From Chloroflexota bacterium (lineage in GTDB: Bacteria; Chloroflexota; UBA6077; JACCZL01), in assembly GCA_020850535.1 (NCBI GenBank), contig JADZEM010000190.1, positions 1 through 64,000 on the forward strand: a DNA stretch of 64,000 bases, in the 5' to 3' direction. The notes below the pieces were generated by a model. The model worked only from the letters and a program-made list of their open reading frames with translations. It was not told the DNA's origin and did no database searches. Numbering within the stretch: the first letter of the stretch is position 1; each line of letters starts with the position of its first letter. This document shows positions 1 through 64,000 of this stretch, one piece after another. The position numbers were made by a program, and so were the translations under genes.

Positions 1-939
<939 letters not shown>

Positions 940-1022
940 TTGTCAGAGTCCATCCTCCCTTACAGGACAAATGGCTTCTCCAACGATCTCTCAATAGATC
1001 GTCACGCTCCCCACCACTCTTC

Positions 1023-1038
1023 GTTTGTCAAAGTGCTC
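1023..1038 (-). promoter_or_regulatory. boxA-like antitermination signal in 16S leader
   Basis: On the minus strand the leader reads GAGCACTTTGACAAAC, close to the boxA core (GCTCTTTGA-type) that NusB/S10 bind to load the rRNA antitermination complex. It lies about 85 bases before the 16S 5' end and about 55 bases after the predicted promoter, where boxA normally sits. No clear boxB stem is evident. Function is inferred from sequence and position only. Confidence 0.5.
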
Positions 1039-1093
1039 GGGCTCTGCGCCTCAGGCGTCGGTTTCGATCACCGCCCCCTGGGCACGGAAGGAC

Positions 1094-1123
1094 ATCTTAC
1101 CAAGGCGTTTTGCTGCGTGTCAA
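1094..1123 (-). promoter_or_regulatory. rRNA operon promoter (sigma-70 type)
   Basis: On the minus strand TTGACA (1118-1123) is followed after 18 bases by TAAGAT (1094-1099), a near-consensus sigma-70 promoter. Transcription would start near 1087, giving a leader of about 150 bases that contains the boxA-like motif. An A-rich stretch just upstream on the minus strand (around 1130-1137) could act as a weak UP element. A possible second -10 (TATAGT, 1188-1193) has no good -35. Confidence 0.7.
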
Positions 1124-1492
1124 GGGCCATTTTTGCGCCCTTGTCATCTCAGCCGTTCTCCGCTGGCCGCTCCCTACCGCGAGCGGCACTATACACACCG
1201 GCTCCTGGCCGCTGCACGGGTTCTTCGGGCCAGCAGGCAATCGCCCCGCGGGCCAGCTGCCCTGGGCCCTTTCCCGCCTCGATCTGGCTGTGACACCCCG
1301 CGCGCACGCCTCTGCCTACAAGAACGTCCGCCCGGCAGGCCGCCGCATCGGGACAAAATCGGTCAGGATCCCGAATGGACTGTCGGCGCATTTCGTGCTA
1401 GAGTGGGCAGGGTCCGGGACCAGCCACGTCCTCTCAGATGTGGCCGCTGGCACCGGAGCATTGAGCATCAAGCATCGTGCGAGTGAGACGCC
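1124..1492. other. Intergenic region between divergent rRNA operon and coiled-coil gene
   Basis: About 370 bases between the minus-strand rRNA promoter and the plus-strand gene starting at 1493. Overlapping open frames on both strands here look like composition artefacts: they lack ribosome sites and any recognisable domain. The plus-strand gene must be transcribed from within this stretch, but no convincing -35/-10 pair was found; TAGAGT near 1400 is only a weak -10 candidate. Confidence 0.5.
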
Positions 1493-2575
1493 GTGACTGA
1501 ACAGCACGAAGAGGAGAGCCTGCGCCGCTGGGCACGAGAGCAGGCCGAGATCGAGCGTCAGACTGATGCCCTCGTACTGAGGACGCTCACGGCGATGGTA
1601 ACTGCCGCTGAAGACCTCAAGTCGAAGCTCCGCCGCGATACCGAGAGCATGCTTGAGGAGTACCGCAAGTCCAAGCGTGCGCTCGAGAACGAGATCTCGC
1701 TTTCGACGGCTGAGCGCCAGCGCTTCCGCCGCGAAGTCGAGCAGGAGCGCGAGTCCATCGTCGCGGATGCGAACGTCCAGGCCCGCGAGATCGTCGAGGC
1801 CGCCGAGCGCGAGCGCGAGCAGCTCCTCCGCGAGACGCGCATGATGGAGCAACGGCTCCGCGGCATCGAAGGGCAGATCCGCGACCTCTTCGGCCAGACC
1901 ACCGCGCCGAGCGACGCCCCCCCCGGGGCCGCGGCCCCGGCGACGGTGACGCCAGCGGCGCCGGCCGCCCCCATCCCGACCACGCCAGCGCCGACGCCCT
2001 CCGCGCCTGCTGCTGCCGCCGCTGCGCCCTCGCGCGACTTCACACCGGCCACCTTCGAGCGGGCTGGCGCGACGCCGCCAGCGCCCGTCACGCCGACGCC
2101 CTCAGTTGATGAGGATGACGACGAGGACGAGGTCGCTGAGAGCGCGTTCGTCGAGGACGAGGCTGAGCTGGTGGACGACGTCGACGAGGACGAGGACGAG
2201 CCGCCGACGGCCGCTACGCCCAGTCACCCGTTCACGCCAGCGCCGCCGCCACCGGTCGTCGCCGCGCCCCCCGCCCCCGCGCCATCTGCGCCAGCACCTG
2301 TCTCGGCGGCGCGCGCGCAGCAACGGCGGCTGGTTGAGCTGGTCTTCGACGGCGTGCCCGGCTACCAGCAGGCCTCGGCGCTCGAACGGGCCGTGGACGA
2401 CCTGGTCCCAGATGGCGAGGTGGACATCCTCGACTTCGAGCGCGGCCAGCTGGTGTTGAACGTGCAGGCGACGGACCTGGACGCCCTCGCCGAGCAGCTG
2501 GTCGCCACGTCGACGGCTGTCTTGCTCGAGCTGGAGAGCGTCGAGGCCGACCGCGCGACGTTCCACTGCAGCTAG
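1493..2575 (+). CDS. Coiled-coil protein with acidic Pro-rich linker and small C-terminal domain
   Basis: 360 aa, GTG start; no strong ribosome site. Residues ~1-135 form a highly charged coiled coil (Glu/Arg heptads, e.g. EAAEREREQLLRE) of the kind seen in DivIVA/septum-site or SMC-like proteins. Residues ~140-280 are a low-complexity Ala/Pro/Asp/Glu linker with runs such as DEDDDEDE. Residues ~285-355 (beginning RRLVELVFDGVPG) look like a compact alpha/beta domain with alternating strands and helices. There is no signal peptide or membrane segment, so it is probably cytoplasmic. I do not recognise the whole architecture. A DivIVA-like scaffold is possible but unproven. It is divergent from the rRNA operon and upstream of the membrane fusion protein at 2721. 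Confidence 0.75.
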   Translation: MTEQHEEESLRRWAREQAEIERQTDALVLRTLTAMVTAAEDLKSKLRRDTESMLEEYRKSKRALENEISLSTAERQRFRREVEQERESIVADANVQAREIVEAAEREREQLLRETRMMEQRLRGIEGQIRDLFGQTTAPSDAPPGAAAPATVTPAAPAAPIPTTPAPTPSAPAAAAAAPSRDFTPATFERAGATPPAPVTPTPSVDEDDDEDEVAESAFVEDEAELVDDVDEDEDEPPTAATPSHPFTPAPPPPVVAAPPAPAPSAPAPVSAARAQQRRLVELVFDGVPGYQQASALERAVDDLVPDGEVDILDFERGQLVLNVQATDLDALAEQLVATSTAVLLELESVEADRATFHCS

Positions 2576-2720
2576 CCCCGGCGTCGGTGCATCCGAGTGC
2601 CCGGCCAGTGGCCGGTGGTGAGACGGAGACGAGACCGGCGCGACCGGCGCTGTTCGACTATCCACGGTGGCTCGTGTGGGCCACCGTGGGCACACTCCAG
2701 GTGAGGGTGGCGGCCATCAG

Positions 2721-4595
2721 ATGATGGAGCGCGTGCGGATCTTGCTGGTGGCCGCCCCCACCGCGCCTGTCCGTGGCCTGGCCGTTCGCCTGCGGGATCC
2801 CGATCTTGACGTCCTGGTGGCGGCCTCCGCGAAGGAGGCGCTCGACCACGTCTCGGCCGGCGTGCCAGACGTCGTGGTGGTGGACGGCAGCCTGCCGGGC
2901 CGCGAGGTCTTCCGGCTCTACGGCCGCCTGCGGTCGACGGCCCCCGGCGCTGCCGTGCCGGTCATCTTCACCGCGCATGACCGCTCGCAGGCCGACGCCG
3001 CCCCCACGACGGCGCCGGACTTCTACCTCCCACCGGAGGCCCCGCTCGAACAGGTCGAGCAGCTGGTGTTCTCCTTCCTGCCGGCGTCGTTCGTGGACGA
3101 GGAGGCCGAGGCCGAGCAGCCCTACGACGATCCGTACCTCCCCGAGGACGATCCTGTCCGGTCTGCCCCGACCTATGGGCCGCACGGCCGGCTCCAGGGC
3201 GGGACGGCGGTACGCGCGCCCCGCGCGCCCGCCGAGCCGCCGAAACCGCCGTTCTGGTCGGAGCTGATCGCGCAGCTGCAGACGGGCACCGCCGCCATCG
3301 GGCTGGCCTACCTTGGGATCTACCTCGCGGCCGAGGTGCTGGCGGCGCTCGATCCGCGCCTCGGGCTGGTGGTGCAGGGCGGCCTGCTGCTGGCGGCCCT
3401 GTTCCACGGCGCGAACGTGCCGCCGGGGCCAGAGCGGACCTTCTTCTGGACGTTCTGCCTCGCGCCTCTGACCCGCATCTACGGGCTGGCGCAGCCGTAC
3501 GCGGGTGCGCCGCCGGTGATCTGGTGGGCGTTCACGGCGATTCCGATGGTGGTGGCCGGCATCGTGGCGATGCGCGTCCCGGGCCTCACCGCGCGCGAGT
3601 GCGGGCTGATCCCTCGGCCTCGGGATATCCCCGTGGCGATCTTCATGGCCCCGGTCGGGCTGGCTATCGGCGTGATCCTGTTCATGCTGCTGGACCCGCG
3701 CGCACTCGGGCGCGAGCTGGCGCTCTGGAGCGTGAGCGTCGTCGCGTTCATCGTCGTGCTCAACCCCGGCATCGTGGAGGAGATCGTCTTTCGCGGTGTG
3801 CTGCAGCGCGCCGTCACCAGTGTGCTCGGCTCCTCGCTCGGCGTCCTCTACACCGCCCTGCTCTACGCCCCGGTCCTGCCGGCCGGGCTGGTCAGCGGCG
3901 GCAGCCTGCTCGGCGTCGGGCTCACCTTCGCCATCGGCCTGCTGCTCTCCTTCGTGACGCTCAAGACCGGCTCGATCTTCAGCGCGACGGTCGGCCACAT
4001 CGGTATCGCCCTCGGGCTCTTCGTGATCGGGCCGTATCTGGTTCCTGGCAGCCTCGCGCCCGCCGGGCCGGAGTCACGCCTGCCTACGCCGAAGCCGGCC
4101 CTGGTCGGGTCGCCGACGCCGGCCCAGGCCGCGCCGCCGACGCTGGCGATCCCGGCCCCCAAGCCGACGCTGGTCCAGCAGCCGACGACGGGCGCGTCCT
4201 CGCCAACGGCGCAGCAGCCATCCGCCCAGACCCCGGCGGGCCAGCCCTCAGCCGGGCAGCCGCCGGCCGGCCAGCCCACGCCGACCCCGTTCTCGCTGGC
4301 GCCACCGCTGCCTACCCCGACGCCGCCTCAGCCAACCGCGCCGCCGGCCCCGCCGCCCGGCTCGACGGCCACCATCCCCGGCCAGATCGTCGTGGTGCGG
4401 GGGACGGGCGGCTCCGGGGCGCGCCTGCGCTCGCAGCCCGGCAGCAACGGCCCGATCATCACGGTCATCCCCGAGTACACGCCGCTGGTGGTCATCGGGC
4501 AGGATCGGATTGTGGACGGCACGACGTGGCGCAACGTGCGCTCGCCGAACGGCGCTGAGGGGTGGGTCGCCGCGAGCTTCGTGACGACGGGCTGA
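2721..4595 (+). CDS. Receiver-like / CPBP membrane protease-like / SH3b fusion protein
   Basis: 624 aa from ATG 2721, preceded by GGTGAGGGTGG; a longer in-frame start at 2667 has no ribosome site. Domains in order: residues ~1-115 are a response-regulator receiver fold that keeps the central Asp (VVVVDGSLPG) but lacks the usual acidic pair and conserved Lys. Residues ~190-440 hold about eight membrane helices with the CPBP (CAAX protease and bacteriocin-processing) motif EEIVFR. The motif-2 His expected after the third core helix is absent (ALLYAP), while a later His is present (VGHIG). A ~120-residue Pro/Ala/Thr linker follows. Residues ~555-624 are a bacterial SH3 domain (GARLRSQPG ... EGWVAASF) probably on the outer face. 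Peptidase activity is doubtful. The role may be cell-envelope sensing or binding. Confidence 0.8.
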   Translation: MMERVRILLVAAPTAPVRGLAVRLRDPDLDVLVAASAKEALDHVSAGVPDVVVVDGSLPGREVFRLYGRLRSTAPGAAVPVIFTAHDRSQADAAPTTAPDFYLPPEAPLEQVEQLVFSFLPASFVDEEAEAEQPYDDPYLPEDDPVRSAPTYGPHGRLQGGTAVRAPRAPAEPPKPPFWSELIAQLQTGTAAIGLAYLGIYLAAEVLAALDPRLGLVVQGGLLLAALFHGANVPPGPERTFFWTFCLAPLTRIYGLAQPYAGAPPVIWWAFTAIPMVVAGIVAMRVPGLTARECGLIPRPRDIPVAIFMAPVGLAIGVILFMLLDPRALGRELALWSVSVVAFIVVLNPGIVEEIVFRGVLQRAVTSVLGSSLGVLYTALLYAPVLPAGLVSGGSLLGVGLTFAIGLLLSFVTLKTGSIFSATVGHIGIALGLFVIGPYLVPGSLAPAGPESRLPTPKPALVGSPTPAQAAPPTLAIPAPKPTLVQQPTTGASSPTAQQPSAQTPAGQPSAGQPPAGQPTPTPFSLAPPLPTPTPPQPTAPPAPPPGSTATIPGQIVVVRGTGGSGARLRSQPGSNGPIITVIPEYTPLVVIGQDRIVDGTTWRNVRSPNGAEGWVAASFVTTG

Positions 4596-4687
4596 ACCGA
4601 ATCCACACCGCACGTTGCACGCTGCCGCGGCCGAGGGGTGAGGTCATTCAGGCAGGAGCGGCCTGGGGTTCTCAGGGTGGCGCTGGG

Positions 4688-5047
4688 CTACACGCAGGGG
4701 AACAGGAAGAGGTTCGCCGCGCCCGTCAGCACCACCGCCAGCACGAACACGATGCTGAGCAGCGCCGTCACCCGGCCCAGGAAGCCCTGCTCGCCGGCCA
4801 GCGTCCGGGACGGTCCATCGCCGTCGGCCACACCCTCAGGGTCAGGGCCTGACGCTGCCGCCGCCCGCTGCGCCAGCCACCATGCCAGCAGCGCAACGGT
4901 CAGGGCCACCGCCGTGGCCAGATGCCGCAGCATCAGCAGCCGGGGATCGTCGTAGAGGCAGTCGGCCCAGGCGAGGTAGTAGCTCGCCACCAGATGCACC
5001 GACCATGCCGCGTTGCCGAGGATCAGCGCCCAGCCGATGCGCCCCAT
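4688..5047 (-). CDS. Small membrane protein of the oxidase cluster
   Basis: 119 aa. ATG 5047 is chosen because GAGGGAG lies about 10 bases upstream; a GTG at 5065 is also possible. Three hydrophobic segments are visible (about residues 5-25, 45-65 and 92-115), with short charged loops and a C-terminus ending FLFPCV. It lies 44 bases downstream of the fused oxidase subunit I/III gene on the same strand, so it is probably the last gene of the operon. Its position and three-helix build suggest an accessory or subunit IV-like protein of the caa3 oxidase. I cannot assign it to a named family. It converges with the gene ending at 4595; no clear terminator was found in the 92-base gap. Confidence 0.7.
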   Translation of the reverse strand: MGRIGWALILGNAAWSVHLVASYYLAWADCLYDDPRLLMLRHLATAVALTVALLAWWLAQRAAAASGPDPEGVADGDGPSRTLAGEQGFLGRVTALLSIVFVLAVVLTGAANLFLFPCV

Positions 5048-5091
5048 CGTCCCGCTCTCCCTCACGCTCCCGGCCACCCGAGACCTCAAGC

Positions 5092-7683
5092 CTACACCTG
5101 CGACCGGCTCAGGTACGGCGTCAGGTACACGACGCCGTACAGCACGACCCAGTTGACGACCGACGCCGCGCTGTAGATGGCCGCGTTCTGGATCGCCAGG
5201 AATCGGCGGTGGTCGAAGTACCCGAGCAACGCCTGCACCAGCACCACGCCCAGCACGATCAGGCCGCCGACCACCAGGATCACCTGGTACCAGCCGAGCG
5301 TCAGGAAGAGCGACGCGTAGGCGTGCCCCGAGAGCGACAGCCCCTCCTGCTGCCAGCCCAGGTAGGTCAGCCAGAGAAACGCGCCGCCGGCGAGCAACGC
5401 CCCGGTCAGCCAGCCCCGTAGCCCGCCCTGCGAGCCGGCACGAATCGCACGGAGGGCGAGGTACGTCATGCCACCGCCGAGGGCCAGCGCGCCCGTCGCC
5501 AGCGAGGGCAACAGCAGCTCCGGCCGGTCGTAGCCGGCCGGCGGCCAGGCCGGGGCCTTCGAGTGCAGGTAGTAGTAGCTGAAGATCAGGCAGGCGGTCG
5601 CCACCGCCATCACCAGCACGATGTGGATCATCGTCCACCAGCCGAGGGCGCTGGTCCCCGAGGTGTAGACGGGCAAGCCGTGCAGCGAGTCGCCGTCGCC
5701 CGCCAGCCGCCGCTCGCGCTCGAGCTTGCTCGGCCAGAGCCAGCCGATGGTCGCTCCAACAGTTGCCACAGTTGAAAACGCCAGCAGCCAGTACAGGTCG
5801 AAGAGGGTCGCCACGAAGTTGAGCGTCAGCGCGATGCCGGCCAGCAGCGGCCACAACGATGGCCCGGCCAGGTGGGCGATGGCCTGCGGCTCGGCCGCGA
5901 TGACGCTGGTGATGAGCTGTGCCCGCCACGCGTGCGGGGTCTGAGCCAGCCCGCGCACCACGCGCTCGTGGTCGGGGTCGCCCCGTTCGATGGACTTCTG
6001 CTCCCAGAGCGGGTAGCGGCTCTGCACCAGCGGGATCACCCGGTACCCCTCGTCGGGCGGGGGCGTCGGGGTGGCCCAGTCGAGGGTGCCAGCGTCCCAG
6101 GGGTTGTCGTCTGGCCGCTCGCCGCGCCCGAGCAGCACACTCTGGATCACGTTCCACATGAAGATCAGGATGCCCAGCCCCATGACGAACGCCCCGACCG
6201 TCGAGATCAGGTTCGGGATCTCCCAGCCCAGCCCCGGCTGGTAGGTGTACGACCGGCGCGGCATCCCCAGCAGTCCGGTGATGTGCATCGGGAAGAACGT
6301 CAACTGGAACCCGAGAAACATCAGCCAGAAGTTCCAGCGCCCCAGCCGCTCGTCGAGCAGCCGCCCGACCATTTTCGGCATCCAGTAGTAGAAGCCGGCG
6401 AAGATCGGGAACACCACGCCGCCGACCAGCACGTAGTGGAAGTGCGCCACCACGAAGTGAGTGTCGTGCACCTGCCAGTCGAACGGGATCGCCGCGACCA
6501 TCACCCCGGTCACGCCGCCGGCCACGAACGTCACGATGAACCCGAGCGCGAACAGCAGCGCCGTGGTGAAGACCGGCCGCCCGAGCCAGAGCGTCGCGAT
6601 CCAGGCGACGACCTGGATGCCGCTCGGCACGGCGATGGCCATGCTGGCGGCCGCGAAGAAGCTCATGCCGAGCACCGACAGGCCGGCGCTGAACAGGTGA
6701 TGCACCCACAGCCCGAAGCTGACAATCGCGGTGGCGATCAGCGATGCCACGATCAGGTTCTCGGAGACAAGAGGCCGGCGCGCGAACGCCGCGATCACCA
6801 GCGAGATGATGCCGGTGGCCGGGATGAACTGGATGTAGACGTCCGGGTGCCCGAAGATCCAGAACAGATGCTGCCAGAGCAGCGGGTCGCCGCCGGCGGC
6901 GACGTCGAAGAAGCGGGTGCCGAGCTTCCGCTCCAGCTCCAGCAGGGTCGTCGCGACGAGCAGCGGCGTGAACCCGCAGAGCATCGCGTAGGCCGTGACC
7001 AGGATCGACCAGGCGTAGACCGGCGTCCGGCTGAGGGTCATGCCCGGCGCGCGCATCTTGAGCACGGCGATGGCCAGCTCGATGCCGGCCCCGAGCGCCG
7101 CCACCTCGGCCACGCTCAGCCCGAGCAGCCAGAAATCGACGCCCAGATCTGGCGAGTGCTCCAGGTTCGCCAGCGGCACGTAGGCGGTCCAGCCGACCTC
7201 CGGCACCTGCGCGAAGGCCCGGCTGGTGTAGAGCAAGATCGCGCCGAACAGGAACGTCCAGAACCCGAAGGCCGTCATGCGCGGGAACGGCAGCTCCCGC
7301 GCACCCAGCAGGACCGGCAGCGCGAAGCTCGCCAGCCCCTCCATCAACGGCACGGTCACCAGGAACATCATGATCGAGCCGTGCATCGTGAAGAGCTGGT
7401 TGTAGTGCGACGGCCCGACCCAGTCGTTGTTGGGCACAGCGAGCTGGGTACGCATCATCAGCGCTTCCAGCCCGCCGATGACGAACAGCGCGAACGCCGC
7501 GAACATGTAGCGGTTGACGACCGGGCCGTTCTGGACGGTCGTCAGCCAGCCCCAGAGCCGGTCTGGATCGTGCCAGGTGCGGAGGAGCGGATCCTTCCGC
7601 GGCGGCTCCTCCTCTGAGGGCAGCAACCCAACCTCACGCGCCCGCCCTGGTATCTTCGAGAGAATCCAGGCGATCCGGCTCAT
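5092..7683 (-). CDS. ctaD: Cytochrome c oxidase, fused subunits I and III
   Basis: 863 aa. The N-terminal ~560 residues are the heme-copper subunit I. Visible are the CuB/heme a3 ligands GHPDVY (279-283, with the cross-linked His-Tyr pair), the HH pair in WVHHLFSAG, and HDTHFVVAHFHYV carrying the heme ligands. After a soluble linker, residues ~680-863 carry a shortened subunit III-type helical bundle (SYYYLHSKAPAWPP, LGWQQEGLSLSG). The protein reduces oxygen to water and pumps protons in the membrane. Residues that normally line the proton paths are altered: Glu130 replaces the D-channel Asp in the GAxDMAFPR motif, Asp281 replaces Glu in HPEVY, and Gln357 replaces the K-channel Lys (PSGIQ for PTGIK). 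ATG overlaps the stop of the subunit II gene by 4 bases (translational coupling). Confidence 0.93.
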   Translation of the reverse strand: MSRIAWILSKIPGRAREVGLLPSEEEPPRKDPLLRTWHDPDRLWGWLTTVQNGPVVNRYMFAAFALFVIGGLEALMMRTQLAVPNNDWVGPSHYNQLFTMHGSIMMFLVTVPLMEGLASFALPVLLGARELPFPRMTAFGFWTFLFGAILLYTSRAFAQVPEVGWTAYVPLANLEHSPDLGVDFWLLGLSVAEVAALGAGIELAIAVLKMRAPGMTLSRTPVYAWSILVTAYAMLCGFTPLLVATTLLELERKLGTRFFDVAAGGDPLLWQHLFWIFGHPDVYIQFIPATGIISLVIAAFARRPLVSENLIVASLIATAIVSFGLWVHHLFSAGLSVLGMSFFAAASMAIAVPSGIQVVAWIATLWLGRPVFTTALLFALGFIVTFVAGGVTGVMVAAIPFDWQVHDTHFVVAHFHYVLVGGVVFPIFAGFYYWMPKMVGRLLDERLGRWNFWLMFLGFQLTFFPMHITGLLGMPRRSYTYQPGLGWEIPNLISTVGAFVMGLGILIFMWNVIQSVLLGRGERPDDNPWDAGTLDWATPTPPPDEGYRVIPLVQSRYPLWEQKSIERGDPDHERVVRGLAQTPHAWRAQLITSVIAAEPQAIAHLAGPSLWPLLAGIALTLNFVATLFDLYWLLAFSTVATVGATIGWLWPSKLERERRLAGDGDSLHGLPVYTSGTSALGWWTMIHIVLVMAVATACLIFSYYYLHSKAPAWPPAGYDRPELLLPSLATGALALGGGMTYLALRAIRAGSQGGLRGWLTGALLAGGAFLWLTYLGWQQEGLSLSGHAYASLFLTLGWYQVILVVGGLIVLGVVLVQALLGYFDHRRFLAIQNAAIYSAASVVNWVVLYGVVYLTPYLSRSQV

Positions 7684-8864
7684 CGCAGCCCCTCCAGGTA
7701 CGCCAGCAGGGCGGTCAGATCGTCGTCCGACAGGGGGATGCTCGCCATCTTGTTGCCGGGCTTCATGGTCTGGGCGTCGCGGGTCCAGCCCGTCAGATTG
7801 GCGCGGGTGTTCTCATGGATGCCCGCCCCGAGCGTGCTCCGGCTGGCAACGTGGGTCAAGTCTGGGCCGCGCGTGCCGTCCGTCAGGCCACGTACGGTGT
7901 GGCACTCGGCGCAGCGCGCGGCGAAGACCTGCTGCCCCTGGGCGGCGGCCGGCGAGGCCGGGATGGCTGCTGCCTGCTGCTGCGCCTGCAGCCACGCGGC
8001 GAACGTCTCCGGCGTCTGGACCACCAGCCGCAGGTGCATCATGGCGTGCTGGAGGCCGCAGAACTCGCTGCACATCCCCCGGTAGACGCCCGGCTGCTCG
8101 GCCCGGAGCGTCAGCGTGTTCGCCTTGCCGGGGATCAAGTCGACCTTGCCGGTGACCTGGGGCACCCAGAAGCTGTGGATCACGTCCGCCGAGGTGACGG
8201 TCAGCGAGATCGGGACGCCAGACGGGATGTGCAGCTCGTTGGCCGTCACCACGCCCGTCACGGGGTAGACGATCTCCCACCACCACTGGTGGCCGATCAG
8301 TTGGACCTCGATGCCCGGCCGCCCGCCCACCGAGGCCAGCAGCGCGGCCGGCGCCCCGAGCGCGCCCGAGGGCGGCGGCGTCCCCGGCGGCCGAGGCTGG
8401 GGCACGGCCAGGGACGGCGCGTGGTCGTCATGCGCCGCGAAGCCGGATGCGCCGCCGGACCCGGCCACCCCCGCCACCTGCCTGAGGGTATACACGGTGT
8501 AGCCGAACGTGAAGACCAGGATGGCGGCAGGGAGGATCAGCCCGCCGAGCAGGACGGCCCGCTCAGCCTGTTCCGAGCGGGCCGTCGCCGCCGAGCGCCG
8601 TTGGAGTTCGACGGGCTGGCGGGGCATGGTTCGCAGCGCCGCCAGCAGCCCGCCGAACACGGCGATGCAGACGACAGTCGCCAGGGCGATCATCATCCAG
8701 CCAAGCTCGGCGATGCGCGCGGCAGCCTCGGTGCGCGGATCGAGCGGGGACGGCGCGCCGACGCAGCCGGTCAGCCCCAGCGCCAGGCCCCACGTCAGCC
8801 CCCACACGGGGCCACGAACGAGGACGCCGACGCCAGACCTGACACGGGTCCACCAAGCCGCCAC
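7680..8864 (-). CDS. ctaC: Cytochrome c oxidase subunit II with fused cytochrome c (caa3 type), lipoprotein
   Basis: 394 aa from GTG 8864 (TGGGAG upstream). Longer frames upstream lack a signal sequence. The start gives a short positive N-terminus, a hydrophobic stretch and a lipobox (GLTGC), so it is probably a membrane-anchored lipoprotein. Two membrane helices follow (~residues 42-66 and 92-112). The cupredoxin domain has the full CuA site: His in IHSFWVP, then CSEFCGLQH and Met. The aromatic patch QWWWE is the usual electron-entry region. The C-terminus (~305-394) is a class I cytochrome c with CAECH and a later Met ligand (NKMAS). It is first gene of the operon ctaC-ctaDE-small membrane protein and takes electrons from a soluble or membrane cytochrome c donor. 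Confidence 0.92.
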   Translation of the reverse strand: MAAWWTRVRSGVGVLVRGPVWGLTWGLALGLTGCVGAPSPLDPRTEAAARIAELGWMMIALATVVCIAVFGGLLAALRTMPRQPVELQRRSAATARSEQAERAVLLGGLILPAAILVFTFGYTVYTLRQVAGVAGSGGASGFAAHDDHAPSLAVPQPRPPGTPPPSGALGAPAALLASVGGRPGIEVQLIGHQWWWEIVYPVTGVVTANELHIPSGVPISLTVTSADVIHSFWVPQVTGKVDLIPGKANTLTLRAEQPGVYRGMCSEFCGLQHAMMHLRLVVQTPETFAAWLQAQQQAAAIPASPAAAQGQQVFAARCAECHTVRGLTDGTRGPDLTHVASRSTLGAGIHENTRANLTGWTRDAQTMKPGNKMASIPLSDDDLTALLAYLEGLR

Positions 8865-9020
8865 GCCTGCACTCCCAGGTAGCTGTGCCGGGCTGCGGCA
8901 TACGCAAGTTTCGGACCTGAACTTTGGGTCAGGTTCTGCGCCACCCCCTGGGAGCGCGGCGATCCCTTCGCTCCGCGCAGGGCAGGCTCTCGCCGCCCCC
9001 GTAACGTGACCATGACTGGG

Positions 9021-9060
9021 GCGGACAAGATGTCCGCGCTCCCAGGAGGCGCACTCCCAG
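9021..9060. repeat. Short dispersed palindrome with CTCCCAGG boxes
   Basis: GCGGACA and TGTCCGC flank AGA at 9021-9037. They are followed by two copies of a CTCCCAGGxGG box, and a related box recurs at 14632-14645. This looks like a repetitive intergenic element rather than an operator. It lies between the divergent oxidase and MFS genes. Confidence 0.45.
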
Positions 9061-9102
9061 GGGGCCGTGCGCGCCCCACATTCGGTTTGTACGGTCGCGC
9101 CG

Positions 9103-9108
9103 TATAAT
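9103..9108 (+). promoter_or_regulatory. -10 box for the MFS gene
   Basis: A perfect TATAAT at 9103-9108 is the only one seen in this GC-rich gap; the matching -35 (ATTCGG, 9080-9085, 17-base spacer) is poor. It places transcription start near 9115. That argues against translation from the upstream GTG at 9067 and for the TTG start at 9157. Confidence 0.55.
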
Positions 9109-9156
9109 CGGCCTGATGGCCCGCGGGCCAGACGACGCGTCGGAGCAGCACACCGG

Positions 9157-10392
9157 TTGATTGTCACGGACCCACGATCCTCGCGCCGCGTCTACCAGAA
9201 CCTCGGCATCTACCTTGCCGGACAGGGCCTCTCGAATATCGGGACGTTCTCCCAGGTGGTGGCGCTCTCCCTGCTCGTCCTCGACCTGAGCGACAGCGGC
9301 CTGGCCCTCGGCGCGACCATGAGCGTGCAGGCCGTGCCGCAGTTGCTGCTCAGCCCCTGGGCCGGCCCGCTGCTGGACCGCGTTCCGCTGCGCCGGCTGA
9401 TGCTGGTCACGGCGCTCGTCGGCCTGCTCCAGGCGGCCACGCTCTCGGTGCTGGCCTTCACGAACCAGATCAGCATGCCCTGGGTCATCGGGCTGGCCCT
9501 GGTGCTTGGCTGCGTCCAGGTCTTCGACCGGCCGGCCGTGCAGGCGTTTCTGGGGGAGATCGTCCCGCGCGAGCAGATCCACCGGGCCGTCAGCCTCGCC
9601 AGCTCGGTGCAGGCGTTCGGCAGGCTCGGGGGGCCGGCCCTCGCCGCCGTCCTCTACGCGTGGCTTGGCCCCGGGCTGGTCTTTGGCGTCAACGCCGCCT
9701 CGTACCTGCTGGTCGTCGCGGCGCTGCTGCTGCTCCGCACCAGCGCGATGTTCCCCCGTGAGCGCCGGCCGGCCCAACGCGGCCAGCTCCGGGATGCACT
9801 GCGCTACGCCTGGAGCATCCCCGCCCTCTGGACGATCCTGCTCGGGAACGCCGTCGTCGGACTGTTCGCGTTCAACTTCCCGACCTTCTTCGCGACGCTC
9901 TCAACGCTCACCTTCGGCCAGCCGCAGCTGTTCGGGATCGCCGAGAGCGTCAACGCGGTGACGGCGGTGCTGGCCGGCCTGCTGCTGGCTCGCTTTCTCC
10001 ACACCCCGACCCGCGTGACGGTCGGCGTGGCCTGCGCGGCGCTCGGCGGGACGCTCGCCTGGGTGGCCGTCGCGCCGACGCCGTGGCTCTTCATTGCCAG
10101 CATGCCGTTCTTCGGCGCGGCGGTTGTCTGCTACACGGCAACGGCGCAATCGCTGGTGCAGCGACACGCCCCCCGTGAGATGGTCGGGCGGATGATGAGC
10201 CTGTTCACCCTCGGCTCGATGGGCACCACGCCGCTCGGCGGGCTGCTGGTGGGATTTGTCACCGACCAGTTTTCGCCGCGCGCCGCCGTCGGGATGGGAG
10301 CGGCCAGCGCGATGCTGGTGGGGGTGGCACTGGTGCTGCACGCACGGTGGGCAGCACGGGCCGAGACGGCATCGGCGTCGGCCACCGCCTGA
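9157..10392 (+). CDS. MFS transporter (EntS/MFS_3-like)
   Basis: 411 aa from TTG 9157, with GGAG about 12 bases upstream and the TATAAT box before it; a longer frame from 9067 would start upstream of the promoter. It has about twelve hydrophobic helices, the loop 2-3 motif DRVPLRR typical of the major facilitator superfamily, and a second-half counterpart (HAPREMVGRMMSL) resembling macrolide/enterobactin exporter-type members. Such proteins usually export small lipophilic molecules using the proton gradient. The substrate cannot be told from sequence. It is transcribed away from the oxidase operon and appears monocistronic. Confidence 0.85.
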   Translation: MIVTDPRSSRRVYQNLGIYLAGQGLSNIGTFSQVVALSLLVLDLSDSGLALGATMSVQAVPQLLLSPWAGPLLDRVPLRRLMLVTALVGLLQAATLSVLAFTNQISMPWVIGLALVLGCVQVFDRPAVQAFLGEIVPREQIHRAVSLASSVQAFGRLGGPALAAVLYAWLGPGLVFGVNAASYLLVVAALLLLRTSAMFPRERRPAQRGQLRDALRYAWSIPALWTILLGNAVVGLFAFNFPTFFATLSTLTFGQPQLFGIAESVNAVTAVLAGLLLARFLHTPTRVTVGVACAALGGTLAWVAVAPTPWLFIASMPFFGAAVVCYTATAQSLVQRHAPREMVGRMMSLFTLGSMGTTPLGGLLVGFVTDQFSPRAAVGMGAASAMLVGVALVLHARWAARAETASASATA

Positions 10393-10532
10393 GCGCACCC
10401 GCCCGGCCGCCTGAGCGCACCCGCCCGGACCGTCGCACGTTGTCGGATAGCGGGCCGGCCGCGCTCCCGTCCAACAACATGCGCCCAGTCCGCGCACAAC
10501 ACGGTATCTTTCTTGACGCCGTTGAGGATCAT

Positions 10533-10970
10533 GTGACCGCTCGAATCATCGCACTCGCGCTCATGCTGGCGCTCCTGGCCGCCTGCTCGCCGGGGCCGGT
10601 CCAGCGCCCGCTCGAAGGCGCACCGGTCGGCGGCGGCGCTGCGCGGCCAGACGGCAGCCCGGCCGCGGATGCCGTGCCGCCAACCGTCTCGCCCAACAAT
10701 GCGTCGCCGGGCCCACTGGCCTCGCCGTCGGCGTCGCCATCGCCGTCGCCGGTCAGCGTCGGCGGCTTCGTCATCGTGGCGACGGACGGCGCCGGTGCAA
10801 ACATGCGCGAGGGACCGTCCACCAGCGCACGGGTCATCACCACGCTGGCCGAGGGGACGCCCGTCGAGACGCTCGGGCAGCCGGTCAACGAGGGGGGCCG
10901 CGCGTGGCAGCAGATCCGCGCCAACGGACGCGACGGCTGGGTCGTGGCCGTGGTGGTGCGCCGCCGCTGA
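10533..10970 (+). CDS. SH3b-domain lipoprotein
   Basis: 145 aa from GTG 10533 with GAGGA just upstream. An N-terminal signal peptide (ARIIALALMLALLAAC) ends in a lipobox with Cys about residue 18, so it is exported and lipid-anchored. A Ser/Pro/Ala linker of ~55 residues follows. The C-terminal ~65 residues are one bacterial SH3 domain (GANMREGPSTSARV ... RDGWVVAVVV). SH3b domains bind cell-wall or protein ligands. No enzymatic domain is present, so it is likely a surface binding or adaptor lipoprotein. The domain is related to those in the proteins at 2721 and 61183. Confidence 0.8.
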   Translation: MTARIIALALMLALLAACSPGPVQRPLEGAPVGGGAARPDGSPAADAVPPTVSPNNASPGPLASPSASPSPSPVSVGGFVIVATDGAGANMREGPSTSARVITTLAEGTPVETLGQPVNEGGRAWQQIRANGRDGWVVAVVVRRR

Positions 10971-11032
10971 CACCTTGATGCGCCGGGTCCAGGTGTCCAG
11001 CGGGCGTTAGCAAAGCCTCTGAAGACTGTTTA

Positions 11033-11049
11033 CAGGTTGTCAATACCTG
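11033..11049. promoter_or_regulatory. Small inverted repeat upstream of secreted protein gene
   Basis: CAGGT and ACCTG separated by seven bases, overlapping a TTGTCA hexamer that could be a -35. No convincing -10 follows at the right distance. It could be an operator but is short enough to occur by chance. Confidence 0.25.
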
Positions 11050-11176
11050 CAGGCGGCCGGCTCGGTACGGTTATCTCAAGACACTTGACCGAGCCTGCCC
11101 GAACGCGCCTGGCCCGATCTGCTCGCCTGCCAGCACGGTCATCTGACGCGGCCCGGTCCGGACGGGAGTCCGTACC

Positions 11177-12025
11177 ATGCACCAGCTTCATGCGCACGGA
11201 TGGCGGCGGCTGGCGGCCGTGGGCCTCGGCGGGGGGCTCCTGCTCACGGGCGGCTGGTACGCCTACGCGCACACCGCCGCGCCGGATCTGACACGCGGCG
11301 TCCTCGCGCAGGAGGTCGCCGTCACCCTGACAGCGGTTCCCACGCCGGAGCCGCCAACGGCCACCACACAGACGCTGCCGCTCACCGTGTCGCCGGCCGC
11401 GTCGCCGGTCCCAGGACAGCCGGCCCGCCCGGCGACGAGACCAGCCGCGACGCCGGCCGCTAACCCGAACTCGCGCCGCCCGGCTGGCGAGGTCACGGCG
11501 ATCTCGCAGGAGCCGGCCAGCTTCACGATCCGCACGGCGGCCGGCGAGACGCAGACCTACCGCGTCCTCCAGACCACCGTCTTCGCGGCCGGGCGTGACC
11601 GGCCGTATCGCTTCGATCTGCTGAAGGTGGGCGACACGGTCAGCGTGGCGACCGGCGGACAGGGCAAGAAGCAAGGTCCGCAGACCGCCGAGCCATCCGG
11701 CCGGACGCCCGGGCAGGGCCAGCCTGCCAGCCCGAAGCCGCGCGCGGGCCAGGGCCAGGGTGCGGTCGCGAACCCACGCGCCGCCATCCGCGCCGCCCAG
11801 GCCAGCGGCGAGACGGCTGCCCGCACGGTGATGGTTCACCCGGCCGGCGAGCCTGCCCGGCCGGGCGGCGGGAAGAAGTCCGGCGGGCAGAGCGGGAGCG
11901 GCCAGCGAAATCGGCCGGCTCCAGTCGCCTCCCCAACGCCGGGCCTCGGCGCAAACGGGCAACCAACGACCAGCCAACCGATCACCAGCCAGACACACGG
12001 GGGGAGCCATGGCACTGGACAGTGA
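11177..12025 (+). CDS. Secreted Pro/Gln-rich protein with small OB-like domain
   Basis: 282 aa, ATG 11177. The N-terminus has a basic start and one hydrophobic helix (~residues 12-33), which is a signal peptide or anchor; an Ala/Pro/Thr linker follows. Residues ~97-160 (GEVTAISQEPASFTIR ... LLKVGDTVSV) resemble the small beta-barrel (DUF5666-like) domain of exported bacterial proteins. The last ~120 residues are low-complexity Gly/Gln/Pro/Ala. The 3' end overlaps the next start (12009) by 17 bases, so it is probably co-transcribed with the DUF1800 and DUF1501 genes. Function is unknown; a secreted structural or binding role is likely. Confidence 0.7.
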   Translation: MHQLHAHGWRRLAAVGLGGGLLLTGGWYAYAHTAAPDLTRGVLAQEVAVTLTAVPTPEPPTATTQTLPLTVSPAASPVPGQPARPATRPAATPAANPNSRRPAGEVTAISQEPASFTIRTAAGETQTYRVLQTTVFAAGRDRPYRFDLLKVGDTVSVATGGQGKKQGPQTAEPSGRTPGQGQPASPKPRAGQGQGAVANPRAAIRAAQASGETAARTVMVHPAGEPARPGGGKKSGGQSGSGQRNRPAPVASPTPGLGANGQPTTSQPITSQTHGGSHGTGQ

Positions 12026-13277
12026 GCGCGCACGCATCGCCCATCTCCTGCGCCGAGCCGGCTTCGGCCCGAGCGAGCGCGACCTGACCGAGTACACCGC
12101 CCTCGGCTTCGACGGCGCGGTGAGACGGCTGGTGGACTACGAGTCGATCCCGGAGACCCCGGACCGCGTCCTGGCCGAGGAGGTCGGGCTGCAGGTCTGG
12201 TGGCTCAGCAAGATGCTGCACACCAGCCGCCCGCTCCAGGAGAAGATGACGCTGTTCTGGCACGGGCTGCTGACCTCGGGCATCCAGAAGGTCAAAGATC
12301 CGAACGCGATGCAGGCCCAGAACCACCTGCTGCGGACGCACGCGCTGGGGCAGTATGGCCCCCTGCTCCGGGCGATCTCGCGCGACGGCGCGATGATCCG
12401 CTGGCTCGATCTGCAAACCAACCGCAAGGGCGCCCCGAACGAGAACTACGCCCGCGAGCTGCTGGAGCTGTTCACGCTGGGCATCGGCAACTACACCGAA
12501 GATGACGTGGACGAGATCGCGCGGGCGTTCACCGGCTGGTCGGCCACGCCTGATGGTCGCTTCCAGTTCCTCCCCAACCAGCACGATGCTGGCGTCAAGA
12601 CGATCCTCGGGCAGACCGGCCCCTTCGACGGCGACGCTGTCAGCGACATACTGGCCGCCCACCCGCAGACGGCCCGCTTCATTTCCACGAAGCTGTTCCG
12701 GTTCTTCGCGTATCCATCTCCCGAGCCGGAGGTCATCGACCGGCTGGCCGCCGTCTACAGGCAGTCGAGCGGCTCGATCGAGGCCGTGGTCGAAGCGATC
12801 TTCCGCTCGCCGGAGTTTGTCTCGGAGCGGGCGTACCGCGCCCTCATCAAGAGCCCGACCGAGCTGGTGGTGGGCGCGCTGCGAGCGCTCGGCGCGGAGA
12901 GCGTGCCGCCTCAGGCCGTCCAGACGATGCGCCTGCTCGGCCAGGAGCTGTTCAACCCGCCGAACGTGGCCGGCTGGTTCGGGCACCGCAGCTGGATCAA
13001 CGCCAGCACGCTGCTGGGGCGCTTCAACGTCCTCGGCACGCTGGCCACCGGTCTCGGCAACCCGAACCTCGGCGGCCAGCCCGTCCCGACCCTGTTCGGC
13101 AACGCGACCAGCCCGGCCGACCGCGTCCAGCGCGTGCTCGACTTGCTGCTGGACGGCGAGGCCGCCCCCGACGAGCGCGACGCCCTCCTGGCCTACGCCG
13201 ACCAGGCCCGCCGACCGGAGCAGCTCAAGGGGCTGTTCCGGGTCGCGCTGACGCTGCCGGCGTATCAGCTCAATTGA
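12009..13277 (+). CDS. DUF1800 family protein
   Basis: 422 aa, ATG 12009 with GGGGGAG 8 bases upstream. The N-terminal IAHLLRRAGFGPSE, the middle block MTLFWHGLLTSG and NENYARELLELFTLG, and the later FNPPNVAGW are the hallmark blocks of the DUF1800 family (about 400-500 aa). No signal peptide is obvious in the first residues. DUF1800 genes commonly precede a DUF1501 gene, as here. The pair has been linked to secretion or surface structures in several phyla, but its biochemical role is not established. It overlaps the preceding secreted-protein gene. Confidence 0.88.
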   Translation: MALDSERARIAHLLRRAGFGPSERDLTEYTALGFDGAVRRLVDYESIPETPDRVLAEEVGLQVWWLSKMLHTSRPLQEKMTLFWHGLLTSGIQKVKDPNAMQAQNHLLRTHALGQYGPLLRAISRDGAMIRWLDLQTNRKGAPNENYARELLELFTLGIGNYTEDDVDEIARAFTGWSATPDGRFQFLPNQHDAGVKTILGQTGPFDGDAVSDILAAHPQTARFISTKLFRFFAYPSPEPEVIDRLAAVYRQSSGSIEAVVEAIFRSPEFVSERAYRALIKSPTELVVGALRALGAESVPPQAVQTMRLLGQELFNPPNVAGWFGHRSWINASTLLGRFNVLGTLATGLGNPNLGGQPVPTLFGNATSPADRVQRVLDLLLDGEAAPDERDALLAYADQARRPEQLKGLFRVALTLPAYQLN

Positions 13278-13301
13278 TGCTGGTGCACGGCCACATGGAG
13301 T

Positions 13302-13348
13302 TTCACCCCCTCACCCCCCGGCCCGCTGCGCGGCGGGGGGTGAGGGGC
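13302..13348. repeat. REP-like palindrome between DUF1800 and DUF1501 genes
   Basis: A C-rich arm (CCCCCTCACCCCCCGGCCCG) and the facing arm ending GGGGGGTGAGGGG can form a long GC hairpin. The same kind of palindrome recurs at 20630, 23833, 32643 and 61123. It may attenuate between the two genes or be a dispersed element only. Confidence 0.6.
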
Positions 13349-13367
13349 ATTTCGGAGGACACACGCC

Positions 13368-14624
13368 ATGATCGTGGAGCGACGCGAGTTCTTGAAGCAC
13401 GGGGTCGGGCTGGTGACGGCTGGCCTCGTCGTGCCGTCCTTCCTGGCGGAGACGGCGCGCTTCCTTGACGGGGGCGTCTCGGTCGCCCAGGCAGCTACGC
13501 GTGCCGGAGATCCCTCCCGCAAGATCCTGGTCGTCGTGCTGCTGGCCGGCGGCAACGACGGCATCAACACGCTGGTCCCGTACGGCGATCCGCTCTACTA
13601 CCAGGGCCGCCCCTCCATCGCGGTCCCCCGCGAGCAGGTCTTGAAGCTGGACGACCGCGTTGGGCTGAGCCCGGCGCTCAAGAACCTGAAGGCGCGCTAC
13701 GACCGGGGCCAGGTCGCCGTGGTGCAGGGCGTCGGCTACCCGAACCCGAACCGGTCCCACTTCCGCGCGATGGACATCTGGCAGACGGCCGTCCCAGACC
13801 GCATCGAGCCGACCGGCTGGCTCGGACGCTACCTCCAGACGTGCGGCTGCGGCACCGACAAGCACCTGGAGGGCATCTCCGTCGGCACGACGGTCCAGAA
13901 GTCGTTCTGGACCGAGCTGACGCTGGTCCCGGCCATCTCGAACCTCGCGGCGTTCCAGTTCGGCGGGCCGCGCGCCAACCCGGCCGCGCGGTCCTACGAG
14001 GTCGAGGCCCTGCGGCGCGCGATCGGCCAGTCACGGGGCCGGCCGGAGGAGGAGTTTCTGCGGCAGGCGACCCAGATCGCCCTGGACGACGCCGACACGC
14101 TCGGGCAGGTGGCGCAGGGCTACCAGACCAGTGTGGACTACCCGCAGAGCCCCATCGGCGAGAGCCTCAAGACGATTGCCCAGGTCATCGCGGGGGACGT
14201 CGGCACGCGGGTCTTCTTCGCCACGCTGGGCGGCTTCGACACTCACGCCAACCAGAGCGCCACGCAGCAGCGGCTCCTGACCGAGCTTGACGGTTCGATT
14301 GAGGCGTTCATGCAGGACGTCGAGCGGCTCCAGCGCCAGGACGACGTGCTGCTGATGACGTTCTCGGAGTTCGGGCGGCGGGTCAACGAGAACGCCAGCA
14401 ACGGCACCGACCACGGCACCGCCGAGCCGCTGTTCATGGTCGGCGGCGGGGTCAAGGGCGGGCTGCACGGCCGCTACCCGAGCCTCTCGGACCTGGACCG
14501 CTTCGACCTGAAGCACACCACCGACTTCCGCACCGTCTACAGCTCGGTGCTCCAGGACTGGCTGAGCGTCGCGCCCGACGCGATCCTGGGCGGGACGTTC
14601 GGGAAGCTGCCGGTGGTGGCCTGA
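13368..14624 (+). CDS. DUF1501 family protein, Tat-exported
   Basis: 418 aa, ATG 13368, preceded by GGAGGACACACGCC. It starts MIVERREFLKHG, a twin-arginine motif followed by a hydrophobic stretch, so export by the Tat pathway is likely. The mature part has the DUF1501 blocks ILVVVLLAGGNDGINTLVP, NRSHFRAMDIWQ and FSEFGRRVNEN...GTDHGTAEP, the last resembling metal-binding residues of the alkaline-phosphatase/sulfatase superfamily. Its length is typical. It is the partner of the DUF1800 gene 90 bases upstream. The enzymatic activity is not established; a metallo-hydrolase fold is an inference from the family. Confidence 0.88.
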   Translation: MIVERREFLKHGVGLVTAGLVVPSFLAETARFLDGGVSVAQAATRAGDPSRKILVVVLLAGGNDGINTLVPYGDPLYYQGRPSIAVPREQVLKLDDRVGLSPALKNLKARYDRGQVAVVQGVGYPNPNRSHFRAMDIWQTAVPDRIEPTGWLGRYLQTCGCGTDKHLEGISVGTTVQKSFWTELTLVPAISNLAAFQFGGPRANPAARSYEVEALRRAIGQSRGRPEEEFLRQATQIALDDADTLGQVAQGYQTSVDYPQSPIGESLKTIAQVIAGDVGTRVFFATLGGFDTHANQSATQQRLLTELDGSIEAFMQDVERLQRQDDVLLMTFSEFGRRVNENASNGTDHGTAEPLFMVGGGVKGGLHGRYPSLSDLDRFDLKHTTDFRTVYSSVLQDWLSVAPDAILGGTFGKLPVVA

Positions 14625-14685
14625 CAGGCAGGCGCTCCCAGGGGGCTGTGCTGTATACCCAAATCTGTGCCCCAGGCCGGGCGGG

Positions 14686-15777
14686 TCAGCCGCGCCCGCC
14701 GCCCGGCAGCGCCGGCTCCCGCAAGGCTGGCATCACCTCGTCGGCGAACAGGCGCATCGAGCGGCGCGCGCCCTCAGCCGAGATCCCGCCGAAGTTCATC
14801 CAGCAGACCAGCTCGCCCACGCCGGCCGCGCGCAGCTCCAGCGCCTTGCGCCGGACCGTCTCCGGCGAGCCGACCAGCAGGCAGGTGTCTACCAGATCCT
14901 CCCACCGCAGCGCCGAGACGCGTTCCGCCGAGGCTGCCGCCGCCGCCCGGACCGGCTCGCTCAGGCCACGCAGCCCGTCGGGGCTGATCGAGCGAGCGTA
15001 GGCATCCAGGTACCAGCGCTCGGCAGCCTCGGCCTCGGCACGGGCCTGCTCGTCGGTCGGCGCGACGTAGACGTGCTTGGTGACGATCCACCGCGCGAGC
15101 AGGCTGGCGATCTGGGCCTCGGTCTGGCCGCCCTGGCGGAGCGCCGTCACGTACGTCTCGCGCTGGCGAAGCACCGGGTCGATCGGCGTGAACAGGCCCG
15201 AGCTCATGATGGCGTAGCCGTGCTGGCCGGCCCAGGCCAGGCTCTCAGTGCTGGTCACGGCGAATGCCAGCGGCGGATGGGGGCGGGTGCGCGGCTTCGG
15301 GTAGACGGGGATGCCGTCGATCTGCCAGTGCCGCCCCTGGAAGCTGACGCGCTCCTCGGTCCAGGCGCGCAGCAACACCTCGACGCCCTCTTCCATCCGC
15401 GTACGGCTCTCGTCCTGCGGGACGCCGTGCCCGAGAAACTCGATGGGGCGGTTGCCGCGCCCCAGCCCGACCACCAGCCGGCCGCCGCTCAGGATGTCCA
15501 GGGTGGCCGTCTCCTCGGCCAGCCGCAGCGGATGGTGGAACGGCAGCACGTAGACGGCCATGCCGAGGGTGATCCGCTCGGTACGCGCGGCGACGGACGA
15601 GAGCAGGACGCTCGGAGCCGACGACAGGCCGTAGTCCGAGTAGTGGTGCTCGGTGAGCCAGATCGAGTCAAACCCAAGCTGCTCCGAGAGCACCATCTGA
15701 TCGACTTCCTCGGTCAGGATCGCGTCCGCTGGCCGGTCTGGCGTCGCCTGGACAAAGTAGTAGGTGCCGACACGCAT
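14686..15777 (-). CDS. LLM-class (luciferase-like) flavin-dependent oxidoreductase
   Basis: 363 aa, ATG 15777 with a GGAGAGGA site upstream. The start MRVGTYYFVQ, then GFDSIWLTEHHYSDYG, RITLGMAVYVLPFHHPLRLA and GGRLVVGLGRGN are classic for the bacterial luciferase-like superfamily using FMN or F420. The barrel is complete. Substrate is not predictable: members include alkanal monooxygenases and F420-dependent dehydrogenases. It converges with the DUF1501 gene, ends 61 bases from it, and stands alone as a transcription unit. Confidence 0.88.
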   Translation of the reverse strand: MRVGTYYFVQATPDRPADAILTEEVDQMVLSEQLGFDSIWLTEHHYSDYGLSSAPSVLLSSVAARTERITLGMAVYVLPFHHPLRLAEETATLDILSGGRLVVGLGRGNRPIEFLGHGVPQDESRTRMEEGVEVLLRAWTEERVSFQGRHWQIDGIPVYPKPRTRPHPPLAFAVTSTESLAWAGQHGYAIMSSGLFTPIDPVLRQRETYVTALRQGGQTEAQIASLLARWIVTKHVYVAPTDEQARAEAEAAERWYLDAYARSISPDGLRGLSEPVRAAAAASAERVSALRWEDLVDTCLLVGSPETVRRKALELRAAGVGELVCWMNFGGISAEGARRSMRLFADEVMPALREPALPGGGRG

Positions 15778-15966
15778 GGTCGAGGATCCTCTCCGCTGGG
15801 GATCGCGAGGTGGCCCACGCTGGCTGACCCACGCTGGCCGATCCGGGCGCGCATGCAGGCAGGGCGACCGGCGCCACGTCCATGCTATCGGCTCGTCTGC
15901 GCTGCATGCACGAGCCGACGGGCCGATGGCAGGGCGATTGCATGTTGATGTCGTCGTGCCGCCTCG

Positions 15967-16096
15967 TCGGGGCTTGAAAGCCCCGCCTACAGTCATTCAG
16001 TCGCTGCGCGACGCTCCAGTCGCACCAGTGCCTGCCGTTCCCGACGGCCGTCGCGCAGCGACTGAATGCGTGTAGGCGGGGGTTTCAACCCCCGAC
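15967..16096. repeat. Long imperfect hairpin element
   Basis: Two ~46-base arms face each other. The left arm (15967-16012) contains GGGGCTTGAAAGCCCCGCC and CAGTCGCTGCGCGAC; the right arm (16049-16095) contains GTCGCGCAGCGACTG and GGGGGTTTCAACCCCCG. Both ends also fold locally. It lies in the ~490-base gap between the divergent LLM and LVIVD genes, and I see no gene in that gap. It resembles a non-autonomous mobile or REP-type element (no target duplications checked). Confidence 0.7.
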
Positions 16097-16263
16097 CGCC
16101 CGTTCCATGATGCTTCGGGGACACCAATGAACAGGCAATCGCCCTGGGGCCGATGGACCGACGCACTACACTGGGGTGCGGGTCATGGTGGACGCCGTCT
16201 GCGCGGCGCGCCCCCGATCCGAGGTGCGCTGCACGGTCGGCACGGTTTGCAAGGAGGCACGGC

Positions 16264-17451
16264 ATGGCAGCATCGGCGGACACCCGGGGCGCGGCGCTCG
16301 ACGCGCACGGCGAGCCACAGGCGCGCAATCTGCGGCTCGTCGGCCACTGTCCGATGGACGGGCGCGGCGATGGCATGCACATCAACCTGAAGGATGGGCA
16401 CGCCTTCTTCGCGCACATGGGCGAGAACGGCATCGGCACCTCCATCGTCGACGTCCGCGATCCGTCGCAGCCGCGCCTCGTGAAGCAGTTGATGGTCCCG
16501 CCGGGCGTCCATTCGCACAAGGTCCAGATCGTGGACGACATCCTGCTCATCAACTACGAGCGGATGGGCAAGGGCGACGCCCCCGTCGGGCTCAAAGTCT
16601 TCGACGTCTCGACGGTGACCGGGCCGCGCGAGATCGGGTTCCTGCCGATGACGGGCAAGGGCGTCCATCGGATGACCTACTGGGAGCCGCCGTACGCGTA
16701 CCTCGCCGGCAGCGACGAGGGTTGGACGGACCAGTTCCTGATCGTCGTCGATCTGTCCGATCCGACACAGCCGCGCGAGGTCGGGCGGTGGTGGATGCCG
16801 GGCATGCACGCGGCCGGCGGCGAGCAGTTGAACCTGCCCCCGGGCCGCTCGTCGAAGCTGCACCATGCCATCGTGCGGGGGAATCGTGCCTACTGCGGCT
16901 GGTGGGACCAGGGGCTGGTGATCCTCGACATCTCGGATGTGACGCGCCCGACGCTGGTGAGCCACCTCGACTTCGGGGCCGACGTGAGCGGCGCGACGCA
17001 CACGGCGTGCCCGCTCCCGGGCCGCGACATCCTGGTGGTGACGGACGAGTGCGTCCACAACGACTGCCAGGGCGTCCCAAAGCAGGTCCGGGTGGTGGAC
17101 ATCGCCGACGACCGCGCCCCGAAGGTGCTCAGCCTGTTCTCGGTGCCGGACGAGGCCGACTTCTGCTCGCGGGGCGGGCGGTTCGGGCCGCACAACATCC
17201 ACGAGATGCGCCCGGGCACGCTGAGCGATCCGAACACGATCTACCTGACCTACTTCAACGGCGGGCTGCGCGTCCACGACGTGACGGACCCGGCCGCCCC
17301 GCGCGAGATCGCCTACTTCGTGCCCGAAGCGCCGCCCGGACGCACGAGCATCCAGTTCAACGACCTGATCGTGGACCAGGACGGGCTGATCTACGTCAGC
17401 GACCGCTACGCGGGAGGGCTCTACATCTTCGAGCTGACGGGCCGCTCGTAA
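16264..17451 (+). CDS. LVIVD-repeat beta-propeller-like protein
   Basis: 395 aa from ATG 16264, chosen because a strong AAGGAGG lies 7 bases upstream; longer frames start inside the repeat-bearing gap. There are several repeats of the LVIVD type (e.g. TSIVDVRDPSQPRLV, FLIVVDLSDPTQPREVG, LVILDISDVTRPTLV, RVVDIADDRAPKVL, LRVHDVTDPAAPREI), which build a propeller. Conserved His/Cys/Asp between blades (HSHKV, HNDCQGVP, FGPHNIHE) hint at metal binding. No signal peptide is visible. It may be a binding protein or, by distant similarity, related to selenium-binding or cleavage-oxygenase propellers; the substrate is unknown. A strong hairpin follows the gene. Confidence 0.82.
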   Translation: MAASADTRGAALDAHGEPQARNLRLVGHCPMDGRGDGMHINLKDGHAFFAHMGENGIGTSIVDVRDPSQPRLVKQLMVPPGVHSHKVQIVDDILLINYERMGKGDAPVGLKVFDVSTVTGPREIGFLPMTGKGVHRMTYWEPPYAYLAGSDEGWTDQFLIVVDLSDPTQPREVGRWWMPGMHAAGGEQLNLPPGRSSKLHHAIVRGNRAYCGWWDQGLVILDISDVTRPTLVSHLDFGADVSGATHTACPLPGRDILVVTDECVHNDCQGVPKQVRVVDIADDRAPKVLSLFSVPDEADFCSRGGRFGPHNIHEMRPGTLSDPNTIYLTYFNGGLRVHDVTDPAAPREIAYFVPEAPPGRTSIQFNDLIVDQDGLIYVSDRYAGGLYIFELTGRS

Positions 17452-17517
17452 GCAGAAGGCACTCCGGCCCGCACTGAACACGGCGCGTCCGAGTGAGTAC
17501 GTCGCGGCATTGGCACA

Positions 17518-17557
17518 TGAAGAGGCGGCCCCTTCGATGCAAGGGGCCGCCTCTTCA
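17518..17557. terminator. Bidirectional hairpin terminator
   Basis: A perfect 17-base stem (starting TGAAGAGGCGGCCCCTT) with a six-base loop lies between the convergent LVIVD gene and the capsid island. The flanks are not U-rich, so efficiency is uncertain, but position and stability fit a shared terminator. Confidence 0.7.
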
Positions 17558-17583
17558 TCATCCTGGCTAGCTGCTGGCCGAGC

Positions 17584-17880
17584 CTACCGCCGCAGCACCA
17601 CGAACGTCCAGGTTGCCGAGGCCGGGTTGATCGCGCCCGCCGAGGCGTTCGTCGTCCGCAGCTTGAACGAGCCGTTCGCCACCGTGTGGCAGCCCTGCAC
17701 CGCGATGCCCGCCTCCAGCGTGGCCGGCGGCGTCGCCAGCACCACGTCCCCGCTCTTGACCAGCGTGCTCGTCACGTCCGTGTCCACGCTCGCCACCGCC
17801 GTGTGGTTCGCCGGGTCAACCGTGGCCGTGAAGCTGAACCCGCTCGTGTAGACCGTCCCGCCAAACTCCGCCACTGGCAT
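17584..17880 (-). CDS. Small beta-rich phage-type structural protein
   Basis: 98 aa, ATG 17880 with AAGGAGG 7 bases upstream. The sequence is almost all beta-strand-like, with alternating V/T/A, and contains SGDVVLATPPATLEAGIAV and ASATWTFVVLRR. That pattern is seen in small proteins encoded just after major capsid genes (decoration, fibre or stopper-like). One Cys. It is the last gene of the five-gene capsid island. I recognise the type, not a named family. An outer decoration protein is the best guess. Confidence 0.6.
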   Translation of the reverse strand: MPVAEFGGTVYTSGFSFTATVDPANHTAVASVDTDVTSTLVKSGDVVLATPPATLEAGIAVQGCHTVANGSFKLRTTNASAGAINPASATWTFVVLRR

Positions 17881-17894
17881 GGTGTGCCCTCCTT

Positions 17895-17990
17895 CGTCGG
17901 GCGGTCGTGGGCCATGGATCGTGGATGGTAGGGAGGAGCCGAGGGAGATCCCCACCACCCACGATCTACGACCCACGACCGACGCGGCAG
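17895..17990. repeat. Degenerate heptamer repeats in capsid island gap
   Basis: The 112-base gap between the major capsid gene and the small beta-rich gene holds GGGCCATGGATCGTGG on one side and CCCACGATCTACGACCCACG on the other. These are members of the seven-base repeat family (GGGTCGT and variants), arranged as an inverted pair. Confidence 0.6.
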
Positions 17991-17992
17991 CG

Positions 17993-18901
17993 TCAACTGG
18001 CGCTGACGCCGTTCATCCGGGCGATGGCCGAGTCCCGCAGGACCGCCATCCCCACGTACCAGCGAATCCGCACCCGGCTCGCGTCCTTCGTCTCCAGCGG
18101 CCCCACGTCAATCGCCTCGACGCCGCCGTTCGTCAGTCCCACCAGTCCATCAGCCGGGCTGAAGTGGATCGCGTAGATCGAGGAGAAGGTGCTGCCCGAG
18201 CCGTTGTCAGCTGCCTCCGCGTCGGAGATGAAGTCCGAGACGAGCACCGGGATGCCGTCGTACAGCAACACCTGCCGCCCGAAGCTCGACTCGCCCGTCT
18301 CCACGTAGTGCGTCGAGGCCGAGAGCAGGCCCTTCAGCTTACGGCGCGTCCGCTTGCTCATCAGCAGCACGTCCGGCTTGCCGCCCTTGACGAGATCGAT
18401 CAGTTGGTCGAGCAGCGCCAGCGTCAAGGATCCGCCGGCAGCGGCCGGCGTCAGCACCTGCCCGCTCGAACCGGTGCTCGGGTACAAGACCTTCAAGCCG
18501 TCGAAGGCGTTCGGGTCGGCCGTGGCATCGCCCGAGATGACCGTCTGCTCCCACTTGCGGGCCACGTCCTTCGCCTTGAGCATCGTCTGGATGGCGCGCT
18601 GGTCGTTGACGTTCGAGCGCGCCCGCTGCACGAAATTGTCCACGTCGGCATCGCCGCCGAGGATCGCCAGGTTCACCGTCTTCTGCGTGAACGTGGCCGC
18701 CGCCTCCGACCAGACCCCGTTGACCGGGTAGAACGACGCCCCGCCGAGCGTGTTCTCCTGCGTGAACTTGAAGCTGTTCCCCTCCACCTCCAGGAACGGC
18801 ATCACCCGCAGCATCGGGCTCTCTTCGAGGATCGTCTCGATCACTCCGCGCTGCACCATATCAGTGGAGAGCTTAGCGCTCTCAGCCAGCAACAGTGGCA
18901 C
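17993..18901 (-). CDS. Phage major capsid protein (HK97-fold type)
   Basis: 302 aa, GTG 18901 with AAGGAGG 8 bases upstream. The sequence runs through the usual order of a tailed-phage capsid subunit. It has an N-terminal arm (residues 1-60), then an A/P-domain-like core with DADVDNFVQRARSNVNDQRA, the WEQTVISGD block, GGKPDVLLMSKRTRRKLKGLL, and a C-terminal beta segment (RVRIRWYVGMAVLRDSAIARMNGV). There is no long N-terminal delta domain, consistent with a separate scaffold gene upstream. It would self-assemble into a shell. No frameshift or stop is present, so the gene is intact. An encapsulin is less likely because portal and scaffold genes accompany it. Confidence 0.82.
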   Translation of the reverse strand: MPLLLAESAKLSTDMVQRGVIETILEESPMLRVMPFLEVEGNSFKFTQENTLGGASFYPVNGVWSEAAATFTQKTVNLAILGGDADVDNFVQRARSNVNDQRAIQTMLKAKDVARKWEQTVISGDATADPNAFDGLKVLYPSTGSSGQVLTPAAAGGSLTLALLDQLIDLVKGGKPDVLLMSKRTRRKLKGLLSASTHYVETGESSFGRQVLLYDGIPVLVSDFISDAEAADNGSGSTFSSIYAIHFSPADGLVGLTNGGVEAIDVGPLETKDASRVRIRWYVGMAVLRDSAIARMNGVSAS

Positions 18902-18946
18902 GATGGTCCCTCCTTCGTTGTGGGTCGCGGGGCGTGGGTCGTGGAT

Positions 18947-19225
18947 CGTGGGAGGAGTTCGGTGGAAACGTGCGACTCACAGTTGTCGTCCTGAGCGCAG
19001 CGAAGGACCTCACCCGCAGACCGTCAACGTTCGCGTCACCACCCGCAGACCGTCAACGTTCGCGTCACCACTCGCTGACCGTCAACGTTCGCGTCACCAC
19101 TCGCTGACCGTCAACGCTCGCGTCACCACTCGCTGACCGTCAACGTTCGCGTCAGCGGGTGAGGTCCTTCGCTGCGCTCAGGACGACAACTGTGAGTCGC
19201 ACGTTTCCACCGAACTCCTCCCACG
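18947..19225. repeat. Long hairpin element with perfect 71-base arms
   Basis: The arms 18947-19017 and 19155-19225 are exact reverse complements over 71 bases. They contain GTCGTCCTGAGCGCAGCGAA / TTCGCTGCGCTCAGGACGAC. The 137-base centre is mostly the 29-base tandem repeats. Heptamer repeats (GTGGGTCG / CGACCCAC) extend outward from both ends. It fills the 347-base gap between the scaffold-like and capsid genes and encodes nothing visible. A related element is at 59813-60001. Confidence 0.9.
19014..19158. repeat. 29-base direct tandem repeats (about five copies)
   Basis: Units begin at 19014, 19043, 19072, 19101 and 19130 with no spacers. The shared core is GACCGTCAACGTTCGCGTCA, with few substitutions; the last unit runs into the right hairpin arm. 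It is not a CRISPR array because nothing unique separates the units. Confidence 0.9.
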
Positions 19226-19248
19226 ACCCACGCCCCACAACCCACGCC

Positions 19249-19698
19249 CTACTTCCTCAGGCCCGTCTCGATCAGCGCCAGCGGCGACAGTCCCGCCACC
19301 GGCGTTGTGCGCGCAGACGGCGCGCCGGCCGGCACCGACTGCCGCGCCAACGCCGCCCGCGCCGTCTCCAGCGCTCGCGTGTACGCCCCTTTCGCCACGT
19401 CCACGCTCGCCAGCAGCGCTTCCTCAGTCTCCCCGCTCACCAGCTCCGGGACGATCTGCCCGGCCTGCTCGGCCAGCAGCGCCCGTCGCAGCGCGGCCAG
19501 CCCGGCCGCCTGGGCCGTCGTCAACTCCCCGGCCAGGGCGTCCCGCGCCGAGGTCGCCTCGCCCAACTGCGCCGTCAGGTCCGCCAGCCGACCTGTCGTC
19601 TCGGCCAGTTGCCCGGCCGCCCCGTCCCGCTCGACCGTCAGTGTGGAGAGCTGGCCTTCCAGCTCGGCAATCCGCGCCAACGCCTCGTCGATCTCCAT
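19249..19698 (-). CDS. Phage capsid scaffolding-like protein
   Basis: 149 aa, ATG 19698 with GGAGG 5 bases upstream. The N-terminal ~70 residues are a coiled coil (Glu/Leu/Ala heptads, LARIAELEGQL). A helical block ending in IVPELVSGETEEALLASVD follows, then a flexible Pro/Ala tail and a short basic C-terminus (LALIETGLRK). This build is typical of phage scaffold proteins encoded directly upstream of the major capsid gene, where the basic C-terminus contacts capsid subunits. No protease domain is fused. Confidence 0.68.
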   Translation of the reverse strand: MEIDEALARIAELEGQLSTLTVERDGAAGQLAETTGRLADLTAQLGEATSARDALAGELTTAQAAGLAALRRALLAEQAGQIVPELVSGETEEALLASVDVAKGAYTRALETARAALARQSVPAGAPSARTTPVAGLSPLALIETGLRK

Positions 19699-19707
19699 GT
19701 GTCCTCC

Positions 19708-19945
19708 AGTTCTCAGTTGTCAGTGGTCAGCCATCAGCAAGCAGTTCTCGGTGCTCAGCGGGCGACAGCGTCTGGCTCGCACTCGTCTCCATCACACACC
19801 TCTTCCTCACGGCTGGCAGGCCGAGGGGCGTCACGCGCCTCAATCACCTCGTTCTCGTCCCCGTCACCCGCGCCCCACAGCCGAACACCCAAGTCTCGCC
19901 CCCCATGACCCACGATCCACGACCCAAGACCCACGCCCGGGCACA
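19708..19945. repeat. Heptamer-type repeats in gap between scaffold and adaptor genes
   Basis: The 247-base gap begins with TCAGTTG/TCAGTGG/TCAGCCA seven-base units (19716-19737) and ends with CCCACGATCCACGACCCAAG-type heptamers (19908-19938). No open frame with a ribosome site is seen in between. Confidence 0.55.
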
Positions 19946-20614
19946 TCACTCGCGGGCCACCAGCCGGCGCGGCCTGACCCCGCCACGCCGTCGCCGCGCC
20001 CGCTGCTCGAACGCCCCCTGGTAGTGCAGCCGCGCGCTGACCGGATCCGCGCCCCGCTGCCGCTCGAAGCGCTGCCGCTTCGCCTCGTCGGTCGCCACCC
20101 ACCCGAGCGCCCGCGCGCAAACGTAGGACACCAGGGCATCCTCGTCTTCAGCCAGCAGATCGAGCGCCGACACGTCGTCGGCTGGCACGGTGTACGCGCC
20201 CTTGTAGCGGACCTCGATGGTCTCTCCGGTCGCGCCAGGGGCCGGGATCAGCACCAGATCGCCGGCCCACTGCTCCCAGGTCAGTTGGGCCGGCTTCAGG
20301 CCCGTCCACCCACCCAGCATCCCCAGGTCCGCCGACGGTGAGATGTCGCCGTCGCGCAGGCCGCCCCGCGCGCGGAACAGGCCGGCCGGATGCTCTACCC
20401 GCACGATCTCCAGCACGTCGTTCGGCAGGAGGTAGGTCGGATCGTTCGCCGCCGAGATGGTCTGCCAGGTACGGTCACGCGGAGCCACCCGCGACCACTC
20501 GCGAATCCCCTCCCCGATCCACCGATCGAGCAGCCCGTCCGACCACAGCTTCGTCGCGCCGGTGTCGTTCAGCTCATCGCGTACCCTCGTGCGGATGTCC
20601 GCGCGGGTCGTCAT
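19946..20614 (-). CDS. Phage head-tail adaptor/connector-like protein
   Basis: 222 aa, ATG 20614 overlapping the portal stop by 4 bases. It begins TTRADIRTRVRDELNDTG and LLDRWIGEGIREWSR, the opening of many phage neck adaptor proteins. A beta-rich middle follows (TYLLPNDVLEIVRVEH, GETIEVRYKGAYTVPADD), then a helical, strongly basic tail. In tailed phages such proteins sit under the portal ring and close the head. Here it lies between portal and scaffold, which is not the most common order. Assignment is by pattern and context. Confidence 0.62.
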   Translation of the reverse strand: MTTRADIRTRVRDELNDTGATKLWSDGLLDRWIGEGIREWSRVAPRDRTWQTISAANDPTYLLPNDVLEIVRVEHPAGLFRARGGLRDGDISPSADLGMLGGWTGLKPAQLTWEQWAGDLVLIPAPGATGETIEVRYKGAYTVPADDVSALDLLAEDEDALVSYVCARALGWVATDEAKRQRFERQRGADPVSARLHYQGAFEQRARRRRGGVRPRRLVARE

Positions 20615-22101
20615 GGCGCGTCTCCTCTCGCCCCCTCTCCGCGCCGGAGAGAAGGTCGGGGGCTGAGGTCGGATCGTTCGCCCAGGGCTGCGCGGTCGGC
20701 CTGGACACGCGCCAGCTCTTCCTCAGGGCTCTCCGTCCCCAGGTCGTCCATCGCCGTGCGGTGGCTGCGTAGCCCGGCTGCCACCAGCCGGACCTGGTTC
20801 TGCACCTCGGCCACGTCGTCCTTCGGGAGCATCGGCGGCCAGAGTACCCGCACGCGGTCGTCGTCCGCGCCCCGCTGCGGGCCATCCAGCCGCCCGCTCA
20901 CGGGCACGCTCGCCGGCGCGGACACGCCCAGCCGGCCCACCCCGAACTGTCGCGCCAGCCGCAGCACCAGCCGCGTGCGCTGCCGAAGCGCCCGCGTCCA
21001 CCACGCCCGCTTCCGCAGCGTCCGCTGCACGATGGGCCGCAGCTCCGTCTCCAGCGCCACCCCGGAGAGCAGCCGACCGCTGTCCCCGAAGGCGGCTCGC
21101 GGCGTCTCCGTCACCTCGTAGAGCGTCCGGTACAGCCGCTCGATGTGCTCGCCAACGGCGACGGCCTGCCCCTGCCACTCCAGCAGCTTGACGTCGGCGT
21201 CGGACGGGATGTCCCAGACCGTCCCCGGCCCGACCGCCAGATCCGCGTGATCCGTCACCCCGCGAAAGACGATGGGCGGGTCAGCATGGAAGCGGATCAC
21301 ATCCGCCTGGTCCGAGACCCGCTCATCGATCTCCCGGTTGATCGGGATGACGTCCACCAGGTCGGACTGGCCCCACGACTCGTTCGCCAGCGGCAGGTTC
21401 GGCACATGCACGAACGGGATCGCGCCGTACGGGTTCGGCCCCTGCCGCGTGACGGTCCGGCCGACCGTCACCTGCAGCTCGGCCGGCGTCCAGCGCTCCA
21501 CCACCTCGGCCACGCCATCGGAGCCGCACAGCCCCTCGGCCTCGCTCGCCGTCAGGCCGTACCCGCCAAGCGCAAGGTCTTCCGCAGCCAGGCTGTACGC
21601 CACCTCGACGCGCCGCAGCGTGGCCGGATCGTCGCCGGCCCACGTCGCGAAGAACGTCCGAGGGTCCACGCTCAGGATGCGGACACGCTCCGTCGCCGGC
21701 TCCCAGACGACCTTGTAGACGCCATCGCCCAGGACCGCCGCATTCTGCGCCACCTGGAGATCGACGCCCTCGACGTCGTTCTGCCAGCCGACGTCGTACA
21801 GCAGCTGCTCGGCCGCCTCGGCCCGCCGCCGCTCGCGCGCGCTCGCCTCGTGGGCCGGCAGCACCGAGAACCCGACGCCCCGCCCGAGCAGGTACGCGAT
21901 CCCCTTGTCCACCACCACGCGCGCGTAGTTGAGCACCAGATTCGAGCGGCCGTTGCGCGCCCGCTCGAAGTGCCGGCCCTCGTAGAACTCCTGATACTGG
22001 CGATATCGCCGCAGCCGCGCGCCGGCCACCGACCGCAGCCGGTCCACCGCATCGCCGGCCGGGGTCACCCCCGCCTGGAGCTGGATCACCACGCCACCCA
22101 C
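20611..22101 (-). CDS. Phage portal protein (SPP1 gp6-like)
   Basis: 496 aa. GTG 22101 is used; nearby GTGs (e.g. 22092 and 22089) are alternatives. Blocks recognised: RYRQYQEFYEGRHF, NLVLNYARVVVDKGIAYLLG, AQNAAVLGDGVYKVVWEP, WGQSDLVDVIPINREIDERVSDQADV and AFGDSGRLLSGVALETELRPIVQ. These follow the SPP1-type portal order and length, so it would form the dodecameric DNA gate of a capsid vertex. The last ~18 residues (DLSPRPSLRRGEGARGDAP) are encoded by a REP-like palindrome, an apparent late extension. The gene is intact. Terminase, expected next to it, is absent; upstream is a LexA-like box and a heptamer array. Confidence 0.85.
   Translation of the reverse strand: MGGVVIQLQAGVTPAGDAVDRLRSVAGARLRRYRQYQEFYEGRHFERARNGRSNLVLNYARVVVDKGIAYLLGRGVGFSVLPAHEASARERRRAEAAEQLLYDVGWQNDVEGVDLQVAQNAAVLGDGVYKVVWEPATERVRILSVDPRTFFATWAGDDPATLRRVEVAYSLAAEDLALGGYGLTASEAEGLCGSDGVAEVVERWTPAELQVTVGRTVTRQGPNPYGAIPFVHVPNLPLANESWGQSDLVDVIPINREIDERVSDQADVIRFHADPPIVFRGVTDHADLAVGPGTVWDIPSDADVKLLEWQGQAVAVGEHIERLYRTLYEVTETPRAAFGDSGRLLSGVALETELRPIVQRTLRKRAWWTRALRQRTRLVLRLARQFGVGRLGVSAPASVPVSGRLDGPQRGADDDRVRVLWPPMLPKDDVAEVQNQVRLVAAGLRSHRTAMDDLGTESPEEELARVQADRAALGERSDLSPRPSLRRGEGARGDAP
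20630..20680. repeat. REP-like palindrome inside the portal 3' end
   Basis: CCCCCTCTCCGCGCCGGAGA followed by AGGTCGGGGGCTGAGG matches the C-rich palindrome family seen elsewhere. It codes in frame for the portal C-terminus. Confidence 0.6.
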
Positions 22102-22166
22102 CCCGCAGACCGGTCGGCGCGCAGCTCAGCTGCCGAGAAGGGGGCAGAATGCGCGCTCGACCATCA

Positions 22167-22192
22167 AGATATAGAACGTATGTTCTCTATCT
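22167..22192 (-). promoter_or_regulatory. LexA-like (SOS) box in the putative portal promoter
   Basis: A near-perfect 26-base dyad whose core is AGAAC-N4-GTTCT (22173-22186), fitting the GAAC-N4-GTTC LexA operator of Gram-positive and related bacteria. On the minus strand a TATATC -10 (22168-22173) follows CTGAGA with a 16-base spacer, so the dyad would lie between -35 and -10. Transcription would start near 22160, about 60 bases before the portal start. Regulation by LexA is inferred from sequence. Confidence 0.6.
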
Positions 22193-22244
22193 CAGGCTAC
22201 TCGCGGGTGGGATCGGCGGCCACACCACGGCCCGCCATGGGGCT

Positions 22245-22344
22245 GGGTCGTGGGTCGTGGGTCGTGGATCGTGGATCGTGGATCGTGGATCGTGGATCGT
22301 GGATCGTGGATCGTGGATCGTGGATCGTGGATCGTGGATCGTGG
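22245..22344. repeat. Heptamer tandem array (14 units)
   Basis: Three units GGGTCGT (22245-22265) are followed by about eleven units GGATCGT without interruption. This is the cleanest example of the seven-base repeat family in the window. It lies in the 379-base gap between the portal gene and the hydrolase gene; no gene is seen there. Confidence 0.95.
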
Positions 22345-22398
22345 AAAGGAACTGGCAAATGGGCGATGCGGTTTCAGTGCATCATTGCAAGTTTCCAT

Positions 22399-22425
22399 GT
22401 CATCCTGAGCGCAGCGAAGGATGAC
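22399..22425. repeat. Short palindrome GTCATCCT...AGGATGAC
   Basis: Eight-base arms around GAGCGCAGCGA. The core matches the arms of the long hairpin elements (18947, 59813), so this looks like a minimal or remnant copy. It is downstream of the hydrolase gene and could serve as its terminator, though no U-run follows. Confidence 0.7.
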
Positions 22426-22480
22426 AATTGCGAGTCGCAGAGTTTCACCGAGAACGCTTCTGGCTCCAGGCGGTTATGTA

Positions 22481-23275
22481 TCAACGGCGCCGTTCTGCCT
22501 TCGGCAGCAGCGCCAGGAACCGCGCGATCATCGCGTTGACCTGCTCCGGCACTTCCAGCATGTTGAAGTGACCCGCGCCGACCGTCTGCCCGAGCATCGC
22601 CTGCGGGCACAGCTCCTGGAACCGCGCGAGCTCCGGCTTCGGCTTCGCCGCCTGGATGTGCATGACCGGCACCTTGCACGCTTTCGCGGACTCGACCCCG
22701 TTGACCAGCCGCAGCTGCTCCCAGGCTGAGGCCATGACGTGTCGCGGTCGGGAGAGCATCGCCTCGGTGATCCAGGCCCGCAGCTCCAGGTCGCTCGCGG
22801 GGAGGAACATGCCGTCGATGGCCTCGCGGATCGGCGCGGGATCGGGGTCGTCGCGCATCACCTGGGCCAGGGCGGCTGTCGGATCGGTGCCGGCCGGCGT
22901 GGCGATGGTCCGCGTGCCGCCGTCCACCATGATGATGCCGGCCGGCACGTCCGGGTAGTGCGCGGCGATCTCCAGCGCCACCACCGCGCCCATACTGTGC
23001 CCGACGATGATCGGCTTCTCGACGCGCAGTTGCCCGCACAGCCAGACCACGTCATCCGCGAAGCCGGCCATCGTGTAGTCCTGGTGCGGCGCATCGCTGA
23101 CCCCGTGCCCACGCAGGTCTACGGACACCGTCCGATGCCGCGGACTGAACGCCTCGACCTGCCGCGCGAAGTAGCGGTGATCGCACGACCACCCATGCAC
23201 GAACACCAGCGGCGGGTGGCCCTGCCCCTGCTCCGTGTACGCCAGCCGCACGCCGTCCCGCGAGATCGTCTGCAT
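22481..23275 (-). CDS. Alpha/beta hydrolase
   Basis: 264 aa, ATG 23275 with GGGAGGGG upstream. Blocks: PPLVFVHGWSCDHRYF (oxyanion loop), SVDLRGHGVSD, the nucleophile elbow GHSMG with Ser94, and the C-terminal GAGHFNMLE with His236. The usual acidic triad residue after strand 6 is not obvious (VMHIQAAKPKPEL), so another Asp/Glu may serve. No signal peptide, so cytoplasmic. This group includes esterases, haloperoxidase-like and epoxide hydrolase-like enzymes; the substrate is not predictable. It stands alone between the capsid island and the radical SAM gene. Confidence 0.82.
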   Translation of the reverse strand: MQTISRDGVRLAYTEQGQGHPPLVFVHGWSCDHRYFARQVEAFSPRHRTVSVDLRGHGVSDAPHQDYTMAGFADDVVWLCGQLRVEKPIIVGHSMGAVVALEIAAHYPDVPAGIIMVDGGTRTIATPAGTDPTAALAQVMRDDPDPAPIREAIDGMFLPASDLELRAWITEAMLSRPRHVMASAWEQLRLVNGVESAKACKVPVMHIQAAKPKPELARFQELCPQAMLGQTVGAGHFNMLEVPEQVNAMIARFLALLPKAERRR

Positions 23276-23399
23276 CGGTCCCCTCCCGCTGGCCGTCACC
23301 CCGGCCGGCGCGGGACACTGTGGCTGACGGCCGGCCGGCTGTCAAGCTGAGCGCTCCGACCATCAGGACAATCGCAGATCGCACGAGCCACACCGTCGC

Positions 23400-25397
23400 T
23401 CAGTCCGGCAGACCCGGCAGCAGCGTCAGCTTCGGGCGCCCCGGCGGCGGTGGCGTCGCAGACCCTCGGGCCGCTGGCTTTCGAGCCGCCGGCGCGTCCA
23501 TCGGCGGGATCGTCGGGGCCGTCCACGGGCCGCGAATCAGCCGCCTTCCGCGCCCGGCCACCGGCTTGCTGGCAGCACGCGCCGGCGCTGTCGGCGAGAT
23601 GCGCGGCTGCACCATGCCTGACGTCCCCAGCAGCACGCTCCGCGTTTTGATCGTCCCGACCGGGTCCGTCATCCCCAGGTCGATCGCCAGCGCCAGCGGC
23701 ACGAACGTCGGCCGGCCCTCGCCAGCCGGCGCAGCAGCAACCGTCAGTTCCAGTGGCAGATGTTCAGAGGCCCCCTCACTCCCCAACCCGGTCGGGCCAC
23801 CTGACCTGCGCGCGGGAGGCACGGAACGGACGGTCGCAACCCCCCTCTCCCCCTGAGGGAGAGGGGTCGGGGGCGGCGTCCCTGGCGGCGGCCCAGGCGG
23901 CATCCCTGTCGCAACTCCCCTCTCTCCTTGAGGGAGAGGGGTCGGAGGCGGCGTCCCTGTCGCAACTCCCCTCTCCCCTTGAGGGAGAGGGGTCGGGGGT
24001 GAGGGGAAATGCACCGGCGTCTCGCGGCCCGCCCGGTACTGCCCGAACCCGCTCAGCACCGATTCCAGCACTGGCAGCATCCCTGTCGCCCGTTTCGCGC
24101 GGATGATCGCGTCCCACATCGGCTCCAACTTCTTCCAGCCGCCCGCGTACGCTACGTGCCGCGCCCGGTCCAGCCAGCGATCCTTCGTGGCCGCCCCCCG
24201 GAAGATCGAGCCCCAACGGTAGAAGTCGCGGTAGGCCCGCCAGTACCCCGCCTCCAGCTCCTCAGGCGTCAGGCGGGCCGGCCGGTACACCACGTGGCGC
24301 GTGTCGTACCGGTCCCAGTTCTCGGAGGTGATCCGTCCCTCGGCCTGCATCCGCCTGTGCAGGCCCGTGCCGGGGTACGGCGTCAGGATGTGGAAGGTCG
24401 CCGTCTCGATGCCCTGCCCGATGGCCCAGTCAACCGTCCGCTCGAACACCGACGGGTCGTCGCCGTCCATCCCGAACACGAAGCTGCCGTTGACCATCAC
24501 CCCCAGGTCGTGCAGCCGCCGGATCGCCGCCGAGTAGTCGCGATCCAGGTTCTGATACTTATGGTGCTCCTGGAGGTTGGCCGGGCTGAGCGTCTCAAAC
24601 CCGACGAACAGGCTCCGCAGCCCACACGCGACAGCCTTCTCCAGCAGGTCTGGCTGCAACACCGACTTGACGGTCCCGGCCGCCTGCCACAGCCTGCCCA
24701 TCCCCTTCATGCCCTCGAACAGGGCGGCTGCAAACCGAGGATGGCCGAAGAGATGATCGTCCAGGAAGTACAGGTGCTTGCCCGGCAGCCGGTCGATCTC
24801 CGCCAGGGCGTCGTCCACGGCCAGCGTGTAGAACGACGTGCCCCCCTCGAAGAAGGCCTCCTTGTAGCAGAAGTCGCAGGCGTGCGGGCACCCTCTGGAG
24901 ACCACAATCGAGTTCGGCACCAGATAGAGATGTCGCTTGATCAGGTCGCGGCGAAACGGCGGCGCGCCGATCAGCGTCCGCACCGTAGACTGGTACCGTG
25001 GCCCCGGCCGCCCTGCCCGATAGTCGGCCAGGAACTGCGGCCAGGTGTCCTCGCCCGGGCCGAGGAAGATCGTGTCGGCGTGAGCGGCCGCCTCGTCGGG
25101 CAGCGACGTGACGTGCAACCCTCCCAGGCAGACGTACGCCCCGCGCGCCCGGTAGTGATCCGCCAGTTGATACGAGCGGTACGCCGAGGTGATGTACACC
25201 TGGATCACCACAAGGTCTGGCGAGTCGTCCAGGTCGAGCGTCTCGACGTGCTCATCCTGCAACCTGATCTCGTCGTCTGGGCCAAAGTACGCCGCAAGCT
25301 GCGCCAGCCCCAGCGGCGGGAACAGCGAGTACTTGATCGGCCGGAAGAACGGGCTCCTGGCCTCGGTCAGCGCGGGTAGGATCATCTTCACGCGCAC
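23400..25397 (-). CDS. B12-binding-type radical SAM protein with repeat-expanded tail
   Basis: 665 aa from GTG 25397 (GGAG nine bases upstream); ATG 25385 is an alternative. The N-terminal ~150 residues resemble a cobalamin-binding Rossmann domain (FFRPIKYSLFPPLGLAQLAAY, GGLHVTSLPDEAAAHAD), though the B12 His loop (DxHxxG) is not clearly present. The radical SAM core has RGCPHACDFCYKEAF (CxxxCxxC) for the 4Fe-4S cluster, then the GFETLSPANLQEHHKYQN and FVFGMDGDDPSVFERTVDWA blocks. Such enzymes methylate or rearrange lipids, cofactors or natural products. After about residue 465 comes a Pro-rich tail with three near-identical segments containing PTPLPQGERGVAT, encoded by a palindromic repeat, then ~140 residues of low-complexity sequence. 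Confidence 0.82.
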   Translation of the reverse strand: MRVKMILPALTEARSPFFRPIKYSLFPPLGLAQLAAYFGPDDEIRLQDEHVETLDLDDSPDLVVIQVYITSAYRSYQLADHYRARGAYVCLGGLHVTSLPDEAAAHADTIFLGPGEDTWPQFLADYRAGRPGPRYQSTVRTLIGAPPFRRDLIKRHLYLVPNSIVVSRGCPHACDFCYKEAFFEGGTSFYTLAVDDALAEIDRLPGKHLYFLDDHLFGHPRFAAALFEGMKGMGRLWQAAGTVKSVLQPDLLEKAVACGLRSLFVGFETLSPANLQEHHKYQNLDRDYSAAIRRLHDLGVMVNGSFVFGMDGDDPSVFERTVDWAIGQGIETATFHILTPYPGTGLHRRMQAEGRITSENWDRYDTRHVVYRPARLTPEELEAGYWRAYRDFYRWGSIFRGAATKDRWLDRARHVAYAGGWKKLEPMWDAIIRAKRATGMLPVLESVLSGFGQYRAGRETPVHFPSPPTPLPQGERGVATGTPPPTPLPQGERGVATGMPPGPPPGTPPPTPLPQGERGVATVRSVPPARRSGGPTGLGSEGASEHLPLELTVAAAPAGEGRPTFVPLALAIDLGMTDPVGTIKTRSVLLGTSGMVQPRISPTAPARAASKPVAGRGRRLIRGPWTAPTIPPMDAPAARKPAARGSATPPPPGRPKLTLLPGLPD
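23833..24003. repeat. Three tandem copies of a REP-like palindrome inside a gene
   Basis: Palindromes of the CCCCTCTC...GAGAGGGG type, each with a GTCGGxGGC tail, occur near 23842-23873, 23916-23947 and 23968-23999. They are separated by GGCGTCCCTG-type linkers. They stay in frame with the radical SAM gene and encode the PTPLPQGERG peptide each time. Confidence 0.85.
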
Positions 25398-25634
25398 CCG
25401 GTTACGCTCCTGGCGAGATCTGGGGGCGGCTGAGTGTCTTGCCCTGCCGGCCTCCCTCATCCCAGCCTACGCAGGCGCATCCTCCTGCCTCGACGTTCTG
25501 AGGGCCGATCTCCACGCACCTGAGTGCTTGACGGCGTATCCTGTTCGAGAGTGATGGGTTCTGGGTGTCAGGTTTCGGGGGAAGAGAGCAGCCCAAGCTG
25601 TCATGCATCATTGGGCAAAGGTGGGAGAAGCACG

Positions 25635-26369
25635 GTGCTGAGGCTGCTGCTCGTCGAGGACAACGCCCGCCTGCGGCCAGCCCTGGCAGCCGGCCTCGCG
25701 GCCACGGGCGCCATCACCGTCGTCGGCCAGACTGCCAGCGGCGAGGACGCCCTCGATCTCGGGCTGGAGACCCGCCCAGACGCCGTGCTGATGGACGTGC
25801 AGTTGGCCGGCCCGACCGACGGCATCGCCGCCGCCATGGCCCTGCGCCGCGAGCTGCCGCGCCTGCCCGTCATCTTCTACTCGATCCAGGATGACGACGC
25901 CTACTTCCGGGCGTTCCGGCGGGCGGGCATCCTCACCCACTACGCCTACATCCGCAAGTCCAACTACCTGCTGCCCGAGATGCTCCTGCCCCTGCTGCAC
26001 GACGCCGTCGCCGGCCTCGGCTTCGTGGACCCCGAGATCGCGACCCGCGTCGAAGAGGTCCAGCGCAAAGATGCCGGCGACCCCCTCGCGTTGCTGGAGC
26101 CAAACGAGCAGACGGTCGCCCGGCTGCTGGCGCAGGGCCTCAGCAACGAGCAGATCGCCGCGCGCCTCGGCTTCCGCGACAAGCGCACCATCAGCCGCAC
26201 CAACGGCCAGATCTACGCCGCCTGGGGCCTCGCCGAGAGCACCACCGACGAGAAGATCGCCCGCGCCCGCGCCATCATCATCATGCAGGCTGGCCGGCTG
26301 CTGCGCTGGGACGACGCCGGCCAGACCTACGCGCTGGACGAGCGTGGCGAGTGGCAACCTCGTGAGTAG
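25635..26369 (+). CDS. Response regulator, LuxR/NarL type
   Basis: 244 aa from GTG 25635 (GGGAG eight bases upstream). The receiver domain starts VLRLLLVEDN (Asp9), with phospho-acceptor Asp54 in VLMDVQL, but the usual Lys region is replaced by YAYIRKSNYLLPE. The C-terminal ~65 residues carry a helix-turn-helix of LuxR kind (LEPNEQTVARLLAQGLSNEQ, IAARLGFRDKRTISR). It is encoded 20 bases before a sensor kinase, so the two form a two-component pair. A TTGACG at 25528-25533 may be a -35, but the -10 is poor. Confidence 0.87.
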   Translation: MLRLLLVEDNARLRPALAAGLAATGAITVVGQTASGEDALDLGLETRPDAVLMDVQLAGPTDGIAAAMALRRELPRLPVIFYSIQDDDAYFRAFRRAGILTHYAYIRKSNYLLPEMLLPLLHDAVAGLGFVDPEIATRVEEVQRKDAGDPLALLEPNEQTVARLLAQGLSNEQIAARLGFRDKRTISRTNGQIYAAWGLAESTTDEKIARARAIIIMQAGRLLRWDDAGQTYALDERGEWQPRE

Positions 26370-26389
26370 CTGACCGCTACCATCTCCCC

Positions 26390-28642
26390 ATGCTTTCCGG
26401 CATCCCGCAGGCAGATCCGCTGCTGGCCGGCCTCAGCTGGGCCGCCCGCGCCCTGGCGTTCTTCAACGTCCTGGTGCTCCTCTGGCTCGGCCTGACCGTC
26501 CTCCTCAACGCCGAGCGCCGCCCGCCCGGCGCCTGGCTGGCCGGCGGCGGCCTCCTGCTCGGCGGCGTCTGCTCCATCCTCCGCGCCGCCGCCCAGGCCA
26601 CGCTTCCCGGCGAATCCCTCCTGGCAGACCCCGTCGCCGCTGTACCGCCAGACCTCTGGTGGCGTCTGAGCTGGCTGCCGTTCGCGGGGGCGGCCTACCT
26701 CTGGTCGGTCGTGCTCTCCTGGTACGCTGGCCGCCTCCACCGAGATCGCGACCGCCTCAGCGTCGCTGGTCTGTCCCTGCTCGGCCTCTGGACCCTCCTG
26801 CAACTGGTGACCGCGCGGCCGGCGGACGCCAGCCTTGCCACCGCCCTGCCCATCGGCGGGCTGTCCGTCCCGTCCGCGCCCGGCGATGGGTATATCGCCC
26901 TGGCCGCCTACCTGACGTTCAGCGGACTCTGCATCCTGTACGGCTTGCGCGCGCTCTACCGCCCCCTCAGCCGAGACCGTTTCATGGGCGAGCTTGCCGC
27001 CCGCCGCGCGCGCCCCTGGCTCACCATGACCTCGCTGGTGGCGTTCGCCCTGAGCGTGGTCGTGGGGATCGGCGTGGCCGGCGTCCCCCTGCTCACCCCG
27101 CTGCTGGTGGACCTCCTCGGCGGGCTGCTGCTGGCCGCGCACGTCGCGCTCATGGGACAGGCCATCGTCTCCTACGAAGTGTTCACCGGCAAGGTGCTGC
27201 CCCGGCGTGGACTGGCTCGCTACTGGCGCAGCGCCCTGATCCTGGCGGGCGGCTTCGGCGGCGTGATGGCGGTCAGCCTCGGCCTGCCGCTCGACCAGTC
27301 GTACCGGCTCACCCTGGCGCTCGTGGTCGTGGCCGTGTTCTACGCCCTCCTGAGCTGGCGGTCGTTCGTGGAACGTGAGCGCAGCCTGGAGCAGCTCCGG
27401 CCGTTCGTCGCCAGCGAGCACCTGCTCGCAGACCTCGTGGCCCCCGCATCCGGCCCCCGCTCCCCCTGGGAGCAGGCAGAGGTGAGGTCTCCGCCGGCGA
27501 CGAACGAGAGAGCTGGGATGAGAGAACGGGCGGCGCGAGAGGCCGCGCGCCCCGATCCATTCGTCGCCCTCTGCAACGATCTCCTCGGCGCGCGCGTCGG
27601 CTACCTCGTCCCGCTTGGCCCCCAGGCCGAGCTGGCCGGCGGCCCGATCAGCGCCCCACCATCCGCACCCCCTCCAGACGCACGCCTGCTCGCGAAGCTG
27701 GCTGCCCAGATCGCCGTCGGCCGGCCGCTCTGCCTGCCGATCGATCCAGCCCAGCACAACGGCGCAGCCTGGGCCGTCGCCCTCTGGAGCGAGCGCGGCC
27801 TTGTCGGCCTGCTCCTGCTCGGCGAGAAGCAAGACGGCAGCCTCTACACCCAGGAAGAGCTGGAGATCGCCCGCGCGGCCGGCGAGCGACTGCTAGACGC
27901 TCGCGCCGCCCGCGAGCTTGCCCGCCGCCTGCTCCTCGTGCAGCGCACCCGCCTCGCCGACGACTATCTCCAGGACGTCCGCGTCCGCCGCGCCCTCCAC
28001 GACGACGTGCTGCCACTGCTGCACACCGCCCTGCTGACGCTGAGCGCCCAGCCGGCCAGCGCACCAACGCCAGACGCCGTCGAGTCCCCGGCCGCCCTCC
28101 TGGTGGACGCCCACCGGCGCATCGCCGCGCTCCTGGCCGAGCTGCCGCCGGTCCTCGCCCTTGATGCGACGCGAGGCGGCCTGCTCGGAGCGCTGCGCCG
28201 ACTGGTCGCCGACCACGGCGCGGCGCTCGACGGCGTCGAGTGGCAGCTTGACCCCGCCGGCGAGGCCGCCCTCGCCACCCTGCCCCCGCTCACCGCCGAG
28301 GTCGTGTTCGGGGCCGTCCGCGAGGCGATCCGGAACGCCGTCCGCCACGGACGCGCCGGAGCGGTCGCCCGACCGCTGCACGTCTGGATCGCCGTCCAGC
28401 ATGCGCCGCCAGACCTCCTGATCCGGATCCAGGATGACGGCGTCGGCGTCGCGCCGGATGGTCCGCCCCTCGCCGCACCCAATCTCGCCGCCACGGCCGG
28501 CAGCGGCCAGGGGCTGCTGCTGCACAGCACCCTGGTCACCGTCCTCGGCGGCTCCCTGACCGTCGAGAGTGGCCCCGGCCAGGGCGCGCGCGTCACCATC
28601 CGGATGCCGGCCACTCCGTCAGCACCCACCGCAGCCGACTGA
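26390..28642 (+). CDS. Membrane sensor histidine kinase (HisKA_3-like)
   Basis: 750 aa, ATG 26390. Residues ~12-330 hold eight or nine membrane helices. A linker and a GAF-like cytoplasmic domain follow (~385-500, WAVALWSERGLVGLLLLGEK). The dimerisation helix has RRALHDDVLPLLHTALL with His537 as likely phospho-acceptor. The ATPase domain shows the N box REAIRNAVRHG, G1 IQDDGVGV and G2 GSGQGLLLHS. It would phosphorylate the LuxR-type regulator just upstream. The signal is unknown; the polytopic sensor resembles those detecting membrane-soluble or envelope cues. The following genes are a peptide-type ABC importer, a possible target. Confidence 0.85.
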   Translation: MLSGIPQADPLLAGLSWAARALAFFNVLVLLWLGLTVLLNAERRPPGAWLAGGGLLLGGVCSILRAAAQATLPGESLLADPVAAVPPDLWWRLSWLPFAGAAYLWSVVLSWYAGRLHRDRDRLSVAGLSLLGLWTLLQLVTARPADASLATALPIGGLSVPSAPGDGYIALAAYLTFSGLCILYGLRALYRPLSRDRFMGELAARRARPWLTMTSLVAFALSVVVGIGVAGVPLLTPLLVDLLGGLLLAAHVALMGQAIVSYEVFTGKVLPRRGLARYWRSALILAGGFGGVMAVSLGLPLDQSYRLTLALVVVAVFYALLSWRSFVERERSLEQLRPFVASEHLLADLVAPASGPRSPWEQAEVRSPPATNERAGMRERAAREAARPDPFVALCNDLLGARVGYLVPLGPQAELAGGPISAPPSAPPPDARLLAKLAAQIAVGRPLCLPIDPAQHNGAAWAVALWSERGLVGLLLLGEKQDGSLYTQEELEIARAAGERLLDARAARELARRLLLVQRTRLADDYLQDVRVRRALHDDVLPLLHTALLTLSAQPASAPTPDAVESPAALLVDAHRRIAALLAELPPVLALDATRGGLLGALRRLVADHGAALDGVEWQLDPAGEAALATLPPLTAEVVFGAVREAIRNAVRHGRAGAVARPLHVWIAVQHAPPDLLIRIQDDGVGVAPDGPPLAAPNLAATAGSGQGLLLHSTLVTVLGGSLTVESGPGQGARVTIRMPATPSAPTAAD

Positions 28643-28752
28643 TCGTCCTCCGGTCCTGGCAAGCAGGTTACGCCGCCATGCCGGCGAGCATGCTTCCTGA
28701 CAACTGCCCGATCCTGAGCACACCCGACGACGCATCGTCCCGACGTTCTCGA

Positions 28753-28758
28753 TATACT
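28753..28758 (+). promoter_or_regulatory. -10 box for first binding-protein gene
   Basis: TATACT at 28753-28758 in the 203-base gap after the kinase gene. The same hexamer precedes the second binding-protein gene and the permease genes (30766, 32870). No good -35 is seen at 17 bases. Start of transcription would be near 28765. Confidence 0.4.
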
Positions 28759-28845
28759 GGCCGGCAGGCCAGGCTGGGGTGCCGGATGTATCTTGCCGGC
28801 GCTCAGCCACCTCACCCCCCTTTCCCACACCTGAGGAGGTGCGAT

Positions 28846-30612
28846 ATGGATTCCGGTGGTGGATTCCCGGACACGTCGCGTGCAGCGCGGCGCGTCACGT
28901 CCCGCCGCTCGCTGCTGAAGGGACTGACGGCGCTGATGGCTGTCGGCGCGGTGGCCCCATTGGCGGCAGCCTGCGGCCAGCCAGCCGCTCCGGCCAAGCC
29001 CGCCGAGACCAAGCCAGCCGCTCCCGCCGCCACGACGGCTCCAGCCGCCCCGGCCGCGGCTGCGCCCACGGCAGCGCCCAAGACGGAGGCCAAGCCAGCC
29101 GAGTCCAAGCCGACCGCCGCTGCTGCGCCGGCCAAGCCGGCCGCCGGCGAGCCGAAGAAGGGCGGCACCCTCAAGTGGGCCATCATCGGCGAGCCGCCAG
29201 CCCTCGACGTGCAGTTCACCACCGCCACCGTGACGGCCAACATCGGCTGGCACATCTGGGAAGGCCTGTTCACCGTGAACGCGGCCCAGGCGCCCAAGAT
29301 GGACCTGCTTGAGAAGTATGAGGGCAGCACCGACGGCAAGAAGGTCACCATGACGTTGCGGAAGGGCGTCCCTTTCCACAACGACAAGGAGATGACCTCG
29401 GCGGATGCCGTCGCCTCGCTCAAGCGGTACGGCGAGATCACGGCGCGCGGCAAGGGCATCTTCGCCGTGATGGAGTCCATCGACGCGCCGGACAAGTACA
29501 CCGTCACCATGAGCTTCAAGGAACCCCGCGCGACGATCCTCCCGATCTTCCTCTCGCGGCCCGAAGCCCTCATCATGCCCGCCGAGATCGCCCAGAAGGC
29601 CGGCAAGGACAAGGCGACCGAGTTCATCGGCACCGGCCCGTACAAGTTCGTCGAGCACCAGCCGGATCGCCATGTGAAGATCGGCCGGTTCGACAAGTAC
29701 GCCGCCCGTGACGAGAAGGCCGACGGCCCGTCGGGCAAGAAGGTCGCCTACCTCGACGAGATCCAGTTCATCCCCGTGCCCGAGGAGTCCGTCCGCGCGG
29801 ACGGCGTCGGCACCGGCGAGTACCACTACGGCGATTCGCTGGCCCCCGACAGCTACGCCCGCCTCAAGGGCGTCCCGAACGTCGAGGCCGACATCGGCAA
29901 GCCGTACTACTGGGCTGCCGCCTTCTTCAACAAGAAGGAAGGCGTCTTCTCCAACGTCAAGCTGCGCCAGGCGCTCCAGTGGGCCGTCTCGGTCGAGCCA
30001 GTCGCCGCCGCCGCCTTCGGCATCCCCGAGTTCTACCGCATCGATCCGAGCATGGCCGCGCCGGAGACGCCCTGGTTCTCGGACGTCGGCAAGGACGTCT
30101 GGAACAAGCCCGATCTGGAAAAGGCGAAGGCGCTCATCAAGGAAGCTGGCTACGACGGCACGCCGATCCGCTGGCTCTCCACGAAAGAGTACTTCTACAA
30201 CTACAACGCGGCCGTGGTCTACAAGCAGCAGCTTGAGGCCGTCGGCTTCAAGGTCGATCTCCAGGTGATGGACTGGGCCACCCTGATCAAGCGCCGCTCC
30301 GATCCGAAGGAGTACGACGTCTTCATCACCGGCACCAGCTCCTACACCCACCCGATCTTGCAGAACATCTTCGGCGAAGGCTGGCCGGGCTGGTGGGCCC
30401 TGCCGGAGAAGAACGAAGTCGCCGCCAGGGTCATGACGGAGACCGATCCGAAGAAGCAGCAGGAGCTGATCGTCAAGCTCCAGGAACTGGTCTACCAGGA
30501 CGTCCCCTGCCACAAGTACGGCGAGTACTTCGGCCTGCGCGCCCGCTCCACCAAACTGCAGGGCACCATCAATCCGCCAGATCCATTCATGTGGAACGCC
30601 TGGCTGAGCTGA
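28846..30612 (+). CDS. ABC transporter substrate-binding protein, family 5 (Tat lipoprotein), copy 1
   Basis: 588 aa, ATG 28846 with GAGGAGGT 5 bases upstream. The N-terminus SRRSLLKGLTALMAVG...AAACG is a twin-arginine signal with a lipobox, so it is exported folded and lipid-anchored. An Ala/Pro/Lys linker (~residues 48-105) is followed by the family 5 core: KKGGTLKWAIIGEPPALD, WEGLFTV, MTLRKGVPFHNDKEMTSADA and GTGPYKFVEH. Family 5 proteins bind peptides, nickel or related solutes. It is highly similar along its length to the next gene (30840). A strong terminator separates the two, so they can be expressed separately. Confidence 0.92.
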   Translation: MDSGGGFPDTSRAARRVTSRRSLLKGLTALMAVGAVAPLAAACGQPAAPAKPAETKPAAPAATTAPAAPAAAAPTAAPKTEAKPAESKPTAAAAPAKPAAGEPKKGGTLKWAIIGEPPALDVQFTTATVTANIGWHIWEGLFTVNAAQAPKMDLLEKYEGSTDGKKVTMTLRKGVPFHNDKEMTSADAVASLKRYGEITARGKGIFAVMESIDAPDKYTVTMSFKEPRATILPIFLSRPEALIMPAEIAQKAGKDKATEFIGTGPYKFVEHQPDRHVKIGRFDKYAARDEKADGPSGKKVAYLDEIQFIPVPEESVRADGVGTGEYHYGDSLAPDSYARLKGVPNVEADIGKPYYWAAAFFNKKEGVFSNVKLRQALQWAVSVEPVAAAAFGIPEFYRIDPSMAAPETPWFSDVGKDVWNKPDLEKAKALIKEAGYDGTPIRWLSTKEYFYNYNAAVVYKQQLEAVGFKVDLQVMDWATLIKRRSDPKEYDVFITGTSSYTHPILQNIFGEGWPGWWALPEKNEVAARVMTETDPKKQQELIVKLQELVYQDVPCHKYGEYFGLRARSTKLQGTINPPDPFMWNAWLS

Positions 30613-30647
30613 CCGTAGGAGCGCTCACCAAACGTTCTCGAACCGCG

Positions 30648-30678
30648 ACAGGCCCCCGGAATCATTCCGGGGGCCTGT
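30648..30678 (+). terminator. Intrinsic terminator after first binding-protein gene
   Basis: Fifteen-base arms (ACAGGCCCCCGGAAT and its complement) around a single C, followed by CTTGTTGTTC. This is the best-formed Rho-independent terminator in the window. Confidence 0.88.
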
Positions 30679-30762
30679 CTTGTTGTTCAGCATGATGAAA
30701 CGATGCAGCAAGCTGGCCCGTACATCTTGTGCAATTCAGGGCTGTACGCAGCGGAAACGCGC

Positions 30763-30771
30763 TGATATACT
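30763..30771 (+). promoter_or_regulatory. Extended -10 promoter for second binding-protein gene
   Basis: TGATATACT (extended -10, TGnTATACT) ends at 30771; the -35 region is weak (CTGTAC at 30742). Transcription would start near 30778, some 60 bases before the ATG at 30840. Confidence 0.5.
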
Positions 30772-30839
30772 CGCCGCCACATCTCGGGGCCGGCTGTCGG
30801 TTGCCGGCGCTGGGAAGGTCGACACGAAGGAGGTCCGTC

Positions 30840-32636
30840 ATGGAGTCGTCCTCTGGCTTCAGCGAGGCCACCCCGCACGCTGTGCGTCGGGTGACATCGC
30901 GCCGTTCGCTCCTCAAGGGGCTCACTGCGCTGATGGCGGTGGGCGCCGTTGCGCCGTTAGCCGCCGCCTGCGGCCAGCAAGCGCCGGCGGCCAAGCCTGC
31001 CGAGAGCAAGCCGGCCGAGACCAAGCCGGCCGCGCCAGCCGCCACGACCGCCCCAGCCGCCCCGGCAGCCGCTGCCCCAACGGCCGCCCCGAAGACCGAA
31101 GCGAAGCCCGCCGAGGCCGCCAAGCCCGCCGAGGCTGCGAAGCCGGCAGCCGCCGCCGCCAAGCCAGCCGGCGAGCCGAAGAAGGGTGGCACCCTCAAGT
31201 GGGCCGTCATCGGCGAGCCGCCGGCCCTCGACCCCGTCTTCACCACCGCGACCGTCACGGCCAACTTCGGCTGGCACGTCTTCGAGGGGCTGTTCACCCG
31301 CGACTCGAAGAACGGCCCCAAGATGGACCTGCTTGAGAAGTACGAGCCGAGCAGCGACGGCAAGAAGGTCACCATGACGCTGCGGAAGGGCGTGCTCTTC
31401 CACAACGACAAGGAGCTGACCTCCGCCGACGTCGAAGCCTCGCTCAAGCGCTACGCCGACATCCAGGCGTCTGGCAAGCTGGTCTTCTCCTCGCTCGACA
31501 CCATGACCGTCCCCGACAAGTACACCGTCGAATTGAGCTTCAAGGAGCCGCGCGCGGGCATCCTGCCGGTCTTCCTCTCGCGCATCGCGGCGGCCGTCAT
31601 GCCCGCCGAAGACGTCGCGAAGTACGGGAAGGAGAAGAACACCGCGCCCATCGGCACCGGGCCGTACAAGTTCGTCGAGCACCTGCCAGACCGGATGGTC
31701 CGCATGCAGCGGTTCGACAAGTACGTCGCCCGTGAGGATCCCGCCGACGGCCCGGCCGGCAAGAAGGTCGCCTACATCGACGAGATCCAGTACATCCCCG
31801 TCCCCGAAGAGTCCGTCCGCGCGGACGGCGTCGGCACCGGCGAGTACCACTACGGCGACTCGCTCGCTCCCGACAGCTACGCCCGCGTCAAGGGCGTCCC
31901 GAACGTCGAGGCCGACATCGGCAAGCCGTACTACTGGGCCGTCGCCCACATGAACAAGAAGGAAGGCCTCTTCACCAACGTGAAGCTGCGACAGGCCGTC
32001 CTCGCGGCCATCAAGATCGAGCCCATCGCCGCCGCCGCGTTCGGCGTGCCGGAGTTCTATCGCATCGATCCCGGCATCGCCGCCCCCGAGACTCCCTGGT
32101 TCACGGACGAGGGCAAAGAGCTCTTCAACAAGGCCGACGCCGAGAAGGCCAAAGCCCTCCTCAAGGAAGCCAACTACGACGGCACGCCGATCCGTTGGAT
32201 GTCCACCAAGGAGTACTTCTACAACTACAACGCTGGCGTCGTCTTCAAGCAACAGCTGGAGGCGGTCGGCTTCAAGGTCGATCTCCAGGTGATGGACTGG
32301 GCCACCCTGGTCAAGCGGCGCTCGGACTCCAAGGAGTACGACATCTTCGTGACGGCCCACGAGTCGTACGCCCACCCGGTCCTGCAGCCCTTCATGGGCG
32401 ACATCTGGCCGGGCTGGTGGACCCTCCCCGCCAAGAACGAGCTCGCGGCCAAGATCATGGCCGAGACCGACACCGCCAGGCAGATGGACCAGATCAAGCA
32501 GTTGCAGAAGCTCTTCTACGAAGACGTCCCCGGCGTCAAGTACGGCGAGTACTTCGTGCTCCGCGCGCGCTCCAGCAAGGTCAAGGGCACCATCAATCCC
32601 TCCGACCCGTACTTCTGGAACGCCTGGATCGAGTAG
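30840..32636 (+). CDS. ABC transporter substrate-binding protein, family 5 (Tat lipoprotein), copy 2
   Basis: 598 aa, ATG 30840 with AAGGAGGT 6 bases upstream. It has the same architecture as the copy at 28846: a Tat signal (SRRSLLKGLTALMAVG), lipobox Cys, an Ala/Pro/Lys linker with an AKPAE-type repeat, and the family 5 core (EGLFTRDSKNGPKMDLLEKY, LRKGVLFHNDKELTSADVEA, GTGPYKFVEHLP). Long stretches are identical in the two (e.g. VPEESVRADGVGTGEYHYGD). Differences cluster in patches likely to line the binding cleft, suggesting duplication with altered ligand preference. The DppB/DppC-type permeases follow 340 bases downstream. Confidence 0.92.
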   Translation: MESSSGFSEATPHAVRRVTSRRSLLKGLTALMAVGAVAPLAAACGQQAPAAKPAESKPAETKPAAPAATTAPAAPAAAAPTAAPKTEAKPAEAAKPAEAAKPAAAAAKPAGEPKKGGTLKWAVIGEPPALDPVFTTATVTANFGWHVFEGLFTRDSKNGPKMDLLEKYEPSSDGKKVTMTLRKGVLFHNDKELTSADVEASLKRYADIQASGKLVFSSLDTMTVPDKYTVELSFKEPRAGILPVFLSRIAAAVMPAEDVAKYGKEKNTAPIGTGPYKFVEHLPDRMVRMQRFDKYVAREDPADGPAGKKVAYIDEIQYIPVPEESVRADGVGTGEYHYGDSLAPDSYARVKGVPNVEADIGKPYYWAVAHMNKKEGLFTNVKLRQAVLAAIKIEPIAAAAFGVPEFYRIDPGIAAPETPWFTDEGKELFNKADAEKAKALLKEANYDGTPIRWMSTKEYFYNYNAGVVFKQQLEAVGFKVDLQVMDWATLVKRRSDSKEYDIFVTAHESYAHPVLQPFMGDIWPGWWTLPAKNELAAKIMAETDTARQMDQIKQLQKLFYEDVPGVKYGEYFVLRARSSKVKGTINPSDPYFWNAWIE

Positions 32637-32642
32637 CCGTCG

Positions 32643-32790
32643 ACTACCCCTCACCCCCATCCCCTCTCCCCCAAGGGGAGAGGGGAGACGCATGCAGGCG
32701 GCGTCTTGCTCCCCTCTCCCGCGCACAGGGACGTCGGCGTGGCCGATGTTCGCGCCGCGCAGCGGAGGGGGCTGGGGGGGTGAGGGCTAC
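32643..32790. repeat. REP-like palindromes downstream of binding-protein gene
   Basis: CCCCTCACCCCCATCCCC and CCCCTCTCCCCCAAGGGGAG with facing G-rich arms (to GGGGGCTGGGGGGGTGAGGG near 32766-32788) form one or two large hairpins. It may terminate transcription between the binding protein and the permeases. The 341-base gap holds no gene. Confidence 0.65.
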
Positions 32791-32833
32791 TTCATGCTTG
32801 TGCTCCGTGCACGAACTTCGCCGCGCACCCCTG

Positions 32834-32856
32834 GGCACAGACACCGCGTCTGTGCC
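32834..32856 (+). promoter_or_regulatory. Perfect inverted repeat at the permease promoter
   Basis: GGCACAGAC and GTCTGTGCC flank five bases. Its right half overlaps the -35 position relative to TATACT at 32870-32875. It could be an operator for the permease genes or another dispersed palindrome. Confidence 0.45.
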
Positions 32857-32869
32857 GCGGGGGGCGCGG

Positions 32870-32875
32870 TATACT
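32870..32875 (+). promoter_or_regulatory. -10 box for the permease genes
   Basis: TATACT, the same hexamer as before both binding-protein genes. The -35 region is occupied by the inverted repeat at 32834-32856 and does not match consensus. The untranslated leader to GTG 32978 would be about 95 bases. Confidence 0.4.
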
Positions 32876-32977
32876 CCCCCAACCTCGGCATCGTCGCCGA
32901 ATTTCCTGCCCCGGCGGCGCAGTTTGGGCAATCTGCCGTACACTGCGCTCCCCCGGATCCCCCTTGGGTAGGCGTCC

Positions 32978-33928
32978 GTGTTCCGATATGTGATTCGGCG
33001 CATCCTCTCTGCCGTCCCCGTCATGCTCGTCGTCACAGCGGCGGTCTTCACCCTGCTGTATCTCACCCCCGGCGACCCTGCCGGCGTGATCCTCGGCCCA
33101 GACGCCACGCCCGAGCGCATCGCTGAGCTACGCGGCCGGCTCGGCCTGGACGATCCGTTCTACGTCCAGATGCTGCGCTGGTACGGCAAGCTCTTCCAGG
33201 GTGATCTCGGGAACTCCCTGTTCCTGAATCAGCCCGTGGCCCGCGCCATCATGGACCGCGCCGAGCCAACCCTGTTGCTGACGACGCTGGCCCTGTTGGT
33301 GGCCCTGCTCATCGGCCTGCCAACGGGGATCATCGCCGCGCTCGGCCGGGGCCGCGCCGTCGATACCCTCGTGATGCTCGTCGCCATCGTCGGCGTCTCC
33401 ATGCCGACCTTCTGGCTCGGCCTCAACCTGATCTACGTCTTCGCTGTCTCGCTGCGCTGGCTGCCGCTGGCGGGCTACCAGGGGCTGGATCAGGGTCCGC
33501 AGGAGACGATCCGCTACCTGATCATGCCGGCCGTCACGCTGGGGCTGGCCCAGGGGGCGCTGCTCGCCCGCATGACCCGTTCGATGATGCTGGAGACCCT
33601 CGGCGAGGATTACGTGCGGACCGCCCGCGCCAAGGGCCTCAACAAGCCGGCCGTCGTCATCAAGCACGCCCTCCGCAACGCCATGATCCCCCTCGTCACC
33701 GTCATCGGCCTGAGCTTCGCCGTCCTGATGGGCGGCGCCGTCATCACCGAGCAGGTCTTCAACATCCCGGGCGTCGGGCGGCTGCTGATCCAGGCCATTG
33801 GCCGACGGGACTATCCGCTCGTGCAGGGGATCGTGCTGATCATCGCGCTCATGTACGTCATGATCAACCTGCTGGTCGACATCCTCTACGGCGTGCTCGA
33901 TCCGCGCCTGCGGCAGACCAGGGCGTGA
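32978..33928 (+). CDS. ABC transporter permease, DppB type
   Basis: 316 aa, GTG 32978; the ribosome site is weak. It starts MFRYVIRRILSAVPVMLVVT, the standard opening of DppB/OppB/NikB permeases, and has six membrane helices. The cytoplasmic EAA loop (EDYVRTARAKGLNKPAVVIK) contacts the ATPase. It ends VDILYGVLDPRLR, typical of the family. It pairs with the DppC-type gene 47 bases downstream and with the binding proteins upstream. No ATPase gene is present in this cluster. Confidence 0.92.
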   Translation: MFRYVIRRILSAVPVMLVVTAAVFTLLYLTPGDPAGVILGPDATPERIAELRGRLGLDDPFYVQMLRWYGKLFQGDLGNSLFLNQPVARAIMDRAEPTLLLTTLALLVALLIGLPTGIIAALGRGRAVDTLVMLVAIVGVSMPTFWLGLNLIYVFAVSLRWLPLAGYQGLDQGPQETIRYLIMPAVTLGLAQGALLARMTRSMMLETLGEDYVRTARAKGLNKPAVVIKHALRNAMIPLVTVIGLSFAVLMGGAVITEQVFNIPGVGRLLIQAIGRRDYPLVQGIVLIIALMYVMINLLVDILYGVLDPRLRQTRA

Positions 33929-33975
33929 GGCGGATCGTGATGGATGCAACGCAGACAGAGAGCAGGGCGTAACCG

Positions 33976-34935
33976 ATGGCGCAAGCACAGACATCATCCC
34001 AGGCTGGCGTGGCAACGGAGCCGCCTTCGCCCACGGAGACGCCCGTCACCACCGCCGGGCGGGTTCGCCGCAAGCAGACCTTCCTCACCCGGTTCCTGCG
34101 CCATCGGAGCGGGGTGATCGGCGCCGGCATCCTGATCGTCGTGGCGGTCGTGGCCGTCCTCGCGCAGTTCGGCCTGCTCATGAACCACGATCCGACGCTC
34201 GCCACGCCGCAGGCCCGCTTCCAGGCCCCGATGGCCCAGGCAGCAGCGCCGGCCACTGGCGCCTACATCCTCGGCACCGACAACCTCGGACGGGACATCT
34301 ACAGCCGCGTCATCAAAGGCAGCCAGGTCTCGCTGCTGGTGGGTCTCGGCGTCTCCCTGGCCACCGTCCTGGCCGGCACGTTCATCGGCTTGCTGGCTGG
34401 CTTCTTCAAGAAGCTTGACAGCCCGCTGATGCGCCTGATGGACAGCATGATGGCGTTTCCGGGCGTCATCCTGGCCCTGGCCATCATGTCCGTGCGCGGC
34501 CCGAGCGTCGGCAACGTGATCCTGGCGCTCAGCATCGTCTACACGCCGCGCTTCGCCCGCGTGGTGCGGAGCGTCGTGCTGACGATCCGCGAGCTGCAGT
34601 ACATCGAGGCGGCGCACGCCCTCGGGATCGGCAATGCCCGCATCATGCTGCGGCACATCCTCCCGAACTGCCTCTCGCCGATGATCGTGCAGTCCACCTT
34701 CGTCTTCGCAGACGCCGTGCTCGGCGAAGCGGGCCTCAGCTTCCTGGGCGTCGGCACCCCGCCGGACATCCCGTCCTGGGGCCAGATGCTTGGCGACGCC
34801 CGCAACTTCCTGGCTCAGGCCCCCTGGACGATGGTCGCGCCGGGCGCGGCGCTGATGGTGACCGTCTTCGGCCTGAACACCCTCGGCGACGGCATCCGCG
34901 ACATCCTGGACCCGCGCCTGCGCCGCGAAACGTAG
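33976..34935 (+). CDS. ABC transporter permease, DppC type
   Basis: 319 aa, ATG 33976. A Ser/Thr/Pro-rich N-terminus is followed by RFLRHRSGVIGAGILIV, the LGTDNLGRDIYSRVIKGSQ block, and an EAA loop (LQYIEAAHALGIGNARIMLR). It ends TLGDGIRDILDPRLR. These are standard marks of DppC/OppC permeases with six helices. It forms the heteromeric channel with the DppB-type subunit. The ATP-binding subunits must come from elsewhere in the genome, because the next genes are unrelated and on the other strand. Confidence 0.92.
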   Translation: MAQAQTSSQAGVATEPPSPTETPVTTAGRVRRKQTFLTRFLRHRSGVIGAGILIVVAVVAVLAQFGLLMNHDPTLATPQARFQAPMAQAAAPATGAYILGTDNLGRDIYSRVIKGSQVSLLVGLGVSLATVLAGTFIGLLAGFFKKLDSPLMRLMDSMMAFPGVILALAIMSVRGPSVGNVILALSIVYTPRFARVVRSVVLTIRELQYIEAAHALGIGNARIMLRHILPNCLSPMIVQSTFVFADAVLGEAGLSFLGVGTPPDIPSWGQMLGDARNFLAQAPWTMVAPGAALMVTVFGLNTLGDGIRDILDPRLRRET

Positions 34936-34940
34936 TCTGG

Positions 34941-34995
34941 ATCGTGAGCCGTGGGTCGTGGAGTTTTGCCCCCGCGACCCACGATCTACGACCCA
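34941..34995. repeat. Inverted pair of heptamer repeats
   Basis: CGTGGGTCGTGG and CGACCCACGATCTACGACCC face each other between the convergent DppC and PPOX genes. The pair may also form the terminator hairpin for both. Confidence 0.6.
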
Positions 34996-35423
34996 GGCCC
35001 CCCGTTCCAGCTCCAGCCCACCAGCCGCGTCGGGGCGATTCGCAGCAGCGGCAGCTCTTCCAGCGCCATAGCCCGGTACTGCCGGTAGCGCACCCGCAGC
35101 GCCGCCAGTGCGCGCGTGCGCTCGTCGGCATCCTCCACCAGGCCCGCCACGCCCCGCACCTGGAGCCAGGCTAACCGCGTCCAGTCCTCATCCTCGTAGT
35201 GATCGACGACCAGGCAGACGCGCGGGTTGGCGAGGATGTTCCGGACGCGCCGCAGGTCGCGAGGATCGCCCGACTTCGGCTTCTCGTCAATCGGCGTGTA
35301 GATGACGCCGTCCAGCAGGGCGTAGCAGATCGGCACCGCGTGCGGCTGGCCGTTCGGATCGACGGTCGCGAACCGGCCGGCGCGCTGCCGTTCGAGAAAC
35401 GCCGCCTGCGCCTCGGAGATCAT
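34986..35423 (-). CDS. PPOX-class F420/FMN-dependent enzyme
   Basis: 145 aa from ATG 35423. It begins EAQAAFLERQRAGRFATVDP and PHAVPICYALLDGVIYTPID, and continues RVRNILANPRVCLVVDHYED and WLQVRGVAGLVED. This is the split-barrel fold of the pyridoxamine 5'-phosphate oxidase superfamily, closest in pattern to the small 'PPOX class probable F420-dependent' group. It probably reduces an unsaturated or heme/bilin-like substrate with F420H2 or binds FMN. The C-terminus lies within the heptamer repeat region. Confidence 0.82.
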   Translation of the reverse strand: MISEAQAAFLERQRAGRFATVDPNGQPHAVPICYALLDGVIYTPIDEKPKSGDPRDLRRVRNILANPRVCLVVDHYEDEDWTRLAWLQVRGVAGLVEDADERTRALAALRVRYRQYRAMALEELPLLRIAPTRLVGWSWNGGPGS

Positions 35424-35735
35424 GTCTTCACGTCCCCCTCGTGCGTGACTCGTGTCCACCACGGTCAGTTGATGATGCACAGAGCACCCTCGTGGTCAGA
35501 GGCGCAACCGTCACAGAAGACGTGACGTCAGCGCTGCCACACGCCCCACACGGTGCGGACCGCCTCCTATCGTAGTGTGCGGCGCTTCGTCATGGCTTCC
35601 GCATGACAGGTGACCATTGCCCTGCCCCGCGACGGAGCGCATAGTTCTTGCAGAAGGCCTGAACGCCACCCGCCGTCCGCATACCCGCGGCGACGATGGC
35701 TGCACGATCGGGAGACCGGATCGGAGGCAGGAACC
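35424..35735. other. Divergent intergenic region, no gene seen
   Basis: 312 bases between the PPOX gene (minus) and the glycine-rich stress-type gene (plus). It contains a TGACGTCA palindrome (35523-35530) and scattered A/T-richer patches but no -35/-10 pair I would defend. Short open frames here lack ribosome sites. Confidence 0.4.
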
Positions 35736-36263
35736 ATGCAACGCACCCACGGCAAGAGCATCGTCGTCGGCGTGTTTGACGACCGTGTCGATGCCGAGCA
35801 CGCCCTGATGGCGCTCCGAGAGGAAGGCCTCTCGCCAACCCAGATCGACGTCGCCGTACTCGAAACGCCCGAGTCGACAGCCGTCACGCGCGCCCCGACT
35901 GAGCGGCGCGCCACCCGCGTCGACGAGACCTCCGGCATCCTCGCCGGCGGCCTGCTCGGGGGGGTCGCCGGCTGGCTCCTGGCCGCCTCAACCGTCGCCG
36001 TGCCCGGCCTGGGGGCGCTGGTCGCGGCCGGGGCACTCGTCGGGGCGCTTGGCGGGGCCGGCATCGGCGCAGCGACCGGCGGTCTGATCGGCTACCTGAT
36101 CGATCACGGACTGCACCACGCCGAGGCCAGCTACTATCACGAGCGCGTCAGTCACGGCGCAGCCGTCGTCATCGTCCGCGACGCCACCGGCCGCGAGTCA
36201 GAGGTCCGCGAGCTGCTCCAGCGCCACCACGGTCACGACTACCACACCCGTCCCGGCCGCTGA
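35736..36263 (+). CDS. Glycine-zipper stress-type protein (general stress protein 17M-like N-terminus)
   Basis: 175 aa, ATG 35736 with GGAGG 8 bases upstream. Residues ~8-45 (SIVVGVFDDRVDAEHALMAL) resemble the ferredoxin-like N-terminus of GSP17M/YflT-type stress proteins. Residues ~65-120 are very Gly/Ala-rich (GGLLGGVAGWLLAAS, GGAGIGAATGGLIGYLI), a glycine zipper able to insert into a membrane. The C-terminal part (HERVSHGAAVVIVRDATGR) returns to an alpha/beta pattern, then a His-rich tail. Probably a membrane-associated stress protein. Function is inferred only from resemblance. Confidence 0.72.
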   Translation: MQRTHGKSIVVGVFDDRVDAEHALMALREEGLSPTQIDVAVLETPESTAVTRAPTERRATRVDETSGILAGGLLGGVAGWLLAASTVAVPGLGALVAAGALVGALGGAGIGAATGGLIGYLIDHGLHHAEASYYHERVSHGAAVVIVRDATGRESEVRELLQRHHGHDYHTRPGR

Positions 36264-36306
36264 GCCCCGCACACTCCATCCCGCAGCCCGCGCGGCAGAC
36301 GCTTCG

Positions 36307-36337
36307 ACGGTCGCTCGCGTACCCCGCGAGCGACCGT
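36307..36337 (+). terminator. Hairpin terminator after the stress-type gene
   Basis: ACGGTCGCTCGCG and its complement CGCGAGCGACCGT around five bases, followed by TTCC. This is a likely Rho-independent terminator with a short U tract. Confidence 0.65.
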
Positions 36338-36405
36338 TTCCGCTGCCACCCCGGCGTCCCACCACGCCATAATCCGCCGGCTGTTACGCTGCGCTCGGAG
36401 GATGG

Positions 36406-37314
36406 ATGGTCGTGCGAATCCGCGCCCTGACAACGGCCGACATCCCGGCCGGCCAGCGACTCCGCGCGCAGGCTGGCTGGAACCAGACCGCTGCCGACTG
36501 GCAGCGGCTCCTGGCCTGGGAGCCAGAAGGCTGCTGGGTCGCGGAGCGTGACGGGCAGGTGCTCGGCACCACGAGCGTCACCACCTACGGACAGCGCATC
36601 GCCTGGGTCGGCATGGTCCTGGTGGACGAGGCCCACCGTGGACAGGGCATCGGCAAGGCGCTGCTCACGCACGCCCTGGCCTACCTGGATCGCCTCGGCG
36701 TCGAAACCGTCGCGCTGGACTCCACGCCGGCCGGCCAGCCGCTCTACCAACGCCTCGGTTTCGCCGAGCAGTTCGAGCTGGCACGCTGGCGCGGCCCGTT
36801 CCCGACGCTCGCCGGAGCGGCAAGCCTTGACGCTGCACACGGCACAGCCGACCCCGAGGTCATCCGCTCACGGAGCGCCGTTGTTCGCCCGCTCCAGGTG
36901 GCTGATCTCCCAGTGCTCGCAGCCTACGACGCAGGCCGGTTCGGCGTGGACCGCGCGCACGTGCTCGGCGCGCTCGTGGGCGGCCACCCGGCAACCTGCT
37001 TCGTGGCCGAGCTTGAAGAAGCCATCCAGGGCTACGCCCTGAGCCGCCCCGGCGCTCGCGCGTGGCACCTCGGGCCGCTCGCCGCCGACGCCCCTGAGAC
37101 CGCCGAAGCGTTGATCCGCGCGTCGCTTGCCGCCGCCACGCCCCCCGCCGAGCTCGTCATGGACGCCATCACACCCAACGCCGCTGCCGTCCAGCTATCC
37201 GAGCGTCTCGATCTCACGCTGGTGCGGCCGTTCATCAGGATGACACGCGGCGCGCCGCCCCCGGCCATCGATCTCGCGCGCGTCTACACGTCAGCCGGCC
37301 CGGAGCTGGGATAG
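36406..37314 (+). CDS. GNAT acetyltransferase with two GNAT domains
   Basis: 302 aa, ATG 36406 with GGAGG upstream. The N-terminal domain is a full GNAT fold with the acetyl-CoA loop VDEAHRGQGIGKALL and the YQRLGF motif. The C-terminal half (VRPLQVADLPVLAAYD ... LVMDAITPNAAAVQLSERL) is a second, degenerate GNAT domain (acetyltransf_18-like). Such tandem proteins acetylate small molecules or peptides; the substrate is unknown. A CATAAT at 36368-36373 may be its -10. Confidence 0.85.
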   Translation: MVVRIRALTTADIPAGQRLRAQAGWNQTAADWQRLLAWEPEGCWVAERDGQVLGTTSVTTYGQRIAWVGMVLVDEAHRGQGIGKALLTHALAYLDRLGVETVALDSTPAGQPLYQRLGFAEQFELARWRGPFPTLAGAASLDAAHGTADPEVIRSRSAVVRPLQVADLPVLAAYDAGRFGVDRAHVLGALVGGHPATCFVAELEEAIQGYALSRPGARAWHLGPLAADAPETAEALIRASLAAATPPAELVMDAITPNAAAVQLSERLDLTLVRPFIRMTRGAPPPAIDLARVYTSAGPELG

Positions 37315-37356
37315 ACACGCCGATCAGCGTAGTATTCCACCACGCGAAAGGCGATG

Positions 37357-37496
37357 TCCTCTCTGTCATCCCGAGCGGAGCGAGCGTGCGAGCGCAGTCG
37401 AGGGATCTTTTCTTGTACACCCCTGCGACGAAGATCCTCCGCTTCGCTCGTTCCTCGCGTAGCTTGACCTGCGCTTGCCGAATGGGGTCGGGATGA
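37357..37496. repeat. Long dispersed palindrome (GTCATCCCGAGCG type)
   Basis: It starts GTCATCCCGAGCGGAGCGAG and ends GGGGTCGGGATGAC. Inside, GAGGGATCTTTTC / GAAGATCCTCCGCTTCGCTC form secondary arms. It sits in the 446-base gap between the GNAT gene and thrS, which are convergent; no gene is seen there. Confidence 0.7.
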
Positions 37497-37760
37497 CAAA
37501 CCCCTCACATCCAGCCTGGCGAAGTAGGAGATCTGAAACAGGAAAAAGCCCGAGCAGCCTGCCCGCACGACGTCCGCGATGCCTGGGTAGCACGCTCGAT
37601 GACCAGGGGTAGGCCGGTCGACCGACACGCGCTACGAGGACCGTCGGAAGGTCATTCGGGTCTCAACTGCTCGGGCCACCAGAAGCCTACCACCGCCCGG
37701 CCGACCGTGCGCGCCCGCGACATCTCGGGCGCATCACGATCAACCGCCCCGCTCCCGCTC

Positions 37761-39533
37761 CTATTTCACGACCCGCTCGTCGCGCTCCGTCCGGACCCGC
37801 TCCACGAACGCTGCCCGCTCCATCGCGCCGAGATCGCCAGCGCCGCGCTCCCGCACCGAGACCGTCCCACCCTGCACGTCACGGTCGCCCATGACCAGAA
37901 TGTACGGCACGCGCTGCTGCTCGGCCTGCCGAATCTTGTTCTGCATCCGCTCGCGGCGCGTGTCCACCTCGGCCCGCATGCCGATCTTCATCAGCTCACC
38001 CTTGACCTGCTCCGCGTACTCGATGTGCCGATCCGCAATCGGGATCGCCAGCACCTGAACCGGCGCCAGCCAGAGCGGGAACGACCCGCCGTACTTTTCG
38101 ATCAGGTACGCGATCATCCGCACCAGCGTGCCGATGACCCCCCGGTGCACCATCACCGGGCGGTGGAACTGGCCGTCCTCGCCCACGTACTCCAGTTGGA
38201 ACTGGTTCGGCAGGTGGAAGTCGACCTGGATGGTGGAGATCGTCTCACTGTGGCCCAGCGGGTCGCGCAGCTGAATGTCGATCTTCGGCCCGTAGAACGC
38301 GGCCTCGCCCGGCGCCTCGACGTACTCCAGTCCCAGGCTCTCCATCGCATCCTTGAGGTACCGCTCGCCGCGCGCCCACATCTCCGGGTTGTCGACGTAC
38401 TTCTCCTTGTCGTTCGGATCCCACAGCGAGAGCCGGTACCAGTGGTCCTTGATGCCCAGCACGTCGTAGATGTGCTCGATGAGCTGAACCACCCCGACGA
38501 TCTCGTTCTGGATCTGCTCGGGCGTGCAGAAGATGTGGGCGTCGTTCAGATCCATCCGGCGGACCCGGCTCAGGCCGCTCAGCTCGCCAGACTTCTCGTA
38601 CCGCCACATCGTCCCGAACTCGGCCAGCCGGAGCGGCAGCTCGCGGTAGCTGCGCTGCTCGTGCTTGTAGATCTGGATGTGGTGCGGACAGTTCATCGGC
38701 CGGAGGACCATCTCCTCCTCGCCGTACTCCATCACCGGGAACATCGAGTCCTTGTAGTGCGCCCAGTGGCCCGAGGTCTTGTACATATCGACCTTCGCCA
38801 CGTCGGGCGTCACCACGTGCTGGTAGCCGCGCTGCAGCTCCAGATCGGTGACGTACCGTTCAAGCTCCCGGCGGATCGTCGCGCCCTTCGGCAGCCAGAG
38901 CGGCAGGCCCGGCCCGACGAGGTCGGAGAAGGTGAACAGCCCCAGCTCCCGCCCCAGCCGCCGGTGGTCGCGGCGGCGGGCCTCCTCCAGCCGGTTCAGG
39001 TAGTCGTCCAGATCCTGGGCCGACTCCCACGAGGTGCCGTAGATGCGCTGGAGCATCGGCCGCTTCTCGTCGCCGCGCCAGTACGCGCCCGCCACCGAGA
39101 GCAGCTTGAACGCCTTGATGTGGCTGGTGCTCGGGACGTGCGGGCCACGGCAGAGGTCGGTCCAGTCCGAACCCGTGTCGTAGAACGAGGTGACCTCGCC
39201 CGCTGGCAGCCCTTCGAGGATCTCGATCTTGTACTTCTCGCCGCGCACCTGGTTCTCGGCCAGCGCCGCCTCACGTGAGACCTCGCGGCGGACGAACGGC
39301 TCGTCGGCGGCGATGATCTTCCCCATCTCCGCCTCGATGGCCGCGAAATCCTCCGTCGAAAGCTGCTTCGCCGGCACGTCGATGTCGTAGTAGAAGCCGT
39401 CCTCGATCGGCGGCCCAATCGCGAGCATCGCGCCAGGGTACAGACGTTGTACAGCCTTGGCCATGACGTGCGCGGTGCTGTGCCGCAAAATGTCGAGTGG
39501 AGACTGCGGCTTGCTCTGGCCCTCGTCAGACAT
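37761..39533 (-). CDS. thrS: Threonine--tRNA ligase (lacking TGS domain)
   Basis: 590 aa, ATG 39533. It charges tRNA-Thr with threonine in the cytoplasm. The N-terminal TGS domain of standard ThrRS (~60 residues) is missing, as the protein starts directly before the editing domain (HSTAHVMAKAV with His18 and His22, later CRGPHVPST). The class II core shows motif 2 (FGTMWRYEKSGELSGLSRVR), the zinc ligand Cys in RPMNCPHHI, and motif 3 (HRGVIGTLVRM). The C-terminal anticodon-binding domain begins near LWLAPVQVLAIPI. Expression is probably controlled by a T-box riboswitch in the 350-base leader. Confidence 0.95.
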   Translation of the reverse strand: MSDEGQSKPQSPLDILRHSTAHVMAKAVQRLYPGAMLAIGPPIEDGFYYDIDVPAKQLSTEDFAAIEAEMGKIIAADEPFVRREVSREAALAENQVRGEKYKIEILEGLPAGEVTSFYDTGSDWTDLCRGPHVPSTSHIKAFKLLSVAGAYWRGDEKRPMLQRIYGTSWESAQDLDDYLNRLEEARRRDHRRLGRELGLFTFSDLVGPGLPLWLPKGATIRRELERYVTDLELQRGYQHVVTPDVAKVDMYKTSGHWAHYKDSMFPVMEYGEEEMVLRPMNCPHHIQIYKHEQRSYRELPLRLAEFGTMWRYEKSGELSGLSRVRRMDLNDAHIFCTPEQIQNEIVGVVQLIEHIYDVLGIKDHWYRLSLWDPNDKEKYVDNPEMWARGERYLKDAMESLGLEYVEAPGEAAFYGPKIDIQLRDPLGHSETISTIQVDFHLPNQFQLEYVGEDGQFHRPVMVHRGVIGTLVRMIAYLIEKYGGSFPLWLAPVQVLAIPIADRHIEYAEQVKGELMKIGMRAEVDTRRERMQNKIRQAEQQRVPYILVMGDRDVQGGTVSVRERGAGDLGAMERAAFVERVRTERDERVVK

Positions 39534-39540
39534 GGGATAC

Positions 39541-39891
39541 CCCTCTCCGGGAACGAATAACGGCCCTGCCGTCCTCGGGACGAGCGGGCCGTTCGTGGTT
39601 CCACCCGGGGTTCCCCTGCCGCGTGGCGCGCGCTCCGCACGACGCCAGCAGGGCTTCTTAGGCCGGTAACGGGGCCACCGTGCCAGCGTACTGACAGGCC
39701 GTGCACACCAGGGATGCGCGGACTGCGTTCCGTGGCCAGCTCGCGGGTGGTGTTCGCCGGGCCTCACGCGCGAGGGCTTCCAGCCGGTGACCCTCGCTCT
39801 CTGGGGGTGAGATGCCCCGGGTACTCGTCCCGGTCATCGCCATCGTATGGGTGCTGTCAGCGAGCCGCGCTGGCAACGCAACGCGACGTGT
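39541..39891 (-). ncRNA. T-box riboswitch leader of thrS
   Basis: On the minus strand the leader contains the T-box signature GGGTGGAACCACG (39594-39606), whose UGGA pairs with the free CCA end of uncharged tRNA. It is followed by a terminator stem (AACGGCCC / GGGCCGTT, 39559-39593). Near the 5' end is GGGACGAGTACCC, a typical stem I element. A likely specifier is ACC (39749-39751) in GAACACCA, a threonine codon matching the downstream gene. The 350-base length is normal. Fold and specifier were assigned by eye. Confidence 0.85.
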
Positions 39892-39897
39892 TCCTCA

Positions 39898-39926
39898 ATG
39901 ATAGGGAGAGCCTGGCCCCCCGTCAA
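39898..39926 (-). promoter_or_regulatory. Promoter of thrS T-box transcript
   Basis: TTGACG (39921-39926) and TATCAT (39898-39903) on the minus strand with a 17-base spacer, a strong sigma-70 match. Start near 39891 marks the 5' end of the T-box leader. Confidence 0.75.
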
Positions 39927-39964
39927 CAGCCCCCCCTGATCTCGCGCTCACCAGCGATCCAGCG

Positions 39965-41941
39965 CTAGACCCGTCGCCGCACGTGCAGCAGGTACTCATC
40001 TCGGTTCTGAGGATTGTCGTCCGTCCGTGGCCGGGTGGGGACTGCACTCGCGCTGCCGATCGGCTCATACCGTTCAAAGGCGGACTCCAGCACACCCTCG
40101 CCGCGCGTGAGCCCCGGGAGCTGTCGCTGAAGGTCATGGACCCGATCTGCCGGAATCTCACCTTCCAGCAGGTACGCCGCTGCTCGCAGCGCCTGCGTGT
40201 GAGGCGCCGCCTGTTGCCGTGCCAGGATCGCCATCACCGCACCGAACGTATCTGCCGGAATCTCCAGGCGGAAATGGTGAAGAGGTTCGCACACGACCGA
40301 GCCGGCCTGCTCCAGAGCGCTCATCAGCACCAGCGGTGTCAGCTTGCGGAAGTCAGCAGCCGTGCTGATCGGCGAGATATAGCCGGCATCCGTCATGGTG
40401 ACGGTGCAGTCCGTGACCCGCCAGCCGTACAGCCCCTGCTGCAACGCTGTGTGAATCGTTGCAGCCATCGCCTGTCGGAATTCATCGACAGCCTTGTAGA
40501 CGAAGATCGGGATCGTCCCAAGCTCAGCCTCCAACCTGAACGTCACGCCCGAACCCGGAGCAGCGGGCTCAATGCGGAGCCCGACGGTGGCACAGAACGG
40601 ATTCGGAGCCCTGCCAAGGATCTCCACTGCTGCGCCGACGCCCGACGGCCGCTCGATGTACATGGTGGTCGACGCCTGGAACTCCACCTCCACGCCGAAT
40701 TCATTGGCCAGGGTGGCCTGAATCACCTCCTTCTGCACCTCCCCGTACAGTGAGACGTAGAGACCTTGCCGGGTCGCATCTTGCCGAAGGTTGATGAGGG
40801 GATCCTGCTCAGCCAACTGGGTCAACGCCCGGTACAGCCTGCTCCGGTCGGACGCTCGGTGCGGTACGACGGCCGCTTCCAGACTCGGCGGAGCAAAATG
40901 GCGTCCGTCCGAGGTTGCGCGGGCCGTTCCCAGCACATCGCCGATCTGGACGTCCCCGAGTCCCCACAGCTTGCCGATCTGCCCGGCCGTGACCACCCGC
41001 CGCCGGGCCGCCGCACCCCGCTCGACGACGTGAATGGCGGTGACTTTGCGCTCCTGACCTGACCGAACCAGGAGCCGATCTCGGGTCTGGATCCTGCCGG
41101 AGAACAGCCGGACATAGGCGATCTTCTCCCCGGCCGGTCCGCGCTCAATCTTGAACACCGTGCCAGACAGCGGGCCGTCAGCATCGCCGTCGGTGGACGG
41201 CAGCAGCTCGGTGAGCGCCGCGACGAGTGCATCTATGCCCGCCCCGGTGATGGCTGACCCGAAGAAGACGGGATAGACCTCGGCCCGGCTGGTCTGCTCC
41301 GCCAGTGCATGCCGCAGCCGCCCGTAAGGAATCAGCGCGTCGCCGTCGAGGTAGGCTGCCAGCAGGCGCTCGTCACGATCGGCCAGAAGCTCAGCCAACC
41401 GACTGGCGAACGCCACGTCAGTGGCGCCGGATGGCTCGAACCTCGGATCGTGCGTCCCAGGCCCACACACCGTGCCCATCGGGACGATCGCGGGCGTCAG
41501 CTTCTGGGCGATATCGTCCAGGACACGTGCAGCGTCCGCGCCCGGCCGGTCGATCTTGTTCACGAAGAGCAGGGTTGGAATCCGGAGCCGCTGAAGCGCC
41601 CGCATCAGCACGCGCGTCTGTGCCTGCACGCGTTCCACGGCAGACACGACCAGCACCGCGCCGTCCAGCACGCTCAGCACCCGTTCCACCTCGGCGATGA
41701 AATCCGGGTGGCCGGGCGTATCGATCAGGTTGACCGTGATGTCATTCACCTCGAACGACACCACCGCGGATTTGATGGTGATCCCACGCTGCCGTTCGAG
41801 CGCCAGGGTATCGGTCTGAGTGCTGCCATCATCCACGCTGCCGATCGCGTCGATGACCCCGGCGGCGTAGAGCAGCCGCTCGGTCAGGCTCGTCTTACCG
41901 GCGTCTACATGCGCCAGAATACCGAGGTTGAGCGTGTGCAT
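39965..41941 (-). CDS. Ribosomal protection GTPase, Tet(M)/OtrA-like
   Basis: 658 aa, ATG 41941. It is an EF-G-like translational GTPase of the group that removes tetracycline from the ribosome. G1 AHVDAGKT (10-17), the switch block LERQRGITI, G3 DTPGH and G4 NKID are all present. The N-terminus MHTLNLGILAHVDAGKTSLT lines up with Tet(M)/OtrA rather than EF-G, and the domain IV/C-terminal part keeps the length of that family (~640-660 aa). It gives tetracycline tolerance if active, but chromosomal members in Chloroflexota and Actinobacteria may serve housekeeping or self-protection roles. A short leader ORF overlaps its start. No mobile element flanks it. Confidence 0.88.
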   Translation of the reverse strand: MHTLNLGILAHVDAGKTSLTERLLYAAGVIDAIGSVDDGSTQTDTLALERQRGITIKSAVVSFEVNDITVNLIDTPGHPDFIAEVERVLSVLDGAVLVVSAVERVQAQTRVLMRALQRLRIPTLLFVNKIDRPGADAARVLDDIAQKLTPAIVPMGTVCGPGTHDPRFEPSGATDVAFASRLAELLADRDERLLAAYLDGDALIPYGRLRHALAEQTSRAEVYPVFFGSAITGAGIDALVAALTELLPSTDGDADGPLSGTVFKIERGPAGEKIAYVRLFSGRIQTRDRLLVRSGQERKVTAIHVVERGAAARRRVVTAGQIGKLWGLGDVQIGDVLGTARATSDGRHFAPPSLEAAVVPHRASDRSRLYRALTQLAEQDPLINLRQDATRQGLYVSLYGEVQKEVIQATLANEFGVEVEFQASTTMYIERPSGVGAAVEILGRAPNPFCATVGLRIEPAAPGSGVTFRLEAELGTIPIFVYKAVDEFRQAMAATIHTALQQGLYGWRVTDCTVTMTDAGYISPISTAADFRKLTPLVLMSALEQAGSVVCEPLHHFRLEIPADTFGAVMAILARQQAAPHTQALRAAAYLLEGEIPADRVHDLQRQLPGLTRGEGVLESAFERYEPIGSASAVPTRPRTDDNPQNRDEYLLHVRRRV

Positions 41942-42008
41942 GAAGCGTCATGTCCTCTACTGCATCGGCGAAGAATCCGGTGTGGATGAACATGTACGCT
42001 CGGCGCAT
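41895..42008 (-). CDS. Leader peptide ORF overlapping the Tet-type gene start
   Basis: 37 codons on the minus strand from ATG 42008 with an AAGGAGA site a few bases upstream, much stronger than that of the main gene. It begins MRRAYMFIHTGFF and ends SGACRRR, stopping at TAA 47 bases inside the Tet-type gene in another frame. Leader peptides control tet(M) by attenuation in Gram-positive elements, so a similar coupling or sensing role is plausible. It was too short for standard gene calling and could be a chance ORF, but the ribosome site argues for translation. Confidence 0.55.
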   Translation of the reverse strand: MRRAYMFIHTGFFADAVEDMTLHAHAQPRYSGACRRR

Positions 42009-42040
42009 GTCGCTCTCCTTTGTCTCAAGCAGATGTCGTG

Positions 42041-42049
42041 AATATAGCA
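42041..42049 (-). promoter_or_regulatory. Extended -10 promoter for leader ORF and Tet-type gene
   Basis: On the minus strand TGCTATATT, an extended -10 (TGnTATATT); the -35 region (AGCCGA) is poor, as is usual for this class. Start would be near 42034, about 26 bases before the leader ORF. Confidence 0.5.
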
Positions 42050-42304
42050 ACACGGGGGCCGCATCGGCTCACCGCCTGTTCCGTACGCTACGCAAAACCA
42101 TGCGGAACGCGCATCCGAACATCGGTCCCCAAACGCGCCCGGCGGCCGTTCTCGACTCAGGCGAACTCGGCATAACGCCTTGCCCGGCTTCCAGGCTTCT
42201 GGTACCATCCGCTCCGGCCGGGCGACGACCGGTCCGCTGGCTTGCGCTTGAGTCTCGTGCTTCAGGGCAGCCGCCGGTCTCGAGAGCATCGCCCCGGAGG
42301 GTCC

Positions 42305-43036
42305 ATGGTGGCAGCGGCAGACGTGAAGGCGATTCGGCTCGGACACCCGAGCTACGTCTGGCGCAGCGGCCAGGACCGCCGCCTCAGCCAGATCCGCCAG
42401 TACGTCAAGCTCGAAGGCCGCAAGATCCTCGACATCGGCTGCGGCATGGGCATGTACGTCGACAAGTTCCGCCGCTTCAGCGACGAGGTCTACGGCGTCG
42501 ACGTCGATCCCGACAAGATCGCCAAGGCCAGCGAGTGGCTTCCCAACCTCCAGGTCTCGCCCGGCGAGCACCTCCCCTTCGGCGACAACGAGTTCGACGT
42601 CATCCTGCTCAACGAGGTCATCGAGCACGTCGACGACGACCGCCTCACCATCCGTGAGGCGTACCGCTGCCTCAAGCCCGGCGGCCACATCGTCATCTAC
42701 GCCCCGAACCGGCTGTACCCCTACGAGACGCACGGCTTCTACCTGTTCGGCAAGTACTACTTCCGGCTGCTGCCGTTCGTGAACTGGCTGCCGCACACCA
42801 TCCGTGACGTCTTCTGCCCCCACGTGCGCGTCTACACCGCCCGGGAGATCTTGCGCCTCTTCGACGGGCTTCAGGTGGACTTCACTGCCGTCACCCACAT
42901 CCTCCCCGGCCTCGACAACGTCGCGGAGCGGTACGGGCCGTTCGGGCGGCTGATCCAGAAGACGCGCGACCTGATCGAGGCGACGCCGCTCCGCGCGTTC
43001 GGAATCAGCCACTTCGTCGTCGCGCGCAAGCGCTAG
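42305..43036 (+). CDS. SAM-dependent methyltransferase (class I)
   Basis: 243 aa, ATG 42305 with GGAGG 5 bases upstream. Motif I is LDIGCGMGMYV (~42-52), then VYGVDVDPDKI, the acidic FDVILLNEVIEHVDDD and LKPGGHIVIYAPN, which define a Methyltransf_11/Ubie-like enzyme using S-adenosylmethionine. The insertion YPYETHGFYLFGKYYFRLLP and the C-terminal part are like methyltransferases acting on sugars or polyketide-type acceptors, but no substrate can be named. It is transcribed divergently from the Tet-type gene. No clear operon partner. Confidence 0.85.
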   Translation: MVAAADVKAIRLGHPSYVWRSGQDRRLSQIRQYVKLEGRKILDIGCGMGMYVDKFRRFSDEVYGVDVDPDKIAKASEWLPNLQVSPGEHLPFGDNEFDVILLNEVIEHVDDDRLTIREAYRCLKPGGHIVIYAPNRLYPYETHGFYLFGKYYFRLLPFVNWLPHTIRDVFCPHVRVYTAREILRLFDGLQVDFTAVTHILPGLDNVAERYGPFGRLIQKTRDLIEATPLRAFGISHFVVARKR

Positions 43037-43183
43037 CGCTCGCCACGCGCGCGCACGGCCTCACGGACGGGCATCCCTCACGGCCGCACCGCTTCGTTTC
43101 TACGCTCGTTCCTGCATCGGGCGGGCGCGGTATCCTTCGCTGTAACCGTCTGACCGAGACGCGCAGATCAGCCCGAGGACCGC

Positions 43184-44662
43184 ATGGCCGTACCCAGCGA
43201 GCGACCAGACACCCCACCAGCAGCGGCCCCCGAGCCGTCACGCTCGGGGCTGCCTACCGTCGCATCCAACAGCGACATCCTCGGGTGGCTGGACATCCTC
43301 CTCAAGGGCAAGCCCGAGCAGCAGGCCCAGGCGCGCACCGAGATCGCCATGATCCTCGAAGCGCGCGGCCACACCGACGATGCCGAAGAGGCCTACTGGA
43401 CCAATGTCCAGGCCCGCGCTGCCGACCGGCGCTCCTACGAGCGGCTGATCGCGCTCTACCAGGAGCGCGGCGACCGCCTCTCCGAGACCCTCGTGCAGCG
43501 GATGCTGGACGAGGTCTTCAACCCGCGGCCAGCCGCCCCGACACAGAACCCAGGCCCGGCCCAGCCCGGAGGACCTGGTCAGCAGTTCGGACAGCAGCCC
43601 GCGCGGCGCACCCGTCGCCTGCGGAGCGCCGGGCCGGCCGGGGCAGATGCTGGCACCCCGCCAGCTCCCGAGCCAGAACCAGCGCCGCCGGCCCCGCCCG
43701 CTGCACCCACGCCGCCCCCGGTCACGGCTACTGGCCCCGGCGCCGCCGCCGGCCACGCCTACGCCGCCATCGTCCACGCGGCCAACCTCCAGGCCGCCGC
43801 GGCCACGCCGCCAGCTTCGGCCGCACCAACGGCCGCGCCCGGGCCGGCCGCCCCATCCGCCACCACCGCCCGCGCCGCCCGCCCTGGCGGCCCCGCTGGC
43901 ACGTCCCCAGCGTCCGCTGCGCCGGCGCCCCAGTCGCCAGCGCCCCAGGCCCGCGCCGGCCAGCCGGCCGCCACGCCGTTCGTCTTGCCGCCGGAGCCGG
44001 CCCGCCGGCGGCCATCACCGCTCTCGCCGCACCCGGAGCCAGCCGCCACCGGCCGGCGCTTCAACACCAGCGGCTTGATCGTCCTCCAGCCGACCACCAT
44101 CGGCGCATTCCTGCTGGCCTCCTTCGGCGCAGCCGCCATCATTGCCTTCCTGCTCATCATGACCGACCGTGGCGGCAGCCGGTCAGCCGCCAGCGCCTCG
44201 CCCGCCGCCACCACCGTCCCCCTCAGCGTCGCCAACGGCCTGCCGGCGCGCTGCTCGGATGCCTCGATCCGCTTCCCCGGCCTCAACCTCGCCGATCCGC
44301 GCGGCGCGGTCGCCGCCGGCTACCGCGAGAACGGCGTGGACGTGGACGCCACCCGGCCAGGGAGCGCGCGCCTCACCGCCGATCAAGCCGAGCAAGTCCT
44401 GGGCGGCTGGATGGCGATCTCCCTGCTGATGGAGCGCTCTGGGCAAGCGCCGCCCACTCTCACGGGCTGGCTCGACTCCGAGACGGACCGTCCCACCCTC
44501 GCCAACGCCATCCTGGCCGGCCGCCGTCTGGACGGCATGATCACCGCTGACGAGTGGGCCACCATGCGCGGCTGGACCGCCACCACCTGCGAGGGCGCGT
44601 TCCTGCACGATCCGCACAATGCCGCCGCCACCCGACTCATGGAGCGCGTCGTCGCCCGGTGA
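43184..44662 (+). CDS. Single-pass membrane protein with helical N-domain and extracytoplasmic C-domain
   Basis: 492 aa, ATG 43184. Residues ~28-115 are helical (NSDILGWLDILLKGKPEQQA, MILEARGHTDDAEEAYW), resembling TPR-like helices. A ~190-residue Ala/Pro linker follows, then one membrane helix (~305-328, FLLASFGAAAIIAFLLIM). The C-terminal ~140 residues carry two Cys and alternating helices (AGRRLDGMITADEWATMRGW). I do not recognise a family. The protein would link a cytoplasmic adaptor to an outer domain. The gene precedes the BFN-domain gene on the same strand with a 175-base gap. Confidence 0.7.
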   Translation: MAVPSERPDTPPAAAPEPSRSGLPTVASNSDILGWLDILLKGKPEQQAQARTEIAMILEARGHTDDAEEAYWTNVQARAADRRSYERLIALYQERGDRLSETLVQRMLDEVFNPRPAAPTQNPGPAQPGGPGQQFGQQPARRTRRLRSAGPAGADAGTPPAPEPEPAPPAPPAAPTPPPVTATGPGAAAGHAYAAIVHAANLQAAAATPPASAAPTAAPGPAAPSATTARAARPGGPAGTSPASAAPAPQSPAPQARAGQPAATPFVLPPEPARRRPSPLSPHPEPAATGRRFNTSGLIVLQPTTIGAFLLASFGAAAIIAFLLIMTDRGGSRSAASASPAATTVPLSVANGLPARCSDASIRFPGLNLADPRGAVAAGYRENGVDVDATRPGSARLTADQAEQVLGGWMAISLLMERSGQAPPTLTGWLDSETDRPTLANAILAGRRLDGMITADEWATMRGWTATTCEGAFLHDPHNAAATRLMERVVAR

Positions 44663-44837
44663 ATCGCCGCCCGGAGCGGTCCGCGGATCAACCGTGGAGC
44701 GCCACCGGCCAATATCGGCCAAACGCTCCCGTATCCAGCCCTGGAATGGTACGATCTCCGTTGTTGTGTACACGTTCTGCGCGCCAACGCGCAGCGGGGT
44801 TGCTCAGGGTTCGCGCGGGTATCCGGAGGGTCCAGCC

Positions 44838-45452
44838 GTGAAGGTCGGCCACGTCGTCAAGCGTCTTGTTCGTGGTGTCGCGGTTGGCATGGTGCGCCGC
44901 TGGATCACGTCGCTGTTGGTCCTGGTGATGGTCGGAGGAACCGTCTACGGTCTTGCGAGCCAGGGCTTCATCAATCTGCCCGGCGTGTCGCCGGCCGCGA
45001 GCAGCGGTGCAGCAGCCGCCACCGGCGAAGTCCGCGAGATGGTCGTCGAAGAGATCCGCAGCAGTAACAGCCAGCAAGCGCAGATGGTGCTGATCCTGCG
45101 CGAGAAGGCCGGCAACCGCCGGCTGACCATGAACGTCGGGCCGAGCGAGGCGTTGGCCGTGGCCGCCGACATGAACGGCGGCGTCCCGCGTGAGCGCATG
45201 AGCGTCCCGCCGCCCACGTCCTACGACCTGATGCGTACGCTCGTGAAGGAGCTCGGGGCATCCGTGAACCGCGTCGTGGTCACCAGCCTCACGAACGACA
45301 CCTACTACGCGAAGGTGATCATGAACACCGACTCGCGGCAGGTGGAAGTCGAGTCCCGCCCGAGCGACGCCATCGCCCTGGCCCTGCGCGCCCGCGTGCC
45401 GATCTTCGCGGCGACGAGCGTCCTGGATCAGGCCGGCCGTAGCCGCCCCTGA
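44838..45452 (+). CDS. Bifunctional nuclease (BFN/DUF151) domain protein with membrane anchor
   Basis: 204 aa from GTG 44838 with GGAGGG 7 bases upstream; longer frames lie in the preceding gap. A basic N-terminus and one hydrophobic helix (~residues 20-42) anchor it. Residues ~65-198 are a BFN domain: MVLILREKAGNRRLTMNVG, YDLMRTLVKELGASVNRVVV, TYYAKVIM and VEVESRPSDAIALALRARVPIFA, the last being the hallmark block. BFN proteins are known as nucleases in plants and as Thermotoga TM0160-like folds; activity in bacteria is uncertain, and a membrane-anchored form is uncommon. A hairpin terminator follows. Confidence 0.85.
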   Translation: MKVGHVVKRLVRGVAVGMVRRWITSLLVLVMVGGTVYGLASQGFINLPGVSPAASSGAAAATGEVREMVVEEIRSSNSQQAQMVLILREKAGNRRLTMNVGPSEALAVAADMNGGVPRERMSVPPPTSYDLMRTLVKELGASVNRVVVTSLTNDTYYAKVIMNTDSRQVEVESRPSDAIALALRARVPIFAATSVLDQAGRSRP

Positions 45453-45598
45453 CCCTCGCTCAGGTCACGCCCGAAAACGCGCGTCGGGCCTTCAGCGACG
45501 GCCGCGCTGCCGGCTCGCCCTATACGGCCGCCGGCGTTCGCGTCCGCGCCCCGGCCCGCAGCCGTCATGGGGACAGCCCTCATAGGGGACAGCCGTCA

Positions 45599-45643
45599 TG
45601 AGGCCGCCTCAACACCGACATGTGCGGTGCTGGGGCGGCCTCA
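45599..45643. terminator. Bidirectional hairpin between BFN and cold-shock genes
   Basis: TGAGGCCGCC / GGCGGCCTCA arms with a nested CACCG / CGGTG stem, lying between convergent genes in a 322-base gap. A short direct duplication (GGGGACAGCC) lies just upstream at ~45570-45594. I see no gene in the gap. Confidence 0.7.
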
Positions 45644-45774
45644 CGCATGACGCCGTAGTACGGGCAGGCAGACCGGCGGCGACCCTCGCCCCGGTCGTCG
45701 GCCTGCCGGACGCAGCAGCCCCGCATCCGGGGGCACAACCCGCCCGCCTTACCCGCCGCGCACGGGCGCGGGGC

Positions 45775-46002
45775 CTACCGCTGCGAGTTGTAGGCGCTGT
45801 TGATCAGCTCGACATTCGCCGCGCGCTGCCCACGGCCCCGCGCGTCCGTCTCGATGTCAAACTCCATCTCCTGCCCTTCCTGGATCGTGTCGAAGACCCC
45901 ACGCGGCAGGGAGGAATGATGAAAGAAAACCTCGGCCCCATCCTCGCAACGGACAAACCCGAAGCCACGATCTCGGATCATCCGAACAACGGTGCCCCGC
46001 AT
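45775..46002 (-). CDS. Cold-shock domain protein
   Basis: 75 aa, ATG 46002 with GGAGGT 8 bases upstream. It is a single cold-shock (OB-fold) domain with RNP1 GFGFVR (13-18) and RNP2 VFFHHS (25-30), and binds single-stranded RNA and DNA. It starts MRGTVVRMIRDRGFGF, where most Csp read MxxGTVKWFNxxKGFGF. The Trp is replaced and the C-terminus extended (RGQRAANVELINSAYNSQR). The upstream ~160 bases may hold an untranslated leader; no clear promoter was found. Confidence 0.93.
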   Translation of the reverse strand: MRGTVVRMIRDRGFGFVRCEDGAEVFFHHSSLPRGVFDTIQEGQEMEFDIETDARGRGQRAANVELINSAYNSQR

Positions 46003-46164
46003 AGAACGATACCTCCAAGCAGAACGCCTTTCGGCGTACCAACCTGCTGATGCACGATGCGTGCCATGTCTCAGGTCCATTTTTGGTGAAAGCGGGCAGT
46101 TGTACACGAGTCTGCCGGGGCGCCCGGCTCGCTCAGAACGGCGGCCCTCCCGTCCAGCGCGCCG

Positions 46165-46533
46165 CTAGCCTGTCATCTCGAGGATGGTCGCCAGCAGCGT
46201 ATCCAGGTCGAACGGCTTGGGAAACACCCGGGCTGGCTCGAGCTGCTCAGTCCGCGCCGGCAGGTCTCGCGTCGCCGACAGCACGATCACCGGCACCGTG
46301 GCCAGCCGCTCGATGCGCCGCTGCGCCTCGCGGAACCCCCAGCCATCCAGTACCGGCATCATCAAGTCCAGCAAGATCAGGTCTGGCTGCCACTGGCTGG
46401 CAACAGCCAACGCCTCCTGGCCGTTGCCAGCCACCTTCACGTCGTACCCCTCATCCGCCAGCGCCTCGGCCAGAAACCCGCGAATGCTCGGGTCATCGTC
46501 CACCACCAGGATGCGGGACTCACGCGCCAACAT
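46165..46533 (-). CDS. Response regulator, stand-alone receiver
   Basis: 122 aa, ATG 46533 with GGAGCAGG upstream. It is a complete receiver domain with RILVVDDDPSIRGFL (acidic pair 12-14), Asp56 in LILLDLMMP, Ser/Thr in VLSATRD and Lys106 in FPKPFD. There is no output domain, so it acts in a phosphorelay or by protein contact. It overlaps the 3' end of the sensor kinase gene by 14 bases, so it is translated with it and is probably its direct partner. Confidence 0.92.
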   Translation of the reverse strand: MLARESRILVVDDDPSIRGFLAEALADEGYDVKVAGNGQEALAVASQWQPDLILLDLMMPVLDGWGFREAQRRIERLATVPVIVLSATRDLPARTEQLEPARVFPKPFDLDTLLATILEMTG

Positions 46534-49500
46534 GCACCTGCTCCGCCAGCGCGACGGCCTCCGCCTTCGGCAACCAGAAGCCAAACGTCGTGCCAGCGTC
46601 TTCGCCGCCGCTCATCGCCCAGATTCGCCCACCCTGGCGCTCGATCAGCGTTCGGCAGATGTAGAGGCCCAGGCCCATGCCCGGCAGGCTCCGCTCCGTG
46701 GCGTTCGGCGCACGCCCAAACGGCTGAAAGATCGCTTCAAGGCTCTCCGCGGTCAGCCCGATACCTGGGTCCGTCACCTGGACCAGCGAGCCGCCCTCGC
46801 CGCCGATCATCGACAGTCGCACGATGCCGCCTCCAGGCGAGTACTTGACGGCGTTGCTCAGCAGGTTGGTCACGACCTGCTCCAGCCGGTCCAGGTCAAC
46901 CTCGGCGTAGGTTGGCGTGGCCGGCAGGTCAACCGCCAGCTCGTGCAGCTCCCCCAGGTGATCGCGGTACCGCTCGGCGGCGGCGCGCAGGGCCTCCCCC
47001 AGGTCCACCGTGAGCAACCGCAGCGGCAAGTGCCCCGTACGAATCCGCGAGACGTCCAGCAAGTCGCCCACGAGCGCCGACAACCGGTCGGCGGCATCGT
47101 CGATCGTCGCCAGCGACCGTTCGAGCCGCTGATCGTCAAGCTGTCCGCGTCCGTGGGCACGCCGCAAGATCTGCGCGTACCCCTTGATACCCGTCAACGG
47201 CGTCCGCAGCTCGTGCGACGCGATCGAGAGGAACTCATCGCGAGCACGAATCGCCTGCTGGGCTTCGGCGTACAGGCGCGCGTTGTCCACCGCCACGGCA
47301 CACCGCCGCCCCAGCTCCTCAGCCAGCGCCAGATCGGTAGCCGCGTAGCGCCGGCTCGGATCGGTCGCCAGCAGCGAGATCACCCCCAGCGTCCGCCCCC
47401 GCGCCAGCAGCGGCACCCGCATCACCGACTGGATGCCCAGCGCCTGCGTAATCGCCTGGTGCTGGGCATCCCGCGTGATGGCCGGCAAGCGGCTGTCCGT
47501 GAACTCGCGGATCAGCTCCGGCACGCCCGTCCGCAGCACCCGCGCAATGCCTTCCTCAGCCCGGCGGTCCGGCGGATACTTGCGGAGCAGGTCGGCCTCC
47601 GGGGCCTGGGCTGCATCGGCGTGAGCCACCTCCACCCGTCGAATCTCGCCGCTGTCCTCCAGCACGTCCACCAGGCACCACTCGGCCAGCATCGGAACGG
47701 CCAGCCACGCAACCCGCTCCAGCGTCGTGTCGTAGTCGAGCGATCCAGCAAGATGGCTGCTCGCATCGGCCAGGAAGCGCAGGCGGCGCTCAGCCCGCTC
47801 GCGCTCCTGGGTGCGAACCAGGAGCCGGTCTCGCAGGTCGCCGAAGACCGCCGCCAGCCGCGCAACCTCGGTCACGCCGCTGCGAGGCACCGCCACCGGC
47901 TCGTTCCCAAACGCCAGCGCGTCCACCGCCCGCGCCAGCTCCACCAACGGCGCCGCCAGCCGCCGAGCCGCGATCCAGCCCGCCACCGAGGCGCAGGCCA
48001 GCACCAGCAGGAAGACTGCAAACGCCAGATCGCGCCCGGCCTGCGCGCCGGCCAGGGCCAGCACCACCGGCCGCTCGACGACAATGCCCCAGCCGAGCGA
48101 CTGCACGACGGAATATCCCGCGAACCGCTCGGCCCCTGCTACCTCATAGCTCAGCGAGCCGGTCCCCCGGCCGCGGAGCATCGTTGCCACCGCCGGATTG
48201 GTCGAAAGATCGGTCACGGGGGCAAGCTCCGCATCCCCCGACGCCGCGATCAGCCGTCCGCGCTCGTCCACGATCAAGACCCGGCCGCCCGGCTCGGTTG
48301 CTGCCCGCTGCGCCACATCCGCCAGCCGGGTTGACTCCAGCACCACGGCCACCACGCCGGCGAACCGCCCCTCAGCATCCTGGATCGGCAGGCCCATCGC
48401 GACCACCGGCTGGCCCAGCACCGGCGAGATCACCCGCACGTCGGAGACGCCCGACTGGCGGACCTCGTCAAAAAGCGCCGAGCGCTGCGGCGGCGCCGCG
48501 TTCACGGACTGCTCGCGGCTCTGCGCCAGTATCCGGCCGTCCGCACCGTACAGCACGAAGTTGAGAACGTCCGGGTGCGTGTCGTCAAATGCCCGCAGAA
48601 TCCGCTGCTGGGCGTCGGGGGGCGCGGCGAGCAGGCCCGGCTGTCCAGCCAGCGCGGCCACTGCCGCCCGGTGCAGGCTCATGTAGTCGGACACGCCCTG
48701 GCTGAGCGTCTCGGCGATCACCTGCGTGCGCGATGACGCCTCTTTGCGCCCGGAGCGCTCCACCTCGTTGGTGACCAGCGCCATCGTGATGACCAGTGGC
48801 ACCGAGACTGCCAGCCCGAATGCCAGCGCCAGCCGCGTCTGCAACGAGCCAGGGTCCGAGCGGCGCAAGCGCGGACGCAGCCACGGCAGCAGCCCCACCA
48901 CCAGCCCGAAGCCATTGTAGTAGGCAATCGTCGTGAACGCGCGGTTGGGCCAGGCCACCGGCGGCCCGAACGCCGAGAGCGCCAGCCCCAGGAGCAGGTG
49001 CGCCCCCCAGAACACGTGACGCGGCGTGCCAGGGCGCAGTTGCGCCCACACGACGCCAGCCCCACCGACGAAGAACCCGAGGCCGTACAGCAGCAGATAC
49101 GGGCGAATCGGGTTGAAGATCGGCGAGCCGTACTGCTCCGGCAGCAGCAGCATGATGCTGCCATTGACCATGGCCGAGGCGCCGACCACCACGGCAAACA
49201 GATCGGCCGTCGAGGAGGGCCGGTCGGCCGGCGGGCACACCAGCGGCGCGACGACGATGCCGGCAGCGAGGATCGAGTAGACCGTCAGGCCGGTCCAGCC
49301 GCCGGCAGCGCCCGCGCTCAGGCCCAGCAGCAGAATCGGGACGGCGGCCAGCAGATGCGCCAAAAACAGGGTGCGCTTGCGCGGGGCCAGCAGCGCGACG
49401 GCCAGCAGCGCCGCGGCACCCAGCAGGCACAGCAGCCCCCACCATGGGAGGTATGGCCGCAGGAGCCGGTACGATGGTCCGACGAACTGATGCGGCGTGA

Positions 49501-49687
49501 CAAACGTCAGCGCGCCGACGACGCCACAGAACGCGCCGGCGGCCCACTGCAGCAGCCCGAGGCGCAGCGCAAATCCGCCCCGCCTCGCCGGACGCTCTAC
49601 CTGCGGCTCGACCGCCGCCACACGCCCATCTCGCACCCCATCCGGGACGCCGTGCACGGTTGCTGCCGGTGTCCCGCCCCACTCCAT
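46520..49687 (-). CDS. Hybrid-architecture sensor histidine kinase (7TM-like, Cache, HAMP, GAF)
   Basis: 1055 aa from ATG 49687 (GGAG 9 bases upstream). Residues ~25-275 contain membrane helices arranged as two similar halves (QFVGPSYRLLRPYLPWWG and EQYGSPIFNPIRPYLLLYG). A long extracytoplasmic region (~300-545) looks like a double Cache sensor (ADGRILAQSREQS, VVAMGLPIQDAEGRFAGVVA). HAMP follows (~545-610), then a GAF domain (~640-790). HisKA has ASHELRTPLTGIKGYAQIL with His825. The ATPase domain shows NLLSNAVKYSPGGG and GMGLGLYICRTLIE. Both an outer ligand and an inner cue could be read. It signals to the receiver encoded next. Confidence 0.9.
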   Translation of the reverse strand: MEWGGTPAATVHGVPDGVRDGRVAAVEPQVERPARRGGFALRLGLLQWAAGAFCGVVGALTFVTPHQFVGPSYRLLRPYLPWWGLLCLLGAAALLAVALLAPRKRTLFLAHLLAAVPILLLGLSAGAAGGWTGLTVYSILAAGIVVAPLVCPPADRPSSTADLFAVVVGASAMVNGSIMLLLPEQYGSPIFNPIRPYLLLYGLGFFVGGAGVVWAQLRPGTPRHVFWGAHLLLGLALSAFGPPVAWPNRAFTTIAYYNGFGLVVGLLPWLRPRLRRSDPGSLQTRLALAFGLAVSVPLVITMALVTNEVERSGRKEASSRTQVIAETLSQGVSDYMSLHRAAVAALAGQPGLLAAPPDAQQRILRAFDDTHPDVLNFVLYGADGRILAQSREQSVNAAPPQRSALFDEVRQSGVSDVRVISPVLGQPVVAMGLPIQDAEGRFAGVVAVVLESTRLADVAQRAATEPGGRVLIVDERGRLIAASGDAELAPVTDLSTNPAVATMLRGRGTGSLSYEVAGAERFAGYSVVQSLGWGIVVERPVVLALAGAQAGRDLAFAVFLLVLACASVAGWIAARRLAAPLVELARAVDALAFGNEPVAVPRSGVTEVARLAAVFGDLRDRLLVRTQERERAERRLRFLADASSHLAGSLDYDTTLERVAWLAVPMLAEWCLVDVLEDSGEIRRVEVAHADAAQAPEADLLRKYPPDRRAEEGIARVLRTGVPELIREFTDSRLPAITRDAQHQAITQALGIQSVMRVPLLARGRTLGVISLLATDPSRRYAATDLALAEELGRRCAVAVDNARLYAEAQQAIRARDEFLSIASHELRTPLTGIKGYAQILRRAHGRGQLDDQRLERSLATIDDAADRLSALVGDLLDVSRIRTGHLPLRLLTVDLGEALRAAAERYRDHLGELHELAVDLPATPTYAEVDLDRLEQVVTNLLSNAVKYSPGGGIVRLSMIGGEGGSLVQVTDPGIGLTAESLEAIFQPFGRAPNATERSLPGMGLGLYICRTLIERQGGRIWAMSGGEDAGTTFGFWLPKAEAVALAEQVHVGA

Positions 49688-49900
49688 GCAGTGAAACTCC
49701 GCCCCACCGAACTCAAACGGCCCCCTATTGCACGATCCGTGCCTGACCGCCTCACCATCTGAGGCTGTGCGCTGCCGGTGGCCCTTCCGCAAATACGGTC
49801 CGTCCGGACGCACTGTTCCGGACGGGACAGATCCGCCACCGCGGAATCGGTATGCTGCGGAGAAGTCTGCTGCGTCACCCACAGCACCCCAGGTGCGCCT

Positions 49901-50758
49901 ATGCCCTCGTCCCCGCTACCGCTGTTCCTCGTCGATGCCTTCGCCGATCGTCCGTTTGCCGGCAACGCTGCCGCCGTCTGCCTGCTGGACGCCCCAGCCG
50001 ATCCTGGCTGGATGGCCGCCGTCGCTGGAGAGCTCCAGCAAGCTGCCACGGCCTTTGTCTACGAGCAGGGTGAGGGGTTTGGGCTCCGCTGGTTTGTGCC
50101 GGGCCGAGAGCTCCAGTTGTGCGGACACGGCACGCTGGCCGCCGCGCATGTCCTCTGGGAGGCCGGGCAGCTCTGGCCTGATGCGCCGGCCCAGTTTCAG
50201 ACGGCCAGCGGCCTGTTGTCCGCCCGCCGCGATGCCGATGCCATCGCCCTGGACTTCCCCGCTGAGCCGGTCCAGCCGCTTGATCCGCCGGACGGGCTGC
50301 TGGAGGCGCTCGGCGTCGAGGCGCGGGCACTCGCCCGGGGAACGTTCGATCTGCTGGTAGAAGTCGAGTCGGAGGCAGCCGTCAGGGCGATCCAGCCTGA
50401 CTTCAGCCGCCTCAGGCAGATCGATGCGCGGGGCATCATCGTCACAGCGGCAGCAGACGGCCAGCAGACCCTGAGCCAGCCCACCATGGGCCATGCGCCG
50501 AATGGCCAGCCTGTTGATTTCGTCTCGCGGTTCTTCGCGCCGCGCGTCGGCATCGACGAGGATGCCGTGACTGGCTCGGCGCACTGCCTGCTCGGGCCGT
50601 ACTGGCAAAGAAAGCTTGGCCGGGACGCGCTGGTCGGCTATCAGGCCTCAGCGCGCGGCGGCACCGTCCGGGTCCAGGTCAACGGCCCCCGCGTGACCCT
50701 CTGTGGCCGCGCCATCACCGTCATGAGCGGCTCCCTGGTCCCACCCCCAGCAGACTGA
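49901..50758 (+). CDS. PhzF family protein with altered active site
   Basis: 285 aa, ATG 49901; an upstream in-frame start at 49778 has no ribosome site. The two-lobed epimerase-like fold is seen from FLVDAFADRPFAGNAAAVCLL, LRWFVPGRELQLCGHGTLAAAHVL and DFVSRFFAPRVGIDEDAVTGSAHCLLGPYW. In PhzF-type isomerases a catalytic Glu sits in a SETAF-like motif after helix 1; here the motif reads AATAF, so that Glu is missing. It may therefore be an altered or inactive member. The gene is divergent from the sensor kinase with an inverted repeat (49798-49828) between them. Confidence 0.82.
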   Translation: MPSSPLPLFLVDAFADRPFAGNAAAVCLLDAPADPGWMAAVAGELQQAATAFVYEQGEGFGLRWFVPGRELQLCGHGTLAAAHVLWEAGQLWPDAPAQFQTASGLLSARRDADAIALDFPAEPVQPLDPPDGLLEALGVEARALARGTFDLLVEVESEAAVRAIQPDFSRLRQIDARGIIVTAAADGQQTLSQPTMGHAPNGQPVDFVSRFFAPRVGIDEDAVTGSAHCLLGPYWQRKLGRDALVGYQASARGGTVRVQVNGPRVTLCGRAITVMSGSLVPPPAD

Positions 50759-50792
50759 GGTCCGAGTGGCTCGCCCGGTATCTGGCAGGCGG

Positions 50793-51362
50793 TCACAAAG
50801 GACGGGCGCGGAGCGCCTCGAACAACTCGGAAACGACGAACGAGCAGCCGTCGAGTACGTCCGAGAGATCCACGACCGCGCGATCCGTGAGCGGCCCGGT
50901 CTCCGCCCCTGGGCGAAACACCCAGACCACCCGGCGGTCGGCGTGTACCAGCAACGACACGCGCACCCCGTGCTTGACATACCACCAGCATCGTTCCCGT
51001 TGAGCGTCGAACCCCTGTCCTGGCGAGGGGGTCTCGACGGCAACATCGGGCGGCACGAGAACGTCGTCAGGCAGATCGCCGTACGAATCGGTCGGCACGC
51101 GTTCCAGACGATAGGCAATGACATCAGGCACGTACGACACACCCTCGGCCGGCCAGGTGACGCGTGTCTCGGGAAACGCCCGTGCATGCTGTTCAGGCAT
51201 GCCCGACGATTCGAACCGCAGGCACAACGCCATCTGTAGGGCGCCATGGCGCATCTTCGGCGACATCTTCTGTGTGATCGCCCCTCGCTCATACTCCAGC
51301 GCCGGTTGCTCTTCCGGCCGGAGCAGGAACTCGTCGAGGGTCAGCGGTCTGGTTACTGCCAC
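50793..51362 (-). CDS. Uma2 family (DUF820) putative restriction-type nuclease, copy 1
   Basis: 189 aa from GTG 51362 with GGAGG 6 bases upstream; longer frames lack it. It begins VAVTRPLTLDEFLLRPEE. The PD-(D/E)xK-like core is seen as YVPDVIAYRLE, then PPDVAVETPSPGQ and WYVKHGVRVSLLVHADRRVVWVF. Uma2 proteins are widespread in filamentous bacteria and are of uncertain function. Its first ~35 codons and upstream 20 bases are identical at DNA level to those of the copy at 51446-52006, while the middle has diverged. Both are on the minus strand, in tandem. Confidence 0.82.
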   Translation of the reverse strand: MAVTRPLTLDEFLLRPEEQPALEYERGAITQKMSPKMRHGALQMALCLRFESSGMPEQHARAFPETRVTWPAEGVSYVPDVIAYRLERVPTDSYGDLPDDVLVPPDVAVETPSPGQGFDAQRERCWWYVKHGVRVSLLVHADRRVVWVFRPGAETGPLTDRAVVDLSDVLDGCSFVVSELFEALRARPL

Positions 51363-51445
51363 CGGAAGCCTCCACGTCGGGCCATGCCTCGGTGTGCCGC
51401 GCACACCCGCGCCCGGATCACACCCGCAGTGAGCAGATCCAGTCC

Positions 51446-52006
51446 TCAGACCAGGAGTGACACGAAGAGCTCTGCCACGACAAACGAGAACCCATCGAAC
51501 ACGTCCCCAAGGTCAACCACCGCGTCGCCGGTGAGGGGACCGGTCTCCGCGCCCGCACGGAACACCCAGACCGCCTTACGCCCCGGGTGAACGAGCAACG
51601 CCGCCTTCACCCCATGCTGCACGTACCAGCGGCAGCGCTCCACCTGCGAATCCAGCGTCTGCCCGGGCGACGGGATCTCGACCGCCACATCGGGCGGTAC
51701 GACAAGCCGATCCAGGATTTCGCGATCCACACCAGACGGCACCCGCTCCACACGGTACGCAATCACATCAGGGACGTAGGAGATGCCTTCGGTCAGCCAG
51801 GTCACGCGCGTCTCCGTCATAGACTTGACGGCGACGCGCGGATACTGATGCATGCGAAAGCGGAAGTACAGCTCGCCCTCAAGGGTTCCATGCTTCGCCA
51901 TCGGCGACATCTTCTGCGTCACCACCCCCCGCTCGTACTCCAGCGCCGGTTGCTCTTCCGGCCGGAGCAGGAACTCGTCGAGGGTCAGCGGTCTGGTTAC
52001 TGCCAC
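51446..52006 (-). CDS. Uma2 family (DUF820) putative restriction-type nuclease, copy 2
   Basis: 186 aa from GTG 52006 with the same GGAGG-6-GTG start as copy 1. Core blocks: YVPDVIAYRVERVPSG, PPDVAVEIPSPGQTLDSQVE and HGVKAALLVHPGRKAVWVF. It keeps a Lys in the last block where copy 1 has Arg, so it may be the more complete member of the pair. It sits 83 bases upstream of copy 1. The pair stands between a PhzF-like gene and a FliB-like gene with no other defence genes near. Confidence 0.82.
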   Translation of the reverse strand: MAVTRPLTLDEFLLRPEEQPALEYERGVVTQKMSPMAKHGTLEGELYFRFRMHQYPRVAVKSMTETRVTWLTEGISYVPDVIAYRVERVPSGVDREILDRLVVPPDVAVEIPSPGQTLDSQVERCRWYVQHGVKAALLVHPGRKAVWVFRAGAETGPLTGDAVVDLGDVFDGFSFVVAELFVSLLV

Positions 52007-52090
52007 CGGAAGCCTCCACGTCGGGCCATGTCTCAGTGTACCGCGCACACGCCGCACCGGGATCACACCCCCAGCGATCCGGCCGCCGAG

Positions 52091-53371
52091 TCAGGCCAGC
52101 AGCAGCGCCGCGATGCTCGGCGGATCCTGCGCGTGCTCCCCGCGCAGCATCTTGATCGTGCGATCCCAGAACTGGTGCCCATCCACGTACTTGTCGAACG
52201 CCTGCACCGTCTCGACGACAAGCGCATCCGTCAGGCCGCCCTCGGCCGCCGCCGCGCCGGCCAGCATCAGCCGCATCAGCCCGATCCGGAACGCCAGGAT
52301 CGCATGCTCGTCCGCGAACGAGCGCTCGGGGTGGTACGGGAACGTCCCCAGCCAAACCTGATTGAGCGTCAGGTTCTCCAGCAGGAACGGCCTGCCCGCG
52401 AGGTACGGCCCGAGATGGCGCGACACCGCCCGTCCATACGCCGCTGACACGCGCTCGCCGAGTGGCCCCTCCAGCGGCGTCGACGGGTCGGCGGGGAGGC
52501 CCAGTCCGACCTTCACGCGGTCCACACAGCGGCGCAGCCGCCCCGGCAGCTCCGGCATCGCGATCCACCGCCGCAGCCGCCGCAGCAGCAGCCGGTGCGG
52601 CCCGGCCGGCCCGTCTGGCGTCCCCAACCCGCTCTCGTCCAGCCAGGCCGCCACCGCTGCCAGTTGCCCCTCGGCCTGCACGAAGGTGCCCTCCACCTCC
52701 GCCGCCCGAAACCCGGTCCCGTCGAGCGTCCCGAGCGCCAGCCCCAGCGTCAGCATCCGCGCCCCAAATGAAACGTCCCGACGCTGCACCAGGGCCATGG
52801 TGCGGGCACGGACAAGATGATAGTGGCGGCGCGGATCGTCCTCCGCCGGCTGGTCAGTCCACGGACGATCGATCCAGAACCGGCCGCGCTCGCTGAGACG
52901 GCGGTCGGCCGGCGCCGTCTCCAGCAGCATCGCATCGTCGGCCAGCAGGGCCAGCCGCGCGATCTCCGGACAGGAGAGCCGCCCGGCCAGGTCGATCTGC
53001 CCATCCAGCAGGGTCGCCTGGCGCGGAAACGTGTCGCAGGTCGAGGAGAGCAGCCCCTCGCCCAGCAGCCCCTGCACCCGGCACAGGTGCTCGGCGCTCA
53101 AGAACGGGCAGGATGCGCCCGTCTCCAGCGGGATCAACGCGGCGGGCCAGCCTTCGTCGGGCCACGCCTCAGGATTCGGCTGGAGCGTCTCGGCCATCCG
53201 CAGCTCGACAACCCGCCGGTCCCCGTCCGCGATCAACTGGCGGTACGCCTCGGCCGTCGGCGGGTCCACGTCGATACCGCCCCAGCCACCGCAGCAGTGA
53301 TCCTCGCAAGCCGAGCCGATGCACTGGAAGCGCCCGAGGTAACGCGGCGCCCGGACCGGCGGCAAACTCAC
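52091..53371 (-). CDS. FliB-like (lysine-N-methylase family) protein
   Basis: 426 aa from GTG 53371 (GTGAGGG upstream). The Cys-rich N-terminus FQCIGSACEDHCCGGWGGID, then CPFLSAEHLCRVQ and STCDTFPRQ, match the Cys pattern of the FliB/YkgJ-type family, in which the cysteines bind a metal or Fe-S cluster. FliB methylates flagellin lysines in Salmonella. No flagellar genes are present here, and most Chloroflexota lack flagella, so another substrate is likely. The long helical C-terminal domain (LLLRRLRRWIAMPELPGRLR ... FLLENLTLNQVWLGTFPY) is normal for the family. Confidence 0.75.
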   Translation of the reverse strand: MSLPPVRAPRYLGRFQCIGSACEDHCCGGWGGIDVDPPTAEAYRQLIADGDRRVVELRMAETLQPNPEAWPDEGWPAALIPLETGASCPFLSAEHLCRVQGLLGEGLLSSTCDTFPRQATLLDGQIDLAGRLSCPEIARLALLADDAMLLETAPADRRLSERGRFWIDRPWTDQPAEDDPRRHYHLVRARTMALVQRRDVSFGARMLTLGLALGTLDGTGFRAAEVEGTFVQAEGQLAAVAAWLDESGLGTPDGPAGPHRLLLRRLRRWIAMPELPGRLRRCVDRVKVGLGLPADPSTPLEGPLGERVSAAYGRAVSRHLGPYLAGRPFLLENLTLNQVWLGTFPYHPERSFADEHAILAFRIGLMRLMLAGAAAAEGGLTDALVVETVQAFDKYVDGHQFWDRTIKMLRGEHAQDPPSIAALLLA

Positions 53372-53408
53372 GCTGACACCCTCACCCCCCGAGGATACCA
53401 GTCGGGGG

Positions 53409-53515
53409 CGTTGGGTCGTGGGTGATGGGTCGTGGGCCATGGGTCGTGGGTCATGGGGAAGGGTTGCCCTCGACCCTCGACCCTCGACCCTCGACCCTCG
53501 ACCCTCGACCCAGCG
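53409..53515. repeat. Heptamer arrays between FliB-like and sugar permease genes
   Basis: First seven degenerate units (GGGTCGT, GGGTGAT, GGGCCAT, GGGTCAT; 53412-53457), then six exact CTCGACC-type units (53470-53513). Two different heptamers abut in one 144-base gap. Confidence 0.9.
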
Positions 53516-54418
53516 TCAGCCTTTCAGCCCCGTCGTCACCACGCCCTGGATGATCAGCCGCTGCGCCACGAAGAACACCAGGATCATCGGCAGGACGTAC
53601 AAGACCACGCCGGCCATCGTGATCGTGATCAGCGGCTGGTTGTACGGGTCAACGTACGCCGTCTGGAGCTTCACGGCCAGCGTGGTGATCTGGTCGTGGA
53701 GGAACAGCTTCGGGAAGAGCCAGTCGCCCCAGACCCAGGTGAACGCGAAGATGGCGGATGCGGCGACGGCCGGCAGCGAGTTCGGCAGGTAGATCTGCCA
53801 GAACAGACGGAACCTGCCGCAGCCGTCCACCTCGGCCGCGTCATCCAGGTCTCGCGGGATGCTGGCGAAGAACTGGCGGAAGAGGAAGATATGGAACGGG
53901 CTTCCGGAGATGCCCCACAGCACCCACGGCCAGTAGCTGTTCAGCAATCCCAGCTTCGAGAACACGATGTACTGCGGGACGACGGTCACCAGCCACGGGA
54001 CCATCATCATGCCCATGACCAGCCCGAACAGGAAGCTCCGGCCGGGCGCGCCTGGATGCCGCGCAAAGCCGAAGCCGGCCGCTGCACTGGAGAACACCAC
54101 CAGCGCCGTGTACATCGTGGAGAGGATGACCGAGTTCATGAAATACCGCAGGTACGGGAACATGGTCACCGCGAAGTAGTAGTTGTAGATCTCGGCCGTC
54201 GAGGGCAGGATCTGGATCGGGTAGGAGACCCACTCGGACTCCTTCTTGAAGGAGATCAGCACCAGCCAGACGGTGGGCAGCGAGAAGAGGATCGCCAGCC
54301 CGACGACGGCGGCAAGCGTCCAGGCGCCGTCGAGGCGGGCGGCCAGCGGCCTGGAGGCTGCCAGGCGGCCGGCCGACGAGCCAGGCGGGGCGGCCGCCGA
54401 GCGGTCGACTATCGCCAT
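53516..54418 (-). CDS. Sugar ABC transporter permease, MalG type
   Basis: 300 aa, ATG 54418. There are six membrane helices, and the N-terminus is rich in Ala/Pro/Ser. Family blocks: VWLVLISFKKESEW, YFMNSVILSTMYTALVV and the EAA loop PRDLDDAAEVDGCGRFRLFW (contact with the ATPase), with the C-terminus FVAQRLIIQGVVTTGLKG. This is typical of carbohydrate uptake (CUT1) inner-membrane subunits. It is the third transporter gene of an operon read from the LacI gene at 58454 down. No ATPase gene lies in the operon; a shared MsiK-type ATPase elsewhere is likely. Confidence 0.9.
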   Translation of the reverse strand: MAIVDRSAAAPPGSSAGRLAASRPLAARLDGAWTLAAVVGLAILFSLPTVWLVLISFKKESEWVSYPIQILPSTAEIYNYYFAVTMFPYLRYFMNSVILSTMYTALVVFSSAAAGFGFARHPGAPGRSFLFGLVMGMMMVPWLVTVVPQYIVFSKLGLLNSYWPWVLWGISGSPFHIFLFRQFFASIPRDLDDAAEVDGCGRFRLFWQIYLPNSLPAVAASAIFAFTWVWGDWLFPKLFLHDQITTLAVKLQTAYVDPYNQPLITITMAGVVLYVLPMILVFFVAQRLIIQGVVTTGLKG

Positions 54419-54420
54419 GA

Positions 54421-54457
54421 TGCTGACCTCGATACTGATCTCGATACTGACCTCGCA
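54421..54457. repeat. Twelve-base tandem repeat between permease genes
   Basis: Three units of CTGACCTCGATA type (two with a single change) directly before the MalG-type start codon. They fill much of the 52-base gap and could affect translation coupling. Confidence 0.7.
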
Positions 54458-54470
54458 GGGAGTGACGGGC

Positions 54471-55436
54471 TCATCGTGACCCTCCGTCCTGGTCGACCTC
54501 GTAGTACACCCAGTACTTCGACGTCTTGAAGACGGCGTAGGTGAGCGCCACGATGACCACCAGGAACATCCAGATCAGTGCCAGCCCGTACCCGTACCGC
54601 TGCTGCGCAAACACCTGCTGGTAGGCGTGCACCAGAAACAGATAGTTGTCGCGGACCGGAATCGAGGCGAGCTGATCGCCCGCCAGCAGCATCGGCGCGA
54701 CGAGCGTCTGGAGCGAGCGGATCATAGTCAGGACCAGCTCGAAGAAGATGACCGGCGTGAGCAGTGGGATGATGACGGCCCGGTACAGCTGCGGGGTGGT
54801 CGCGCCGTCGATGCGCGCGGCGTCCTTCAGTTCGTTGGGGACGCCCTGGAGGCCGGCCAGGAAGATGACCATGCCACCGCCGATACCCGTCCAGACGGTC
54901 AGTGCGGTGAGCACCTGTGTCGGGAAGTCCACCGTCCAGCGAATCGCGGTGTCTGGCCAGAACCAGGAGAGAATGCCGTTGACCAGGCCGTAGTTCTGAT
55001 CGACGAAGATGCGCCAGATCCAGACCACGGCCACAATCGGCACGATGTGCGGCAGGTAAAAGAGGGTGCGGAAGACCCCACGCGCCGGGATCGCGCCGTT
55101 CAGCAGGATGGCCAGGAACAGCGCCAGCCCGATGCTGAGCGGGACGTTCATGACCGAGAACACGAATGTCCGCCAGAGCGAATGCAGGACGTCTGGATCG
55201 TCGAAGGCACGCAGGTAGTTGTCGAACCCGCGGAAGCGCAGGCTGTCCAGGTTGTAGCCGTCGTAGTTGGTGAGCGAGGCGGCGAACCCGAGCGCGAGCG
55301 GTACGACACTCAGCGCCAGGAAGCCCAGCAGCCACGGCGAGATAAAGAGGTAGAACGAGACGGTCTCACGCCAGGCCCGCCCCTGGAAGCGCCGCCTCGG
55401 TGTTGCGCGGGGCACACTGGTCGCTGCGAAAGTCAT
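54471..55436 (-). CDS. Sugar ABC transporter permease, MalF type
   Basis: 321 aa; ATG 55436 chosen over ATG 55445 by position of GGGTGAGA, but either is possible. There are six helices. Blocks: WRETVSFYLFISPWLLGFLA, NVPLSIGLALFLAILLN, LFYLPHIVPIVAVVWIWRI and the EAA loop PNELKDAARIDGATTPQLYR. It pairs with the MalG-type protein encoded next. Substrate class is sugar or sugar-like by family. It lies between the binding protein gene (55586) and the second permease. Confidence 0.9.
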   Translation of the reverse strand: MTFAATSVPRATPRRRFQGRAWRETVSFYLFISPWLLGFLALSVVPLALGFAASLTNYDGYNLDSLRFRGFDNYLRAFDDPDVLHSLWRTFVFSVMNVPLSIGLALFLAILLNGAIPARGVFRTLFYLPHIVPIVAVVWIWRIFVDQNYGLVNGILSWFWPDTAIRWTVDFPTQVLTALTVWTGIGGGMVIFLAGLQGVPNELKDAARIDGATTPQLYRAVIIPLLTPVIFFELVLTMIRSLQTLVAPMLLAGDQLASIPVRDNYLFLVHAYQQVFAQQRYGYGLALIWMFLVVIVALTYAVFKTSKYWVYYEVDQDGGSR

Positions 55437-55455
55437 AGGTCTCACCCGTCACTCG

Positions 55456-55507
55456 TAGGCAGAGGGCAGTAGGCGGCAGGCGATGGGCGATGGGCGATGG
55501 GCAGCGA
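55456..55507. repeat. Heptamer repeats between binding protein and permease genes
   Basis: GGCAGAG/GGCAGTA/GGCGGCA units run into three GGGCGAT units (55482-55503), within the 149-base gap of the sugar transporter operon. Confidence 0.75.
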
Positions 55508-55585
55508 TCAGAACAGGCTGCGCCTTTCGAGGTGTCCAGGCCGTTCGCTCCACTGCCTGCCGCGTACCGCCTACGGCCTACGCAT

Positions 55586-57145
55586 CTAGCTGAGGCGCTC
55601 CTTGCCTTCCTTGATCGCCGTGTTGACGTCCTTCTCGAGGTTCGTCAACAGCTGATCGAAGGTCATCTGGTTCCGCATCACCTGCTCCAGGTACTTGTTC
55701 CAGGGGCCGGTGAAGCTGTTCAGGGCAACCTGCTGACTCTGGTTGATGTACGGGTTGTAGCGAACCGTTGTGCTGGAGATGGCCAGCTCCTTCGCCAGAA
55801 TCTTCTGCACCTGCTGCTGGAACGGCGTGGTGGTCGGCATCTCCTTGTACAGCGACTTGAGGCCCGGGACGCCCCAACCGCTGCGCGCCCGGATGACGGC
55901 CTGCTCACCACCGTGGAACCACTCGTACATCTTCCAGGCTTCGTCAAAGACCTTGGTGCCCGTGTGCATCAGTGCGCCCGTCGCCGTGACGGTCGGCGAC
56001 ATGTACTTGTCGCCCCACTTCGGCGCCTGGAGCATGATGCAATCGTCGCGGACAGCGTCCGTGCCGTTGATCCGACCGCTGAACCAGTAGCCGTACTGGG
56101 CAATGGCGATCTGACCGCGCACGAAGTAGTCGCTTGGCGAGCCGGTGGTGATCGGGTTCAGCGGGCTGAAGGTCAGGTTCTCCTTGGAGGCGTCGTACCA
56201 GAACTGGAGCGCCTTCTTCGCCTCTGGTGTCTGCAAGTTGACCTTGCCAAAGTCCGCATCCCAGAGGCTGGTGCCGGCCTGGTTCAGCTGGACCTCGACC
56301 ACGCGGTCGAACCAGTTGTTCATCGCGCCACCGATGCCGAGCACTTCGACCCGGTCGCCGGACTTCTTCTGCGTCTTGCGCGCCAGATCGATCACTTGCT
56401 CGTAGGAGAGGATCGTGTCATCGGTGGGCACGGCGACACCGGCAGCCTGGAACGCCTTCTTGTTCAAGAACAGCGAGAGGTCAGGAGACCAGTCCTTGAC
56501 CATGCCGTAGATCTTGCCGGTCCCGACGTTGAGCTTCTCGTCGAACATGTAGTTCTTGTTGGCGTCTGACAGATCGTCCACCTTGATGACGGACGAGCCC
56601 TTGAAGCTGTCGGTCAGATCCTTCGCGAGCTTGCGGAGGATGAAGGTCGGGACATCAGGCGCCTGCACCCGGTAGAAGTCTGGCGGCGTACCGGCAGCGG
56701 TCATCGCCATCAGTGCGACGAGGTCCGAGGTCACGAGGTAGGTCTGGATGTTCGGGTTCTTCTGGGTGAACGCGGCCTGCTCCTGCTCCGAGATCTCGGT
56801 CCGGTTGTACATGAAGGTGACGAGCTTCTGGCCGGCCGCCAGTTGAGGCGGAGGCGGCGTGGACGTTGGGGCCGGGGCGGCCGGCGCCTGGGCCGTTGCC
56901 GGCGTAGCCGTCGCAGCGGCTGCCGCCGGGGCCTGCGTCGCGGCTGCCTGGGCTGCAGGCGCAGCCGGCTGGGCGGCGGGTGCTGCTGGCTGAGCGGCGG
57001 CGGCCGGCTTGTCAGCCGCCTTTGCGGCGGGTGTTGGCGCAACGGGCGGCGGCGGCGGCGCGCCACAGGCCGCCAGCACCGGCGCAGCAACAGTAACACT
57101 CAGCATACCGAGGAGCCGACGTCGACTCAGTGCAAGACGCGACAT
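55586..57145 (-). CDS. Sugar ABC transporter substrate-binding protein (Tat lipoprotein)
   Basis: 519 aa, ATG 57145 with GGGAGGATC upstream. The signal is LALSRRRLLGMLSVTVAAPV then a lipobox AACG, so it is Tat-exported and lipid-anchored. A ~75-residue Ala/Pro/Gln linker precedes the family 1 binding core: QKLVTFMYNRTEISEQEQAA, GTPPDFYRVQAPDVPTFI, GKIYGMVKDWSPDLSLFLNK and YFVRGQIAIAQYGYWF. It captures a sugar outside the cell for the two permeases encoded after it. It is the second gene after lacI. Confidence 0.92.
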   Translation of the reverse strand: MSRLALSRRRLLGMLSVTVAAPVLAACGAPPPPPVAPTPAAKAADKPAAAAQPAAPAAQPAAPAAQAAATQAPAAAAATATPATAQAPAAPAPTSTPPPPQLAAGQKLVTFMYNRTEISEQEQAAFTQKNPNIQTYLVTSDLVALMAMTAAGTPPDFYRVQAPDVPTFILRKLAKDLTDSFKGSSVIKVDDLSDANKNYMFDEKLNVGTGKIYGMVKDWSPDLSLFLNKKAFQAAGVAVPTDDTILSYEQVIDLARKTQKKSGDRVEVLGIGGAMNNWFDRVVEVQLNQAGTSLWDADFGKVNLQTPEAKKALQFWYDASKENLTFSPLNPITTGSPSDYFVRGQIAIAQYGYWFSGRINGTDAVRDDCIMLQAPKWGDKYMSPTVTATGALMHTGTKVFDEAWKMYEWFHGGEQAVIRARSGWGVPGLKSLYKEMPTTTPFQQQVQKILAKELAISSTTVRYNPYINQSQQVALNSFTGPWNKYLEQVMRNQMTFDQLLTNLEKDVNTAIKEGKERLS

Positions 57146-57218
57146 TGCGAGATCCTCCCTCTTCTGTCCAGTGCTCGGACGTTCGGATTCCGTGCGGGGC
57201 AACAAACCGTGCGGTCGC

Positions 57219-58454
57219 TCATTCGACGCTGAGCGGCGATCCCCCCTGGCCGGATGGCGGTACCGGCGGCGTGAGCGGGCTGGCAACCGGTTTCTGCGGC
57301 GCGGCTCCGCACGATTCGCGGACCACGAGGCGGACCGGCAGCACCCGCTCAACCGCCACCGGTGACGTACCGTCCGCAGCGCCCTCAATCGCATCGAGCA
57401 GCGCCTCAACGCCGATCCGGCCGAGGTCGTCGCGCGGATGCTCGATGGTCGTGAGTGCAGGCACGCTGTACACGCCGACCTCGACCCCGTCAAACCCGAC
57501 GATGGCGACATCGTCGGGCACGCGGACGCCGAGATCGTGAAACCCACGAAGCAGGCCGATGGCGGTGGTGTCTGTCGCGGCAAACATCGCGGTCGGGCGC
57601 GGCCCCGGCCGCGCGAGCCACTCGGAGGCGGCGTCTCGGCCACCACGCATCGCGCGTGCATCGCCGATCAGCCACGAATCGTCCGGCCGCAGGCCGTGCT
57701 CGTCGAGCGCTCGCAAGTAGCCACGGAACCGGTCGGCTGAGGCGGCGTACTCGGCGGTCGATGGCGGGAGCTTGCCGTAGCTGACATGCCCGATTCGCCG
57801 GTGGCCGAGATCCAGCAGGTGGCGGGTGGCGAGGTACGCGCCATCTTCATCGTCGATCCGGATCGCCGGAATGGTGGGAGCAGGACTGCCGCTGAGGAGA
57901 ACGACGATCGGCAGACCACGCTGTGAGAGATCGCGACGAGCGGCAACCCGCAGGGTCTGCTGCTGATCCCCGTCGCCGGCCGGGCGGGCCGTCGCTACCA
58001 CCACGCCGTCCACCCGGCCGCTCCGGAGATTCGCCAGTGCAATCACCTCGTCGTCCGCGGTGCCGGCCTCGGCAACGTCCAGCTGGTAGCCGCGGGCGCG
58101 GGCCGCCTTGAGCGCGGCCGTGGCGATCTCACCGTAGTACGGGTTCGCGATCCGTGAAACGACGAGCATGATCGCACCGGTTCGCCGGCTGCGAAGGCTG
58201 CGGGCAGCGTGATTCGGGGTGTAGTTCAGGCGCACAGCAGCGGCGAGGACAGCGGCGCGGGTGACATCGGAGATGCGGAGTGTCCCGCTGCGTCCGTTGA
58301 GGACAAGCGACACGGTGGCCTTGGAGACGCCAGCCTCCCGGGCAACGTCGAGGATGGTGGAGGGCCGCGCCAGGACGCCAGCGGCCGAAAGTGCATCCGC
58401 GTGCACTCCGTCAGCGAGCGGCGCCGTGCTTTTGGGGACAGGTTGGCGCGTCAT
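57219..58454 (-). CDS. LacI family transcriptional regulator
   Basis: 411 aa from ATG 58454 (GAGG about 13 bases upstream); ATG 58466 is an alternative but lies directly on the Shine-Dalgarno-like GAGG. After a ~35-residue extension comes the helix-turn-helix STILDVAREAGVSKATVSLV and the hinge YTPNHAARSLRSRRTG. The effector domain follows: MLVVSRIANPYYGEIATAAL, VDGVVVATARPAG, DDVAIVGFDGVEVG and LTTIEHPRDDLGRIGVEALL. It probably represses the sugar importer genes downstream, and itself, responding to the imported sugar. The C-terminus ends in a Pro/Gly-rich tail. Confidence 0.92.
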   Translation of the reverse strand: MTRQPVPKSTAPLADGVHADALSAAGVLARPSTILDVAREAGVSKATVSLVLNGRSGTLRISDVTRAAVLAAAVRLNYTPNHAARSLRSRRTGAIMLVVSRIANPYYGEIATAALKAARARGYQLDVAEAGTADDEVIALANLRSGRVDGVVVATARPAGDGDQQQTLRVAARRDLSQRGLPIVVLLSGSPAPTIPAIRIDDEDGAYLATRHLLDLGHRRIGHVSYGKLPPSTAEYAASADRFRGYLRALDEHGLRPDDSWLIGDARAMRGGRDAASEWLARPGPRPTAMFAATDTTAIGLLRGFHDLGVRVPDDVAIVGFDGVEVGVYSVPALTTIEHPRDDLGRIGVEALLDAIEGAADGTSPVAVERVLPVRLVVRESCGAAPQKPVASPLTPPVPPSGQGGSPLSVE

Positions 58455-58517
58455 CACGCCGGGCATCCTCAGTGGTGATCCCGTTCAGACCCAGAAACGA
58501 TCTGCGTGGAACGGTTT

Positions 58518-58525
58518 AGCGCGCT
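58518..58525. promoter_or_regulatory. AGCGCGCT palindrome at the lacI transcription start
   Basis: A symmetric CG-centred octamer just downstream of the lacI promoter -10, where LacI-family operators commonly lie. It is a candidate autoregulatory site; no second copy was noticed before the binding-protein gene. Confidence 0.4.
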
Positions 58526-58526
58526 G

Positions 58527-58555
58527 AGAATAGCAGCTACGTTCCTGGTCGTCAA
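58527..58555 (-). promoter_or_regulatory. Promoter of lacI and sugar importer operon
   Basis: TTGACG (58550-58555) and TATTCT (58527-58532) on the minus strand with exactly 17 bases between, a strong sigma-70 match. Start near 58520. Confidence 0.75.
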
Positions 58556-58701
58556 TCCGCCGGGATCATTGGCTGCCCCGCGGTCTCGCTCTCGCGCACG
58601 GGAGGCGACGAGCCGAACTGGCCGTGCAGTCGAGCTTCTGGCGACTGCCGGCACGACACGCGTACACTCCCGGGAACACAGCCGGGCCACCTGGAGGCAG
58701 C

Positions 58702-59766
58702 ATGAACGTCATCGACCTGCGGAGCGACACTGTCACCCTGCCATCCCCTGAGATGCGTCGCTTCATCAACGAAGCGGAGGTCGGCGACGACGTCTACGGC
58801 GAGGACACGACCGTCAACGCCCTCCAGGAGAAGGCCGCCGAGCTGCTCGGCAAGGAGGCCGCCCTCTTCGTCTCCAGCGGCACCATGGGCAACCTGATCG
58901 CGCACATCGCGTGGTGCAACGCCGGCGACGAGGTCATCTGCGGCGAGAAGCACCACACCCTGAATTCCGAGCAGGCCAACGCCGCCCGCGTCGCTCAGAC
59001 CCAGCTGCGGACCGTCCCCCAGAACCGCGCCAGCCTCGACATCGACGCCATCCGCCGCACCATTCGCGGCGACGATCCCCACTTCCCGCGCACCACGCTG
59101 ATCTGGGTCGAGCAGCCCTGCAACGGCTGGGTGATGCCGCTCGACGAGCTGGCCGCCATCTCCAGGCTCGCCCGCGAGCACAACATTCCCGTCCACATGG
59201 ACGGCGCGCGCATCTTCAACGCGGCCATCGCGCTCGGCGTGGACGCCTCAGAGATCGCAAAGCATGTCGATTCGGTCATGTTCTGCTTCTCCAAGGGGCT
59301 GGCCGCGCCCGTCGGCTCGGCGCTCGTCGGCTCGAAGGCGTTCATCGCCAAGGCCTACCGAGGCCGCAAGCTGATCGGCGGCGCGATGCGGCAGGCCGGC
59401 GTCATCGCGGCGGGCGGCCTCTACGCGCTCAACAACAACATCGAGCGTCTGGCCGACGACCACGCCAACGCAAAGCGGCTCGCGGCCGGCCTCGCGCGGC
59501 TCCCCGGCATCGCCATCGACCGCGACGAGGTCACCACCAACATGTTCTTCATCCACCTGAGCGATCCAGCTCCCTCCGCCAAGGAGCTTTCGGCCCGGGT
59601 CAAGGAGAAGGGCGTGCTCTGCGGCGCGGCGAAGGACGGCAGCCCGATCATCCGGCTGGTCACGCACTACGGCATCGAGCGGGCCGACATCGACCGGGCC
59701 ATTGACGCCTTCGCGCAGGCGCTCGGGGCGCAGCCGGCCGTGGCCGGGGTCGCCGTCACAGCGTAG
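58702..59766 (+). CDS. ltaE: Low-specificity L-threonine aldolase
   Basis: 354 aa, ATG 58702 with GGAGG 7 bases upstream. A fold-type I PLP enzyme cleaving L-threonine to glycine and acetaldehyde. It starts MNVIDLRSDTVTLPSPEMRR, the usual opening. It shows EVGDDVYGEDTTVNALQEKA, SSGTMGNLIAHIAW, HMDGARIFNAA (Asp167 binds the PLP nitrogen) and the Schiff-base Lys198 in FCFSKGLAAPVGS. Full length. It is divergent from lacI and upstream of a D-2-hydroxyacid dehydrogenase, separated by repeats. Confidence 0.95.
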   Translation: MNVIDLRSDTVTLPSPEMRRFINEAEVGDDVYGEDTTVNALQEKAAELLGKEAALFVSSGTMGNLIAHIAWCNAGDEVICGEKHHTLNSEQANAARVAQTQLRTVPQNRASLDIDAIRRTIRGDDPHFPRTTLIWVEQPCNGWVMPLDELAAISRLAREHNIPVHMDGARIFNAAIALGVDASEIAKHVDSVMFCFSKGLAAPVGSALVGSKAFIAKAYRGRKLIGGAMRQAGVIAAGGLYALNNNIERLADDHANAKRLAAGLARLPGIAIDRDEVTTNMFFIHLSDPAPSAKELSARVKEKGVLCGAAKDGSPIIRLVTHYGIERADIDRAIDAFAQALGAQPAVAGVAVTA

Positions 59767-59770
59767 TGAC

Positions 59771-59804
59771 AGCAGGCAGTAAGCAGTAAGCAGTAAGCAG
59801 TAAG
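59771..59804. repeat. Heptamer tandem repeat after ltaE
   Basis: About four and a half units of CAGTAAG type (GGCAGTA then AGCAGTA) directly downstream of the stop codon at 59766. Confidence 0.85.
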
Positions 59805-59812
59805 GAACGGTC

Positions 59813-60001
59813 GGTGAAAACGTGCAAGCTGCCCATTGTCGTCCTGAGCGCAGCGAAGGACCTCACCCGCTGACGCGGACGCTGACGGTCAGCGGGTGAT
59901 GCACAAGCCGATAGTCGGCGCGTGACACGAGCGTTGACGGTCAGCGGGTGAGGTCCTTCGCTGCGCTCAGGACGACAATGGGCAGCTTGCACGCTTTCAC
60001 C
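59813..60001. repeat. Long hairpin element with 61-base arms
   Basis: The arms 59813-59873 and 59941-60001 are reverse complements with one mismatch and contain TTGTCGTCCTGAGCGCAGCG. The inner half of the arm is the same as in the element at 18947-19225, but the outer parts differ (GCAAGCTGCCCA here, GCGACTCACAG there). The 67-base centre has two GACGGTCAGCGGGTGA-like segments. It fills the gap before the dehydrogenase gene. Confidence 0.9.
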
Positions 60002-60012
60002 CCATCATTATT

Positions 60013-60049
60013 CCCACGACCCACGACCCACGACCCACGACCCACGAGG
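60013..60049. repeat. Heptamer tandem repeat before dehydrogenase gene
   Basis: Five units of CCCACGA ending 12 bases before the start codon. The final CGAGGAGGGG part supplies the ribosome site of the next gene. Confidence 0.9.
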
Positions 60050-60061
60050 AGGGGATCTCGC

Positions 60062-61075
60062 ATGGGGGTCAAGCTCGTCATCCCAGACGACTACAACGAT
60101 CAGTACAGCTCGTCGCCCGTTGTCACGCAGCTCCGGGGCCGCTGCGACATCACCATCCACACCGGCATGATCCGCTCGGTCGATGATGTGGTCGCCAGGC
60201 TGGCAGACGCCGAGATCGTGGTTGCCAACCGGGAGCGCACGCCACTCAGCGCCGAGGTCTTCACCCGCGTGCCGACCCTCAAGCTCATCGCGCAGACGGG
60301 CATGCGGGGCGCGCACCTGGACGTGACGGCCGCCACCGTCCACGGCATCCTGATCGCCGGCACCGGCGGCGCGAAGAACGCCCGGTCCAGCCCGTACGCT
60401 GCCGCCTCGACGGTCGAGCTGACCATCGGGCTGATGCTCGCCGCCTCACGTCGCATCCCCTACGGTGATGCAGAGGTCCGGGCTGGTCGCTGGTCCCAGT
60501 TCGTCGGGCGCGAGCTGGCCGGGCGCACCCTCGGCGTGGTCGGGCTGGGGCGGATCGGCGGCCGGGTCGCCCAGATCGCCAGGGCTATCGGCATGAACGT
60601 CGTCGCCTGGAGCCCGAATCTCACCCCCGAGCGCGCTGCCGCCGCCAACGTAACGGCGATGGAACTGGACGCCATGATGAGCGAGGTGGACGTGCTCTCG
60701 ATCCACCTGCAGCTCTCGCCGATGAGCCGTGGCCTCATCACCCGCGAGCGGCTGGCCATGATGAGGCCGTCCGCTCTGCTCGTCAACACGGCGCGCGGCC
60801 CGATCGTAGACGAGACAGCGTTGCTGGAACGGCTCCAGACGGGCCGGCTCTGGGGCGCGGCGCTCGACGTGTTCGGGCAGGAGCCGCTGCCAGCCGATCA
60901 CCCCCTGTTCTCGCTCCCGAATGTCGTGCTCACCCCCCATGTGGGATGGGTCGCCGAGGACAGCTACATGGCATTCTTTGAGGGCATCGTCGAGAACGTC
61001 ACCGCGTACCTCGACGGCCAGCCGATCCCCCGGATGGTGAACCCCGAGGTACTCGAGGCGCGCTCATCCGGCTGA
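60062..61075 (+). CDS. D-2-hydroxyacid dehydrogenase (NAD-dependent)
   Basis: 337 aa, ATG 60062 with GAGGAGGGG upstream. The Rossmann motif is VVGLGRIGGRVAQIA. The catalytic residues of the phosphoglycerate dehydrogenase family are in place: Arg in LLVNTARGPIVDE, Glu in LDVFGQEPLP and His in LTPHVGW. It interconverts a 2-hydroxyacid and a 2-ketoacid. The N-terminal substrate domain (KLVIPDDYNDQY) and lack of an ACT domain point away from SerA itself, toward a small-acid dehydrogenase. The exact substrate is unknown. Confidence 0.93.
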   Translation: MGVKLVIPDDYNDQYSSSPVVTQLRGRCDITIHTGMIRSVDDVVARLADAEIVVANRERTPLSAEVFTRVPTLKLIAQTGMRGAHLDVTAATVHGILIAGTGGAKNARSSPYAAASTVELTIGLMLAASRRIPYGDAEVRAGRWSQFVGRELAGRTLGVVGLGRIGGRVAQIARAIGMNVVAWSPNLTPERAAAANVTAMELDAMMSEVDVLSIHLQLSPMSRGLITRERLAMMRPSALLVNTARGPIVDETALLERLQTGRLWGAALDVFGQEPLPADHPLFSLPNVVLTPHVGWVAEDSYMAFFEGIVENVTAYLDGQPIPRMVNPEVLEARSSG

Positions 61076-61122
61076 GGCGTACCCCGCTGCTTCCCGTATC
61101 CCCTTCCCCCACCCACACACGA

Positions 61123-61236
61123 CACGCCCCCCTCAGCCCGCGCTCCGGCGCGGCCAGGGTGAGCACATCCCGGCGCCCCGACATGCCACCGCCTCTCCCG
61201 CTGCGTGGGCGAGGCCGGCGGGGGGTGAGGTGCATC
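61123..61236. repeat. REP-like palindrome spanning the lipoprotein start
   Basis: CCCCCCTCAGCCCGCGCTCC on one side, CCGCCTCTCCCGCTGCGTGG and GGCGGGGGGTGAGG on the other, the same family as at 13302 and 23833. It provides the first ~15 codons of the next gene. Confidence 0.6.
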
Positions 61237-62775
61237 CTCATCCTCACGCTGCTCCTACTCGTCGCCTGCACCCAGCCGCCGCCGCAGGTCGTCGTACAGG
61301 CCGAGCCGGAGCCGTCGCCGACGGATACTGTTGATACTGTTGTCCCTTCGCCGCCCACGGCCGAGCCGACGCTGACGCCGGCCCCCTCCGCCACGCTCAC
61401 GGCCACCCCGGCCCCAACCTCCACGACAACGCCGACGCCCACGCCGCAGCCCGAGCGCGTGCGCGTCTCCGGCGAGAACGGCTCAGCCGTCAACATGCGG
61501 CGGGAGCCCGGCACCAACGCCCCCGTGGTCAAGTCGCTGCGCGACGGCGCCGAGGTCACGATCGCCGGGGTGGATCGTGACGAGAACGGGCGCATCTGGC
61601 GCAACGTCCGCGATGGCGACGATGTCGGCTGGATCGTCTCGACCGCCCTGCGCTCGCAGCCGACGCCCACTATCACGCCGAGCGCCACCGTCACGCCGAG
61701 CGCCACGGCCACGACGGCCGCCACCGCTACCCGTGAGCTGACCGGGACGGCAGCCGCCGCGACCCCCTCGCCAACCAGCGGCGGCAGCGCCACGCCGGCC
61801 GGCACGCCCGCGCCAGAGCGTATCGAGATCACCGGCACCGGTGGCGGCGGCGCGAACCTCCGCGCCGAGCCGGGCACCAGCGCCCGCATCCTCCAGACCA
61901 TCCCAGACGGCACCCAGTTGACCATCGTCGGGCCAGACCGTGAGGTCGGCGGGCGCACCTGGCGCAACGTGCGCGGCCAGGGCGGCACGACCGGCTGGGT
62001 GGCGGCCGACTCGACCCAGCCGCTGGCCGAGCCGACGCCGGCCATCACCCTCACGCCCACGCCAACGGCCCCACCAGGCGCCCAGGAAGCGGCGGCCACG
62101 AGCGCCACGCCAACCATCAGCCCACCTCCCGAATCGACCGCCAGCAGCACCCCCGCCGCCGCGAGCACGCCGACCATCGGCACGCCCACGGCCAGCACGC
62201 CCACCACGAGCAGCGCGGGCGCGCCGTCGCCGGCCGAAGATGCCCCTGCCGAGGAGCCGACGCCCGAGCCACAGCGCGTCGAGGTCTACGACACCGGCAC
62301 CACCGGCGCGAACCTCCGCGCCCGCCCCGGCCGGAGCGGATCGGTGCTGCGGAGCGTTCCAGACGGCGCGGTGCTGACCATCATCGGCGAGGATCAAGTT
62401 GCCGACGGCATCATCTGGCGCAACGTGCAGATGGAGGACGGCACGAAGGGCTGGCTGGCCGTCGAGACCGTCCGGCCGCTCGTCATCCCGACGCCCACCC
62501 CCCGGCCGGGCGCGCCGGGCATCGGCGCACCCATCGTGGACGAATCCCTCCCCGACGATGAGCTCAGCGAGGAGCAGCGAGCGGCCACCCCCTGCCGCCC
62601 CGGCCAGTTGAAGGGCGATTTCGGCACCGGCGTCTACTACCCGCCGGACCACCCGGAGTACGCCGGCCTGCGGCAGCGAGTCCGCTGCTTCGACAACGTC
62701 AGCCGCGCCCAGGCGTCCGGCTACCGCGCGGCGGACCCGCCAGCCGCGCCGTCACCGTCCCCCGGCCCCGAATAG
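61183..62775 (+). CDS. Lipoprotein with three SH3b domains and a Cys-containing C-terminal domain
   Basis: 530 aa from ATG 61183; GTG 61159 and GTG 61225 are also possible because the repeat blurs the start. The signal is RCILILTLLLLVAC with a lipobox (Cys). Then come Pro/Thr-rich linkers separating three SH3b domains at about residues 90-155, 205-275 and 360-430. Each has the pattern NxRxxPGTxAxV ... WRNVR ... GWV. The C-terminus has CRPGQLKGDFGTGVYYPPDH and RCFDNVSRAQASGYRAA, resembling the 'sunset' domain found at the end of some exported nucleases. It is probably a surface protein binding peptidoglycan or partner proteins. No catalytic domain is seen. Confidence 0.8.
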   Translation: MPPPLPLRGRGRRGVRCILILTLLLLVACTQPPPQVVVQAEPEPSPTDTVDTVVPSPPTAEPTLTPAPSATLTATPAPTSTTTPTPTPQPERVRVSGENGSAVNMRREPGTNAPVVKSLRDGAEVTIAGVDRDENGRIWRNVRDGDDVGWIVSTALRSQPTPTITPSATVTPSATATTAATATRELTGTAAAATPSPTSGGSATPAGTPAPERIEITGTGGGGANLRAEPGTSARILQTIPDGTQLTIVGPDREVGGRTWRNVRGQGGTTGWVAADSTQPLAEPTPAITLTPTPTAPPGAQEAAATSATPTISPPPESTASSTPAAASTPTIGTPTASTPTTSSAGAPSPAEDAPAEEPTPEPQRVEVYDTGTTGANLRARPGRSGSVLRSVPDGAVLTIIGEDQVADGIIWRNVQMEDGTKGWLAVETVRPLVIPTPTPRPGAPGIGAPIVDESLPDDELSEEQRAATPCRPGQLKGDFGTGVYYPPDHPEYAGLRQRVRCFDNVSRAQASGYRAADPPAAPSPSPGPE

Positions 62776-62917
62776 CCCCCCGAGGCCCCGCTGCCGGGGT
62801 CGCCTCGTCGATGGTCAGCGGGCCGCCACCGCCCGCGCCATCCTTGCCCGAGCGCGGCGCGGCCAGTATGCGGCCCGCCCCGTGGTGAGGCCAGCCGGCC
62901 CGGGTTGTGAGAGCACC

Positions 62918-63937
62918 TCAGGCGGATGCGCGCCGCAGGACGCGGCTGGTCTGCCAGATCAGCACCAGCGCGGCCAGCAGGTGCAGCACCGCGAACACCA
63001 GCCACGGCGCGACGTACAGCAGCTCAACGCCGGCCACCTGCTCGAACGCCACCAGTGGACGACCGGCGATCTGCCCGGCCGCGCTGGTGATCCCCGCGAT
63101 CAGCGGATTGCTGGCCGCCAGGAGCTGCCCCAACCCCGCCTCGGCATGCAGCAGCGCCGCATCAACCGACTGCCCATCGCCCACCATGCGGCGCGTCGTC
63201 GATTCCGCCCCATTGATCAGCCAGACCAGCGGCCAGATCGTCTCGTCCATGTCCAGGCCGAACAGCCCATCCGCAATCGCCAGCAGCACGATCAGCAGCG
63301 GCAGCCCGCCCGTTCCCAGCAGCATCGTCACGTAGGAAAACAGCATTGCAGCGCGGGTGGTGTGCAGCCGTGCTGACCAGTACAACCCCACACAGCCGTA
63401 GGTTGTCGCCGTGAGCAGCAGGATCATCTGCCCGAGCGCCAGCTCCTCCAGCCCCACGCCGCCGATCAGCACTGCCACCGCCTGGATCGGCAACGCCAGC
63501 ACGATCAGCAGCAGCAACGAGCCAAGGGCCGCCACCAGCTTCCCGATCACGATCTGCCGGCGCGAGAGCGGCGTCACCAGGAGCAGGTCGAGCGTCTGGC
63601 GCTCGCGCTCGCCGGAGATCAGGTCGGCGGTCAGGGCCGGCGCGAGCAGGCAGATCAGCCCCAGCTCGACGGCTGTGATGGCCGCGAAGAACAGGCGGCC
63701 AATCGGAGCGCTCGACGTGCTGTCGGCGGCCGAGGCGTTCGCCACCATCAGGTAGAGCCCCGCCGCGATGGCCGCCAGCGGGATCAGCTCCAGCATGGCG
63801 ATGACGTAGGTGCGCGGCCCACGCATGCGGGCCAACAGCTCCTTGCCAGCCAGCGGATTCGCCAGCCAGCCGAACGCCCGCTGCCCCGCCCGCCGCGCAA
63901 GCGGTCGCAGCCCGGCGGCGTCAACGGCCACGGTCAC
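62918..63937 (-). CDS. ABC-2 type transporter permease
   Basis: 339 aa. GTG 63937 is used with GGGGGGC next to it, but the start lies in a tandem repeat. After FGWLANPLAGKELLARMRGP, the conserved N-terminal block, there are six to seven membrane helices with the loop LISGERERQTLDLLLVTPLSR, the hallmark of ABC-2 (NatB/YhaP-like) export permeases. An ATPase gene would be expected just upstream (minus strand), outside the window. Function: export of an unknown compound or a gliding/lipid-type system. Confidence 0.85.
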   Translation of the reverse strand: MTVAVDAAGLRPLARRAGQRAFGWLANPLAGKELLARMRGPRTYVIAMLELIPLAAIAAGLYLMVANASAADSTSSAPIGRLFFAAITAVELGLICLLAPALTADLISGERERQTLDLLLVTPLSRRQIVIGKLVAALGSLLLLIVLALPIQAVAVLIGGVGLEELALGQMILLLTATTYGCVGLYWSARLHTTRAAMLFSYVTMLLGTGGLPLLIVLLAIADGLFGLDMDETIWPLVWLINGAESTTRRMVGDGQSVDAALLHAEAGLGQLLAASNPLIAGITSAAGQIAGRPLVAFEQVAGVELLYVAPWLVFAVLHLLAALVLIWQTSRVLRRASA

Positions 63938-63991
63938 GCCCCCCGGTGCCGTCAGCGGCCACGGTCACGCCCCCCGGTGCCGTCAGCGGCC
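63920..63991. repeat. 31-base tandem duplication at permease start
   Basis: Two exact-but-one copies (63920-63950 and 63951-63981) and a partial third begin GTCAGCGGCC. Because 31 is not a multiple of three, the duplication changes the reading frame upstream of the start codon. Confidence 0.9.
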
Positions 63992-64000
63992 ATTGCTGCG

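Follow-up and report, generated by a model that had tools for sequence, protein, structure and literature searches.

Scattered head, terminase and nozzle genes in a Chloroflexota genome: a candidate podovirus-type gene transfer agent

The window, that is, the whole stretch of 64,000 nucleotides analysed here from a Chloroflexota bacterium, contains a block of five phage-head genes whose matching terminase and tail nozzle are encoded elsewhere in the same genome. We consider the chances to be slightly better than even that this block encodes the head of a podovirus-type particle whose genes reside in the chromosome and which belongs to the gene-transfer-agent (GTA) kind. The identities of the genes, their dispersal, their presence as single copies and the selection acting on the genes of the window are observed, as are the conservation of a related cluster in another genus of the phylum (g49) and its congruence with the host tree. 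We hold more tentatively, at somewhat below even, the wider proposition of an old and widespread podovirus-type GTA in Chloroflexota (the window's class, Dehalococcoidia and Thermomicrobia). Such a system would derive from temperate podoviruses of 14-23 kb, and its motor, head and nozzle genes would have drifted to separate loci in several lineages while still serving to package and transfer host DNA.

The head block and the constraint on its genes

The five genes, all on the minus strand, and the repeats in and next to the block are as follows.

22239..22344, no strand: heptamer array upstream of the portal gene, a member of a genome-wide repeat family
20611..22101, minus strand: portal protein, 496 aa; GTG start; 4-base overlap with the start of the adaptor gene
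19946..20614, minus strand: head-tail adaptor of SU10 type, 222 aa (PF24175 SU10_adaptor, E 5e-16)
19699..19945, no strand: adaptor-scaffold gap, with a host heptamer-repeat stretch at 19903-19938
19249..19698, minus strand: scaffold-like protein, 149 aa; adjoins the major capsid gene; 42-60% identity in relatives
18902..19248, no strand: scaffold-capsid gap, filled with repeats, a 29-bp tandem array (19011-19155) lying within a 102-nt inverted repeat (18920-19021 / 19151-19252)
17993..18901, minus strand: major capsid protein (MCP) of HK97/SU10 type, 302 aa (phrog_212 major head protein, 8e-74; PF17236 SU10_MCP)
17881..17992, no strand: gap between the MCP gene and the small gene, with an inverted heptamer-repeat pair (17902-17934 / 17949-17981)
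17584..17880, minus strand: small beta-sandwich protein, 98 aa; start ATG 17880

In profile searches the portal matches PF05133 (E 2e-25) and phrog_64 (9e-44); it occurs once in the window's genome (G000) and retains all 31 positions that are invariant across the other 11 rows of its alignment. The MCP, which is 60-86% identical to its close relatives, has likewise lost none of the positions at which the other rows of its alignment all agree. The scaffold is named from its position and conservation, because its PHROG matches are weak. For the small gene, the ATG at 17880 is preferred over the GTG of a 130-aa ORF because of the ribosome-binding site cgacgaaggaggg and because its relatives, which sit 3' of the MCP gene in seven other loci, begin there. 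Its predicted structure (pLDDT 80) weakly resembles the HK620 tailspike and H-type lectins (E 0.05 or worse), and the protein is a possible fibre tip or head decoration.

Since the genome has a GC content of 69%, with GC3 of about 0.9, open frames alone say little, and intactness was therefore judged from dN/dS and conserved residues. The comparison was made by the NG86 method with a near relative, the collinear IMG/VR contig L023, whose genes are 64-86% identical to those of the window. The ratios obtained were 0.22 for the portal, 0.21 for the adaptor, 0.34 for the scaffold, 0.15 for the MCP and 0.20 for the small gene, values that are rough given the high dS (0.6-0.9). Purifying selection acts on all five genes. 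The preliminary description, made from the bare sequence, was correct in recognising five phage-head genes on the minus strand: all of the ORFs exist and form a conserved block in relatives. It had relied on open frames for their intactness, a conclusion that stands on the evidence of dN/dS and conserved residues while its original argument is weak at this GC content. Its statement that the genes have good ribosome sites holds for four of the five, the portal gene having no clear Shine-Dalgarno site.

The repeats in the gaps belong in part to the host. The heptamer family (CCACGAT/CCACGAC units), whose motif is also contained in the scaffold-capsid gap, gave 426 matches in the genome with a 23-base probe and none with the reversed probe. 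These host-type repeats, together with the constrained coding parts, argue for a long residence of the block in the chromosome. The genes on either side are ordinary chromosomal ones, encoding an LVIVD protein, a luciferase-like protein and DUF1501 proteins on one flank and alpha/beta hydrolase and radical SAM proteins on the other. No terminase, tail, lysis, integrase or replication genes were found beside the block in the window, and no tRNA was found in the window. An intact prophage would have integrase and replication genes adjoining its structural genes; none do so in the window, and none were seen beside the clusters of relatives in the order.

The terminase and the nozzle at other loci of the genome

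A search of the window's genome with the large terminase (TerL) of an order relative, G010, revealed a single locus, at positions 12405-13982 of contig C65, encoding an intact protein of 525 aa. Its Walker A (PRQSGKN), Walker B (LLECDEAQD) and nuclease (D...D...HDD) motifs are intact, and it retains 72 of the 75 positions that are invariant in the other 11 rows, on a long branch of the tree (0.99). The family profile finds its match in the nuclease domain of TerL proteins whose structures have been solved. A search of the same genome with PF03354 gave no match, because members of this TerL family give only weak Pfam scores (PF17289, E 0.01-0.0007). A query with the 600-aa protein encoded after the MCP in relatives led to one full-length homologue on contig C16 (54767-56557). 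Its AlphaFold model (pLDDT 79) has as its best Foldseek matches in the PDB the Pa223 tail, P22 gp10, Sf6 gp8 and VP1 (E 5e-12 to 5e-10), and the BFVD matches include one named 'P22 Gp10'; on the strength of this model, the protein is identified as a tail nozzle with the P22 gp10 fold. It retains only 50 of 58 otherwise invariant positions.

The MCP, portal, TerL and nozzle were each found once in the genome, with the head block, TerL and nozzle on three separate contigs. The assembly consists of 227 contigs with 4.6% contamination, but misbinning is unlikely because the three contigs concerned (88, 51 and 93 kb) share a tetranucleotide signature, with mutual correlations of 0.93-0.96 as against at most 0.86 to relatives. 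A holin was not detected in the genome, and no small terminase (TerS) was found on these three contigs. Heptamer arrays also occur on C16, where one short stretch directly follows the nozzle gene. Of the neighbours near the nozzle, only one gene, about 9 kb away and 72.9% identical, is common to G000 and its relative G002. Downstream of the nozzle gene (locus L104, 12733-18110), a Y-family polymerase (ImuB-like, with a weak Pfam match) is accompanied by a DnaE-type polymerase, a pair that resembles an SOS mutagenesis cassette and may hint at damage-linked regulation.

We propose that the MCP would assemble on the scaffold around the portal, that the unlinked TerL would pump DNA into the head, and that the adaptor, together with the P22 gp10-like nozzle from its own separate locus, would close it and form a short tail. 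Since no replication or integration genes lie beside the block, the packaged DNA would be pieces of the host chromosome. From the gene set we infer that the parts may be co-expressed and assembled, with headful packaging of host DNA followed by release and delivery to other cells. Points that count against this reading are the long branch of TerL, the lower conservation of the nozzle, the undetected holin and the broken TerL of the relative G002.

The preliminary description had found no terminase or tail, which is true of the locus and not of the genome. Its minimal capsid island is accordingly not upheld, since the matching terminase and nozzle are encoded singly elsewhere and lie adjacent to the block in relatives. 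It had also named adjacent terminase or tail genes in related strains as the sign of a simple deletion; such adjacency does occur in relatives, but in G000 the genes are displaced rather than deleted. An alternative sign of a recent remnant, absence from relatives together with relaxed selection, was not seen: the block is found again in relatives, whose MCPs are 60-73% identical, and selection is purifying, not relaxed (dN/dS 0.15-0.34). A domesticated shell that packages DNA, which it had suggested, is right in the direction to which the evidence points, though the shell is not a bare one, its motor and nozzle being encoded elsewhere.

Relatives in hosts and in phages

MCP relatives at 60-73% identity are present in seven of the 15 other genomes of the window's order, a recurrence which implies that the head block is not there by chance. 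In the order relatives G010 and G004 the genes are linked, with variations, in the order terL, portal, adaptor, scaffold, MCP, a small gene in some cases, nozzle and holin, and two IMG/VR contigs (L024 and L026) carry parts of the same linked order. The arrangement portal-adaptor-scaffold-MCP, which had been described as unusual, is thus normal in this bacterial order. TerL lies apart from the portal in G006 and G008 too, and it is broken in G002. In G002 (locus L041, 18599-19982), the place that the portal occupies in G000, here between the adaptor and the end of the contig, holds three small genes, two of them with weak tail matches (BppU_N and tail fibre). The TerL gene of G008 (locus L088; C22, 11400-13720) is split by about 0.7 kb ending in a typical intein C-terminal motif (GKGWFIANGVVV), which is likely to represent an intein in the terminase. 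A comparison of the flanks of G000 with those of relatives was uninformative, gene order being strongly scrambled in the order, and a common LVIVD/DUF1501/DUF1800 neighbourhood was dropped as a candidate since orientations differ between genomes.

At the level of the class, the TerL profile matches 15 of the 22 genomes that are at least 85% complete. G016-G019 and other members carry a related cluster with a TerS-like gene, TerL, other types of portal and MCP, an adaptor and a nozzle-like protein, in some cases with an amidase and/or a holin; parts of it also occur in Thermomicrobium and Thermalbibacter. Inspection of the gene calls around the host clusters revealed no integrase.

The strongest instance outside the window's genome is g49, a genus with small genomes that is probably Dehalogenimonas and for which seven of the eight genomes are single contigs. 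One MCP of the related cluster, with 78-84% identity, is present in seven of its eight species, and the TerS-TerL pair occurs in 11 of the 11 genomes of its family. This pair lies away from the head-tail cluster in G055, G094, G101, G103 and G105, of which the first four are single-contig genomes. The portal, adaptor and nozzle trees of the genus have the topology of rpoB (exact Mantel 3/720, 4/5040 and 1/5040, respectively), with a weaker agreement for the MCP (49/720). Congruence with rpoB extends across the phylum (r 0.93 for the MCP, 0.82 for TerL and 0.80 for the adaptor), whereas the MCP distances of the window's order, taken by itself, show no significant correlation with those of rpoB (r 0.19, p 0.27). 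In the sister genus g33 (L205, L206 and L207), a relic of the cluster is found at one syntenic locus, with the portal truncated or missing, the MCP absent, a partial nozzle in two of three and an intact-looking TerS-TerL pair.

Head-block genes are also found on many IMG/VR contigs. Two of these, L270 (13,792 bases) and L281 (14,763 bases), have exact terminal overlaps of 127 and 123 bases, respectively, and are probably complete, unusually small tailed phages of about 14 kb, circular or terminally repeated. The 22.9-kb contig L219 encodes an integrase and an MCP 68% identical to that of the window, and one of its genes weakly matches a polymerase-X-type gene; in the MCP tree it nests within the clade of the order. 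Pfam integrase matches were obtained for L219, L229 and L270, and similar genes were seen in L225 and L238. The tiny podoviruses L219 and L270 resemble the host clusters in having TerL, portal, scaffold, MCP, adaptor and nozzle, and L219 also has the small gene; they differ, as does L229, in carrying a tyrosine recombinase, which, like the polymerase-X-type gene of L229, was not seen beside host clusters. Because such small integrase-bearing phages exist and L219 lies within the clade of the order, a tiny temperate podovirus is the probable ancestor. That nesting and the failure of MCP distances to follow rpoB make recent phage exchange possible in the order, and more than one capture is possible. 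The best matches among cultured phages stand at 39% for the MCP (Streptomyces phage Rowa) and 33% for TerL (Bacillus phage vB_BboS-125). Phages SU10 and P22 share the SU10-type MCP and adaptor families and the P22 gp10 nozzle fold at very low sequence identity; unlike them, the system of G000 has no complete phage genome.

Alternative readings and comparison with known agents

The existence in IMG/VR of tiny temperate podoviruses (14-23 kb, one with 68% capsid identity) makes a stalled prophage relic the main rival in the window's order. According to this reading, an L219-like phage lost its integrase and replication genes and was rearranged apart, and the particle is no longer made. The integrase-bearing relatives, the position of L219 inside the clade, the scrambled gene order, the decayed cluster of g33 and the broken TerL of G002 are all in its favour. 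We nevertheless regard it as rather unlikely, though a serious contender, as selection on each of the five window genes is purifying, catalytic and invariant residues are retained, head, motor and nozzle remain one copy each despite dispersal, and the cluster of g49 is congruent with the host tree. The same conservation would be expected of a particle kept by the host for another use, such as a PBSX-like killing particle or a storage or secretion shell, in which the nozzle and the lectin-like small protein could have a role in binding. This possibility appears improbable to us, for the conserved ATPase and nuclease motifs of TerL and a full portal-adaptor-nozzle channel imply both the packaging and the passage of DNA.

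Capsid-forming PICIs have an integrase and regulators and their own capsid and packaging genes, and take tails from a helper. A satellite whose capsid a helper phage fills or tails would account for a locus that itself has no integrase, tail or terminase. We give this reading very little weight: the genome encodes its own terminase and nozzle, integrase and regulatory genes of the PICI kind are missing, and related clusters track host phylogeny. Membership of that satellite family was rejected on the lack of an integrase and the presence of a nozzle gene in the same genome. Encapsulins combine an HK97 shell with a cargo enzyme and have no portal or terminase, and the presence of portal, adaptor and TerL excludes them as well. 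The satellite and encapsulin-like readings of the preliminary description thus find no support.

The GTA-kind particle that we favour can be set against the published definition, which comprises caudoviricete-derived proteins or particles, full endogenisation (often at several loci), mostly vertical inheritance, packaging of mostly random host DNA, a genome of its own too large or dispersed to be packaged whole, and delivery to other cells (PMC9662315). Derivation from caudoviricetes is established by one of the two accepted routes, the similarity, by HMM or fold, of portal, MCP, adaptor, TerL and nozzle. The endogenised multi-locus genome is evident from the three contigs of G000 and from the separation of TerS-TerL in the single-contig genomes G055, G094, G101 and G103. 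Vertical inheritance is seen in g49 and broadly across the phylum, and is not significant for the MCP within the window's order. Dispersal over unlinked loci argues against the joint packaging of the agent's own genes. As these sequence data establish two of the six criteria, we do not class the system as a proven GTA.

To our knowledge, very few GTAs have been described outside Alphaproteobacteria. RcGTA differs in its siphovirus-type tail and in having other tail proteins. It and other alphaproteobacterial agents are alike to the present system in being endogenous, multi-locus, vertically inherited and caudoviricete-derived (PMC9662315). Among published systems, the nearest in the genes that it contains and in their split arrangement is FpGTA of Faecalibacterium prausnitzii, presented in 2026 as the first podovirus-like GTA (PMC12946183). 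Its TerS (lacking an obvious DNA-binding domain), TerL, portal, scaffold and MCP form one operon, found in 12 of 12 Faecalibacterium genomes examined, and a second operon about 125 kb away holds further structural and lysis genes, with no replication genes (PMC12946183). FpGTA belongs to a different phylum and has been demonstrated to package DNA of about 9 kb, whereas the system of G000 is known from its genes and is likened to it by content and layout; moreover, its genes occupy at least three loci, with TerL standing alone, rather than two operons.

No report of a GTA in Chloroflexota, or in Dehalogenimonas, was found in the open literature. If our proposition is true, a GTA lineage would exist in a phylum that includes organohalide-respiring bacteria of use in bioremediation, whose cultured hosts allow direct tests of transfer, and the tiny-phage relatives, the clusters kept by hosts and the relics of g33 would together open to study a route from phage to GTA to loss. 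More generally, no capsid island lacking a terminase should be described as minimal until the whole genome has been searched. Apart from the head block, the window encodes at 28846-32636 a tandem pair of similar proteins, 588 and 598 aa long, that are almost identical at their N-termini; permease-like genes come next. The pair appears to have arisen by recent duplication, and a transporter binding protein may be what was duplicated.

Follow-up and report, generated by a model that had tools for sequence, protein, structure and literature searches.

A predicted LexA operator before phage-derived capsid genes in Chloroflexota, probably one module of a GTA-like particle system inherited vertically and under SOS control

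Why does a short run of phage-derived capsid genes, embedded among host genes in a Chloroflexota bacterium, carry in its promoter what looks like the binding site of the host's own SOS repressor? The window, by which we mean the whole stretch of 64,000 nucleotides that was analysed (C190:1-64000 of the 7.65 Mb draft genome G000), contains the site upstream of a portal gene that leads a five-gene island. The reading that we prefer, at a probability of roughly 0.68, is that LexA has an operator here, within the capsid promoter, and that the capsid operon belongs, as one of several modules, to a GTA-like particle system that is inherited vertically and controlled by the SOS response. Taken as a separate claim and judged from the genes and their promoters, the existence of a GTA-like particle system is itself probable. 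The features of the window on which the argument turns are as follows.

22172..22187, minus strand: predicted LexA (SOS) operator, reading GAGAACATACGTTCTA toward the portal gene, with 11 of the 12 specified bases of TAGAAC-N4-GTTCTA
22168..22173, minus strand: -10-like element TATATC, which shares its first TA with the end of the LexA box
20611..22101, minus strand: portal protein, 496 aa, intact, GTG start (PF05133 SPP1_portal, phrog_64)
19946..20614, minus strand: SU10-type adaptor protein, 222 aa (PF24175, phrog_399)
19249..19698, minus strand: scaffold-like protein, 149 aa; 64 of 90 loci have a member of this family immediately before the major capsid protein (MCP) gene
17993..18901, minus strand: MCP, 302 aa (NF045672 epsilon15 gp7-type, phrog_212)
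17584..17976, minus strand: small protein of 130 aa that two relatives also have, possibly a head decoration protein

The site itself is predicted, with little room for doubt, to be a LexA operator. Positions 22167-22192 (AGATATAGAACGTATGTTCTCTATCT) form an imperfect 26-base dyad in which 11 of 13 pairs are complementary, with the core AGAAC-N4-GTTCT, as an earlier note on this DNA had described, and the 16-base box within it, TAGAACGTATGTTCTC (22172-22187), lies about 70 bases ahead of the portal GTG at 22101. The earlier note had also placed the dyad between a -35 and a -10 element, and this geometry holds: TATATC overlaps the end of the box in the same register as TATAAT at the host recA gene (in TAGAACAGACGTGCTATAAT), although the -35 is weak, the best candidate being CTGAGA at 16 nt spacing, and a sigma-70 consensus scan of the site called no promoter reaching its threshold. 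Immediately beyond the operator, at 22244-22345, is a tandem array of the heptamer ATCGTGG.

How much does such a box mean in this genome? The bare core GAAC-N4-GTTC is uninformative, since it occurs at 57 sites in the genome against 56 for the reversed control; it is the outer TA...TA, the promoter context and conservation that make the case for the predicted operator. With at most one mismatch, TAGAAC-N4-GTTCTA is found at 12 sites in 7.65 Mb, compared with about 1.9 expected from base composition, and the corresponding chance expectation is 7e-5 per 300 bp. The 12 sites include those of lexA, recA, an HHH/XPB/DUF790 operon, a Rad52-like gene, tsaD, a DUF5131 gene and a few unclear genes, and three of the 12 lead phage-derived modules, on three contigs. 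The boxes in the host lexA and recA promoters read TAGAACAGGCGTTCTC and TAGCACGTCTGTTCTA, respectively, and the portal box matches them in the motif comparison with these two promoters that the earlier note had called for, in agreement with its identification of a LexA site. The host repressor, encoded on C71, is identified as an equivalog of TIGR00498, scoring 188 bits where the cut-off is 111; it matches Thermotoga LexA 3k2z, and its AAGEP, GKSM and TLKR motifs, found by eye, go with an Ala-Gly cleavage site and a Ser/Lys pair. The recA promoters of most relatives of the order and class possess the box. In Dehalococcoidia-type loci the box is positioned between TTGAC and the -10 element; in genus g49 the boxes are weaker (8-10 of 12), partly because the LexA motif of g49 itself seems to have drifted. 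Because the same box is found at lexA, recA and the portal gene, and in the recA promoters of most relatives, the island is predicted to be SOS-inducible, and this is likely. Elsewhere in the genome, a perfect LexA box precedes genes for an HHH protein, an XPB-like helicase and a DUF790 (Bax1-like) nuclease (L236:5107-8564, on C154), an unusual SOS repair operon, and the DUF5131 gene (L235:5610-6464, on C114) starts 29 bases past its LexA box.

What kind of element is the island? Its five genes, encoding the portal, adaptor, scaffold-like, major capsid and small proteins, are all open, and the MCP scores 216 bits against NF045672 (cut-off 75), with a distant PDB match to 3j4u. The flanking genes are of host type: alpha/beta hydrolase, radical SAM, two-component genes, solute-binding proteins, an LVIVD repeat protein, luciferase-like, DUF1501/DUF1800 and cytochrome oxidase. 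We found no integrase, either in the scanned neighbourhood of the island or among the annotated conserved families, and the scanned neighbours also lack terminase, tail, tail sheath, tube, lysis and phage replication genes; in one relative, L056, an integrase lies near a portal fragment. The window contains no tRNA that might have been an attachment site, and there is no second portal copy in the genome. On gene content, three kinds of element are rejected for the window's island: a temperate prophage, since the integrase and the contiguous set of replication, head, tail and lysis genes are missing; a phage satellite of the cf-PICI type, since no integrase and no replication or packaging module accompany the capsid genes; and a tailocin, since capsid and portal genes are present and tail genes absent. 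The earlier note had expected a functional prophage, satellite or tailocin-type system; instead, integrase, sheath, tube and terminase are all missing beside the island, and the packaging and tail-like genes are on other contigs. Gaps within the island are filled by the heptamer ATCGTGG together with a TGTCATCCTGAGCGCAGCGAAGGA-type repeat, and both also adjoin the tail-like gene on C16, which suggests long residence.

The genes that would complete a particle are dispersed in this genome. A single TerL, identified with a profile of the terminases upstream of relatives' portals, is encoded at C65:12420-13913 with its Walker A, Walker B and nuclease motifs present; there is no recognisable LexA box at this gene, and no terminase was found on the island's own contig. 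The tail-like protein of the relative G004 matches C16:54773-56548, a gene whose start lies 83 bases beyond that of the LexA box TAGAACAAATGATCTA (C16:54690), and a PDB sequence search with the tail-like protein gave nothing significant. Downstream of it are imuA-like, imuB-like and dnaE2-like genes, named by eye from sequence (span L374:4653-13109), and so the C16 box may serve both roles, or may belong to that cassette. The TerS of G016 matches C156 at approximately 13216-13437, over only 77 residues at 40% identity, and the TerS call depends on that match; it sits in an ORF of 236 aa, which begins 15 bases past a LexA box at C156:12702 and overlaps a sigma-70-like gene (TIGR02937, at cut-off). 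Homologs of the endolysin and s70 genes that accompany the capsid genes in some relatives were not found in the host contigs examined, which represent part of the genome. This genome is a draft of 227 contigs with 4.6% contamination, and unlinked contigs could therefore in principle be mis-binned. Sigma-70-like genes are found beside LexA boxes and TerS in two genomes (L364:6788-7369 and L238:5440-6567), and might constitute a second switch tier.

The arrangement recurs across the phylum. Relatives of the MCP are present in 326 public genome stretches, and the best 80 of the 326 are nearly all from Chloroflexota. A box of at least 11/12 is found no more than 700 bp upstream of the portal gene at 21 of 43 genome loci (control mean 0.06) and at 10 of 22 IMG/VR loci (control 0.00). 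Around the MCP gene, 14 boxes of at least 11/12 are located 2-3 kb upstream and eight in the last kb, where permuted palindromes give about 0.03 per bin, and the 9 kb that begin at the MCP start contain none. Most of the 29 TerL loci examined have an upstream box of at least 10/12, including those of class relatives with a different, protease-fused capsid type, and in G004 and G010 the box precedes a terL gene that there precedes the portal gene. In some class relatives the whole set forms a contiguous cassette of about 10 kb, consisting of box, TerS, TerL, portal, protease-capsid fusion, adaptor, endolysin, tail-like and s70 genes. The Chloroflexota TerS proteins (111-127 aa) gave no HTH family match in a family search of their sequence, and as far as this goes they would fit the description of GTA-type TerS (PMC6854486, PMC11841831). 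A large, divergently oriented gene for a surface protein with IPT/TIG and bacterial-Ig domains lies beside the capsid module in Dehalococcoidia (L121:2418-4271 and nine other loci), and the same gene type lies beside TerS-TerL in three genomes (L299, L300, L317); it may belong to the system.

Could the boxes simply have outlived the genes that they once controlled? An ancient prophage lineage, with a late operon formerly under host LexA, genes now decaying and boxes left over, is the alternative that survives best, and we consider it unlikely. In its favor, the Dehalococcoides-like genomes L067 and L068 retain both LexA boxes and TerL, but their portal is truncated and the MCP is undetected, and therefore a box alone is no proof of function. 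Furthermore, lysis genes are absent near the window's island, and the capsid gene is absent from many genomes of the phylum: in a survey of 300 sampled Chloroflexota genomes plus G000, MCP was found in 34 of 301 and TerL in 99 of 301, mostly as a single copy, and for MCP to be present in so few genomes, losses or transfers must be frequent. Decay is nevertheless hard to reconcile with five open genes in the window, with an MCP that is 63-71% identical between genera of the window's order, and with MCP dN/dS values of 0.07-0.23, which were measured in genus g49 and which show, at the level of coding sequence, purifying selection on the capsid gene in that one genus. The earlier note's view that the site argues against a dead remnant is thus only partly right: the selection seen on the capsid gene of relatives agrees with it, but the boxes kept beside the truncated portals of L067 and L068 do not.

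The promoters of the separated modules also stay alike within each genome, against what would be expected of remnants. An element of 20-26 bases upstream of the -35 is common to capsid and terS promoters that are far apart in one genome (L306, L305, L312, L062, L065, L064 and L299-L303), and it is specific to the lineage, being CCAAAAACGACAAAAGTCGC in G063 and CTGAGTGTGCCATTTCCC in G094. Identity between capsid and terS upstream elements is 85% within a genome versus 51% between genomes, with 2 of 720 permutations as good, figures that are descriptive because the promoters were picked after their likeness was seen. An element that varies by lineage is as expected if a lineage-specific factor binds the promoters of both modules.

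The MCP and RecA trees have 12 of 17 splits in common, where the maximum in 2000 shuffles was three, and the TerL and RecA trees seven of 13, again with a shuffle maximum of three; by this comparison of gene trees, the head and terminase genes have been vertically inherited in the wider phylum. Within the window's own order, represented by six genomes, the correlation of MCP and RecA distances is non-significant (r 0.23). A tree that matches that of the host might also be produced by a temperate phage or satellite, functional but infecting close relatives only, with late genes that LexA controls, a reading that we regard as improbable. In its favor are the contiguous cassette of the class relatives and the presence of MCP relatives in several hundred IMG/VR contigs that were binned as viral, but the contigs retrieved are short, mostly 4-12 kb, and the window's island has host genes on its flanks and no integrase among the neighbours and conserved families described above. 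In several closed genomes, moreover, hundreds of kb separate the capsid module from the terminase module: MCP and TerL are at 172,686 and 1,259,745 in G094, at 1,070,673 and 463,847 in G122, and at 1,959,928 and 680,848 in G248, whereas in other closed genomes the distance is 3-9 kb. Separate modules that are each led by a box are found in L114, L317/L318 and G008. Very improbable is a damage-induced capsid with a role other than DNA transfer, as a compartment or linked to lysis, for which the absence of a linked terminase or lysis gene at the window's island and the precedent of encapsulins, which show that such shells can be domesticated (PMC8346489), might be cited, but the portal and adaptor have been kept, the genome encodes a TerL that is intact, its Walker and nuclease motifs included, and the TerS-TerL modules of relatives have the same promoter design.

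How might such a GTA-like system operate under SOS control? In the undamaged cell, LexA would lie over the -10 element and keep the operon off; upon DNA damage, RecA filaments would provoke LexA self-cleavage, and the capsid genes would be switched on together with the host repair genes. The capsid operon would be one module of a particle system kept by descent in the host lineage, with the remaining modules elsewhere in the chromosome, namely the boxed tail-like gene on C16, the boxed TerS-like and sigma factor genes on C156, and TerL on C65. Co-expression of these modules would yield a small capsid with a short tail, loaded with host DNA in the manner of a GTA. We infer LexA binding, induction, particle formation, host-DNA packaging and transfer from the arrangement described above. 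A bolder version, to which we give even odds, is that this is an ancient, independently domesticated Chloroflexota GTA, with scattered head, packaging and tail modules that are co-switched by LexA so that damage leads to DNA export, and with a second, lineage-specific promoter element in each species.

Phage genes under LexA control are familiar, as are GTAs, but those GTAs whose regulation has been characterised come mostly from Alphaproteobacteria, and a role for GTAs in DNA repair is still debated. In the open-licence literature, we found no prior description of a system in which, across a phylum, LexA boxes act directly on head, packaging and tail modules that are unlinked and inherited vertically. 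If the proposal is true, head and terminase genes under the host SOS repressor across a phylum would tie damage directly to DNA packaging, the question of GTAs and repair would become testable in cultured Chloroflexota, and LexA boxes before unlinked head and terminase modules could serve as a recognition mark for GTAs that prophage finders have missed.

The Chloroflexota set is reminiscent of the RcGTA-type systems of Rhodobacter and Caulobacter (PMC11841831), in which phage-derived head and terminase genes are likewise inherited with the host, replication genes are absent, TerS is without a detected DNA-binding domain, and regulation is at the level of the host. Unlike these, it belongs to a different phylum, consists of other head and terminase families at separate chromosomal loci, and has LexA boxes directly in its promoters; its transfer of DNA is putative. 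The Caulobacter GTA is also tied to a LexA-fold repressor, RogA, and to DNA repair (PMC9632790), but RogA is without the key self-cleavage residues and works via activators, whereas here a site for the host's cleavable-type LexA is predicted in the promoter of the structural genes. The capsid (NF045672, 3j4u), adaptor (PF24175) and portal families are those of the heads of Epsilon15-, BPP-1- and SU10-like podoviruses, although the window's island has no adjoining replication, integration or lysis genes. Finally, in LexA-controlled prophages and colicin-type operons, host LexA holds phage-derived or lethal genes off until damage, as it would here; the Chloroflexota modules differ in that they are several, unlinked, separately boxed and vertically inherited.
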